Shown here in pieces: positions 1 through 42,505 of a stretch of 42,505 nucleotides of DNA (positions are counted from its first letter, which is position 1; every line of letters starts with the position of its first letter). This DNA comes from Candidatus Zixiibacteriota bacterium (GTDB lineage: Bacteria; Zixibacteria; MSB-5A5; CAIYYT01). The notes below the pieces were generated by a model. That model searched no databases, was not told the origin of the DNA, and worked only from the letters and a program-made list of their open reading frames with translations. Position numbers and translations under genes: made by a program. The stretch spans positions 1-42,505 of the forward strand of contig JADYYF010000129.1 in assembly GCA_020853795.1 (NCBI GenBank), in the 5' to 3' direction.

Positions 1-1
1 C

Positions 2-391
2 CGGCTCTGGCGCAACTTCAAGAAACGCTATGCGCTCGCGCCGATTCTACCGCCGGCGCTCGGCGTTGCCGTCGCCTGGCTGCTCACCCAGTCCGTGGTC
101 TGCCTCACCCGAATCTTCTTCCGCGCACCCGATTTCGCGACTGCCGCCGAATATACCGCCGGTCTCTTCAGCTCGCCTGGCAGCGCGATTATCCCGATGA
201 ACCCGCTGCTGTGGATCGCTTTCCTTTCGCTGCCGGTCGACCACGCTGCCGGCTGGTGGATCGAGCACCGCGGCGTCGCCGTGCCGCGGATCCCCAACTG
301 GGCTAGAGCTGCCGCCTATGCGGCCAAGATTGTGTTCCTGTTCCATGCAAGGATTTCGGATGTCCAACCATTCGTCTACTTCCAGTTCTGA
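2..391 (+). CDS. MBOAT family membrane O-acyltransferase, C-terminal part (5' end outside window)
   Basis: The frame is open from the left edge and stops at 389-391, so only the last ~129 residues are seen. They begin with a WRNFKKRY segment, continue through two hydrophobic stretches with FFRAPDF between them, and end with FLFHA and QPFVYFQF. This ending is typical of AlgI-like MBOAT proteins, which move an acyl (usually acetyl) group across the membrane to an exported polysaccharide. The catalytic histidine lies upstream, outside the window. The following SGNH-type gene starts inside this one (ATG at 360), matching the known pairing of an MBOAT with an AlgJ/AlgX- or DltD-like periplasmic partner. 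The family is clear from the tail; the substrate is unknown, though surface polysaccharide is likely given the downstream neighbours. Confidence 0.8.
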   Translation, partial: RLWRNFKKRYALAPILPPALGVAVAWLLTQSVVCLTRIFFRAPDFATAAEYTAGLFSSPGSAIIPMNPLLWIAFLSLPVDHAAGWWIEHRGVAVPRIPNWARAAAYAAKIVFLFHARISDVQPFVYFQF

Positions 392-1565
392 TCGCGCCCG
401 CGGCGAACACGACTCCCGGCGGCCCAGTTTCCTGAGACGCCTGCACGACGGCTCGCCGACGCTCTTCTACACGATCGGCTTTCTGCTGGCGGCCGAATTC
501 ATCGCGACGTTTCTCGCGCCGAAGTTCCTGCCGCAACGACTTTATCTCAGTCTCTATCTCACCGATGGTTGCAAAACCGCGACCACGAAATTCCTCGATG
601 GCACCCACCGGTACTTCATGTACGACGACCTGCTCGGCTAGCGCAATCGCCCCGTGTCCGGCGAAGGCTACTGGCAGATCGACAGCCTCGGTTCCCGCTC
701 GACCCATCCGTTCACCCGCGAGCGCACCAAACCGGTGCGCGCGCTCTTCCTCGGCAGCTCCCTGATGAACGGCAGCGCCGTGATTCCGGTCGAACAATCG
801 ATGTCGGCGCAACTGGAGGACTCGCTGATCGAAGCCCTCAACTTCGGCTCGATGCGCTATGAGTTGGACCAAGTGGTGCTGCAATATGAGCGCCGTCTCG
901 CCCCGTTCAACGCGACCCATCTGGTCGTCGGCCTGCCCGGCGCCGGCTCGCAAGGACTGCTCAATCGCTATCTCCCCTTCCGCTTTCACTTCGATGTCGA
1001 CGACATGCCCTTCGTCAAGCCGCGGGCGGTGCTGAACGACACCGGGCTGATCTGGCTGGAGCCGCCGTCTCCTGGGCTGTGGAGCAGTTACCTGTCGAAG
1101 GGTGATTTCCTCAAGGCGGTTTCGGTCACTGAAGGGTTCCACGACCGCTTTACTGAGTACGAGGAGTGCGCCTTCACACCGATTGCGGCCTCGGTGGGAT
1201 CATTCGTTCACCGCCTCGGGAACCTTCGGCGTTTGCTGCTCGGCAACCAGGAGTCGCTACCGCTGGAATTGCGCTTGATGGACGAACTCGATGTTGACGC
1301 CGCCACCAATCAGGCGCACGTCGTCTACCTGCTGTTCCCGGACATTGAAGTTGTCCAGCCGCCCGGCTGGCGCCGCTTCCTGCCGGACCATTATCACACA
1401 CTCCTCGATTCGCTGCGGGCCCACGGTCACGTCGTGCTCGACATCCGCGAAGTCTTCCGTCACAGCGGTTTGCCCCCCCGCGACTTGTATCTCAATGACG
1501 GCTATCACTTCAGTCCGCGCGGCAATAAATTGATCGCCGCCGCCATTCGCCCCTACCTCTTGTAA
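360..1565 (+). pseudogene. SGNH/GDSL hydrolase-like partner of MBOAT, interrupted by an in-frame TAG
   Basis: A single reading frame runs from ATG 360 (AAGGA at 349-353, 6 nt upstream) to TAA 1563-1565, broken only by TAG at 639-641 (codon 94). Before the stop lie a cytoplasmic tail, one membrane helix (about residues 35-55) and the segment YDDLLG. After it RNRP and GYWQIDSLGSRS follow directly. In related proteins this spot usually reads LLGWRNRP, so the TAG looks like a one-base change from TGG (Trp). Downstream are FLGSS (SGNH block I) and DGYH with D380 and H383 (block V), so the catalytic Asp/His pair is kept. The role is probably periplasmic O-acetyl transfer with the upstream MBOAT. 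A restart at GTG 654 would lack the membrane anchor. It could be a true pseudogene, a sequencing or assembly error, or rare readthrough. TAG ends several intact genes here, so codon reassignment is unlikely. Confidence 0.72.
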
Positions 1566-1619
1566 CCCTGATCGGAAAACGCGCTTGCCTTACGCTTGCG
1601 ATTGCCTTGATTCTCACCC

Positions 1620-2585
1620 ATGACTAAACGCCTCAAGATCATTTTCGCGCTGGCCGCGCTGCTTCTGGCCGTCTTCGTCCTGGACGGCATCGATCTGCCC
1701 GAACAAACCCGCGTCTGGCGCGAATTCACCAACGCCGGCCATGCTCTCTTGTTTGGAGTAGTCGCGATCGCCATGCTGCTCCTTGCCCGCGTCTTGGTGC
1801 GGCGCAATGGCGAACCGATCCGCCACTATCTCATCGCCTTTGTCGGTGCGACTGTGCTCGGCTTGCTGACCGAATTAGGCCAGATCATCGGCCCGCGCGA
1901 CGCCAGCCTGATGGACTTCGTAAACGATGTTATCGGCGCTCTCGCGTTCCTCGGCGTCGCCGCGACCTTTGACCGCAGTTTCGGTGATCAAAGCTGGCTG
2001 CGCCTCCCGTTCAAGCGGTCGGCGATTCGACTCGCCTTCACTGCCTTGTTCCTGACGGCTTATATCCCCTTCGTCATCCTGGCGCTCGCTCACCTCCATC
2101 GGCGCGCGCAGTTTCCGGTGATCATGGATTTTGAATCGTATCTTGATTGGCAATTCGTCGGGTGGAAGGAAGCGAAGTTTGACATCGTCACGACACCGCC
2201 CGCCTGGAGCGGTAACACCAGCCGCCGCGTCGGCAGCCTGCTGCTCCTGCCGGCGCGTTCCTCGAATTTCGATATCGAATACCCCTACCCCCGTTGGCGC
2301 GGCTACCAAAGTTTCAGCTTCGAAATCTTCTCCGCCGCCGATAGCGTTTACGAGATCGGCTTTCGTATCGACGACTCTCGCCACAATCTCGAAGATTGGG
2401 ATCGCTACGGCCGACGCCTGACCATCATGCCCGGGCTCAACCGCTACGTTATTCCGCTGGCCGACGTCGAAAACGCCCCGGCCGGCCGCAAGATGGACAT
2501 GGAAAGCATCGCCAACATCATTCTCTTCTCTTCGCAATTGCGGCAGCCGCTGCAGCTGTACCTCGACAATCTCCGGCTCGAGTAA
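1620..2585 (+). CDS. VanZ-like membrane protein with fused C-terminal carbohydrate-binding-like beta-sandwich
   Basis: A 321-residue protein. The N-terminal ~120 residues match the VanZ pattern: a first helix (about 7-24), GHALLFG in helix 2, then LLTELGQ and the acidic SLMDFVNDVIGALAF in the last helices. A further membrane helix sits at about 140-160. The remaining ~150 residues are soluble and start with VIMDFES; they include WSGNTS, a YPRWRGYQSFSFEIF strand and a YLDNLRL end. This resembles CIA30/galactose-binding-like sandwiches that often sit on glycan-active proteins. The VanZ call is good, the second domain is a fold-level guess. It may bind cell-surface glycan outside the membrane. 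It starts 54 bp after the SGNH frame, on the same strand, so co-transcription with the O-acetylation pair is likely. No biochemical function is established for most VanZ-like proteins outside teicoplanin resistance. Confidence 0.7.
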   Translation: MTKRLKIIFALAALLLAVFVLDGIDLPEQTRVWREFTNAGHALLFGVVAIAMLLLARVLVRRNGEPIRHYLIAFVGATVLGLLTELGQIIGPRDASLMDFVNDVIGALAFLGVAATFDRSFGDQSWLRLPFKRSAIRLAFTALFLTAYIPFVILALAHLHRRAQFPVIMDFESYLDWQFVGWKEAKFDIVTTPPAWSGNTSRRVGSLLLLPARSSNFDIEYPYPRWRGYQSFSFEIFSAADSVYEIGFRIDDSRHNLEDWDRYGRRLTIMPGLNRYVIPLADVENAPAGRKMDMESIANIILFSSQLRQPLQLYLDNLRLE

Positions 2586-2601
2586 ACATCCAGCCACCAA
2601 T

Positions 2602-2637
2602 AAAAAAAGAAGGGAAGGAGCCTGGCTCCTTCCCTTC
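2602..2637 (-). terminator. Intrinsic terminator of the giant surface-protein gene
   Basis: A perfect 14-bp inverted repeat (2609-2622 with 2624-2637) is followed, in the minus-strand direction, by seven T residues (A run at 2602-2608). It lies 27 bp beyond the stop of the minus-strand gene. On the plus strand no T run follows the stem, so it should act mainly on leftward transcription. It may also slow rightward transcripts from the VanZ-like gene, which ends at 2585. Confidence 0.85.
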
Positions 2638-2663
2638 CGCTGTCCTTGGCGTGCGCTCTCGTG

Positions 2664-5600
2664 CTACCGAATCACGATGAACTTGCCGGAGATGTTCTTG
2701 TCGTCGTAGCGCACGTACCACAGGAAGACACCCGGACCCAGTTTTTCGCCGTTCGCGTTGCGGCCGTCCCAAACATACTCCCCGGCCAGGTTTTCCCGCT
2801 CGTAGACGCGGGTCGCTGACGCCGTGAAGACCTCAAACCGCGATCCTGCCGGGAGGTTATGCAGGGTCAAGCCCTCGAGATCATAGGTAAACTGCGTCGG
2901 CGAAAGGTAGATCGGCGCGGCCACCGTAAACGCATTGACCTTCGAATAGCCGCTCTCGCCCCGCTTGGCGCGCCAATAATAGCGGCCCTCCGTTAGCGGT
3001 TCGTCCGGCACCCACTCCGCCGCCGTGCCCGAGCCGCGCACGCTCCCGCCACTGACCAGGTCGACAAACTCGATGTCGCGGGCGATTTCGAACACACAGA
3101 CACTGCTGTCCGTCGCACCCACCCAACTGATCCGGAACTGCGGATTCACCGTCCGCTCGATCGCGCCATCGCTCGGCGCATCGGCACTTGGCGCATCCGT
3201 GACATCCAGCACCATTTCGCGCTGGTAGAACATCTCCGTCGGAGACCAGTCGGATGTATGCGTCGAGTCGTTCGAGCGGGCCCGCCACCAGTAGAAGTGG
3301 TTATTGATGTAGCCGGTCGTCGAGATCGCGCTGGTCGTCGTCGCACCCGGCGTTACCGACACCTGCCGTTCCACCAGCTCGGTCAACAGCGAGTCGGAAT
3401 AAACTTCGAACTCGTAGGTCAACGAGTCGCCGTCCGGATCGCTGGCATTGTTGACGATGTACTGGTGTACCGATCCGAAGACAGTGTCGCCGTCGATCGG
3501 CGAAACCGGCGTCGGCGACAGCGGCCGGCGATTGGTGCGGAAGTACTGCGCCGAGGTCCAGTTCGAGTATGCCTGGTTGTCGTAGGCGCGCGCCCGCCAT
3601 TGATACTTCGTCTTGTTCGCCAGCGTGAACGGCACCGTCCACTGCGAGGTGGATGCTCCCGGCGCCAGCATCGTCGACTGCGACAACAGCGTGCTGCCGC
3701 TCTCATTGTAAAGTTGGAATTGGTAAGTCAACGCATCGCCGTTCGGATCGTTGGCATTGCTCACCACCAGATCCGGCGTCATGTCGATTACGCGCCCGTT
3801 GTTCTCCGGCGACAACGGTCCCGGGCTTCCCGGCGGCGTGTTGACGCTGACCACAAAGGTGCGCGACGACGAATACGCCGAGTATAGCGACCCATCATAC
3901 GCCCGCGCCCGCCAGTAGTAGGTTGTGCCGTTAACCAGGTCCGGGCTAACGACCCACGAGGTTGTGCCCGTTCCCTGGGCGCGGCCGGTCACCTGCGCCG
4001 CAATCGTCGCGAACGACGAAGACGTGGACACCTGGAAATCATAGGTGATGGTGTTGCCCTCGGCGTCGGTCGAATTGGTCAACACCAAGGTCGGAGTTAA
4101 CGTCGTCACGGTTGCACCCGCTGCCGGACTCGACAATGCCGGCACCGTCGGCGCCGTATTGACCGCCACCGTAAACGACCGATAAGCTGCCCAGCTTGAA
4201 TACAACGCCCCGTCGTAAGCGCGCACGCGCCAGTGATAGGTCGTCCCCGTCGTCAAGTTGGTGCTGACAATCCACGAGGTTTGACCGCCCGCTCCTTGTG
4301 CCACGCCGGTCACCTGCGCCGCAATCGTGCTGAACGAGGTCGAGGTCGATACCTGAAAATCGTATGTGATGGTATTGCCCTCGGCGTCGGTCGAATTGTT
4401 GATGGTCAGCGTCGGCGTCAGGGTGCCCACTTGCGAACCCGTCGCCGGACTCGCCAACACCGGCACGCTCGGTGCGGTGTTCGTGCCCACCACGAATGAT
4501 CCCGTGGTCGAGTAATTCGAGTAGAGGAAACCGTCATACGCCCGCGCCCGCCAGTAATAGGTCGTCCCGTTGGTCAGCGTCGTGTTGACTGTCCAGGCGG
4601 TCGTTGCGCCGCCCCCCTGCGCCAGGCTCGCTGCCTGCGCCGTGATTGAGCTGAACGATGACGAAGTCGAAACCTGGAAGTCATAGACGATGGCATGCCC
4701 GTCGGGGTCGGTCGAATTGTTAATGGTCAAAGTCGGCGTGAGGGTGCCCACCGAGGCGCCCCCGATCGGACTCACCAACGTCGGCACCGTCGGCGCCGTC
4801 ACGCCGAAAACTGCCAGCTCGCTCAGCCACGCCACCGTCGGGTACGTCGCCGGCCCCATGTTGGCGGGCTGGTAGTACCGGATGCGCGAGGTCGTTACCG
4901 GCGTAAAGTCGACATACGTACAACTGTCGGCCGCGCTGGTGTTAACCGTGGTCACATCGGTGAAAGTCGAACCGTTCCAGGTCTGAAAGCGAAATTGCTG
5001 CGAGGTCATCCAGCGACTCTGCGTGGCGTTCCACGCCCAGTACACCGCCGCGCGCTGAATCTGCCGCGTCGAACCGAGGTCAACCTCGACCCAATGCGGG
5101 TTGGTCGCGCTCTCGGCTGCCCACGTGGTCGCCTCCGCCCCGAACGGGTCATACACGCCGTCCGTCACATTCAGCGAATCGTAACCCGGATAGGTACCCG
5201 ACACGTGTGGCGCCATGCCGTCCGCCAGATTGCTGAGGGTTGTGAACGAGAAGTCGCCGCTGACCCCTTCATTGCCGGCCGCGTCGGTTGAACGAACGCG
5301 ATAGTGATAGGTCGTCAACGCGGACAGGCCGGTCAATATCTGCGCGTGCGCTGTTACCAGCGTCGCATTGAGCGCGGTCGTTGAACCGTAGGAGGTCGTC
5401 AATCCATAGTTCACCTGCGTGCTCGCCACTTCGTTCGTCGTCCAGGTGATCAGCGCCGAATTCTCGGTTATTTCGGTCGCCGTCACGCTGCCGATCGTCG
5501 GCGGCGTCACATCCGGCGTCGAAGTCATAAACGTCCGACTGCCGCTCCAACTGCCCCAGCCGCAGGCATTCTGCGCGCGCACGCGCCAATAATAGGTGAT

Positions 5601-7994
5601 GCCGTCGACCGGCGCCGAGGTCGAGTAGCTCGAAGTCGCCGACTGCTGGTCGACCACCGGGCTGGAAAAATCGGAATTGTCGTCAATCTGCACTTGATAA
5701 TTGGTCGCCCCTGAGACATCGCCCCAGTCGGTAGTCACCGGCTTGGCCACGCCGGTTGCGCCATTGGCCGGGCTGACCAGGGTCGGCGTTGCCGGAGTCG
5801 AACAAGCTGTACTAAATGAGCGCGCCGTGCTCCAGCTACCCCAACCGCAGGCATTTTGTGCCCGCACGCGCCAATAATAGGTCACCGATGCCGACAAACT
5901 CGACACCGCGAGATTCGAAGTCGCGCTGGTCTGGTCGACCGCCGGACTGGAAAACGCCGATTGGTCGTCCACTTGAATCTGATAGTTGGTGGCGCCGCTG
6001 ACGTCCGCCCAATCCAGCGTCACCGGCTGCGTCAGGCCGGTCGCGGCGTCCGCCGGTGTAGCCAACGTCGGCGTCCCCGGCAGCGGACAGGCAGTCGTAA
6101 AGGCACGCGCCGATGTCCACGGGCCGTAGCTGCAAACGTTCTGCGCGCGCACGCGCCAGTAGAACGTCGTGCCACCCGCCAGCCCGGTCACCACGTAGCC
6201 GGAGGACACGGTACTCTGGCTGACCTCCGGGCTGCCAAAATTCGAGTTGTTGTCGACCTGCACCTGGTACGACGTCGCGTCGGTCAGGTCGTTCCAGTCG
6301 AGCGTCAACGGCTGCGTCTGATTGGTCGCGCCGTCCGCCGGCGAAACCAGCACCACCGAACTTGGCGCCGAACACGGCTCGCCGCCGCCCGGCTGCCACG
6401 CGCCGAAACGCGTCCAGGTCTTGCCCGCGTAAGTCCGGTTCATCTCCTGCGCCGAGGCGTAACGCGCCAGATCGGCCTGGTCGGAGGCCGCAAATCCCGG
6501 GTTCGTCCCGTTCAACCCGCGCACGTCAAAACCGGCGTTGCGCCAGCTCGTCCACGATGAACCCGAATACCCTGAATTTGAAGTGAACGCGCAGCTAAAC
6601 GACCCGCTGCCGTGGTAATACATGTTCGAGTCCGCCGACCAGTAAGTCTCCAACGCCGGCGATTGTTGCGGCGCCTCACCGCCCTGCGTGACGAATGCAA
6701 TCGAATTGGTAAACGAGGTTGTATCAAAAATCAGGTTGTAACGCACCTCGTTCTTTGAACCTGTTCCACCCGCCGTCGGCGACATCAGGATCGCCGTCGG
6801 TACGTTATAGAATGTGTTATTGAAGACTTTGACGCGATTGTAGGCTTGCGGCGTTCCCGAGCTGCTTGACGCCACCAGCCCGCGATAGGTCTGGTTGATG
6901 AATTGGTTGCCGCAAACGATGATCGAGTCGGTGTGCGCGGCTATGCGCACGCCCAGCGCGCCGCCGATGAACTTGTTATCCATGATCACATTGTTGGCGA
7001 TGTTGACGCTGGCGCTGTACCCGTTCTTGAAGTTGATACAGACGCCCTTGAGATCCAAAAAGACCGAGGCCGAGCACAACACGTTCGCCTGCACATAAAA
7101 ACCGATACCGTTGCCATTGTGCTCGTCGACCGCGTCATCGGCCCAGCAATAGCGGAACGTGTCGTTGACGGCCGTGAAGAAATGGCCAAGATCATTCGTT
7201 GAGGCAATGCCCGGATTCCCGGAGTACACCAGTGCCGGATTGGAGGCCGGGGACGTGCTGCCGCCGTTTTGGATATTGCAGTTGCGAACCACGATCGAGT
7301 CCGGCGCATCGGTGTCGCTGCTGTTGGCGCTCGCAATCACGATGACGCCTTGCACGCCCAGGTCAAGGGTCAGGCCGTCAAAAATGATCTTGTCCTGGTT
7401 GCCGTAGTCGAAATTTACCACCGGACTCTGTGACTGGCGAATCGTGTAGTTTGCCGGCGTTCCCCCGCCTCGCACATACACATACAAGTAGCGCGTTGAC
7501 GTGTTGTAGTACGCTTCACCCTCCGCATTCACATCGGCCAGCGACCGTTCCTGGTGCAGCAGGATATTGTCCTGCGAGCAGGTCATCTGTCCGTCGCCAT
7601 ACCAGGAATTCCAGCGCACCGGAATCGTATTGGTTGAGCGATAAACGTTGCCGGAGTATACCGTCCAGCCGCCGGTCACCGGCAAACCGCTGGACAAAAT
7701 CGTCGCGCTGCGCATCGTCAGCGACGAACAGGCATACACGGTCGGCAAACTGCCGCCGCGCGGCGGTGTGATGTAACAGGTGTCATATTGGCCGGGAGCG
7801 ATGATAACCGAGTCACCCTGGCTGATCCGCCCGTTCGTGTAGTTCGGATGCTTCCAGGCGTTCGCCCATGAAAGCCCGTTGGCGGTGTTGCTGCCGTTCG
7901 GACGAACGTAGTAGTTCGTCGCCAGCGCCCCTTGCGCTACGGCCAGCGTCAATACGGCAAGAAGAAACAGCGCTTTTCCAAACACGATTTTCAT
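2664..7994 (-). CDS. Giant secreted mosaic protein: beta-helix, FN3-like repeats, discoidin domain, FlgD-like C-terminus
   Basis: About 1776 residues from the ATG at 7994 (an in-frame ATG at 8003 is equally possible; the frame extends to 8096, but only the later starts put the signal peptide at the N-terminus). Approximate order: signal peptide 1-25; right-handed parallel beta-helix region 26-540, beginning NYYVRPNGSN and rich in short strand/turn units; three FN3-like repeats 543-824, each with YYWRVRAQN or close variants; a canonical FN3 824-919; an F5/8-type (discoidin) domain 919-1066; about six ~107-residue cadherin/FN3-like repeats 1066-1698 with TPTL, DFQVST and YYWRARAYD; and a FlgD-Ig-like C-terminal module to 1776 with VWDGRNANGE. 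Such proteins are exported and probably bind or process glycan. No catalytic residues can be named. The FlgD-like tail may be a sorting or anchoring module. It appears to be transcribed alone and has its own terminator. Confidence 0.8.
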   Translation of the reverse strand: MKIVFGKALFLLAVLTLAVAQGALATNYYVRPNGSNTANGLSWANAWKHPNYTNGRISQGDSVIIAPGQYDTCYITPPRGGSLPTVYACSSLTMRSATILSSGLPVTGGWTVYSGNVYRSTNTIPVRWNSWYGDGQMTCSQDNILLHQERSLADVNAEGEAYYNTSTRYLYVYVRGGGTPANYTIRQSQSPVVNFDYGNQDKIIFDGLTLDLGVQGVIVIASANSSDTDAPDSIVVRNCNIQNGGSTSPASNPALVYSGNPGIASTNDLGHFFTAVNDTFRYCWADDAVDEHNGNGIGFYVQANVLCSASVFLDLKGVCINFKNGYSASVNIANNVIMDNKFIGGALGVRIAAHTDSIIVCGNQFINQTYRGLVASSSSGTPQAYNRVKVFNNTFYNVPTAILMSPTAGGTGSKNEVRYNLIFDTTSFTNSIAFVTQGGEAPQQSPALETYWSADSNMYYHGSGSFSCAFTSNSGYSGSSWTSWRNAGFDVRGLNGTNPGFAASDQADLARYASAQEMNRTYAGKTWTRFGAWQPGGGEPCSAPSSVVLVSPADGATNQTQPLTLDWNDLTDATSYQVQVDNNSNFGSPEVSQSTVSSGYVVTGLAGGTTFYWRVRAQNVCSYGPWTSARAFTTACPLPGTPTLATPADAATGLTQPVTLDWADVSGATNYQIQVDDQSAFSSPAVDQTSATSNLAVSSLSASVTYYWRVRAQNACGWGSWSTARSFSTACSTPATPTLVSPANGATGVAKPVTTDWGDVSGATNYQVQIDDNSDFSSPVVDQQSATSSYSTSAPVDGITYYWRVRAQNACGWGSWSGSRTFMTSTPDVTPPTIGSVTATEITENSALITWTTNEVASTQVNYGLTTSYGSTTALNATLVTAHAQILTGLSALTTYHYRVRSTDAAGNEGVSGDFSFTTLSNLADGMAPHVSGTYPGYDSLNVTDGVYDPFGAEATTWAAESATNPHWVEVDLGSTRQIQRAAVYWAWNATQSRWMTSQQFRFQTWNGSTFTDVTTVNTSAADSCTYVDFTPVTTSRIRYYQPANMGPATYPTVAWLSELAVFGVTAPTVPTLVSPIGGASVGTLTPTLTINNSTDPDGHAIVYDFQVSTSSSFSSITAQAASLAQGGGATTAWTVNTTLTNGTTYYWRARAYDGFLYSNYSTTGSFVVGTNTAPSVPVLASPATGSQVGTLTPTLTINNSTDAEGNTITYDFQVSTSTSFSTIAAQVTGVAQGAGGQTSWIVSTNLTTGTTYHWRVRAYDGALYSSWAAYRSFTVAVNTAPTVPALSSPAAGATVTTLTPTLVLTNSTDAEGNTITYDFQVSTSSSFATIAAQVTGRAQGTGTTSWVVSPDLVNGTTYYWRARAYDGSLYSAYSSSRTFVVSVNTPPGSPGPLSPENNGRVIDMTPDLVVSNANDPNGDALTYQFQLYNESGSTLLSQSTMLAPGASTSQWTVPFTLANKTKYQWRARAYDNQAYSNWTSAQYFRTNRRPLSPTPVSPIDGDTVFGSVHQYIVNNASDPDGDSLTYEFEVYSDSLLTELVERQVSVTPGATTTSAISTTGYINNHFYWWRARSNDSTHTSDWSPTEMFYQREMVLDVTDAPSADAPSDGAIERTVNPQFRISWVGATDSSVCVFEIARDIEFVDLVSGGSVRGSGTAAEWVPDEPLTEGRYYWRAKRGESGYSKVNAFTVAAPIYLSPTQFTYDLEGLTLHNLPAGSRFEVFTASATRVYERENLAGEYVWDGRNANGEKLGPGVFLWYVRYDDKNISGKFIVIR
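3845..4795 (-). repeat. Three 321-bp tandem repeats inside the giant surface protein gene
   Basis: Three consecutive units share long near-identical stretches. The same short sequence (CGGCGTCGGTCGAATTG, with one change in the third copy) recurs at 4061, 4382 and 4703, an exact 321-bp (107-codon) period. More diverged units with similar spacing continue to about 3200. The homology is high at the DNA level, not only in protein, which suggests recent duplication or gene conversion. It makes copy-number change and short-read misassembly likely. Confidence 0.8.
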
Positions 7995-8394
7995 GGTTCC
8001 CATAACCCGATCTCTGTCTTTTAAGCTTCGCAGAATTCGCCGACCATCATTAGTAAATGGCGGCAGTTCTCCGTCATAGCTGGTTGCAATCGCCATACCG
8101 GTTTAGCCGAACTTCGCAGTTTCACCATCATCTTGTCTTACAACGACCTACGAACGCGGAAGTATTCTCGGTAGCGATTCTTCACGGCCGAACCTGTTCA
8201 AGCCATGAATTTGAACCGAAATTGAACATTTGAACGCAGTTCGACAAGCATTTTATGCGGCATTTTGCGTCCGATCGTCAAAGCTGCCCCGGCCATCGTG
8301 CGCCGGTCCTTAACATTCGGAAGTCGTCTTGCCCAACGACTCAGCGAAACACCTCAACGCACCTCTGCCTGTCACGAATTAGCGTTATCTGCTT
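7995..8394. other. 400-bp intergenic region upstream of the surface-protein gene
   Basis: There is no convincing gene here. It should hold the leftward promoter of the giant secreted protein and the 3' end of the 2-epimerase transcript. Visible items are a cluster of the hexamer TTGAAC (8211, 8222, 8230) with the inverse GTTCAA at 8196-8201, and a 6-bp hairpin (8322-8327 with 8336-8341, 8-nt loop) without a T run. I could not pick a convincing -10/-35 pair. Confidence 0.5.
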
Positions 8395-9489
8395 TTACAC
8401 TTTTCTCAATATTTCGACGATCCGTTTCGCTGCGTGGCCGTCCCACAACTCCGGGATCCGCCCGCGCTTCGGCGCGCCGTCCAAAATCGCCGCCACCGTC
8501 TGCAGGATTTTCGCCCGGTCGTTGCCGGTCATCACGTTGGTGCCGACATCCACCGTAATCGGCCGCTCCGTGTTCTCCCGCATCGTAATGCAGGGAATCT
8601 GCAGGTAGGTCGTCTCCTCCTGAATCCCGCCCGAATCAGTCAGCACGAACTTGCACTTGTGCGTCAACCGGCAAAAATCCACGTACCCCAGCGGCTCGGT
8701 GATCATCAGGTTGCCCTGCTGAGTTGCCGCTTCCAAACCGAACCGCGCGATATTTTGCTGCGTCCGCGGATGGCACGGAAACACCACCGGAATCCGCTGC
8801 GCCACCTGCCCGATGGTCTCCAGGACGTACCGCAGCGTTTCCGGATGATCGACGTTCGACGGCCGGTGCAGCGTCATCAGCGCATAGCCCTGCGGCTGCA
8901 AGCCCAACTGCTCCAGCACCTCCGACCGTTCGGCAACCTTGATCGTCTCCAGCAGCGAGTCGATCATGATATTGCCGGTGAAAAACACCTTTTCGTCCGC
9001 GATCCCTTCGTGCCGTAAATTCCGCATCCCCGACTCTTCCGTCACAAATAAGTAATCCGACAAATGATCGGTGACAATGCGGTTGATCTCCTCCGGCATC
9101 GTGCGGTCAAAACTGCGCAGCCCCGATTCCACGTGCGCCATTTTGACCCCCATCTTCGCCGCCACCACCGCCGCCGCCAGCGTCGAGTTGACGTCGCCGA
9201 ACACCACAATGATGTCGGCCTTCTCCGCAATCACGGCCTCCTCGATTCCGAGCATGATCTTGGCCGTCTGCTGCGTGTGCGAGCCGGAACCGACGCCCAG
9301 GCTGATGTCGGGCGGCGCCATGCCGAGATCGTTGAACAGCCAATCGGAAAGATTCTGGTCGTAATGCTGACCGGTATGGACCAGCTTGGTCGTGAAATCA
9401 TTCGTGTATTTATTCAGTTCCCGCATCAGCGGCGCGGCCTTCACGAAATTCGGCCGCGTCCCGACGACGCAGAGCAGCTTTTTCGCCAT
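8395..9489 (-). CDS. wecB: UDP-N-acetylglucosamine 2-epimerase (non-hydrolysing)
   Basis: A 364-residue protein from ATG 9489, chosen because GGAGGAAA sits about 7 nt upstream and the sequence then begins MAKKLLCVVGTRPNF, the usual start of the family. The enzyme interconverts UDP-GlcNAc and UDP-ManNAc in the cytoplasm. Visible motifs are TRPNFVK, HTGQHYD, FGDVNST, HVESGLRS followed by MPEEINR (catalytic acidic region), a family His in TLHRPSNVD, FPCHPRT, and SDSGGIQEE with RENTERP for UDP binding. Length and motif order match functional WecB/MnaA enzymes. It supplies ManNAc or a derived sugar to the neighbouring polysaccharide genes. It is divergent from the flippase gene across a 153-bp gap. 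Its stop is 400 bp from the surface-protein start, so it is probably a separate unit. Confidence 0.95.
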   Translation of the reverse strand: MAKKLLCVVGTRPNFVKAAPLMRELNKYTNDFTTKLVHTGQHYDQNLSDWLFNDLGMAPPDISLGVGSGSHTQQTAKIMLGIEEAVIAEKADIIVVFGDVNSTLAAAVVAAKMGVKMAHVESGLRSFDRTMPEEINRIVTDHLSDYLFVTEESGMRNLRHEGIADEKVFFTGNIMIDSLLETIKVAERSEVLEQLGLQPQGYALMTLHRPSNVDHPETLRYVLETIGQVAQRIPVVFPCHPRTQQNIARFGLEAATQQGNLMITEPLGYVDFCRLTHKCKFVLTDSGGIQEETTYLQIPCITMRENTERPITVDVGTNVMTGNDRAKILQTVAAILDGAPKRGRIPELWDGHAAKRIVEILRKV

Positions 9490-9533
9490 TTGCGTTTCCT
9501 CCGGCGCTAATATACTATTCATCGGCATTGAGA

Positions 9534-9578
9534 CCAGAACTCCCTGCAAATTTCCCGCTCCCGAAGTGGAGTTTCTGG
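9534..9578. repeat. Imperfect inverted repeat in the wecB/flippase divergent promoter region
   Basis: The arms are 9534-9543 (CCAGAACTCC) and 9568-9578 (GGAGTTTCTGG), complementary apart from one bulged base, 24 nt apart. The position between two divergent starts would suit an operator, or a leader hairpin for either transcript. There is no independent support. Confidence 0.3.
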
Positions 9579-9642
9579 ATCGTTAACACCAGACTGAAAC
9601 CGTGTTGTACATTTCGCCAAAACTTCCGACACTCTAAGCGCA

Positions 9643-11133
9643 ATGAGCAGAGAGCTTAAGACCCTTCTCAAACACGGTTCGGTCTATACCTTCGGTATCA
9701 TCCTGGGACGCCTGGTCTCGTTCCTGATGATCCCCCTTTACACCAATTATCTGACCGCCGCTGATTACGGCGTCCTGCAGCTGCTCGCCACCACGATCGA
9801 TATCGTCTCGACGGTCTTCGGCGTCGGCCTGTCCACCGCCATGGTCCGCTCCTTTCATCAAACCGAGGACGAGGCCGAAAAACGCCGCGTGGTTTCCACC
9901 GCGCTGGTCGGCGCCGTCACCTTGATGGGTACCGTCGCCGGCATCTGCCTGCTCTTTGCGCCGCAGTTCTCGCAACTGCTGTTCCATTCGAACGACAATG
10001 CCTACCTGTTCCGCATCATGTTCATCAGCATGTTCCTCAGCAGCGGCATCGAACTACCGATGGTCTTCCTGCGGGTCAAACTCCGTTCCGGCCGCTTCGT
10101 CCTGATCAGCCTGCTTAAGACCACGGTCCAGCTGTCGCTCAATATCTACTTTCTCGTCGTCCTCAACCAGGGCGTCGCCGGCATTCTTTACAGCACGCTG
10201 ATCTCGTCGCTGATCTTCATTGCCTATCTTGGGATCACGACGTTCCGCGAGGTCGGCTTCCGCTTCGAGTTCGCCAAGTATCGCGCCATGCTCAGCTTTG
10301 GCGCGCCGCTGATCATCTCCGACGTCTCGGCGTTCATCATGACCTATTCCTCGCGCTACTTTCTCAATTATCTGGCCAACCTGACCGTCGTCGGCCTCTA
10401 TTCGCTGGCCTTCAATTTCGGCATGGTCCTCTCGCAGTTGCTGAATGCACCCTTCATGTCTATCTGGGGTACCGAGATGTTCAAGTACGCCAAGCTTCCT
10501 GACGGCAAAGCGATCTTCTCGAAAATTCTCAACTACTACCTGCTCGTCGCGCTCTTCGTCACCCTCGGGCTGTCGCTGCTGACCCGCGACGCCTTGCGCA
10601 TCATGTCCAAACCGGAATTCTGGAGCGCCTACAAATACGTCTCGCTGATCAGCATCTCCTACATTCTCTTCGGCGTCATGTATATCGCCGGCGCCGGGAT
10701 TCTCATCATGGGCAAGAGTAAGTACCGCGCGATCTCAACCGCACTGGCGGCGGTTGCGAATCTCATTCTCAATTTCGTCCTGATCCCGCCCTTCGGCGGC
10801 TTCGGTGCGGCGCTGGCGGCGGTCGGCTCATTTTTGGTGCGCGTTGTCATCGACATCTACTATTCGCAGAAGCTGTTCCCGGTCACTTATGACCTGCGCC
10901 GCGTTGTCCACATGAGTGTGATCTTCACCGTGCTGCTGTTGGCGGCGATCGGCGTGCAAATCGAGAATCTCTGGCTGTCGATCTTGTTCAACATCGGCGT
11001 TGTTCTGCTCTTTCCGTTGTTGGTCTATGCCACCGGCGTTCTGACTGCGGAGGAGAAGTACTGGGCGCGCCGCTTGATCAAGAATCCAATCGCCGCACTG
11101 GGCGCGTTGCGCTCGCGGGAGTCGGTCGGATGA
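9643..11133 (+). CDS. Wzx-type oligosaccharide flippase (MATE/MOP superfamily)
   Basis: A 496-residue, strongly hydrophobic protein with about 12-14 membrane helices. The N-terminus HGSVYTFGIILGRLVSFLMIPLY and then LTAADYGVLQLL is characteristic of polysaccharide-specific flippases, as is the charged loop after helix 2 (RSFHQTEDEAEKRRVV). It should move a lipid-linked repeat unit from the cytoplasmic to the outer face of the inner membrane. Length is normal for Wzx. The next gene, a glycosyltransferase, follows on the same strand after 48 bp, so they probably form a two-gene operon. The substrate cannot be read from sequence. It is the only flippase in the window, so it is the natural exporter for the surrounding cluster. 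Confidence 0.9.
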   Translation: MSRELKTLLKHGSVYTFGIILGRLVSFLMIPLYTNYLTAADYGVLQLLATTIDIVSTVFGVGLSTAMVRSFHQTEDEAEKRRVVSTALVGAVTLMGTVAGICLLFAPQFSQLLFHSNDNAYLFRIMFISMFLSSGIELPMVFLRVKLRSGRFVLISLLKTTVQLSLNIYFLVVLNQGVAGILYSTLISSLIFIAYLGITTFREVGFRFEFAKYRAMLSFGAPLIISDVSAFIMTYSSRYFLNYLANLTVVGLYSLAFNFGMVLSQLLNAPFMSIWGTEMFKYAKLPDGKAIFSKILNYYLLVALFVTLGLSLLTRDALRIMSKPEFWSAYKYVSLISISYILFGVMYIAGAGILIMGKSKYRAISTALAAVANLILNFVLIPPFGGFGAALAAVGSFLVRVVIDIYYSQKLFPVTYDLRRVVHMSVIFTVLLLAAIGVQIENLWLSILFNIGVVLLFPLLVYATGVLTAEEKYWARRLIKNPIAALGALRSRESVG

Positions 11134-11181
11134 ACACCGGTCGGAACTTCCCAAAAAACGATTCCCAAGCAGGCTGAGACT

Positions 11182-12546
11182 ATGGCCACCAAGCAGAAAC
11201 AAATCGTCATGATCGCTTACTACTACCACCCCGACCTCGAGGTCGGGGCGGTGCGCAGCGTGAAGTTCACCAAGTTCCTGCCCGAGAGCAACTGGCGACC
11301 GATCATCGTGACAGTGCACACCAAATACTATCAGCGCCTCGACCCGCATCCGTTGCCGTTTGAATGCGAAGTCCATCGCACCTCCAAGTGGCCGACGCAG
11401 GCGGAAATCTACCAGTGGCTGAAGAGCCGGCTGCGCCGGTCGTCTGCAGCCGCGACTGCTTCCGGCTCGGCTCCGGCTTCGAGTCTCGATTCTGCCGCGC
11501 CCCCGGTCAGCGGCCGCCCGCCGATCTGGAAGCGGCTGATGAGCGCCCTCTTCTGGATTCCCGATTATCAAATCGGCTGGCTGGTACCGGGCACCTGGCG
11601 GGCAATCAAGCTCGTGCGCAAGTACGATGCGGACGTGCTCTACAATTCCGGCCCGCCGCGCACCGGCCATTTGATGGCGCTATTGGCCAGTCTCGCGACC
11701 GGCAAGCCGCTGGTCGTCGACTATCGCGACCCGCTGGTCAGCCTGCAGCCACCCCGGACTCTTGGGCGCAAGATCTCCATTTTCTTCGAACGGTGGATCG
11801 AGCGCCGCGTTCTTAAGCGTGCCGCCCTCGTCATTACCACCACGCCGGAGTATCGCGATCTGCTCAGCCAGCTCTACCATCCGCTTCTCCATGGTAAGTG
11901 TCATTCTGTCATCAACGGCTTTGATGCCGAGGATTTCCCCCAGGTGCCGGAGGCTGCTCCCGCCGTCAATCGGCCGATTCACTTTCTTTACGCCGGGACG
12001 CTCTATCAGGGACGTGATCCGCGCGAACTCGTGGTCGCGCTCGGTGCGCTGGTCCGTGAGGGTTTCCTGCGATTGAGTGAGATTGCGGTGGATTTTTACG
12101 GTCCGGTCGAGATCGATCCGGCGCCGCTCCGCCAGATCATCGCGGACAGCGGTCTGAGCGATGTTATCACTTTCCGACCGATGGTACCGCGCCGCGATTA
12201 TCTGCAGCTCATCGGCTCAGCCGACGTGCTCGTCCTGCTGCAATCGGAAACGACGCCGGTTCAAATCCCCGCCAAGGCTTTCGAGTACCTGGCCACCGGC
12301 GGCGAAATCCTCGTGATGAGCCAGCCGGGATCGACAACCAAGCTCTTCCACCAATTCCCCAATGCCCATATCGCTGCGCCGAATGATGCCGCGGAAATCA
12401 AGGAACGCGTCCGCGCGATCATTACCCGCCTGCGCTCCGGCCTGGGCGATCGCCGCAAGAATCTCGCGGCGCTTACCCCGTTGCATAAACGTGAATTGAC
12501 GAAGGAATTTGCCGGCTTGCTCGATGCCCTCCTCGAGCGACGCTAA
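11182..12546 (+). CDS. Glycosyltransferase family 4 protein
   Basis: A 454-residue protein with the two Rossmann-like halves of a GT-B enzyme. The N-terminal half begins QIVMIAYYYHPD and carries an extra Ser/Ala/Pro-rich linker around residues 85-110. The C-terminal half contains FLYAGTLYQGRDP, followed by VLVLLQSETTPVQIPAKAFEYLATG, the donor-binding loop typical of GT4 enzymes in exopolysaccharide loci. The usual E-x7-E pattern is altered here (PAKAFEYLATGGE). It should transfer a sugar from a nucleotide donor to a lipid-linked glycan on the cytoplasmic face. It follows the flippase by 48 bp and ends 13 bp from the convergent GT2 gene. Donor and acceptor are unknown. Confidence 0.85.
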   Translation: MATKQKQIVMIAYYYHPDLEVGAVRSVKFTKFLPESNWRPIIVTVHTKYYQRLDPHPLPFECEVHRTSKWPTQAEIYQWLKSRLRRSSAAATASGSAPASSLDSAAPPVSGRPPIWKRLMSALFWIPDYQIGWLVPGTWRAIKLVRKYDADVLYNSGPPRTGHLMALLASLATGKPLVVDYRDPLVSLQPPRTLGRKISIFFERWIERRVLKRAALVITTTPEYRDLLSQLYHPLLHGKCHSVINGFDAEDFPQVPEAAPAVNRPIHFLYAGTLYQGRDPRELVVALGALVREGFLRLSEIAVDFYGPVEIDPAPLRQIIADSGLSDVITFRPMVPRRDYLQLIGSADVLVLLQSETTPVQIPAKAFEYLATGGEILVMSQPGSTTKLFHQFPNAHIAAPNDAAEIKERVRAIITRLRSGLGDRRKNLAALTPLHKRELTKEFAGLLDALLERR

Positions 12547-12559
12547 TCACTGGAAAGCA

Positions 12560-13588
12560 TCAATTGTGGCGCCTGAGCAGCGTCCGCACGGCCCGCCGGC
12601 CATCGAGAATCCCTTTGGCAAGACTGCCGGGAAGCGCTGCCAGCACCGCCAGCGGTAGCGGCGGATGGTTGATTCGGCTCAATTCGGTGCGCGCGGCCCG
12701 CGTGTCGCCCCGCAATATCAACCGCCCGACACGGTACACCTGTTCTTCCCGCAGCCTTTGATAGTAGTAATCTCCATACTGCGATAGAAACTCAGGATCT
12801 GCCCCCCACACGCGCTGCATTATCGTGATGCGCGCCGTCGCCAGTTCCAGCATGTCCAGATCGGTAAGCTGCTGCCCCGTGTGCTGGTGTACGAGCGTCG
12901 TCTCGCAGTGGAGGTATACCCCCTTGCCGTGTCCCGTCAACTGACTCGAAAATTCCCACTCCTCGGCCGTCGACGTGTCTTCGGCAAACCGCACGCGTGC
13001 CTCAATCAATTCGCGGCGCACGATCAGCGTATCGACCGAGACATAGTTCGTGCGCAACTGTGAGCGATAGAGATTGACACATTCGTGGCAGGGACAGTCG
13101 GTTGCGCCGGCCGGCAACGGCATCCAGGCCGACAGCGGCTGCGCCGGTCCAACGATCTCGTCCCAGTTGAGTTCGCGGTCCTCCTGCGTCTCCAGCGCAA
13201 ACGGCCGCACCGTCCCGTCACGGAACTCCGTCCGAAAATTCGTGTAGCAGTACAACAACTCGCTGCGCGCCGCCATTACTTCCCGCAGCAAGTCGAGATG
13301 TCCCGGCATCCACTCGTCGTCCGAATCGAGGAACGTCAACAGCGGCTTGGTTGCCTCCCGCAGGCCGCGGTTGCGTGCCGCACCCGCTCCACCGTTCGAC
13401 GCCTTAATGTACCGCAGCCGGCCGCGATAGGCAGCCAGCACCTCCGCCGTGTTGTCGGTCGAGCCGTCGTCAATGACGATAAGCTCGTCCTCCGCGCGCA
13501 TCTGCGCCAGCACCGATTCCACGGCCCGAACGATTAGATGCGCCCGATTGTAGGTCGGAATGACAACCGAAACCGCCAGAGAAAGCAT
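12560..13588 (-). CDS. Glycosyltransferase family 2 protein with a Cys-rich insert
   Basis: A 342-residue GT-A enzyme. It begins with VSVVIPTYNRAH, followed by VIDDGSTDNT (nucleotide binding), GAGAARNRG and FLDSDDEW (DxD metal site), all in the expected first ~110 residues. The middle part has an unusual run DCPCHEC (about 13076-13100) just before the acceptor region, which may bind a metal. The C-terminal ~80 residues are helical and basic and end LRRHN, with no membrane helix. It is the last gene of the long leftward run and lies 58 bp beyond the deacetylase. It probably adds one residue to the repeat unit. The linkage cannot be predicted. Confidence 0.88.
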   Translation of the reverse strand: MLSLAVSVVIPTYNRAHLIVRAVESVLAQMRAEDELIVIDDGSTDNTAEVLAAYRGRLRYIKASNGGAGAARNRGLREATKPLLTFLDSDDEWMPGHLDLLREVMAARSELLYCYTNFRTEFRDGTVRPFALETQEDRELNWDEIVGPAQPLSAWMPLPAGATDCPCHECVNLYRSQLRTNYVSVDTLIVRRELIEARVRFAEDTSTAEEWEFSSQLTGHGKGVYLHCETTLVHQHTGQQLTDLDMLELATARITIMQRVWGADPEFLSQYGDYYYQRLREEQVYRVGRLILRGDTRAARTELSRINHPPLPLAVLAALPGSLAKGILDGRRAVRTLLRRHN

Positions 13589-13646
13589 TACCGAAATCGC
13601 CTTATCCTTGCCCTTCGCCGCGGCGAAGCACCATCGGAGCTACCGG

Positions 13647-14717
13647 CTACTGCGCCGGGTCCGGAACCGGCCAGCGCCTGCGACAATATTCCTGCCCCAA
13701 CGACCGCGACAACAGCGGTTGTGATGTCGACAATGGCAGCATCATGCGCCGCAACAAGAAGAGATCCGAGTCCTTATCGACATATCCCCACCAACTCGTC
13801 GCCGCATAGAGGAAATGGTGTTTCTTCAATATCTCTGCAAAGCGCCGGTAGCCCTCGACATCGTAGCCGTAGGGGTAGGCGAAGCCGGTCACCTTGGTCC
13901 CCAGCCGCTTTTCGATTACCCGCCGCGATTCTACGATTTCCTGTTCAGCGGCCGCGAGGTCCAGGTATGACAAGTTCGGATGCGAGCAGGTATGCGCGCC
14001 GAATTCGATGCCATAGGCGGCCATCTCCTTAATCTGCTCCCAGCTCAGCGGCGGTTCCGTTGCCGGCGGCGCCTCTCCGTCACCCAACACGCGGTAGATC
14101 TGCGCCAGCAGTGTCGTGCGCGCGTTATCCGCCATCCGCATCAGGCAATTGCCGAGGTCCTCGTGAAACCGCTCTTTCCCGGCCGGCGTGTTCGGCGCGG
14201 CGCGGCGCGTCCCCCGCAACTTAATCTCGAGCAGGCGTTCGATGGCGGTAATCTTCTCCCCGGTCAGCTCGCAGCGGTCGATTCGCAGCGTCAAGTCGGT
14301 CCACCACAACCGCATCTTCCCGTCGATCCAGTCGGTCGGCAGGTAGATCGTCGCCTTGATGCCGTGCCGCTTCAGTATCGGGAAGGCGATCTCGAAGTTT
14401 GACCGGTAACCGTCGTCGAAGGTCAAGGCTGCGGTCGGTTCGCGCAGATCGCCAAGGTGCTTGATCTCCGTTAGCGCTTCGGCGACCGTGAGGATCCGGA
14501 ACCGCTTCTTGAGCGCGACGATCACCGCCTCAAGTTCTGCGGCGCACGGCGGATCGATGTTGTACCAGTGGCGGCCCTTGTCCTCGTCGCTGACCACGTT
14601 GTGAAACATCTGCATCAGCAGACGCTTGTTCTTCGGCCGGCTCAATTTCTCTTGCAGCCAATAATAGCCGCCATAGTAGAACGCGGTCTTGACCAGGTCT
14701 TTCGGATTCGGACTCAC
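13647..14717 (-). CDS. Polysaccharide deacetylase (NodB/CE4 family)
   Basis: A 356-residue protein from a GTG at 14717, 4 bp past the stop of the upstream GNAT gene, so probably translationally coupled; no strong ribosome site is seen. NodB motifs are intact: TFDDGY at 99-104 (catalytic and metal Asp) and HTCSH around residue 243 (two metal His), then FAYPYGYD as motif 3. There is a ~100-residue insertion between motifs 1 and 2, and no signal peptide or membrane helix is clear. It would remove N-acetyl (or O-acetyl) groups from a polysaccharide or its lipid-linked precursor. It is one of three deacetylase-fold proteins in the window, and the one at 25323-26402 shares the long insertion. Family confident, substrate unknown. 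Confidence 0.9.
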   Translation of the reverse strand: MSPNPKDLVKTAFYYGGYYWLQEKLSRPKNKRLLMQMFHNVVSDEDKGRHWYNIDPPCAAELEAVIVALKKRFRILTVAEALTEIKHLGDLREPTAALTFDDGYRSNFEIAFPILKRHGIKATIYLPTDWIDGKMRLWWTDLTLRIDRCELTGEKITAIERLLEIKLRGTRRAAPNTPAGKERFHEDLGNCLMRMADNARTTLLAQIYRVLGDGEAPPATEPPLSWEQIKEMAAYGIEFGAHTCSHPNLSYLDLAAAEQEIVESRRVIEKRLGTKVTGFAYPYGYDVEGYRRFAEILKKHHFLYAATSWWGYVDKDSDLFLLRRMMLPLSTSQPLLSRSLGQEYCRRRWPVPDPAQ

Positions 14718-14721
14718 GGGA

Positions 14722-15897
14722 CTAATGCGCTCTTTGGCCTTTCCCCAGCCAGCGTTTGATTCGTGCGGTCTGGCCGCCCAGGAATAGTTTGCCGGCCTGC
14801 TTGCTGAACCGATTCACATAGCCATGAAAGATACACAGCAGAGCCGCAAAACTGCGATTGTAAATCGTCATCGCCAGCTCCCGCTGCTCCGTGTCGGTCC
14901 AGGCATACTTGTACTCCTCAAAACCGCGCAAGAAATCGAACCTGGTGCAACCGCGTTGAATGGCCGCCTCGAGACACTGCGTTAACAGGATCTTGATAAC
15001 GCTGGCCCCCGGCACCGCTCCGCGATCAATCCCGGGCAAATAAAAGTGCACGGCCTTGTTGTACACGAATCCATAGAACGCGGCAATCGGCCGGCCGCTG
15101 AGTTCCAGGCTGCACAGAAAGAGCTGCTTCTTGCCGACCAGACTGGCCGCCAGCTCATGGTGGAACCGGGAAAACCGCGGGCTGGCAAAACTGCCCGCCG
15201 CGCCGCGCTCCTGCCACGATTTCTCATGCAAGTCGATCAAGATCTGCAAAAACTGCGGCACCTCTTCGGGCCGTTCGCAAAACCGCAGCTCCAGCGGCCC
15301 GAGTTTCTGCGCGACCTCCACCGGCTCGCGAATGTTGCGCCGCTGCTTCGAATTGAACGAGGCAAAAAACTTGTCCCAGGAATCGGGCAGATCGACATAG
15401 AGGCAGATCGTGTAGTCGCGCAACACCAGCCCCAGGCACCGGTCGTCACTTTCCGCCAACAGGTGAATGTTGTGGAACACGTGCGAATCCGCCGGCACGT
15501 ACTCGTAGCTCCAGATGTCCCACTCCTTGCGCAGCGAACCGTAAAGCTCGTCCCAGATGAGACGGCTAATCCCATAGGTATGGCTTTTGGGAATAATCAA
15601 GTCCATGTGATCCGGACAAGCTTCTTCCGAACCGATAAAACGGAGAATCTTGAGCCGGCCCACGCCCCACTGCCGCCGTGTCTCCACCCAGAACGGCGCC
15701 AGTGCGACCAGGTTCTCGTCGTCATATACGCCCAGGCAGAGCAAGGAATGGTCGTCGAGATAGACATCCAGCCAGTGCGACAACCAGGTCCAGGTCATGA
15801 AGAAGCTGTTGTTCCAGCTGCGACGGACGATTTCGTCCCACTGCTTGGCGATCGCCTCAACCTCGGCGCGCGTGCGAAAACACTTGATGTGCAACAT
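14722..15897 (-). CDS. GNAT-fold acetyltransferase of the CelD/BcsL type
   Basis: A 391-residue protein beginning MLHIKCFRTRAEVEAIAKQWDE, followed by FFMTWTWLSHWLDVY, the usual N-terminal half of proteins grouped with CelD/BcsL (Acetyltransf_6). The second half holds FNSKQRRNIRE, then an RPIAAFYGFVYNKAVHFYLPGID strand/helix set and FDFLRGFEEYKYAWT, the C-terminal signature of this double-GNAT fold. Members are linked to polysaccharide and cellulose synthesis and are thought to acylate sugar or aminoacyl groups; the activity of most is untested. It sits 4 bp upstream of the deacetylase, so acylation and deacetylation may act on the same sugar. It lies 137 bp downstream of the paired ligases, which could supply the activated acyl group (inference). 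Confidence 0.8.
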   Translation of the reverse strand: MLHIKCFRTRAEVEAIAKQWDEIVRRSWNNSFFMTWTWLSHWLDVYLDDHSLLCLGVYDDENLVALAPFWVETRRQWGVGRLKILRFIGSEEACPDHMDLIIPKSHTYGISRLIWDELYGSLRKEWDIWSYEYVPADSHVFHNIHLLAESDDRCLGLVLRDYTICLYVDLPDSWDKFFASFNSKQRRNIREPVEVAQKLGPLELRFCERPEEVPQFLQILIDLHEKSWQERGAAGSFASPRFSRFHHELAASLVGKKQLFLCSLELSGRPIAAFYGFVYNKAVHFYLPGIDRGAVPGASVIKILLTQCLEAAIQRGCTRFDFLRGFEEYKYAWTDTEQRELAMTIYNRSFAALLCIFHGYVNRFSKQAGKLFLGGQTARIKRWLGKGQRAH

Positions 15898-16034
15898 CTA
15901 TACTTCGACCACCGGCGTTGTGCCCCAACCCATTCTGACTATCGGCAAATTGAAAAGTTTTCCCGTAGCGCGGATATGAATATCAGTTCTGCCCGTCCCT
16001 GTCAATCTCAGTCCGTGCCGGATCGCCCGCACGG

Positions 16035-17435
16035 CTAAAACCCCAGCGGCACTTTCGAGATCACCCAGCGGAATTTACCGGCCGCCGTGCGCGGGATGGA
16101 GTCGACGAATACGACCGACACCGTAACTTGCTCTCCGAAAACTTCGCGGAGCAGATTAGTGATGAACTGCGTGTCACCTTCCTGGTAGCCCGGTCCGCGC
16201 TTCACGCGCATCTCCACGTGGTGCAAATCTTCCTGGACAATTTGCGACTCCGTGATGTTGATCAGATGCTTGGTGACGGCATTCAGAACTGACGAGGAGA
16301 TATAGCGACCGTCCGGAGTCACTACAATATCCTCATCCTTGCTCGTTACTCCACTCATGCGGGGAAACGGGCAGCCGCAGCGGCACGTCTGTCGGTCCAG
16401 TGCCGTGACATCACTCGTTTCATATCGCAACAGCGGCATCGAGAAGTTGTGCAAACCGGTTGCGATGATTCGCCCCATCGCTCCATCGGCGCCCCCGCTG
16501 GGCGTGCCGTCGGCGATCTCGACCAGTCCGAAATCGGTGTTGAAATGTTTCTCTTCGTGCTCGCGACACTCGGTGGCAAACACGACCCGTTCAGCCATCC
16601 CATAGAAGTCGAATACGCGGCAGGCAAAGGCCCGCTCAATCGACTTACGCTGCGTCACCAACAACGGCTCCGACGACGTAAACACCGCCTTGAGCGGAAA
16701 GGTCTCGCCGCGACGATTGAGATACCCGGCCAGAATTGAAATTGTCGAAGGATAACCCTCGACGGCCGAGGCCTCGAACCGCGCCAATTTTTCGAAATAG
16801 GCCGGCAAATTCTCCGACGCGAGATGAAATGACGAACAGAACAGATGATTCAGTACCCGATTGTGGCGCCAATACGGCGGCCGCGTCTGCTCCAACGGCG
16901 CGACCCTCCGACCCAGAAAGAACGCGATGGGATCGCCGGGGTTGATCCCGGCCAGTCGCTTCTGCCGCCAGTCAACCACCGTTTTCAGGACGCAGACATT
17001 CCGGTCCCACACCAGCCGCAACGGCGATCCGGTTGTGCCGGAGGTATAGCCGACAATGCGATCCGCCTTCCCGGCATTGCCGGCAATCAGCCTGTCACCG
17101 TTCTCCGCCACCTGCCGGCGCGTCAAGACCGGCAATTTCGCCAAGTCGTCAGCTCCCCGAAAATCGCGCGGCGTTAGCTTCCGGTCGTCCATAACCTCGC
17201 GATAATATGGCACGTGGTGATAACAGTGTTCGACCAAGTGGCGCAGTCGCTCCGACTGGTACTCCGCCAATTGTGCCGGTGTCCAATTGAGGTGATGCTC
17301 GAACTCGGCCAGCAGGCGTTCGAATTTCCGGCCGTATTCGCGGAAAAATAACTTCAGTCCGTAGAGACTGATTCCCAGATCCTGCAGAAAAAAGGGGCTG
17401 TGTTTATAGATCGATTGCAGAAGCGCGCTGCTCAT
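16035..17435 (-). CDS. CapK/PaaK-type adenylate-forming ligase, copy 1
   Basis: A 466-residue protein from ATG 17435. The frame is open to 17558, but that would overlap the upstream gene by 95 bp, whereas 17435 leaves a 28-bp gap. ANL-superfamily motifs are in order: GYTSGTTGSPL (phosphate loop), DFYGMAER (A5-like), a Cys-rich loop CRCGCPF, RYETSDV, and near the end PRTAAGKFRW with the expected catalytic Lys. Such enzymes activate a carboxylic acid as an acyl-adenylate, usually then making a CoA thioester. Homologues called CapK occur in capsule loci, where the substrate is generally unknown. A second, distinct copy lies directly upstream. No acyl-carrier protein is visible in the window. Confidence 0.85.
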   Translation of the reverse strand: MSSALLQSIYKHSPFFLQDLGISLYGLKLFFREYGRKFERLLAEFEHHLNWTPAQLAEYQSERLRHLVEHCYHHVPYYREVMDDRKLTPRDFRGADDLAKLPVLTRRQVAENGDRLIAGNAGKADRIVGYTSGTTGSPLRLVWDRNVCVLKTVVDWRQKRLAGINPGDPIAFFLGRRVAPLEQTRPPYWRHNRVLNHLFCSSFHLASENLPAYFEKLARFEASAVEGYPSTISILAGYLNRRGETFPLKAVFTSSEPLLVTQRKSIERAFACRVFDFYGMAERVVFATECREHEEKHFNTDFGLVEIADGTPSGGADGAMGRIIATGLHNFSMPLLRYETSDVTALDRQTCRCGCPFPRMSGVTSKDEDIVVTPDGRYISSSVLNAVTKHLINITESQIVQEDLHHVEMRVKRGPGYQEGDTQFITNLLREVFGEQVTVSVVFVDSIPRTAAGKFRWVISKVPLGF

Positions 17436-17463
17436 TCCACCTGACGATGTTGGTTCTCTGCTC

Positions 17464-18831
17464 TCAATGCCCCCGACTCGTCTCGTTATACACTCCACCC
17501 TGAAGTTCGGAGACAAAACATCGAAGTTTGCCCGACGTGTCAAGCGGAATTCTTTCAACCACTTTGATTTCCAGTTGCATCCGGTCGCCCAGGTAATGCA
17601 CCAGTTTTGCGCGAATTTCCGCCACCGCCCGCTCCGGCAATTCGCCGCCGCCTTCCAGCAGCAGCGTCATGCGATCCACCGCATGTTGAATCGCGCGAAA
17701 TCGCGAAAACTGCGTGGGCACCGAGTAATCAAGCACCGCCGCGGCGACGCGCTTTCCCTCCGGCGTAATGATCAGCTCTGAGACGCGGCCGACGATATCG
17801 GCGATCACCGGCGTCGCGCGGCCGCACCGGCACGGCTCGGTGCTGATCCGCGCCAGATCGCCGACGCGATAGCGGATCATCGGCATCGCCCGCGCATGAA
17901 GCTCGGTGATCACGACCTCCCCCGATGCGCCGCCCCGCACGACTTCCCCCGTCGCTGGATCGATGATCTCGACATACAAATTGTGGGCGGCAATATGGCG
18001 ACTGCCCTCCGCGCACTCGAAAGCAATAATCCCCGATTCGGTACAGCCGTACTCGTCAACCACGCGGCAGCCGAAATGCTCGCTGATATAGGCCTTTTTG
18101 GCCGCCACTTGCCGCTCGCCCGTCGTGATCACCAATTGCAGCCCGATGGCCCCCGGATCAAGGCCGGCTTCGACCAGCTCCCGGCAAAACTCGTGGATCG
18201 GATTGATCAGGCCATAGAGGTAGTACGGGCGGAAGCGCAGCAACTCGTGGTAGAACGTGCGGCTGTAATCGCGGTTGATCTCGAACGCCACCATCCGGCG
18301 TCGGTTCAGCAGGCGATCTTTGGTCCGGGCAATCATCCGCGCCTTGCGCGCCAACGGGATCCCCCAGATCCGCGCCTGCCGCGTTCCGACTGCGATGCCG
18401 AACCAGCCGTACACCTCGTACATGTAGGCATCCATCATGGCTTCGGCCCGGCGGTCCTTAACCAGCACCAGCGGTGTCCCGGTTGAGCCCGAAGTCTTAC
18501 GCACCGACACACGGCCGGGCGTCGCAGCGATCAGCCGTGCCGAATCGGCTTGAATAATCTCCTTCGTCAAAAACGGAATTCGCTCGAATTCAGCGATGGC
18601 AAGCCCCTGCGTTGGATCGATCCCGTGAGACCGAAACAGCTCGCGATAGTACGCGCTCTGCGTTGCGGCATCGCGCACCAGTTCCTGAAGCCGTGCCCGC
18701 TGCCACGCCCGCATTGCGTCCGGTGTCAGTCGCTCGAACTCGCGGATGCGCCGCCGGCACTTCGAGACCGGCTCGCCGCGCAGCGCAACTACCGGATAGT
18801 AAAACAGATGTCGCGATAACCACGGATACAT
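17464..18831 (-). CDS. CapK/PaaK-type adenylate-forming ligase, copy 2
   Basis: A 455-residue protein with AAGGAG 11 nt before ATG 18831. It has the ANL phosphate loop KTSGSTGTPL, DEYGCTESG, the Cys motif CRCGRATP, IRYRVGDLARI and a C-terminal IPLDTSGKLR with the catalytic Lys. Its N-terminus (YPWLSRHLFYYPVVALRG) differs from that of copy 1, and the two are clearly diverged outside the motifs, so this is an old duplication or separate recruitment. Both look catalytically intact. It should activate an acid for attachment to a sugar or lipid intermediate. The order CapA, copy 2, copy 1, GNAT, deacetylase suggests a polymer-decorating sub-operon. The gene starts 54 bp after CapA's stop. Confidence 0.85.
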   Translation of the reverse strand: MYPWLSRHLFYYPVVALRGEPVSKCRRRIREFERLTPDAMRAWQRARLQELVRDAATQSAYYRELFRSHGIDPTQGLAIAEFERIPFLTKEIIQADSARLIAATPGRVSVRKTSGSTGTPLVLVKDRRAEAMMDAYMYEVYGWFGIAVGTRQARIWGIPLARKARMIARTKDRLLNRRRMVAFEINRDYSRTFYHELLRFRPYYLYGLINPIHEFCRELVEAGLDPGAIGLQLVITTGERQVAAKKAYISEHFGCRVVDEYGCTESGIIAFECAEGSRHIAAHNLYVEIIDPATGEVVRGGASGEVVITELHARAMPMIRYRVGDLARISTEPCRCGRATPVIADIVGRVSELIITPEGKRVAAAVLDYSVPTQFSRFRAIQHAVDRMTLLLEGGGELPERAVAEIRAKLVHYLGDRMQLEIKVVERIPLDTSGKLRCFVSELQGGVYNETSRGH

Positions 18832-18885
18832 GGTTGCCCGATCTCCTTGCGTCTCCGGCCTCCCGGAGTACGGGTCAGCCCGTCG

Positions 18886-19989
18886 TTAGTGAGATTCCGC
18901 AACGCGGCGCAGCCGCCGGCCCACGATGCCCTGCAAGTTCGCCCAGAATCTTTTCACCCCAAATCGCCGTGCGTTTCTAATGTAATGCAAGTAAACTTCG
19001 CGCCGGAATCGGCGCAACTCGCTTTTCACCAGCTCATCATATTCGGCCGCGGGAAGATCAGCGTCGATCCATCCCGATAGGCCCGCGATCCGCGCCTGCA
19101 GCGCTGCAGCCGCGCTCCCTTCGAGGAGTTCCGGCTGCCAACTGCGGTTGATGCAAATCGGCCGGACTTCGTGCGTGACGCGCGTCGGCTCGTGCAGAGT
19201 CAATCGTAGCACCATCGACTCCCGCAAACGCTGCTGCCACAGATCGAAAACGAAGTCGCCGAGGCTGTAGGCAATCACGCGTCTGCGATAGGTCTCGATC
19301 CCTTGCAGAATGTGCGGATGATGCCCCAGGATCGCGCTCGCCCCGGCGTCAATCATCTTGCGCCCCAGCCGCACCTGCTCGCTGGACGGCCGGTTGACAA
19401 ATTCCTCGCCCCAATGCAGCGCCAGCACCAAAAAATCCGCGCTCCCTCGATAGCGTTCCAGGTCGGATAAGACCCGTTCTTCGCTGCCGGCGACATCGAT
19501 CGGCGGGTCGACGAAGTATTGCGGCGGCCGGAAGTTGTACGCCAGAAATCCGACGCGCGCGCCTTTGACCGTTGTCACCGCCAAATTCTCGACGCCGATT
19601 TCGGCCGCCTCAATGCCGGTAGCCGCGATCTGCGCTTCCTTCAGAGACTTCAGCGTCTCCTCGACTGCGGCGCGGCCGTGCTGCATGATGTGATTGTTGG
19701 CCAGCGCCATAACGTTGAACCCCGCCTTGCGCAGCCCCGCGAGCGCTTCCGGCTGCGCCCGCAGGTGGATGCTGCCGAACGGATCGCGCGCGCGATCGAA
19801 TCGCGACAGGACGACTTCGAGATTCCCGAAGACGATGTCTGATCCCGCGAACGCCGCGCCGATCTTCGCAAACGGAAACTCCGGTCCGTAGCGTTCAATC
19901 ATGCTGCCGACGCCGAATCCGGAGCATGCGGGCAATTCGCCCATCATCACATCGCCGACGGCGCTCAGGACAATCTCACTCGTCGCCAT
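18886..19989 (-). CDS. CapA-like (poly-gamma-glutamate capsule) metallophosphatase-fold protein
   Basis: A 367-residue protein. Family motifs are GDVMMG near the N-terminus, FGNLEV, MALANNHIMQHG, LALHWGEEF and GHHPHILQG, then IAYSLGDFVFD. These are the Asp/Asn/His residues of the calcineurin-like metal site conserved in CapA. In Bacillus CapA helps export or attach poly-gamma-glutamate at the membrane; in many other phyla the family occurs in polysaccharide loci with unknown role. There is no obvious N-terminal membrane helix here, unlike Bacillus CapA, so this form may be cytoplasmic. The C-terminal ~60 residues are basic and helical. No CapB or CapC partner is present, so it is unlikely to make poly-glutamate alone. 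It lies 9 bp after the upstream glycosyltransferase gene. Confidence 0.87.
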   Translation of the reverse strand: MATSEIVLSAVGDVMMGELPACSGFGVGSMIERYGPEFPFAKIGAAFAGSDIVFGNLEVVLSRFDRARDPFGSIHLRAQPEALAGLRKAGFNVMALANNHIMQHGRAAVEETLKSLKEAQIAATGIEAAEIGVENLAVTTVKGARVGFLAYNFRPPQYFVDPPIDVAGSEERVLSDLERYRGSADFLVLALHWGEEFVNRPSSEQVRLGRKMIDAGASAILGHHPHILQGIETYRRRVIAYSLGDFVFDLWQQRLRESMVLRLTLHEPTRVTHEVRPICINRSWQPELLEGSAAAALQARIAGLSGWIDADLPAAEYDELVKSELRRFRREVYLHYIRNARRFGVKRFWANLQGIVGRRLRRVAESH

Positions 19990-19998
19990 TTCTGCTTC

Positions 19999-21234
19999 TC
20001 AGCCTCGCCTTGCGTCGCGCGCCGCGACTTCACGATAAAATTCCACCAACCGGGGCACGATAATTCCCCACGCGTACTTCTTCATCACCGACTGCCGCGC
20101 ATTGGTCGCCAGTTGCTTCCGCCGTTCCGGATCACGAATCAGGTCGATCACCCGGCGGGCAAATTCCTCGGGCGCTTCCGCAATGACGATATCATGGCCG
20201 TCGCGCACATCGAGTCCCTCGGCGCCGATCGGGTGGCTCACAATCGCCTTCCCCATCGCCATGGCATCGAGAATCTTCAGACGCGTGCCGCCGCCGACCC
20301 GGATTGGGACGACATACACGGCTGCGGCGGCGATGGTCGGCCGCACGTCGTCGACAAATCCCAGCGTTCGAAACTGCGGGTCGTTTTCCGCCAGTCGCAG
20401 CACGGCCTCCGGTGCGCGCGAACCGATGAGATTCATCACCACCTCCGGCACCTCGGCCTTGATCAGAGGCCAGATCTTCTCGCCGAACAAGATCATCGCG
20501 TCGCTGTTCGGATACCATGCCATCGAGCCGGCAAACACCAGGCTGGTCGTCGGCGGCGTTGTCTCGTCGGGATGGAAGAATTCCGTGTCGGTGCCGTTCG
20601 GGATTTCGACCACCCGCGCGCCGGGCGCATAGCTCAACAATTCCTGCCGGTCCAATTCCGACACCGCGATATTGCCGTCGTAGGTTGTCAGCGCCGCGAT
20701 CTCCGCCGCGCGCAGCTTGTTGCCCTGCTGCCGCACATACCACCGCGCCGCCGGACTCTTTTCGATCGCCGACCGGCGCAGCAGCAAACTGGATTCCACG
20801 TTGTGGTGGTTGAGCACCGCCGGCAGCCCGCGTAAATACTGGTGATATCCCGCCAGCGCAATCGTGTCGACATGCACGACATCAAATTGGTGGCGCTCCA
20901 GCGTGCGGTTTAGCACCGCCACCATCTCCTTCGACCAGAATCGCCACGCCGAATACGGCGCCGCCGAAAACGTATTAAACGCCAGCAGCGCGTACCACTT
21001 CAGCCTGCTGTAGTCGGTCGGAACATCGACGATCGTGACCTCGCGGCAGAACTCTGCTAACACGCGCCGGCTCTGCTCGATCCGCTCGCGCGTCGGATGC
21101 CGGTCGCGCTGCGAGAACGTCACTAGGTGGACGTCGTTGGTCTTCGCCAGTTCCTTCACGATATTGTAATTTCGCAGCGACGCACCCCCGGTCGGCGGAT
21201 GCGGGATGAAGTGCGCCAGAAACAAGATTCGCAT
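19999..21234 (-). CDS. Glycosyltransferase family 4 protein (similar to exosortase-locus sugar transferase type 1)
   Basis: A 411-residue GT-B enzyme from ATG 21234, 2 bp after the preceding stop; the frame extends upstream to 21279 but that would overlap the previous gene. The N-terminus MRILFLAHFIPHPPTGGASLRNYNIVKEL and VHLVTF, then FDVVHVDTIALAGY and HHNVES, followed by VFAGSMAWYPNSDAM, VVPIRVGGGTRLKILDAMAMGKAIVSH and GAEGL, place it near the stp1-type transferases known from PEP-CTERM/exosortase exopolysaccharide loci. That similarity is from recognition of the pattern, not a search. It should act on the cytoplasmic face using a nucleotide-sugar donor. Tight spacing on both sides marks it as an operon member. 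Confidence 0.87.
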   Translation of the reverse strand: MRILFLAHFIPHPPTGGASLRNYNIVKELAKTNDVHLVTFSQRDRHPTRERIEQSRRVLAEFCREVTIVDVPTDYSRLKWYALLAFNTFSAAPYSAWRFWSKEMVAVLNRTLERHQFDVVHVDTIALAGYHQYLRGLPAVLNHHNVESSLLLRRSAIEKSPAARWYVRQQGNKLRAAEIAALTTYDGNIAVSELDRQELLSYAPGARVVEIPNGTDTEFFHPDETTPPTTSLVFAGSMAWYPNSDAMILFGEKIWPLIKAEVPEVVMNLIGSRAPEAVLRLAENDPQFRTLGFVDDVRPTIAAAAVYVVPIRVGGGTRLKILDAMAMGKAIVSHPIGAEGLDVRDGHDIVIAEAPEEFARRVIDLIRDPERRKQLATNARQSVMKKYAWGIIVPRLVEFYREVAARDARRG

Positions 21235-21236
21235 GA

Positions 21237-22373
21237 TTACCGCGCCACTCTCCGATAGATTTCTTCCAGTTGTTGACATTGCCGCGTCGTCGAAAACGCC
21301 GTCTCGACACGAGTGCGCGCTGCGCTCCCCGACTGAGCGCGCAGTGCCTGATCGCCGGCCAGCTTCGCGCAGGCTTCAGCCAGTCGCGCCACGTCTCCCG
21401 CCGGCGCCAGCACACCACTGACACCGTCCGCGATCACTTCGCCGACTCCCCCCACGGCGGTTGCGACCGTCGGCTTGCCCAGTGCCATCGCCTCCAATAG
21501 TGCCACCGGAATTCCCTCGTGCCAGGAGGTCATCAGGAGCACATCAAAGCTATTCATCACATCGAGAATGTCGTCGCGAAATCCGGTCATTACCACGGTT
21601 TCCGTCAAACCGAGTGATTGCCGCAATTCCTCCAATGACCGCCGTTCCGGACCGTCACCGACAAGAACAAACCGGACGCCCGGCTGTCTCGCCGCAACAT
21701 CCTTGGCGACGCGCATGAATACTTCGAAGCCTTTGATCGCTGCCAGTCGTCCGACCGAGCCGAAGACGATTGCGTCGTCCGCGATTTCCAATTCTCTGCG
21801 CACCGTCGTTGCCGCTTTCTGCGTTCGCACCCCCGCGACATCAATTGCGTTGTGCACCGTCTGCAGCTTGCCGGCCGGGTAGATCGTCTCCAGGTGTCGG
21901 CGGATGTCCTCCGAGACCGGCAGAATCAATTCGAAGTAGCGGCGCGAAACGAACCGGTTGAGTTGGCCGTAGGCGCGCACCTTGAGCGACTTCAACCCCG
22001 ACATGCGCTCCTGCACACCATGGACGGTCTGGACCAGTGCCCGCACGCGCGTGCGGCGTTTGATCATGGCCGCCAGAATATTCTCCTTGTAGCGGTGCGA
22101 ATGCAGGATGTCGACCGGGTGATCGTGCACGATCTGGCGCGCCGCGGCCACAATCTGTCGAAACCGCAGCCGGCTCTCGTCGATGACATCCACCGGGACA
22201 CCTTCGGCGCGCAGCCGCTCGACCAGCTTGCCCGGGTTCAGCACCATCGCCGAGACCGCGACCTCCCCGCGTCGATGCAGCGCCGTCAGCATCGTGCAGG
22301 CCTGCGCCTCGGCGCCGGCCCACAGATCGCCGGAGATCACGTGACTGACGGCTACCTTTCGGTCGCTTTCCAT
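21237..22373 (-). CDS. Glycosyltransferase family 4 protein
   Basis: A 378-residue protein from ATG 22373. The longer open frame to 22637 lies wholly within the preceding gene and has no family resemblance, so it was trimmed. Motifs are VSHVISGDLWAGAEAQ (acceptor loop), ILHSHRYKENILAA, VHGVQERMSGLKS, VHNAID, FGSVGRLAAIKGFE, FVLVGDGPE and EGIPVALLEAMALGKPTVATAVGG, the classic GT4 donor site with E-x7-E. The start overlaps the end of the upstream GT2 gene by 22 bp, which suggests translational coupling. Retaining transferase; the sugar is unknown. Confidence 0.88.
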   Translation of the reverse strand: MESDRKVAVSHVISGDLWAGAEAQACTMLTALHRRGEVAVSAMVLNPGKLVERLRAEGVPVDVIDESRLRFRQIVAAARQIVHDHPVDILHSHRYKENILAAMIKRRTRVRALVQTVHGVQERMSGLKSLKVRAYGQLNRFVSRRYFELILPVSEDIRRHLETIYPAGKLQTVHNAIDVAGVRTQKAATTVRRELEIADDAIVFGSVGRLAAIKGFEVFMRVAKDVAARQPGVRFVLVGDGPERRSLEELRQSLGLTETVVMTGFRDDILDVMNSFDVLLMTSWHEGIPVALLEAMALGKPTVATAVGGVGEVIADGVSGVLAPAGDVARLAEACAKLAGDQALRAQSGSAARTRVETAFSTTRQCQQLEEIYRRVAR

Positions 22374-23503
22374 ACCACGTACTTCTCGCCGCGCCAGTAT
22401 TGGATCCACGCGACCAGAATCGAAAGATTGACCATGATAAAATAGAGCGGAATGCGGAGGATCAAGTACTGTTGCAGCGACTTGATCAGATAACCCGCCA
22501 GTGCCAGCACGTACAGCGCACTTTGCAACACCAACAACACCTGCAACCACAGCCCCGCCGACCACAGCGCCACGTTGGCGGCATACGCCGCGATCAGTGC
22601 GAACGGCACCAGCCACCGCAACAGCTTGTGGCTCCACATCTGAATCGCGTAGATGCCGTAGCGAAACGGATTAAGAATCCCCTTCAGATGGAAGATCACT
22701 TCCAGCCCGTGGACGATCGTCCGCAGCTTGCGCTGGAACTCGCGCGACGGATCGTGCAGCACGCTGTAATAGCCGATTGCCTGCTCGTCAATGATCGAGC
22801 GAAAACCTTTCATGTAGGTCATGATCGGCAGGTAGAAATCGCTCGACATGTCGTCGATCCAGCGCTCGCACATGTCCTTGCGCACCGCAAAAAATGAGCC
22901 GCTCGCGCCGACGATCGAAGTCACCCGGCTCTCCAGCCGTCGCAGGGCCATCTCGTAGCGCACGTAGGCACCCTCGCCGGCGGAGGTGTCGGCATCCTCC
23001 TTGATGCCATCCTGCCCCGACACGCAGCCAATCTCCGGATCGGCGAAGTTGCGGACGATGGTGCGGAGCGCATCGTTCTTAAGAAATGTCGTTGCATCCG
23101 ACAACACGACGATGTCGGTCGCCGCCGCCTGCACTCCACGTCCCTGGCCGTAGTGCTTCCCCCGCCGCTCCGGTATGACCATCAGCTTCACGCCGCGCTC
23201 GCGATAGCCGTTCACGATCTCTTCGGTACGATCGGTTGAGGCATCGGACACCACGATCACGTGCAGTCGCTCGGGCGGATAGTCCTGCGCCAGCGCATTG
23301 TCGAGCTTCTGCGCGATCCGCTTCTCTTCATTGTGCGCCGTGACCACCAGCGTTACCTGCGGCAGCTCCTGCGTGCGCAGCGGCTCGCGGCGCACCAGGC
23401 GCGCGCACAACCACAAGAACAGCGGATAACCGGCATAGACCCAGAGGGTCATGAGAATCGCCGCCAGCAGAATTGCGAGGAGAGTGTAATCGATCGTGCT
23501 CAC
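22352..23503 (-). CDS. Membrane-bound glycosyltransferase family 2 protein
   Basis: A 383-residue protein from a GTG at 23503 that places the first membrane helix (about 5-30) at the N-terminus; AAGGA lies some 12 nt upstream. Longer in-frame starts would run into the previous gene. The catalytic domain has VVTAHNEEKRI, VSDASTDRT, the metal motif LSDAT, and an acceptor region IVGASGSFFAVRK. EFQRKLRTIVHGLE may stand in for the QxxRW element of processive synthases but is not a clear match. Three or four C-terminal helices follow, ending GEKYVVWKATER. This architecture resembles IcaA/hyaluronan-synthase-like enzymes and also the exosortase-locus GT2s, so it could polymerise or initiate a chain at the membrane. 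Confidence 0.85.
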   Translation of the reverse strand: MSTIDYTLLAILLAAILMTLWVYAGYPLFLWLCARLVRREPLRTQELPQVTLVVTAHNEEKRIAQKLDNALAQDYPPERLHVIVVSDASTDRTEEIVNGYRERGVKLMVIPERRGKHYGQGRGVQAAATDIVVLSDATTFLKNDALRTIVRNFADPEIGCVSGQDGIKEDADTSAGEGAYVRYEMALRRLESRVTSIVGASGSFFAVRKDMCERWIDDMSSDFYLPIMTYMKGFRSIIDEQAIGYYSVLHDPSREFQRKLRTIVHGLEVIFHLKGILNPFRYGIYAIQMWSHKLLRWLVPFALIAAYAANVALWSAGLWLQVLLVLQSALYVLALAGYLIKSLQQYLILRIPLYFIMVNLSILVAWIQYWRGEKYVVWKATER

Positions 23504-23543
23504 TGTCTGATCCGGTCCTTCTGCGGCCCGATGGCAACCATGT

Positions 23544-24707
23544 TTAATCGCGCCGCGCTGCTTCCGCCGGCACCAGGTGCCGGAATTTTCGCCGCCGCCG
23601 CAGCAACTCGTAATAGATGGCGACGTACTTGCGCGCCATTGTCTCAATACTGAATTCTTCGTGCACCTTGCGTGTCGCCCGCTCGGCGATCACGCGGCGG
23701 CGCGTGTCATCAGCAAGCAACTCGACCATCGCCGCCGCCAGCGTCTCGGGATTTTGCGGTTCCACCAGCAGGCCGTCGACTCCATGCGCAACGATTGCCG
23801 GATTACCGCCCACCTTCGTCACGATCGGCGCCACGCCGGAGGCCATCGCCTCCAGCAGCGAGATGCTCGTACCCTCCCGCAGCGACGAGAGCACGAAGAT
23901 ATCAAACAGATTCAGCAGCTTGGGTACGTCACTGCGCTGGCCGGTGATCTGCACGACGTCGGCTAGGCCGTTACCTCGGGCATACTCTTCCAGCTCCGCC
24001 CGCAGCGGGCCATCGCCTACCAGGAGCAACCGCGCCTGCGGCACACGCTGTCGCGCCAGCGCAAACGCCTTGATCATCGTCAGCTGATCTTTCACACTGT
24101 CGATGCGCGCCACCGTGCCCAGCACCTTGGCGTCCGGGGCAATGCCGAACTCGTGCAGCAGAGCCGGCGCCTTAGGGCGCGGCTGAAAATCCTTGACGCA
24201 GATGCCGTTGATAACGGTGCAGATTTTCCCGGCCGGCAACTTGACCGTGTCGGCCAGATAAGACTCCAGATCCTTCGAGACGGCGATGATCCTATCGACA
24301 AAGAAGCCGGAAACCCGATCCTCCATCACCCGGACTCGTTCCTCCGGTACCGCGCGGCCGTGCTCGGTGTAGACTACGATCGGGCGACCGGCAAAGGGCG
24401 AAGCCAGTGCGCCGAAGATGAAGGTTGCCGGATGCATGTGGATGATGTGCGCCTTGCGCGCCCGCAGAAACTTGGCCAACCGCAACGGATAGAGCGCCAG
24501 ATGCCGGTCGTGGCGCCGCAACAAATGCACCGCAACGCCGTGCGACTGCAGCACCTCGGCGAAGCAGCCCAGATCATCAAGGCAGATGACTTCGATATTG
24601 AAGCGCTCGCGATCCATCGCCAGCGTCATGTCGGTGATCAGCCGCTGCAAGCCGCCGATGTTCATCTCCAGCACGATATGGATGAGATTAATCTTGGGGC
24701 TGGACAC
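23544..24707 (-). CDS. Glycosyltransferase family 4 protein (similar to exosortase-locus sugar transferase type 2)
   Basis: A 387-residue protein from GTG 24707, supported by GGGAGG 7-8 nt upstream and a 29-bp gap after the preceding gene; the frame is open further upstream but lacks homology and overlaps the acyltransferase. It starts KINLIHIVLEMNIGGLQRL, then YTEHGRAVPEE, AVSKDLESYL, VINGICVKDF, LGTVARIDSVKDQ, LLLVGDGPLR and SLREGTSISLLEAMASGVAPIVTKVGG. The pattern recalls stp2-type transferases of PEP-CTERM/exosortase loci. It is predicted cytosolic and membrane-associated, adding a sugar to a polyprenyl-linked glycan. Donor unknown. Confidence 0.87.
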   Translation of the reverse strand: MSSPKINLIHIVLEMNIGGLQRLITDMTLAMDRERFNIEVICLDDLGCFAEVLQSHGVAVHLLRRHDRHLALYPLRLAKFLRARKAHIIHMHPATFIFGALASPFAGRPIVVYTEHGRAVPEERVRVMEDRVSGFFVDRIIAVSKDLESYLADTVKLPAGKICTVINGICVKDFQPRPKAPALLHEFGIAPDAKVLGTVARIDSVKDQLTMIKAFALARQRVPQARLLLVGDGPLRAELEEYARGNGLADVVQITGQRSDVPKLLNLFDIFVLSSLREGTSISLLEAMASGVAPIVTKVGGNPAIVAHGVDGLLVEPQNPETLAAAMVELLADDTRRRVIAERATRKVHEEFSIETMARKYVAIYYELLRRRRKFRHLVPAEAARRD

Positions 24708-24736
24708 GCCGCTGCCTCCCGCCTGGGCCGTTATCG

Positions 24737-25303
24737 TCACGTTGTCTTGCCCGGCTCCGACTGGCTGCCGGGATCGAGCGTCTTTACCACGCGCGCCGGA
24801 TTCCCGGCCACCACTGTGTACGGCGGGACATCCTTGGTCACCACCGCGCAGGCGCCGACAATTGCTGACTTGCCAATATGCACGCCCTTCAAAATCGTCG
24901 CCCGCGCTCCGATCCAGGCATCGTCGTCGATGATTATCGGCCGCGGCTCGCCCGCGCCGTGATGGGCCGCATGGTAGTCGCTCTCCATCACCAGGACGTC
25001 CCACGACAGACTGACGCGATTACCAATCACAACCTTGCTGCCGCAATGAATCTCGGTGCGATCACCGATATGTGCGTGCTCGCCGATTGTCACCTCCGGC
25101 TGCGTGCCCGGGAGCGCCGCTTCAAAGTCGAAGACGACCCCCGGATAGAGCTTGGTGCGCTTGCCGATCGTGATTCGCCCCACCGGATTTCTGATCTTGA
25201 TCTTTCCGTACACCTTGATCGGCCCGGTCGTCTTGACTCGCCGCATCAGCCAATAGCCCCGCAAGTACCCGATGATCTTTGTCAGCGTCGTTCGCATTTC
25301 CAT
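24737..25303 (-). CDS. Left-handed beta-helix (hexapeptide) acyltransferase
   Basis: A 188-residue protein with repeated hexapeptide units such as [18 protein letters not shown] and VVIGNR, followed by a loop with [10 protein letters not shown] and the C-terminal coil [14 protein letters not shown], ending [16 protein letters not shown]. This is the WcaF/maltose-acetyltransferase-like group that moves acetyl from acetyl-CoA to a sugar hydroxyl or amine; the His in the YHAAHH loop is the likely base. An alternative start is ATG 25297. It lies between a deacetylase (19 bp upstream) and a glycosyltransferase (29 bp downstream), so it probably O-acetylates a sugar of the repeat unit. Confidence 0.88.
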
Positions 25304-25322
25304 CCTGTCTCAGCGCCCACAA

Positions 25323-26402
25323 CTAATACCCGCCTCTCGCCGACTGCGACGGCTGCCGCCGCGCCCGGCTGAGCAGCAGCGCGAATTTCGCTCGCGAGAA
25401 CCTGCCGCCGAGGCCGGCCGTAGCACCTTCATGTAATCCGACACGCGGCACCGCAAACAGGTCTTGACTCCCGTCGCCGACATCAACAGCAAACGCTCCC
25501 TCATAACCCGCCGCCACCGCATATCCCTTGATAGTTTCGTCATATGCGCCGTTCGGATAAGCCGCGACGCGCACTTTTCTACCCGTCTTCGCTTCCAGGA
25601 TCCGCTTCGATTCAAGCAATTCCTGCCGCGCCTCCGTTGCCGGGATCGCCGTCAGCAACCGATGGGACCGCCCGTGTGAGCCAATCTCAACAATATCCGG
25701 TTCCATCGCCGCAATCTCGTCCCAGCTCAACACAAATCGTCGTTCCGCCCACTCCGACTTTTCGGCGCCAGCCGCCGGTCGCACTGCCGTCAGGAGTTTA
25801 TCAATTTCGGGTGCCGTAAGCGATTTCGCAAGGCGCAGGAAGTGATCGAGCAGGTAAACCCCGGCCAGCGTCTCCGGAACCCGCAAGTCGTCTCGCCTTC
25901 CATCGGCCGCCGTCTCCAGCGCCGCTTGCAACTCGCGCGGCCCCAATTTCTGTGTCACCACCGCATGCAGCAAATCGTGAAACCAAAACTTGGCCGTGCT
26001 ATCGACAAAATCGCTGCAGACGAAAATCGTGGCCGGTATCCCGTAACGTTTGAGAATCGGATACGCGTGTTCGAAGTTATCGCGCCAGCCGTCGTCGAAT
26101 GTGATCACGGCACATCGGGACGGCAATGGCTCGTCGCGCCGCAGCCGTCCGACGTAGTCGCCGGCCGTCAGCACCGTGTAGCGCCGCGCCAGGTGCGCCA
26201 CTTGCGCGGCGAAAGTCGCCGTCGAGACTGCAATCCCCGTCTGCGCGTACTCCTCCCGCGCTTCGGGATCATCGAGCACGCGGTGATACATCAACACGCA
26301 GGCGCGCCGATTGCCGCGGTTCTGTGCAATCCAGTCGCGCACGGTCAACAGCCCTGAATAATAGAGGAGTGCCAGGATAATCTGCTTGAATACTCGTGAC
26401 AT
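25323..26402 (-). CDS. Polysaccharide deacetylase (NodB/CE4 family)
   Basis: A 359-residue protein. An N-terminal hydrophobic segment (about 5-20) may be an anchor. MYHRV at 38-42 is the usual pre-domain signature, motif 1 TFDDGW is at 101-106, and motif 2 is HGRSH in IGSHGRSHRLL. VAAYPNGAYDE is motif 3, with the usual Gly-Tyr-x-x-Ala follow-up (GYEGAFAV). A long insertion between motifs 1 and 2 holds a helical segment, as in the other complete deacetylase of this run. The metal triad Asp/His/His is intact, so it is likely active on N-acetyl sugars. It lies 15 bp after the aminotransferase stop. Confidence 0.9.
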   Translation of the reverse strand: MSRVFKQIILALLYYSGLLTVRDWIAQNRGNRRACVLMYHRVLDDPEAREEYAQTGIAVSTATFAAQVAHLARRYTVLTAGDYVGRLRRDEPLPSRCAVITFDDGWRDNFEHAYPILKRYGIPATIFVCSDFVDSTAKFWFHDLLHAVVTQKLGPRELQAALETAADGRRDDLRVPETLAGVYLLDHFLRLAKSLTAPEIDKLLTAVRPAAGAEKSEWAERRFVLSWDEIAAMEPDIVEIGSHGRSHRLLTAIPATEARQELLESKRILEAKTGRKVRVAAYPNGAYDETIKGYAVAAGYEGAFAVDVGDGSQDLFAVPRVGLHEGATAGLGGRFSRAKFALLLSRARRQPSQSARGGY

Positions 26403-26417
26403 GCTTCGATAGCGGCC

Positions 26418-27620
26418 TTAAATCTCGCCCAAACACCGAATGATCGTCTCGATATCCGCATCCGCCACCAGTGGATGCGTCGGCAGCGTAAACAGCCGGT
26501 CAACCAGCGTCCGGGCTCCCGGAAAATCGCTTGCGGTGGTCGCCAGATGCTTGTCGATTCCGGGAATGTCGCAAAGAGTCGAGGGATACATTCTGGTGGC
26601 AACAACTCCGCGGTGCCGCAATTCCGCAATCGCCCGCTCGCGCGTCTCCCGATCCGGCGCCAGCACCGGCAAGCGCAAATATGGAGGGCACTCTTCTTCC
26701 TGCCAGCCGGGAATAGCGAATCGGCCCAGCTTCAACACCCGCCGACCCAGCTCTTCCGCGTTGGCGGCGCGCATCCGGTTGAAGAACAGCACGTTCTCCA
26801 GGACCACCGTGGCCGCCGTGGCCTGCACCCGCGACAAGCGCGCGATTTTAAAGTCGGCCTCGTAAACGGTCTCGCCGATTCCCAAGAACGGTAACGAAGC
26901 CGGTATCCAGTACAGCTTCGGCTTGATGAACGTCGCGTATAGAAACATTCTCAGGTAACTGCTGACTTCGGCCAACACCCCGGGCGCTCGCAGCGCCGTC
27001 ACTCGCGCCGCCAGAAGTCGCGCCAGTTCCGGGTTGTCGGTCACCAGGATGCCGCCGTTGTAGGTCGTCAGCGCTTTGCCGCGGCCGAGGCTGTAAAATC
27101 CCGCCGTGCCGAACGTCCCCGAGACCTGACCTGCGCGCTTGGCGCCGAACGATTGCGCGCCATCGTCGACCAGCAAGTAGCCGTTCGCCTTGGCCAGTCC
27201 CTGAAGCCTGTCCCAATCATTGAGAACTCCGAAGAGATTGCACCCCACCACGGCCACGACTTTCCGGCAGTCTTGTCGCCCCAAACTGGTGTAGTCGAAG
27301 TCGAAATTCAGCGGGTCAACATCCACCAGCCGCATCTTCAGCCCGGCGCGTACCGCGGAAGCAGCCACCGAATAGCAGGTGTATGCCGGCAACACGACCT
27401 CGTCGCAGCCGGGACGAAGTTCCTTCATCGCCGCCAGCAACAGCGCTTGTGCGGCGCGGCCGCTGCCCAGAAAATAGCAGTACGGCTGTCCGGTGAAGCG
27501 CACGATCCGCGCGGCCAGCGTCTCGTAATGCGACGATTGGTTGATGCGGTCGGTCAGCGTCCGCACCAGTTCGCCGAGGATAATCGGCGTTCCGGCCGGC
27601 GCGACAAGATGATTCTGCAT
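26418..27620 (-). CDS. DegT/DnrJ/EryC1/StrS-type PLP aminotransferase
   Basis: A 400-residue protein from ATG 27620; the frame is open to 27839 but that part overlaps the preceding gene and is not homologous. Key features are GSGRAAQALLLAA (PLP phosphate region), LPAYTCYSVAASAV, VDVDPLNFDFD, VDDGAQSFGA with D152, and SLGRGKAL with K182 as the probable Schiff-base Lys. Family members usually make amino sugars by transamination of 3- or 4-keto nucleotide sugars. The variants TCYSVAASAV and ALTTYNGG are less common, and no partner dehydratase is in the window, so the keto-sugar source must be elsewhere, or the enzyme may be one of the locus-specific DegT-like proteins of unknown substrate. Confidence 0.87.
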   Translation of the reverse strand: MQNHLVAPAGTPIILGELVRTLTDRINQSSHYETLAARIVRFTGQPYCYFLGSGRAAQALLLAAMKELRPGCDEVVLPAYTCYSVAASAVRAGLKMRLVDVDPLNFDFDYTSLGRQDCRKVVAVVGCNLFGVLNDWDRLQGLAKANGYLLVDDGAQSFGAKRAGQVSGTFGTAGFYSLGRGKALTTYNGGILVTDNPELARLLAARVTALRAPGVLAEVSSYLRMFLYATFIKPKLYWIPASLPFLGIGETVYEADFKIARLSRVQATAATVVLENVLFFNRMRAANAEELGRRVLKLGRFAIPGWQEEECPPYLRLPVLAPDRETRERAIAELRHRGVVATRMYPSTLCDIPGIDKHLATTASDFPGARTLVDRLFTLPTHPLVADADIETIIRCLGEI

Positions 27621-27664
27621 ATCGTTCAATGAAATTCCGGTCGTTCCTGCTTCCGTGGCACGCG

Positions 27665-28717
27665 CTACGGAAAGTTCTTGATAACCGCCGGCCCCAGCCA
27701 GTTCGCCAGCGGTAGCGGCAGACGCCGCCAAATCTTCTGCGCCAGCCGATACTTCGGGTTGTGCGGATTGATCTGCGGCACTTCGGTGATCCCGTGCATC
27801 GAATATTGCCACGCCAGCGGCACCGGCGTCTCCGACCACTGAATCTTGAATTTATACGTCGGCGAGTCGATCGATGATCGGCCAAAATCAAACCAGCGGC
27901 TCCCCTCCCGGCAACCGCGCTCGATCACCGACCAGTACAGCGCATGATAGGGGCAGCTCTTGATGAACCGATCGTACGCCGCTGCCGAGGGAATGTAATC
28001 CCGTCCGCGAAACTTCAGCAGCAACGCACCCGTCGCCGTCTCTTCTCCGTGCTTGACCAACACGATCTCAGCAGAGTCCGGAAAGGCATCGAGCACCGCA
28101 GCAAAAAGCCTCTTGCTCCACACCGGCGTGCCCAGATCGCGCATCCGCCGAGCAAATACCCGGTAGAATTCGTCAAGAAAATTGTGTCGGCCGTACTCGA
28201 CCGTCAGTCCCGACTTTTGGGCCTTGCGCACCTGATTACGCAGCTTGGCGTCAAAATTCTTCCACAACGATTCGGACCCCGCGCTGAGATCGGCGAGAAA
28301 CGTGACCCGCTCCGTCGCCGTCGCCAGCTCACAGCCGATCGGCTCCACTGAACGCAGTTCGATGAAACTGGCGCCGGTGGTCTTCGCCAATTCGCGTGAG
28401 CGGTCGACCAGCAGGCACGCCGATTCTTCATCCGCCGCGCACACGCCGCCGTAATCAAGCCACGGCACCGAGATCAGGTAGCGCGCGTTCCACCACGTAC
28501 GTACAAGAAAGAGCGGTAGCACACCCGACACCGCCACGCCGTCGCGCACGAGCAAATAATGCGGCTGACATCCCAGACCTGCGGCAATAACTTTCCGAAA
28601 CTCGATCTGATGCGCGACCGTTGCTCCCGGTGCCTGGTTGACAAAATCCCGCCAGGCGGCTTCCATGTCGTCGCTGTAATTCTCTACTCGCCTCAAAATC
28701 GCCCTTCTGCTTGGCAT
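27665..28717 (-). CDS. FemAB/GNAT-like acyltransferase of exopolysaccharide loci
   Basis: A 350-residue protein if started at ATG 28717; ATG 28747 gives ten more residues and neither has a clear ribosome site. The chosen start begins close to the usual N-terminus (RRVENYSDDMEAAWRDFV). Two GNAT-like halves are visible: the first with YLLVRDGVAVSGVLPLFLV and VPWLDYGGV, the second with FDAKLRNQVRKAQKSGL, TGALLLKFRGRDYIPSAAAYD and FDFGRSS followed by TYKFKIQW. This is the pattern of FemAB-related proteins found with PEP-CTERM/exosortase and other exopolysaccharide systems. FemAB enzymes transfer amino acids from tRNA to peptidoglycan; the activity of this branch is unknown. It is the first gene of the leftward run. 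Confidence 0.82.
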   Translation of the reverse strand: MPSRRAILRRVENYSDDMEAAWRDFVNQAPGATVAHQIEFRKVIAAGLGCQPHYLLVRDGVAVSGVLPLFLVRTWWNARYLISVPWLDYGGVCAADEESACLLVDRSRELAKTTGASFIELRSVEPIGCELATATERVTFLADLSAGSESLWKNFDAKLRNQVRKAQKSGLTVEYGRHNFLDEFYRVFARRMRDLGTPVWSKRLFAAVLDAFPDSAEIVLVKHGEETATGALLLKFRGRDYIPSAAAYDRFIKSCPYHALYWSVIERGCREGSRWFDFGRSSIDSPTYKFKIQWSETPVPLAWQYSMHGITEVPQINPHNPKYRLAQKIWRRLPLPLANWLGPAVIKNFP

Positions 28718-29123
28718 GAGTTTGCCGGGTACAGACCCGGCGTGCATTGTGAGATATTACCCAATTAGCGAAATCTGCGCGACCAGCCGGTGACTCCCGC
28801 TGCCGGCATGGCGTCCGATCCGATGCTCGCGATCTGCCCTACTCTACGGTATCGACCGGCATCCTTTTTCGGTTACCAAATAACTAAAGTGATTCTGGCG
28901 ACAAGATGCAAGCGAAGATGTTGCCGATGAACGACTAAAACCAGACCGTCTGGACTCGGCTCGCGGTACCCGCGATGCGGCTAAACGGATCGACTTAGTA
29001 GATAATGGCGGCCGCCGCCCGCGTTTCTTCCTGAAACGACAAACCCGTTGTGCATCGGGTTTCAAACGATTGCTTAGCACCCGCAGTAACACTGCCAGGA
29101 TTTCAGCCGAGAAAGATTGGTGC
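28718..29123. other. ~400-bp divergent intergenic region with several inverted repeats
   Basis: No gene is supported. The region separates the long leftward operon from the rightward GNAT gene, so it should hold both promoters. Three further perfect inverted repeats are visible: 28941-28953 (CCAGAC/GTCTGG, 1-nt centre), 28961-28975 (TCGCGG/CCGCGA, 3-nt loop) and 29041-29062 (AAACCCG/CGGGTTT, 8-nt loop). TAATAT occurs on the minus strand about 9-14 nt before ATG 28747. No clear -35 pairs with it. Confidence 0.5.
28725..28740 (-). repeat. Hairpin just before the FemAB-like gene start
   Basis: CCGGGT and ACCCGG (6 bp, 4-nt loop) lie 7 nt upstream of the ATG at 28717. If that start is used, the hairpin would occupy the ribosome-binding region. 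If ATG 28747 is used, it lies inside the coding sequence. Confidence 0.4.
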
Positions 29124-30251
29124 ATGGAAGTCAGATTATGCCACGAAGGTCCGGAGCGCGAGTTGGTCGCGGAATTCTGCCGGCGCGTCTTTGATGTCGC
29201 TCCGAACGCCCGCGCCGACGCTGCGGTTGATTCCACCTTGGCGAATCCCTACGATGCCGGACCGCCGCCGACTGCCATCGCGATTCATGACGGCGCCGTT
29301 GTCGGCCACGTTACCTCCACACCTTTCCGTCTTTGGGTGAACGGTGTCGAACGACCGGCCCACTGGCTCAGCGGCATCCATGTCCTGCCCGAGTATCGCG
29401 GCCAGGGCGTCGCCCGCCAGTTGGCCGCCTGCATCACCAATGCCCTACCGCTTGTCACCGGTGTTGCGCGCGTGGCACCGTCACTGCGCGCCTTCATTGC
29501 TACCAATTGGGTCTGGCCCGGCAAAATCGCCGATCACATTCACATCGTGAACCCGGGCGCCTTTCTCCGCCAGATGTCGGGAGAACGGGTCGAGCGCTTC
29601 GTCCCGCGCGGATTCAAGACCGCCGCCGACCTGGCGCTGCGGCTCTTCCGCGGACCGTTGCAGCTCGGCATCCGTTGCTGGCAGCGCTTGCGCACGGTCG
29701 ACGCCAAATTCCGGCACGGCGCCATGCTTCCCTTCGTCGAAGTTGCCAACTTCGAGTGCAACATCGACGCGCTGTGGGAGCAGGAAAAATCCACCTTTTC
29801 CCTGACCCACGTCCGCCGCGCCGGCTACCTCAATTGGCAATTTCCGGTCGCCAAAGGTTGGCAGAAAGTCGTGTGGACGGCGCCCGCGGGTGTCCGGGCC
29901 TGGGCGATCTTCGCCATTATGGAATATCGCGATGGCGGGCAATTGCACGGGCTCAAAGCTCTGAATGTCGTCGATGCACTCTGGGACAGCGGTGATCCGT
30001 CCACTCTCGACAGCCTGATCAGCTACTTTCTCCACCGCGCCTATATCGCCGGCGTCGACATCACGATGTTCTCCGGCGATCGCCCCGACTTACGACGTGC
30101 GTTGTCGGCAGCCGCATTTATCAAACTCCCTTCGACGATCTATGCCGGCTTCGGCAGTCAGGATCAGTCCGACAATTTCACCGAGCTGTTTCCGGGCTCC
30201 TACATCACTCGCGGCTACGCTGACGCCGCGGGGGGGCTCGGACCCGCGTGA
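29124..30251 (+). CDS. GNAT family N-acetyltransferase (two-domain)
   Basis: A 375-residue protein from ATG 29124; the frame is open to 29070 but homology starts near MEVRLCHEGPERELVAEF. Acetyl-CoA-binding motif A is clear: SGIHVLPEYRGQGVARQL. Upstream strands IAIHDGAVVGHVTSTPFRLWV fit the GNAT core. A second half (about 190-370) with LRRAGYLNWQF-like and YRDGGQLHGLKALNVVDAL segments looks like a degenerate GNAT or acceptor domain. The acyl acceptor is unknown. Its stop overlaps the GTG start of the next gene (GTGA), so the two products are made together and probably act on one substrate. Confidence 0.8.
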   Translation: MEVRLCHEGPERELVAEFCRRVFDVAPNARADAAVDSTLANPYDAGPPPTAIAIHDGAVVGHVTSTPFRLWVNGVERPAHWLSGIHVLPEYRGQGVARQLAACITNALPLVTGVARVAPSLRAFIATNWVWPGKIADHIHIVNPGAFLRQMSGERVERFVPRGFKTAADLALRLFRGPLQLGIRCWQRLRTVDAKFRHGAMLPFVEVANFECNIDALWEQEKSTFSLTHVRRAGYLNWQFPVAKGWQKVVWTAPAGVRAWAIFAIMEYRDGGQLHGLKALNVVDALWDSGDPSTLDSLISYFLHRAYIAGVDITMFSGDRPDLRRALSAAAFIKLPSTIYAGFGSQDQSDNFTELFPGSYITRGYADAAGGLGPA

Positions 30252-31228
30252 AGCTTACCTTCCCCGGCGGCAAACGCTGCGCCTTTTCGGTGTTTGATGA
30301 CACCGATGTCGCGACCCTCGACTCGATTCGCCCACTGTATGACTACCTGAATGAGCTGGGAATTCGCACGACCAAGTCAGCCTGGGGTATCACTTATAGC
30401 GGCCACAGCAACTACGAAGGCTCCGATACGCTCGAAAACGCAGCCTATGCTGCCTACCTGCGCCAACTGCAGAACGCCGGCTTTGAGATCGGCTTCCATG
30501 GTGCCTCCATGGAAAGCGCCACCCGGCCCGAGATCGAGCGCAGTCTCGCCAACTTCCAGTCCACGCTCGGACGCATCCCCCGCATCAATGCTGCCCATGG
30601 CCGCAATCGCGACAATCTCTATTGGGGCGCCAATCGCTTCGCCTTCGCCCTCTCCCGGCGGCTCTACGCTCGCTTCCGCAGTGACGACGCCGCTCACTTT
30701 CAGGGCCATCTTCCCGACTCGCCGTACTTTTGGGGCGATCTCGCCCAACAGCACTTCGACTATGTGCGCAGCTTCACCTTCACCGGCGTCGACTTGTTGT
30801 CGTTGAATCTCCCGGTCGTCTATCGCAGCCGCCACACGCCGTATGTCAAGAACTGGTTTCTGACGAACGACGCGGAGAATGTCGAGGAGTTCAACAACCT
30901 GCTCTCCAGCCGCAATCAGGAAAGGCTCGAACGCGCCGGCGGACTCTGCATCATTTCAACTCACTTTGGCAAGGGTTTCGTCGCCGGCGACCAGGTCCAC
31001 CCGGTCACGCGGCGGTTACTGGAGGAACTCAGTCGTCGCGACTGCTGGTTTGCGCCTGTCTCCGAACTGCTGGATTTCTACGTGAGTCGATGCGGCTGCC
31101 CCGAGCTGGCGGGCCGGCGGCTCTTTCGCCTGGAAATGCGCTGGCTGCTCGACAGCATGAAACGCCGCCGCGAACGGCGCGGCTATCATCCGACCGAACT
31201 GGAATATCTGAAAACGCAACCGCGCTGA
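30248..31228 (+). CDS. Polysaccharide deacetylase-like protein with non-canonical metal-site motifs
   Basis: A 326-residue protein started at GTG 30248 in a GTGA overlap with the GNAT gene. The N-terminus KRCAFSVFDDTD (DD at 17-18) corresponds to NodB motif 1, and IRPLYDYLNELGIRTT fits the next helix. Motif 2, normally H-x3-H, reads FHGASM with H84 but Met at the +4 position. Motif 3 is replaced by INAAHGRN (H117). Later CIISTHFGKGF and WFAPVSELLDFY match the end of a TIM-barrel deacetylase. So the fold is plausible but the metal site differs from active CE4 enzymes; it may bind metal with other His residues (H117, H in STHFGKG) or be a non-catalytic glycan-binding protein. Its stop is 4 bp from the convergent ligase gene. 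Confidence 0.7.
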   Translation: MKLTFPGGKRCAFSVFDDTDVATLDSIRPLYDYLNELGIRTTKSAWGITYSGHSNYEGSDTLENAAYAAYLRQLQNAGFEIGFHGASMESATRPEIERSLANFQSTLGRIPRINAAHGRNRDNLYWGANRFAFALSRRLYARFRSDDAAHFQGHLPDSPYFWGDLAQQHFDYVRSFTFTGVDLLSLNLPVVYRSRHTPYVKNWFLTNDAENVEEFNNLLSSRNQERLERAGGLCIISTHFGKGFVAGDQVHPVTRRLLEELSRRDCWFAPVSELLDFYVSRCGCPELAGRRLFRLEMRWLLDSMKRRRERRGYHPTELEYLKTQPR

Positions 31229-31232
31229 CGAC

Positions 31233-32717
31233 TCAAGCGCCGGCGCTCGGCAATCCCGGCGTTGGCGCTGGTGCGCTCGCCCGCGCCTGCGGCTTGGAGC
31301 AGAGATAGAGCACGACGGTCAGCGCGTGCAATGTCCAGAGATGGGGATAAAATGTCACGGAGAGGAAGGTGGCTGAAGTCAGCCAGCCGAGCATGCCGAC
31401 GGCAATGGCGCTCGCGATCGACCATTCGAGCGACTTGTGATCGCCGCTGTATTGCCTCTGAATCTTGATCAGCGCCCGAAACGACAGAATCAGCATCGCC
31501 ACATAGGCGATCAATCCGAGCGAGCCCAACTCGGCGATGATCAGCGGGAAGTTGCCGTGAAAAGTTCGCCCCCATTGGGTATTGGGATCGGAGAAGCCGG
31601 TGACGTATTCCGGCATTCGGACCGGCCCGTTACCGGCGCCGACGCCGATGATCGGATAGTCCAGGTACATCCGCACCGCCGCTTTCCAGTAGTTGATGCG
31701 GGAATTCGCCGTGCCCTCGTCGGTCCGCGTAATCGACTTCACCTCGCTCCAGTAACTGCTCGGCGCAAACACGATTACCGATAGGCACAGCATTCCGACA
31801 ATCACCATGCTGATCAGCTTCTGCTTCGACTTGATCATGCAGAACAGCGTCACGACCGCCAGACCGATCACGCCGCCGCGCGACTGGCTGGCGACCACCC
31901 CCAGCACCAGCGCCAGCATCGTCCCCAGCAGGAAGAACTTCTTGAATTTGCTCTTTTCTCGCATGAACAGGAAAAATGCGAATGGGATCATCGCGTTCAA
32001 CGCAAGCGCGAAGTCGTTCTCGTCAGAAATGAAACTCGAACCTACCGATCCGCTCGTCACGAGCCCGGCATACGAAATGCCCACGAAGGCAAAGTTGTAG
32101 ATGCCCTTGATTGCGTAATACAAGTGAATCAGCAGCACGAGCCAGACGACCAGTTTCAACTGCTGCGTTGTCTTGACGATGTTGACAACCAACAGGAACA
32201 TAACGAACGTCGTCAACATGCCTTCAAGCACCATGTAGGCCCGGAAGTTATTGGCCGCCGTCAAGACCCCCATTGCTATCACCAGCAGGAACACCAAGAA
32301 CCAGGTTGCGGTCGGATGCCACCGCACTTTCTCCTTGTTGATTGCCTGATGCACGATCCACGAAAACAAGGTCACCGCCACGGTCAGAATCCCCAGTCGC
32401 AACGGCCGCAGCGCCGGGATAAACGTGTAGGGTCGCAGATAGTCCATCAGCATGAACATCCAGACCCCGGCAAAGGGATTGATCAGCGCGTACGCCCCCG
32501 CCAATAGAGCCGGAATCGCCGCCACCATCGCGTACTGAACCTTGTCCGGCATCCGCACCAGTACCAGGCCCATGATGATCGACAACAGCGCCAATCCCAG
32601 AATTGCCAGCCGATAGGCGGTAACCAATTGAAAACTCGAACGGGGCGTTTCCCGCCTCGTTGATTCACCCTTTTCTTGTTCCACGTCTGGCTTAGTCTCG
32701 TGATCTGGCGCGGTCAT
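31233..32717 (-). CDS. O-antigen ligase / Wzy-type polymerase family membrane protein
   Basis: A 494-residue protein from ATG 32717 with GGGGGCGG about 9 nt upstream (ATG 32726 is also possible). A ~35-residue charged cytoplasmic N-terminus precedes 11-12 membrane helices. The Wzy_C signature is present: SQSRGGVIGLAVV, then the large loop NSRINYWKAAVRMYLDYPIIGVGAGNGP, and HGNFPLIIAELGSLGLIAY. These enzymes join lipid-linked glycans to each other or to lipid A or protein. The N-terminal INPFAGVWMFMLMDYLRP recalls the O-glycosylation ligases of exosortase loci. The start overlaps the end of the upstream acyltransferase by 26 bp, so they are coupled. Confidence 0.88.
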   Translation of the reverse strand: MTAPDHETKPDVEQEKGESTRRETPRSSFQLVTAYRLAILGLALLSIIMGLVLVRMPDKVQYAMVAAIPALLAGAYALINPFAGVWMFMLMDYLRPYTFIPALRPLRLGILTVAVTLFSWIVHQAINKEKVRWHPTATWFLVFLLVIAMGVLTAANNFRAYMVLEGMLTTFVMFLLVVNIVKTTQQLKLVVWLVLLIHLYYAIKGIYNFAFVGISYAGLVTSGSVGSSFISDENDFALALNAMIPFAFFLFMREKSKFKKFFLLGTMLALVLGVVASQSRGGVIGLAVVTLFCMIKSKQKLISMVIVGMLCLSVIVFAPSSYWSEVKSITRTDEGTANSRINYWKAAVRMYLDYPIIGVGAGNGPVRMPEYVTGFSDPNTQWGRTFHGNFPLIIAELGSLGLIAYVAMLILSFRALIKIQRQYSGDHKSLEWSIASAIAVGMLGWLTSATFLSVTFYPHLWTLHALTVVLYLCSKPQARASAPAPTPGLPSAGA

Positions 32718-33351
32718 CGCTGACATCCGCCCCCACATTTGGGGTCTCGGGTTCCGCCGGCTTGTCGAACTTCGGCAGCGCAAACAATTGGCTGTTGTCG
32801 AAATCGTTCATGATCACTCGCCCCGGATTGCCCGCCACCAGACACCGGTCCGGCACGCTGCGCGTCAGCATCGTCCCGTTCGAGATCGTCACCTGGTTAC
32901 CCAGGGTAATCAACCCGGAGATCACCGAGCCCGTGCCGACCCAGACGTTGTCGCCGATGGTCGGCGTACCCGTCTTGCCTTCGGAATGACCGACGCCGAT
33001 CGTCACATTGTGCGTCACCGAGAAGTTCGCGCCGATCTTGACCGGTCCGATGTAGATCGTGCCGACGTGCCCGATATAGAACCCCGGCCCGACGTCGGCA
33101 TCATCAATGTTGACGTGATGGAAAAATTGCATGCCGTAGTTCAATACGAAGTGAACCAGCACCAGCGGCAGCCCCAGCACCACATTTCGCCGCCGCACGC
33201 GCTCCGTCATCTTCCCGAAACGATAGACGGCCACGCAATGCAGCCCGAAACTGCGGATCCAAAACCGCAGTCGTCGCCACACAGCGACTCGTTCAGTCCC
33301 GAATTGAATCCGGTAAAACTTGTTCAGATCTTCGCGAAATGCGCCTCTCAT
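32692..33351 (-). CDS. CysE-like hexapeptide acyltransferase (serine O-acetyltransferase-like)
   Basis: A 219-residue protein from ATG 33351 with GAGG about 8 nt upstream; the frame is open to 33381. An N-terminal helical region (MRGAFREDLNKFYRIQFG) is followed by the left-handed beta-helix: GPGFYIGHVGTIYIGPVKIGANFSV split by single residues, HNVTIGVGHSEGKTGTPTIG with the catalytic-type His, DNVWVGTGSVI, and VAGNPGRVI. It resembles serine O-acetyltransferases, but in polysaccharide loci such proteins are often sugar O-acetyltransferases (EpsC/colanic-acid type). Given its coupling to the polymerase gene, sugar acetylation seems more likely than cysteine synthesis. The acidic tail (ETPNVGADVSDDR) is unusual. 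Confidence 0.83.
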   Translation of the reverse strand: MRGAFREDLNKFYRIQFGTERVAVWRRLRFWIRSFGLHCVAVYRFGKMTERVRRRNVVLGLPLVLVHFVLNYGMQFFHHVNIDDADVGPGFYIGHVGTIYIGPVKIGANFSVTHNVTIGVGHSEGKTGTPTIGDNVWVGTGSVISGLITLGNQVTISNGTMLTRSVPDRCLVAGNPGRVIMNDFDNSQLFALPKFDKPAEPETPNVGADVSDDRARSRD

Positions 33352-33446
33352 CTTCGTCCTCGATGCTGTCGGTGCTGCCAATCTTTCCGCCGCGGCAACG
33401 ATGACAACAGCCGCCTCGATTTCCGTCAGGAACTCAACGAACTATA

Positions 33447-33476
33447 TTGTCTTGCCGATCAACATGCACGTATTAT
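33447..33476 (+). promoter_or_regulatory. Possible sigma-70-type promoter of the tyrosine kinase gene
   Basis: TTGTCT (33447-33452) and TATTAT (33471-33476) are 18 bp apart, about 88 bp before the kinase ATG, in a locally AT-rich part of the divergent gap (33352-33563). Two hexamers of this quality can arise by chance, so this is a weak call. Confidence 0.35.
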
Positions 33477-33563
33477 CTTATCGGTCACTGGGCGGCCGCC
33501 GCTACCACTTCCGGCAGCGCCGCGCCGCGGAAATCATAACTTGTTGAGGGACGCGCAGACGCG

Positions 33564-34262
33564 ATGGCGAAAGACAAACGACAGTCAATCCTGGATCACT
33601 ACAAATTCGACTCGGTTGTCGGCACGGAATTGCGCCGGCTCTTGCACAACGTCACGCGCCCGATCAAGGGGTCGGCGCCGCACTCGATCCTGGTGACCTC
33701 CGCCGTCAGCGGCGAAGGCAAATCGACCATCGCGTCGATGCTGGCGATTACCTCCGCCCAGCACAAGAAACGCAAGACTTTGCTCATCGACTCCGACCTG
33801 CGCCGGCCGATTATTCATCGCATGTTCGGTCTCGAAAATTCGATCGGCTTTGCCGACCTCATGGCGGAAAAGGTCGAATTTGAAGCCACCCTCAAATCGA
33901 CGCCGCTCGAGCATCTGTGGATTCTCCCGGCTGGCAACGTCGAAGGCGATCCCACCGACCGCATGCGCGAAGAGGTCGTCAAGAAGATCATCGAGCGTGC
34001 CGAGTTCAGTTTCGAGAGCGTCATCGTTGACTGCGCGCCCGTGATTCCAGTTTCCGATCCGGTGATTGTCGCCTCCGCCGTCGACGGCGTCGTTGTCGTC
34101 ATTCGCGCCGGCAAGACCCAAAAGGAAGTTGTCCAGCGCGCCTGTGATATCATCGTCAAGGCGGACGCCAACGTCATCGGCCTGATCCTTAACAATGTCC
34201 ACGGCGCACTCCCCTACCACTACGACTACCGGTACTACGGCCACTATTACGCCAAGCGCTGA
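33564..34262 (+). CDS. BY-type tyrosine-protein kinase, cytoplasmic ATPase form (CpsD/CapB-like)
   Basis: A 232-residue P-loop ATPase. Walker A is SAVSGEGKST (46-55), Walker A' is LLIDSDLRRP (73-82) and Walker B is VIVDCAPV. The C-terminus holds seven Tyr in twelve residues (218, 220, 222, 224, 225, 228, 229), the autophosphorylation cluster typical of polysaccharide tyrosine autokinases. No membrane helices or Wzz domain are present, so it resembles CpsD/CapB or exosortase-locus autokinases, which need a separate membrane activator. None is found in the window. It would control chain length or export of the polysaccharide. The nearest ribosome-site-like GAGGG is 13 nt before the ATG, rather far. 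It is divergent from the CysE-like/ligase pair. Confidence 0.92.
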   Translation: MAKDKRQSILDHYKFDSVVGTELRRLLHNVTRPIKGSAPHSILVTSAVSGEGKSTIASMLAITSAQHKKRKTLLIDSDLRRPIIHRMFGLENSIGFADLMAEKVEFEATLKSTPLEHLWILPAGNVEGDPTDRMREEVVKKIIERAEFSFESVIVDCAPVIPVSDPVIVASAVDGVVVVIRAGKTQKEVVQRACDIIVKADANVIGLILNNVHGALPYHYDYRYYGHYYAKR

Positions 34263-34685
34263 TCACCGGGGCGCAAGCTCAGGATCCCTGCCTGCAACCA
34301 TTAGACCGCACGATTTTCGATATCTGTTAGTCATTGTTTAGCAGTAGGTTACGCGTATTTCATAACTTATTTCATTAAGATTGTGCCTGGTCAGTCTCAA
34401 ACGCGGCGACACCTCTGCAAGCATTCTGCCAGGAAGAGGTGCGCGGTCGAGCGATGGCGCGAGATCATGTTGCTGATAAATATCGACTTTATAGTTCTAT
34501 AATTGTTATTTTTATTTGGTTTCTTCCGGCCCGTTGTGCATTATAACAGGGAAATCTTCAAAACCAGCAAGACGTCTCGTTAGATTCGGCAGCGCCTCTT
34601 GCACTCTGTGTAGCTCGCTACGCCCGCTGTCGACGGCAGTCGTCTGATCCGTAGTCCAGCAACCCTATCCAGGAGTCTCGTCACT
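34263..34685. other. 423-bp intergenic region with an AT-rich promoter-like block and a long leader
   Basis: No gene is supported. At 34410-34441 a 7-bp inverted repeat (CACCTCT/AGAGGTG, 18-nt loop) lies 150 bp after the kinase stop, without a T run. From about 34465 to 34520 the sequence is much more AT-rich than its surroundings. The remaining ~180 bp before ATG 34686 can form small hairpins (for example GTAGC-TC-GCTAC near 34611) and ends with AGGAG at 34671-34675, a normal distance from the ATG. I do not recognise a known riboswitch. Confidence 0.5.
34498..34503 (+). promoter_or_regulatory. Consensus -10 box upstream of the secreted-protein pair
   Basis: A perfect TATAAT in an AT-rich block, about 183 bp before the ATG at 34686. 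No good -35 lies 16-18 bp upstream, so recognition might depend on another factor. If used, the transcript has a leader of roughly 175 nt. Confidence 0.4.
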
Positions 34686-35861
34686 ATGCGCCACTTCGTC
34701 AAACAATCGCTCGCGGGAATTCTCCTCCTGCTGGCCCTCGGGGCCGCTGCGCAGGCCGGGGTTACCCCCTCGCGCTTGAATTACCAGGGACTGCTCACCG
34801 ATGCCAACGGCCAGCCGCTCAACACGGACGGTATCCTGATCACTTTCCGCATCTGGAGTCACCCGACCTCCACCGATCCGGCGGATCTCAAGTGGCAGGA
34901 GCAGCAAACTGTCCGGGTGGTTGACGGCTTGTTCAATGTGATCCTCGGTGACATTTTCAAAATCAACGATACCGTCTTCGCTTCCTCCAACAGCTTTCTC
35001 GGTATCCAGATCGATGGCGACGTGGAAGGCTTTCCGCGGACACGGCTGGTCTCGGTCGGCTACTCCACCCGCGTTGAAACGCTCGACGGTGCGCGCGGCG
35101 GTGTTATCTCCGGACCGGTGACGTTGCAGCCTCCGACCGCCAAGGACAATGACTCAACCACACAACTTCGCTACGAGCTGGTGGATGAATCCCAGGTCAC
35201 GCGTTTTTGGGCCAGTGCGCAGGAGGTCTTCACGCCCTGCGTGGAATTCGCCGGTGATTCGACACGCCAATGCACCGCCGCCTTCAACTCCGGCGCCGCG
35301 CAATTCGAGGATGCGGCAACGTTCACCACGATCGGCAATACCAAGACAATCCTGGCGCAGCAATCGATCACCTGTCCGACCGACGGCTTTGTCCTCGTGA
35401 TCGGTTCGTGCCAGGCCGACGTCGCCCATAGCGGCGGCGGCAATTCCACCGCTGAATTCGGCGTCTCGAATCAGTCCGACATGTTGGATAGCGACCAGGA
35501 GAAAGAGTGGACGATCGCAGGCATCCAGGCCTCGGCCACCTATCGCAACGTCATTTCTGCGCAGAAGGTCTTCCCGGTGACGGCAGGGACCTCCACCTTT
35601 TATCTGCTCGGCCGCCGCATCGAGGGGAGTTCCAGCTTCAAGGCTTACAACAAGACCCTCTCGCTGATTTTCGTGCCCACGGCCTACGGCTCAGTGTCCG
35701 GATCGACGATGCTCCAGACCGCTGCCGACCCGCAGTCCGCAACGATTGCTGCTCGTCCAGTCACCGTGTCTGCACCAAGCGAGATCGAACAGCTACGCGC
35801 CGAGGTGGCCGAGCTGCGCCGCCTGCTGGAAATGAATCCTCAAAACGGCGCCAAACAGTGA
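34686..35861 (+). CDS. Secreted protein with conserved N-terminal beta domain and C-terminal coiled coil
   Basis: A 391-residue protein with a clear signal peptide (MRHFVKQSLAGILLLLALGAAAQA, cleavage near 24). The first ~120 residues follow a pattern common in secreted proteins of FCB bacteria: SRLNYQGLLTDANGQPLNTDG, then ITFRIW, QTVRVVDGLFNVILGD and FLGIQIDGD ending PRTRLVSVGYSTR. A central beta-rich region (about 150-340) is unrecognised; it has three Cys in the segments FTPCVEF, TRQCTAA and ITCPTDGF. A short coiled coil (SEIEQLRAEVAELRRLLE) ends the chain and may allow oligomerisation. The function is unknown; it is probably a periplasmic or surface structural protein. The dockerin-repeat protein follows after 25 bp, so they are probably co-expressed. 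Confidence 0.72.
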   Translation: MRHFVKQSLAGILLLLALGAAAQAGVTPSRLNYQGLLTDANGQPLNTDGILITFRIWSHPTSTDPADLKWQEQQTVRVVDGLFNVILGDIFKINDTVFASSNSFLGIQIDGDVEGFPRTRLVSVGYSTRVETLDGARGGVISGPVTLQPPTAKDNDSTTQLRYELVDESQVTRFWASAQEVFTPCVEFAGDSTRQCTAAFNSGAAQFEDAATFTTIGNTKTILAQQSITCPTDGFVLVIGSCQADVAHSGGGNSTAEFGVSNQSDMLDSDQEKEWTIAGIQASATYRNVISAQKVFPVTAGTSTFYLLGRRIEGSSSFKAYNKTLSLIFVPTAYGSVSGSTMLQTAADPQSATIAARPVTVSAPSEIEQLRAEVAELRRLLEMNPQNGAKQ

Positions 35862-35886
35862 CGGCGGAACGAAGCGAGGTCATATC

Positions 35887-36393
35887 ATGAATAAACTCGG
35901 TTCTCTCATAGCGGTCGTCGTCCTGCTTACAGCGGCTGCGCTTTCCGCCACCGCCAGTGCGCCGGAACCCGCGGCACCGCAGGCGGCGGCACCGCCGGCT
36001 GCCGCGGCGGGCAAGTCGCCGCAGTCCGGAAATACACGCGCTGCGGCCGATGATTACACGATTCTCTGGTACGTCGTCGCCGCCGGCGGCACCAATAGCA
36101 CGTCGAACAACTACCGCCTGCGGGGCACGGCCGCGCAGACGGCCGTCGGCGATGTGCAATCGACACTCTACCGCGTCCATCAGGGTTTCTGGCAGAATCT
36201 GGTCGCGCCCTGTTTGGCGGGCGATGCTGACGGCAACTCCAGTGTGACGATCTCCGACGCCGTCTATTTGGTCAATTACATCTTCGCCGGCGGACGGCCG
36301 CCGGTCACCGCTTGTGGTGGCGATCCCGACGGCAACGGCATGATCACCATTTCCGATGTCGTCTTCCTCACGCGCTACATCTTCCTGTATTAG
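35887..36393 (+). CDS. Small secreted protein with two dockerin-type calcium repeats
   Basis: A 168-residue protein. A signal peptide (1-24) is followed by an Ala/Pro-rich linker (25-48), then a ~55-residue segment YTILWYVVAAGGTNS and YRLRGTAAQTAVGD ending HQGFW, a motif seen in secreted proteins of this bacterial group. Residues 112-133 (DADGNSSVTISDAVYLVNYIF) and 145-167 (DPDGNGMITISDVVFLTRYIF) are paired F-hand calcium loops of a type I-like dockerin. Dockerins bind cohesins in cellulosomes, but single dockerins are common in non-cellulolytic bacteria where the partner is unknown. No cohesin is seen in the window. Two Cys (109, 143) flank the first repeat and could form a disulfide. The terminator-like hairpin follows the stop. 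Confidence 0.82.
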   Translation: MNKLGSLIAVVVLLTAAALSATASAPEPAAPQAAAPPAAAAGKSPQSGNTRAAADDYTILWYVVAAGGTNSTSNNYRLRGTAAQTAVGDVQSTLYRVHQGFWQNLVAPCLAGDADGNSSVTISDAVYLVNYIFAGGRPPVTACGGDPDGNGMITISDVVFLTRYIFLY

Positions 36394-36419
36394 TCGCGCG
36401 CCGTCCCAACTTCACGTCT

Positions 36420-36445
36420 CGCCGCCGACCACCGGGTCGGCGGCG
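36420..36445 (+). terminator. Hairpin terminator after the dockerin-repeat gene
   Basis: A perfect 11-bp GC-rich stem (36420-36430 with 36435-36445) with a 4-nt loop lies 27 bp after the stop codon. Only a short, interrupted T stretch follows (GTTTCTT at 36452-36458), so efficiency is uncertain. Confidence 0.6.
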
Positions 36446-36491
36446 CGCGGCGTTTCTTGCCATCATTCTGCTTGCGCAGCCGCGTTGGTTG

Positions 36492-36497
36492 TATAAT
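36492..36497 (+). promoter_or_regulatory. Consensus -10 box upstream of the Ser/Thr kinase gene
   Basis: A perfect TATAAT between the terminator hairpin and the kinase start, 60 bp before the GTG. The hexamer 17 bp upstream (TGCTTG, 36469-36474) is a poor -35. Position after a terminator supports separate transcription of the kinase. Confidence 0.45.
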
Positions 36498-36557
36498 CTC
36501 TCGACACCGGGTGGTCGCCATCCACCAATAGACCGAAGTGCCAACAAGGAAATGTGC

Positions 36558-39143
36558 GTGAGTCCTGCCGACGCGTTCGAAAATCTCGATCCGACCCGCA
36601 TCGCCAAACCGGCGGTGACGGCCATTGCGCGTTATCGCGTCATCGACAAGCTTGGCGCGGGCGGCATGGGCGAAGTCTATCTGGCGTTCGATCCCAAGTT
36701 ACAGCGGAACGTTGCGATCAAACTTCTTCCTCCCGGCCTCGCTGATGACCTGGACACGCGCACCCGCTTTGTCCGCGAAGCGCAGACGGCCGCCGCCCTC
36801 AATCATCCCAACGTGATCACCATCTTTGAAATCGACGAGCACGAGAACCGCTACTTCATTGCCATGGAGTATGTCGAAGGCACTTCGCTGCGCGATCTGA
36901 TCAAGCATGCGCCGCTCGAATTACCGCAGGTTCTCGATCTGGTCCAGCAGATTTGCGCCGGTCTCGCGGCCGCTCACGAACGCGATATCATCCATCGCGA
37001 CATCAAGCCGGCCAACATCCTTGTAACGGCCAAGGGTAGGGTCAAGATTCTCGACTTCGGATTGGCGCGCTACCAGACCGTCTCCGGACTGACCTCCACC
37101 GGTGTTCGTCTCGGCACGATTACCTACATGTCACCCGAGCAGGCGCAGGGCTACGAAGTTGATAATCGCTCCGACATTTTCTCGCTCGGCGTGCTGATCT
37201 TCGAGATGCTCACCGGCAAATCGCCGTTTAAACGCGACACCGAGGTCGCCACTTTGTTGGCAATCCTGCAGCAACCGGCGCCCGCTCTGAACGAGTTGCG
37301 CCCCGGTCTGCCGCCACAATGGCAGGCGATCCTCGATCGCTGCCTGCACAAGGAGCGCGAATTGCGCTACAATAGTATCGAGGCGCTCATCGCAGACGTC
37401 AACCTGCTCGGAGCGACAACTGCCCCGCCCGCAGCCGTGGCGGCAGCGACACCGGGTGCACCGTCGCGGATATCCGGCATCGATACCAGCAGCGTCACGC
37501 GCACGGCCCTGGGCGCCAAGCGCGCGATCGCCGTGCTGCCCTTCGAGAATCTCGGCACCACCGAACACGATTATTTTGCCGACGGCATCACCGATGAAGT
37601 CACCACCAGCCTCGCCAAAATCCGCTCGCTGAAAGTCATCTCCAACAATTCCGCCCGCCACTTTTCCGCCAAGGAGAAGAGCGTAGCGGCCATCGCCGCC
37701 GAGCTGGGCGTCGAGTACTTGCTGACCGCCACGATTCGCTGGGACAATTCGCAATCCCCGTCGCGCTTCCGCCTGAGCTGCAAGCTGGTCGATGCCAAAG
37801 ATGAATCGTACCTCTGGGCGGAGTCCTACGACCGGGTGCTCGATCAGATTTTCGCCGTGCAATCGGAGCTGGCCGCCGAAGTCACGCAGGCCCTTGGCGT
37901 CGCGCTGGCAACCCCGGAGCTGGAAGGTCTGGCCAAGACGCCGACGCAGAATCTCGAAGCTTATGATTTCTATTTGCGGGGCGCCGAATTTTTCCCGCGC
38001 AGCACCAGGTCCGAAGACATCACGCGCGCCATCACGCTGTACGAACAGGCCGTTGCGCTCGACCCGAATTTTGCCCTCGCGCACGTCCGACTCGCGCTGG
38101 CGCATTCCACGATGTACTGGTTCTTCCATGATCGCACACCGGCCCGCATTGCGCGGGCCAAGGCCGCCGTCGACGAAGCCGTTCGCGCTGCGCCGCAATT
38201 GCCGGAAACGCATCTTGCCCTCGGCTACTACCACTATTACGGCCGCAAGGACTACGTGCAGGCGCTCGAGGAATTCGCGCTTGCCGGAAAGGGCCGCCCC
38301 AACGATTCGAGTCTGCTGGGCGCGATTGGATTCATTCAGCGCCGCCTCGGTCTTTGGAATGAGGCGCTGCGCAACATCCGCAAGGCCGCCGAACTCGATC
38401 CGCGCTCGGCGCTGCTGGCCGCCGAATTCGGCAACACGTTGATGTTGATGCGGCAGTACGATACCGCGATCGCGCAATTCGACCGCGCCATCTGGCTGGC
38501 GCCCGACTGGGTTGACGTCTACGCCCGCAAAGCGCACTCGCTCTATCTGCGGGACGGCGACGCGGACAAGGCCGCGACAGTCTTCCGCGAAGCGCAAGGC
38601 AAAATCAATCCGCCGGAAATGGTGATCGAATGGTCGCTGCTGGATCTCTTCGTCGCGTTCTGCGACAACGATCTCGAGCGGGCGATGGAGGCGCTGGCGG
38701 TCGACGACACCGAATTGGAACTGCACTTTATCGACAAAGGCCGGCTGGCGTTTCGTGCCGGCCGCCCGCACGAAGCCCGCTCGTACTTCGAGTCGGCGCG
38801 CGTGCTCCTCGAAACCAAACTCAAAACGAATCCCGACGATGCCCGCTATCTGGCCAACTACGGTATTGCCTGCGCCGGTCTGGGTCGCCGCGATATCGCG
38901 ATTGCCTCCGGTCAGAAAGCGACCGCGCTCTTCCCTTACGACAAGGACCAGGTCTTCGCCGTCGTCTACCGCGAAACGCTGGCCCTGATCTACCTGATGC
39001 TCGGAGAAATCGAGTCGGCCGCGGCGGAATTGCGCTTCCTGCTCTCCGTCCCGTCGTACGTCTCGAAAGCGCTCTTGCTTGGTGCGGTGGATTTCGCAGC
39101 CCTGCGGCACGATCCCTCATTCCAGCAACTCATGCGCGAATAG
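36558..39143 (+). CDS. Ser/Thr protein kinase fused to TolB/FlgO-like and TPR domains
   Basis: An 861-residue protein. GTG 36558 is preferred because AAGGA (36546-36550) is 7 nt upstream; the in-frame ATG at 36552 is too close to it. Kinase domain ~25-285: LGAGGMGEVY loop, K55 in VAIK, HRDIKPANIL with D148, DFG with D166, and SPEQA. A ~35-residue linker without a membrane helix leads to a TolB/FlgO-like domain (~320-450) starting AIAVLPFENLG, then FADGITDEVTTSLAKI and ELGVEYLLTATIRW. The rest (~465-861) is a TPR array with ALDPNFALAHVRLALAHS and ELDPRSALLAAEFGNTL. All active-site residues are present. Such proteins appear to be cytoplasmic signalling hubs; the target is unknown. Confidence 0.9.
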   Translation: MSPADAFENLDPTRIAKPAVTAIARYRVIDKLGAGGMGEVYLAFDPKLQRNVAIKLLPPGLADDLDTRTRFVREAQTAAALNHPNVITIFEIDEHENRYFIAMEYVEGTSLRDLIKHAPLELPQVLDLVQQICAGLAAAHERDIIHRDIKPANILVTAKGRVKILDFGLARYQTVSGLTSTGVRLGTITYMSPEQAQGYEVDNRSDIFSLGVLIFEMLTGKSPFKRDTEVATLLAILQQPAPALNELRPGLPPQWQAILDRCLHKERELRYNSIEALIADVNLLGATTAPPAAVAAATPGAPSRISGIDTSSVTRTALGAKRAIAVLPFENLGTTEHDYFADGITDEVTTSLAKIRSLKVISNNSARHFSAKEKSVAAIAAELGVEYLLTATIRWDNSQSPSRFRLSCKLVDAKDESYLWAESYDRVLDQIFAVQSELAAEVTQALGVALATPELEGLAKTPTQNLEAYDFYLRGAEFFPRSTRSEDITRAITLYEQAVALDPNFALAHVRLALAHSTMYWFFHDRTPARIARAKAAVDEAVRAAPQLPETHLALGYYHYYGRKDYVQALEEFALAGKGRPNDSSLLGAIGFIQRRLGLWNEALRNIRKAAELDPRSALLAAEFGNTLMLMRQYDTAIAQFDRAIWLAPDWVDVYARKAHSLYLRDGDADKAATVFREAQGKINPPEMVIEWSLLDLFVAFCDNDLERAMEALAVDDTELELHFIDKGRLAFRAGRPHEARSYFESARVLLETKLKTNPDDARYLANYGIACAGLGRRDIAIASGQKATALFPYDKDQVFAVVYRETLALIYLMLGEIESAAAELRFLLSVPSYVSKALLLGAVDFAALRHDPSFQQLMRE

Positions 39144-39179
39144 CCGCCCCGAACGGAACCTGCGCCGGCACCAATGAAT

Positions 39180-39198
39180 GCCACTAACCTGAAGTGGC
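39180..39198 (+). repeat. Hairpin after the kinase-TPR gene
   Basis: A 6-bp stem (GCCACT/AGTGGC) with a 7-nt loop lies 36 bp past the kinase stop. No T run follows, so it is at best a weak terminator. The rest of the 173-bp gap to dsrC holds an AT-rich stretch with TTGACT (39246-39251) and TATATT (39273-39278), spaced 21 bp apart, longer than usual for a promoter. Confidence 0.3.
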
Positions 39199-39316
39199 CA
39201 TCAGAGGATTGGGCGCACCGCTATTCCCGCCTCTTCGCCACGATTTTGACTTTTTAACTTCTCAACTTTGGCTATATTAGTGGGGTATTGGGCTTCAACG
39301 TTTGGAGGAGGATCGA

Positions 39317-39637
39317 ATGACAGAGATTCATGCCAACGGCCGTACACTGCAACTCAACGAAGAAGGCTTCCTGACCAGTCCGGCCGAATGGAATGAGACC
39401 GTGGCCGCTGCGCTCGCCAAAGCGCAGGAGGGCCTGGACACTCTGACGCCGGAGCACTGGGCTGTCATCAACTTCATCCGCGATCATTACCTCCAGACTA
39501 ACCTCGCGCCGATGGTGCGCGCAATCTGCAAGAACACCGGCCTGCCCTTGAAACGCATCTACGAGCTCTTTCCGTCCGGCCCGGCGAAAGGCGCTTGCAA
39601 GCTTGCCGGCCTGCCCAAACCGGACGGCTGCGTTTAA
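39317..39637 (+). CDS. dsrC: DsrC-type sulfur carrier / redox partner protein
   Basis: A 106-residue protein from ATG 39317, with a strong ribosome site GGAGGAGG (39304-39311) 5 nt upstream. It begins MTEIHANGRTLQLNEEGFL and contains TPEHWAVINFIRDHYLQT. The C-terminal arm GPAKGACKLAGLPKPDGCV carries both signature cysteines, C94 and the penultimate C105, eleven residues apart. TusE proteins of the tRNA-thiolation relay lack the first of these; both together define DsrC proper, which can form an internal disulfide or trisulfide. In sulfate reducers DsrC is the substrate of DsrAB and is re-reduced by DsrMKJOP. Here it leads an operon with DsrM-like and DsrK-like genes (21-bp gap, then an 8-bp overlap), but no dsrAB, dsrJ, dsrO or dsrP is seen. 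Confidence 0.93.
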   Translation: MTEIHANGRTLQLNEEGFLTSPAEWNETVAAALAKAQEGLDTLTPEHWAVINFIRDHYLQTNLAPMVRAICKNTGLPLKRIYELFPSGPAKGACKLAGLPKPDGCV

Positions 39638-39658
39638 CCGCGGACACTTAGCCTCTCT

Positions 39659-40288
39659 ATGGACTTGCCCCGTCTACTTGTCGTCCTCAGCGCGGCATTC
39701 GCACTACTCGTCTTGACGATTCACTATTTCCGAGCACGGCGCTGGGGGGTCAAGCCGGTCTACGCCAAGATTCAGGGCACGCCGCGGCAGGCGCTGATCT
39801 ACACCTTCACCGCCGGCATGATGCCCTGGAGCAAGGAGAGCGCTTCCAAACATCTGCCGACCTTCATCGTCGGAATCATCTTCCACCTTGCCGTCGTGGC
39901 GGCGGTGGTGACGCTTCTGGCCGCAATCTTTGTATGGACATTGCCGTCGTTGTTGAAGTCGGTCCTGCTGGCAACGCTGTTCGCCGGTCTCGCCTGCGGT
40001 CTCGGATTATTTGTCAAGCGCATGGTTGTCGGCTATCTGCGCGCCATCAGCGTCCCCGATGATTTCGTCGCCAATCTCCTGGTGAACCTCTTTATGATCA
40101 ATGCGGCGGTCAACCTCATCGCCGGCGTGTCGACGGTCTTCTTCGTGACGGCGATCGTGCTGTTCGCCTATATCCCTTTCGGCAAGATTCGCCATTGCTG
40201 GTTCTTCTTCTGCAGCCGCCTGCTCTTCGCAGAATTCTACGGTTACCGCGGAGCCTTGCCGCCGGCGCAACAGGTGCACCATGACTGA
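39659..40288 (+). CDS. DsrM/NarI-like cytochrome b-type membrane subunit
   Basis: A 209-residue protein with about five membrane helices (roughly 5-22, 68-92, 100-120, 138-160 and 158-175). SKHLPTFIVGIIFHLAVV has H65 and H76 eleven residues apart, a spacing that fits b-heme ligands of the NarI/DsrM/TmcC family. PFGKIRHCWFFF near the end (H179) is the family's C-terminal signature. A fourth His (H22) is in the first helix. The usual pair of ligands for the second heme is not obvious, so heme content may be reduced. It should pass electrons between the quinone pool and the DsrK-like protein, whose ATG overlaps its stop by 8 bp. At 209 residues it is shorter than DsrM of sulfate reducers. Confidence 0.75.
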   Translation: MDLPRLLVVLSAAFALLVLTIHYFRARRWGVKPVYAKIQGTPRQALIYTFTAGMMPWSKESASKHLPTFIVGIIFHLAVVAAVVTLLAAIFVWTLPSLLKSVLLATLFAGLACGLGLFVKRMVVGYLRAISVPDDFVANLLVNLFMINAAVNLIAGVSTVFFVTAIVLFAYIPFGKIRHCWFFFCSRLLFAEFYGYRGALPPAQQVHHD

Positions 40289-41618
40289 GAACAACGCCTG
40301 CCCGATTGACGCCTTCCAGCAACGGCTCGCGCAACTCGACGAGACAGCTCTCGATCAGGCGCGCGCCACGCTGGTCAGCAAATGGAGCTACGCGGCCGAG
40401 GTGTATGCGCGCGCCTGCGTCCACTGCGGACTCTGCTCCGATTCGTGCCACTACTTCCTTATCGATCCGTCCAAGGAATCGGTGCCGGCCTACCGCCTGA
40501 AATTGGTGACGGATGTATTTGCATGCCATCAGTCAAAATCGCGGAAGATCTCCGGCGCCCGCGAGCTTGATCGCAACACTGTCGACGAATGGATCGACTG
40601 CCTTTTCGGTCGTTGCACACTCTGCAATCGCTGCGGTCTGAATTGCTCCGTCGGAATCAACATCGCACAGATGATTCGCATCGGTCGCAGCGTGCTCGCG
40701 GCCAGCCGCCTGGTGCCGCCGGAACTGCAGTCCACCGTCGATGCCGCCGTCAACACCGGCAACAACATGGCAATCTCTCGCGAGGAGTGGTTCGAGACGA
40801 TCGATTGGCTGAACGGAGAACTGCAGCAGGAGGTCGGCGATCCACAGGCCTGCCTGCCGCTCGACCGCGCCGGCGCCACTATCCTCTACGCCGTTAATCC
40901 GCGCGAGGTCAAGTTCTTCCCGCTCTCGCTGCTGGCCGCTGCCAAGATCTTTCATACCGCCGGCGAGAACTGGACCTTCTCAAAGGAGTATTACGACGTC
41001 ACCAATTACGCGCTGTTCAGCGGCGACGATACGATCGGCGGGATGCTTTCCAGTCGTCTGATCGAGACCGCGCGCAAGCTGGGCGTGCGCACTCTCGTGC
41101 TCGGCGAATGCGGCCACGGCTTCAAGGCTACGCGCTGGGATGCGCCCGAATGGCTGGGACAAACGCCCGATATCGAGATCAAGAGCGTTCTGGAGGTCGT
41201 TGAAGACTATATCCGTCAGGGCCGGATCCGCCTTGATCCCAGACTCAACAGCAAGCGCGTCACGCTGCACGACCCCTGTAATCTCGTTCGCAACGGTGGT
41301 ATCGTCGAGCAGTCGCGTGCCATTCTCAAGGCCGGCGTCAGCGACTTCGTCGAAATGATTCCCAACCGCCTGCAGAACTACTGCTGTGGCGGCGGCGGCG
41401 GACAGCTCTCGATGACCCGCTACGCCAAACGCCGGCTCGCCGCCGGCAAGGTCAAGGCCGACCAGATCGCCGCCACCGGCGCCAAGATCGTCGTTGCGCC
41501 CTGCCACAACTGCATCGATCAACTATCGGAGTTGAATCGAGATTACAAACTGGGGGTGGAAGTGAAGACGGTGTGTGAGATGGTGGCGGATGCGATCGTC
41601 GGCACGCCGGCGTCTTAG
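40281..41618 (+). CDS. DsrK/HdrD-like CCG-domain iron-sulfur protein
   Basis: A 445-residue protein. Two ferredoxin-type 4Fe-4S sites: CVHCGLCSDSC (C46, 49, 52, 56) and CTLCNRCGLNC (C112, 115, 118, 122). The C-terminal CCG site is complete: C333 in HDPCNL, C368-C369 in YCCGGGGG, and C408/C411 in CHNC; it would bind the non-cubane [4Fe-4S] cluster that reduces disulfides in HdrB/HdrD, and probably in DsrK/TmcB. An earlier half-site around LGECGHGFKAT is incomplete. No membrane helix; it should sit on the cytoplasmic side of the DsrM-like subunit. The natural substrate is the oxidised C94/C105 pair of the DsrC encoded first in the operon (inference from family and gene order). TmcB or a generic HdrD-like protein are alternative names. 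Confidence 0.88.
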   Translation: MTENNACPIDAFQQRLAQLDETALDQARATLVSKWSYAAEVYARACVHCGLCSDSCHYFLIDPSKESVPAYRLKLVTDVFACHQSKSRKISGARELDRNTVDEWIDCLFGRCTLCNRCGLNCSVGINIAQMIRIGRSVLAASRLVPPELQSTVDAAVNTGNNMAISREEWFETIDWLNGELQQEVGDPQACLPLDRAGATILYAVNPREVKFFPLSLLAAAKIFHTAGENWTFSKEYYDVTNYALFSGDDTIGGMLSSRLIETARKLGVRTLVLGECGHGFKATRWDAPEWLGQTPDIEIKSVLEVVEDYIRQGRIRLDPRLNSKRVTLHDPCNLVRNGGIVEQSRAILKAGVSDFVEMIPNRLQNYCCGGGGGQLSMTRYAKRRLAAGKVKADQIAATGAKIVVAPCHNCIDQLSELNRDYKLGVEVKTVCEMVADAIVGTPAS

Positions 41619-42505
41619 CTGCCGGTAACCCGCGCCGCTTTGCGGCTTGCAACGATCTCGCCGACCGCATTCACCGCATGATGAATTTCCGCTTCGGTCG
41701 TAAACGGTCCGAGCCCGAACCGCACCGTGCCATGAATCTTGTCGGTACCCAACTGCTCGTGCACACGCGGCGCGCAGTGCAGCCCGGTGCGACAAGCGAT
41801 ATTGTAGTCGACATCGAGGATCGTTCCGGTGTCGCCCGCTTCGAGATTTTCGATATTGAACGCCAGTACGCCGATGTGATTGGCCAGATCATCCTGGCAG
41901 TACATCACAACGCCGTCGACATTGCGCAGACCATCGCGCAGGATCTTCAGCAGCCGCGTTTCTTCCCGATGCACGTTGTCCATGCCCCGCGCCTGCAGCC
42001 ACTTGAGACCGGCGTTGAGACCGGCGATGCCCGGCAGATTTGGCGTGCCGTATTCGAGCCGGTACGGATATTCGTCGAGATGGCGCCGCACCGCCGAACG
42101 CACACCGGTGCCGCCGGCGCGCGTGTGGCGAATTTCGACGTGCTCGCAGACATACAATCCCCCGATGCCCATCGGCCCCATCAGTGACTTGTGTCCGGTA
42201 AAGGCCACAACGTCGATGTAATCGGCCTGCACGTCGATCGGCAGTTTCCCCGCCGTTTGGGAAGCATCCACCACCAGCAGGATGCCGCGCTCGCGGCAGG
42301 CGCGTCCAATCTCGCGGATCGGTTGCACCGTGCCGATGACGTTGGAGCCATGATTGACCGCAACGACCTTGGTGTTGATGCGGAATTTGCGGATGATGTC
42401 GTCTGGATCGACGAATCCCTTTGCGTCGAACGGCACATAGTCGACTTCGACCGCCTGCTCCTCGTAGAGGTGATGAAGCGGCCGCAGCACGGAATTGTGT
42501 TCGAG
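41615..42505 (-). CDS. Cysteine desulfurase family protein (class V aminotransferase), 5' end outside window
   Basis: The frame is open to the right edge, so the first ~90 residues are missing; the first visible residues are LEHNSVLRPL, a conserved segment. Further motifs are HGSNVIGTVQPI, VDASQTAGKLPIDVQ, the PLP-lysine motif FTGHKSLMGPMGIGGLYV, GTPNLPGIAGLNAG, and RTGLHCAPRVHEQLGT with the Cys expected to carry the persulfide. The ending GTVRFGLGPFTTEAEI fits the group of cysteine desulfurase family proteins separate from IscS/SufS. It removes sulfur from cysteine (or a related substrate) to give a persulfide. It converges on the DsrK-like gene, their stop codons overlapping by 3 bp in TTAG. 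A role in loading DsrC with sulfur is possible but unsupported. Confidence 0.88.
   Translation of the reverse strand, partial: LEHNSVLRPLHHLYEEQAVEVDYVPFDAKGFVDPDDIIRKFRINTKVVAVNHGSNVIGTVQPIREIGRACRERGILLVVDASQTAGKLPIDVQADYIDVVAFTGHKSLMGPMGIGGLYVCEHVEIRHTRAGGTGVRSAVRRHLDEYPYRLEYGTPNLPGIAGLNAGLKWLQARGMDNVHREETRLLKILRDGLRNVDGVVMYCQDDLANHIGVLAFNIENLEAGDTGTILDVDYNIACRTGLHCAPRVHEQLGTDKIHGTVRFGLGPFTTEAEIHHAVNAVGEIVASRKAARVTGS

Follow-up and report, generated by a model that had tools for sequence, protein, structure and literature searches.

A dsrC operon with a linked cysteine desulfurase in bacteria without dissimilatory sulfite reductase: a possible quinone-linked persulfide reductase

A two-cysteine DsrC, a NarI-like membrane subunit and a CCG-domain iron–sulfur protein are encoded together, with a cysteine desulfurase as their persistent neighbour and with intact catalytic residues, in bacteria in whose tested genomes no sulfite reductase was found. 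From these observations we infer a four-gene sulfane-sulfur module, which we read, tentatively, as a quinone-linked persulfide reductase, the transfer of sulfur, the release of H2S and the direction of electron flow being deduced from the gene content.

RESULTS

The locus

The window, that is, the whole stretch of 42,505 nucleotides analysed, is the entire contig C129 of an assembly of 215 contigs (3.56 Mb; 99.93% complete, 0.84% contaminated). The genes for DsrC, the membrane subunit and the CCG protein are packed tightly on the + strand at 39317–41618, the start of the CCG gene overlapping the end of the membrane-subunit gene, and profile matches and direct reading showed all three to be real and intact where a preliminary description of this DNA had placed them. 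The features of the locus are as follows.

39296–39319, + strand: ribosome-binding site GGAGGAGG and ATG start of dsrC (direct sequence reading)
39317–39637, + strand: dsrC, 106 aa, CysB Cys94, CysA Cys105, KPDGCV tail (PF04358/TIGR03342, alignments)
39659–40288, + strand: NarI-like membrane subunit, 209 aa, five TM helices (alignments, AlphaFold2, Foldseek)
40281–41618, + strand: CCG-domain iron–sulfur protein of the TmcB/HmcF/DsrK/HdrD superfamily, 445 aa (Pfam CCG, Fer4_8 and Fer4_17; NCBIfam; tree)
41615–42505, − strand: cysteine desulfurase family protein of the TIGR01977 type, 5′ end missing (motifs, profiles, conserved adjacency)

The strong translation site attributed to dsrC was read in the sequence as GGAGGAGG-ATCGA-ATG, and a search for a sigma-70-type promoter before dsrC gave no match. 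The stop codons of the desulfurase and CCG genes overlap, the two genes being convergent in the window, and the 5′ end of the desulfurase gene is missing, window and contig ending at the same point. A protein kinase with TPR repeats is encoded immediately upstream of the operon (36312–39143, + strand) and is not a conserved neighbour.

Distribution and sulfur genes of the carriers

Scanning 84,980 species genomes yielded 465 relatives of the CCG protein, and the best 80 loci were studied. Among these best 80 of 465, the order dsrC–membrane subunit–CCG gene was found in 70 of the 73 loci on contigs that extended far enough, three loci (L037, L066 and L110) having no dsrC upstream; because it is conserved across lineages, the three-gene set is not a chance arrangement. 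The carriers are labelled Zixibacteria (including L032, L033, L038, L040, L051 and L074), Aminicenantes, Holophagaceae, other Acidobacteriota, Bacteroidales, Eisenbacteria, Fermentibacteria, Latescibacterota and Planctomycetota, and they include the cultured Geothrix limicola (L101, Holophagaceae); the count of phyla is uncertain and the labels of metagenome-assembled genomes are doubtful, as three near-identical loci (L086, L087 and L090) stand under three phylum names.

Within the Zixibacteria, the operon occurred in 11 of 133 genomes, spread over five family groups. A NIR_SIR domain (siroheme sulfite reductase) was found in none of the 11, compared with 52 of the 122 others (Fisher p = 0.007, uncorrected for relatedness), and none of the 11 was among the 44 Zixibacteria genomes with AprA over the cut-off; within the genus g56, one species (G089) carries the operon without dsrAB and another (G090) has dsrAB. 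The window's genome contains no NIR_SIR domain of any type and, for AprA, only a weak 28-bit flavoprotein match. TusA was absent from all 11 operon genomes, the window's included, and DsrE was absent from eight of the 11 in total, again including the window's genome. Outside the Zixibacteria, a DsrA match at E ≤ 0.001 was found in none of the 50 other operon genomes among the best 80 of 465 loci, with a model that also catches assimilatory enzymes in control genomes. The negative gene searches had positive controls in other genomes. Lacking NIR_SIR, AprA, TusA and DsrE, the host thus does not reduce sulfate or sulfite and does not possess the classical sulfur relay. The preliminary view that it is not a classical sulfate reducer is upheld: dsrAB was searched for elsewhere in the genome and did not occur, and operon genomes without dsrA numbered 11 of 11 in the Zixibacteria and 50 of 50 beyond them. 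The classical Dsr pathway was therefore rejected for want of NIR_SIR and AprA, and the Tus relay for want of TusA and DsrE in the window's genome.

DsrC

The operon DsrC scored 123 bits against PF04358 and 106 bits against TIGR03342 (cut-off 53.5), and reached 76 bits against the NCBIfam TusE equivalog cut-off of 191. Both redox cysteines noticed earlier were located in the alignment, CysA as the penultimate residue (Cys105) and CysB 11 residues earlier (Cys94), which is the two-cysteine dissimilatory form, and a profile search found one DsrC encoded in the window's genome. Among the 67 aligned operon DsrCs from the best 80 of 465 loci, CysA and the C-terminal tail KP[DE]GCV were present in all 67, a third cysteine, Cys71, in 66 and CysB in 62; the DsrCs linked to dsrAB in Zixibacteria and two solved DsrCs of the Desulfovibrio type instead end in KPTGCV. 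The two-cysteine form has been paired with DsrAB in the same genome, CysB being almost always replaced in genomes without DsrAB (PMC3397948). The DsrC of the window does not obey that pairing, and the operon DsrC family is a large exception to the CysB rule.

The five DsrCs without CysB (L039, L048, L050, L053 and L062) have alanine at this position and belong to one clade on the tree of CCG proteins, which was used because the DsrC tree (106 columns) was too short and too poorly resolved for a test of monophyly. No CysA–CysB disulfide is possible in these five, which weakens the disulfide step of the mechanism proposed below. The lineage is labelled Aminicenantes/Acidobacteriota and has GAAK in place of GACK; an adjacent desulfurase is also missing in three of its five loci.

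Membrane subunit

The membrane subunit gave no Pfam match and weak HmcE/TmcC scores. In the alignment of 75 subunits from the best 80 of 465 loci, His76 and His179 were invariant (75/75) and His65 was present in 67/75; no fourth conserved His column was found in it, so that these three alone are widely conserved, as against the four expected for two hemes b. The AlphaFold2 model (pLDDT 86.5) has five TM helices, and the first eight PDB matches returned by Foldseek were all NarI (probability 1.00, TM about 0.5), with E-values of 0.045 or weaker, the support coming from their rank. The fold and helix number of the model thus agree with a b cytochrome of the NarI/DsrM type. The histidine pattern points to one bis-His heme b as likely, a second heme being unproven, and with a single secure bis-His pair, transfer of electrons to quinone can be assumed less confidently than for DsrM.

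CCG protein

Two CX2CX2CX3C motifs together with C333, C368–C369 and C408xxC411 (one full CCG motif) and a PF02754 score of 43 bits identify the third protein as a CCG catalytic protein of the HdrD/DsrK type. These cysteines were invariant in 79 relatives from the best 80 of 465 (one X at one position), in keeping with the complete catalytic set reported before, and Cys277 was likewise conserved in the alignment. HmcF (300 bits, cut-off 750) and TmcB (297 bits, cut-off 735) were the top-scoring NCBIfam families, though both equivalog cut-offs lay far above the scores. The DsrK model NF045796 gave 223 bits (cut-off 400), compared with 737 bits for the separate, true DsrK of sulfate-reducing Zixibacteria. 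The names DsrM-like and DsrK-like given in the preliminary description are thus loose, the scores being closer to HmcF/TmcB and HmcE/TmcC than to DsrK.

In the tree, the 79 operon CCG proteins from the best 80 of 465 loci fell on one side of a branch with an SH-aLRT value of 93, outside the DsrK branch. Since they are monophyletic and apart from true DsrK, they belong on the TmcB/HmcF side of the family; judged by these sequence relationships, the membrane/CCG pair is of a TmcCB/HmcEF-like lineage and is not DsrMK proper. Their sister group consists of CCG proteins of sulfate-reducing Zixibacteria, mostly with a fused C-terminal receiver domain (NCBIfam match DVU0259); the genes for those in L124 and L129 share a region with dsrC, and some lie beside dsr clusters. 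A PDB sequence search with the operon CCG protein returned one weak match, and no second CCG protein of its kind was found in the window's genome. Two receiver-fused, DVU0259-like examples from sulfate-reducing Zixibacteria, at L124:3622–5577 (− strand) and L125:16316–18079 (+ strand), have a TmcC-like membrane partner; such proteins are redox enzymes carrying their own signalling domain.

Cysteine desulfurase

The statement that no sulfur-transfer genes lie near the operon did not stand, as a cysteine desulfurase abuts it. The fragment in the window, about three quarters of the protein, scored 307 bits against TIGR01977, and full-length relatives adjacent to the operon scored 395–451 bits, over the cut-off of 377. 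Together with the PLP lysine in TGHKS and the active cysteine in RTGLHC of the window's desulfurase, these scores place it among the TIGR01977 cysteine desulfurases; R[ST]GL[HQ]C variants of the active-site motif were found in sequences that were read directly.

Among the best 80 of 465 loci, the desulfurase adjoined the operon in 62 of the 76 with enough sequence, being convergent in 36, co-directional downstream in 22 and co-directional upstream in four, in three of which it lay within about 100 bases of dsrC. At least six changes of orientation were mapped on the CCG tree among the desulfurase-bearing loci. Passive synteny would not keep the linkage through repeated rearrangement, and its survival thus indicates that the genes share a function. 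In the other 14 of these 76 loci (again among the best 80 of 465), no desulfurase was adjacent, and 10 flanking proteins from nine of the 14 shared no common family. Other class V aminotransferase (Aminotran_5)/SufS-like genes exist in the same genomes beside that of the operon desulfurase, which was not seen at the dsr-cluster loci of sulfate-reducing Zixibacteria. No further constant neighbour was found among the ORFs within up to 10 kb, the other clusters being antisense shadows of the operon genes or limited to related lineages.

DISCUSSION

Because the desulfurase is the constant neighbour, sulfane sulfur loaded onto DsrC is indicated as the substrate, and the following scenario is put forward for its reduction. 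The TIGR01977 desulfurase would strip the sulfur from L-cysteine and transfer it, without an intermediate carrier, onto Cys105 of DsrC, forming a persulfide. Cys94 would then attack the persulfide, releasing H2S and leaving a Cys94–Cys105 disulfide on DsrC; where Cys94 is missing, in one small lineage, direct reduction of the persulfide would have to fall to the complex or to another thiol. Finally, the non-cubane cluster of the CCG protein would re-reduce DsrC with electrons that the b-type membrane subunit would relay from the quinol pool, making DsrC a DsrAB-free analogue of its own role in sulfite reduction. The first and last steps are chemically precedented, since in vitro IscS and cysteine persulfurate CysA of the A. 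vinosum DsrC, CysA being required, and DsrK binds DsrC (PMC3397948). The earlier idea is supported in part: the genes make up a DsrC redox module linked to quinone, and the organism reduces neither sulfate nor sulfite. Least secure in the proposal is which way the electrons flow. Menaquinol reduction of a disulfide may be thermodynamically unfavourable. The main objections besides are the CysB-less lineage, the 14 loci without an adjacent desulfurase and the uncertain heme content; furthermore, the desulfurase of the window, being convergent, is not co-transcribed with the operon.

The same linkage could instead serve sulfur delivery, with the desulfurase loading DsrC as it would TusE, DsrC passing the sulfur to a biosynthetic acceptor (tRNA thiolation, Fe–S or another cofactor) and the membrane/CCG pair merely resetting oxidised DsrC molecules. 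An invariant CysA and a CysB that is dispensable in one lineage recall TusE, and TusE of Escherichia coli receives cysteine-derived sulfur (PMC3397948). However, with TusA absent and DsrE mostly absent, the classical relay to DsrC/TusE, including the DsrE/TusBCD intermediates, is missing in most operon Zixibacteria, CysB is kept in 62 of the 67 DsrCs from the best 80 of 465 loci, the respiratory-type CCG/b-heme pair is as well conserved as DsrC and no acceptor enzyme is found among the constant neighbours, and we regard delivery as unlikely, though deserving of some weight.

HdrD-type enzymes are reversible, and the complex might instead oxidise reduced or persulfurated DsrC and send the electrons to the quinone pool, disposing of electrons from sulfide or thiols while the desulfurase supplies or recycles sulfur. 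A comparable role has been proposed for DsrMKJOP of sulfur oxidisers, which would turn persulfurated DsrC into a trisulfide with electrons passing to quinone (PMC6018796). The genomes offer no DsrAB, AprA or DsrEFH route by which oxidised sulfur could be processed, and sulfur from a desulfurase is already oxidised (S0) and fits reduction better, which makes this direction rather improbable. The general thiol redox valve suggested in the preliminary description, in which the DsrC disulfide/dithiol couple would balance the cytosolic thiol and quinone states and the desulfurase would be adjacent by chance, accounts for the same three-gene core without dsrAB. It has lost ground, and we give it a low probability, because the desulfurase is the one constant neighbour, its adjacency persists through at least six orientation changes and a lineage without CysB exists.

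A role in selenium trafficking, with the TIGR01977 enzyme acting as a selenocysteine lyase and DsrC as the selenium carrier, is very improbable: the family's namesake, EF2568, is a predicted selenocysteine lyase (PMC2276186) and SelD exceeded the cut-off in 16 of 24 operon genomes, but the module is present in the eight without true SelD, including Geothrix limicola and single-chromosome Aminicenantes and Bacteroidales assemblies, and the SelD of the window's genome is itself joined to a different NifS-like domain. A selenium role was rejected on the eight SelD-less genomes. A functionless remnant of a lost Dsr pathway, to which the nearest CCG relatives, the receiver-fused proteins of sulfate-reducing Zixibacteria, some beside dsr clusters, might point, is scarcely credible and largely refuted already by conservation, given the intact catalytic residues, the distinct DsrC tail signature, the monophyletic CCG clade over many lineages and a desulfurase partner unseen at dsr-cluster loci.

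The proposed persulfide reductase resembles DsrC–DsrMK(JOP) in its two-cysteine DsrC, CCG iron–sulfur catalytic subunit and NarI-like b-type membrane subunit, and differs in lacking DsrAB, AprA and DsrJOP, in a CCG protein outside the DsrK clade, in the tail KPDGCV rather than KPTGCV and in its cysteine desulfurase partner. With TmcCB/HmcEF of the Desulfovibrio type it shares the best NCBIfam matches of both subunits and a short membrane subunit, whereas dsrC stands first in the operon, the conserved set includes no multiheme cytochrome gene and the scores stay far under the equivalog cut-offs. A cysteine desulfurase and a DsrC/TusE-family carrier are also found in the TusABCDE relay (IscS–TusA–TusBCD–TusE–MnmA), but here TusA is absent, the DsrE family is mostly absent, CysB is kept and a quinone-linked CCG/b-heme pair is added. 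The receiver-fused, DVU0259-type pair of sulfate-reducing Zixibacteria, the sister CCG clade with about 40–45% identity and the same membrane–CCG order, is unlike the operon in its C-terminal receiver domain, its dsrAB/aprA genomes and its lack of a desulfurase. A large survey of DsrMK mentions a few DsrMK assemblies without DsrAB and concerns the DsrMK clade (PMC10504309), and no description of DsrC, DsrK and a cysteine desulfurase in combination was found in the open-access literature. The component families are known; that literature yielded no account of how they are combined here, without DsrAB and over so broad a range. Somewhat more guardedly than the function itself, we suggest that this may be a widespread, undescribed respiratory or redox module: a desulfurase dedicated to it would supply sulfane sulfur to the two-cysteine DsrC, and the quinone pool would drive the reduction of that sulfur to H2S.

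A DsrC with two cysteines has so far been taken to mark sulfur metabolism based on DsrAB, and many lineages retain one in the absence of dissimilatory sulfite reductase, alongside a CCG/b-heme complex and a desulfurase. Matches to DsrC or DsrK-like proteins alone are thus poor proof of sulfate or sulfur respiration in metagenomes. If the proposal is true, the module represents a branch of DsrC energy metabolism that does without DsrAB, in lineages without sulfate respiration, and it may contribute biogenic H2S that surveys of dsrAB overlook. The cultured carrier Geothrix limicola makes it an experimental entry to the role of DsrC without DsrAB.

Two further protein types were observed. Proteins about 220 aa long in which two DsrC-like domains stand in tandem are encoded at L127:2661–3308 (− strand), L128:5385–6035 (+ strand) and many other places, mainly in dsrAB-bearing Zixibacteria genomes and often in several copies; they keep the GACK/GACR cysteine and lack the C-terminal CysA, and near their genes is found a DsrC with Tyr at CysB and the tail GCL, next to another DsrK-like gene. 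In the window's genome, one 766-aa frame (G000:C44:20333–22429) joins a NifS-like domain to SelD, with similar fusions in G001, G002, G003 and G013, and in several relatives the SelD frame is interrupted by a single TGA, which would be expected if the protein contains selenocysteine.
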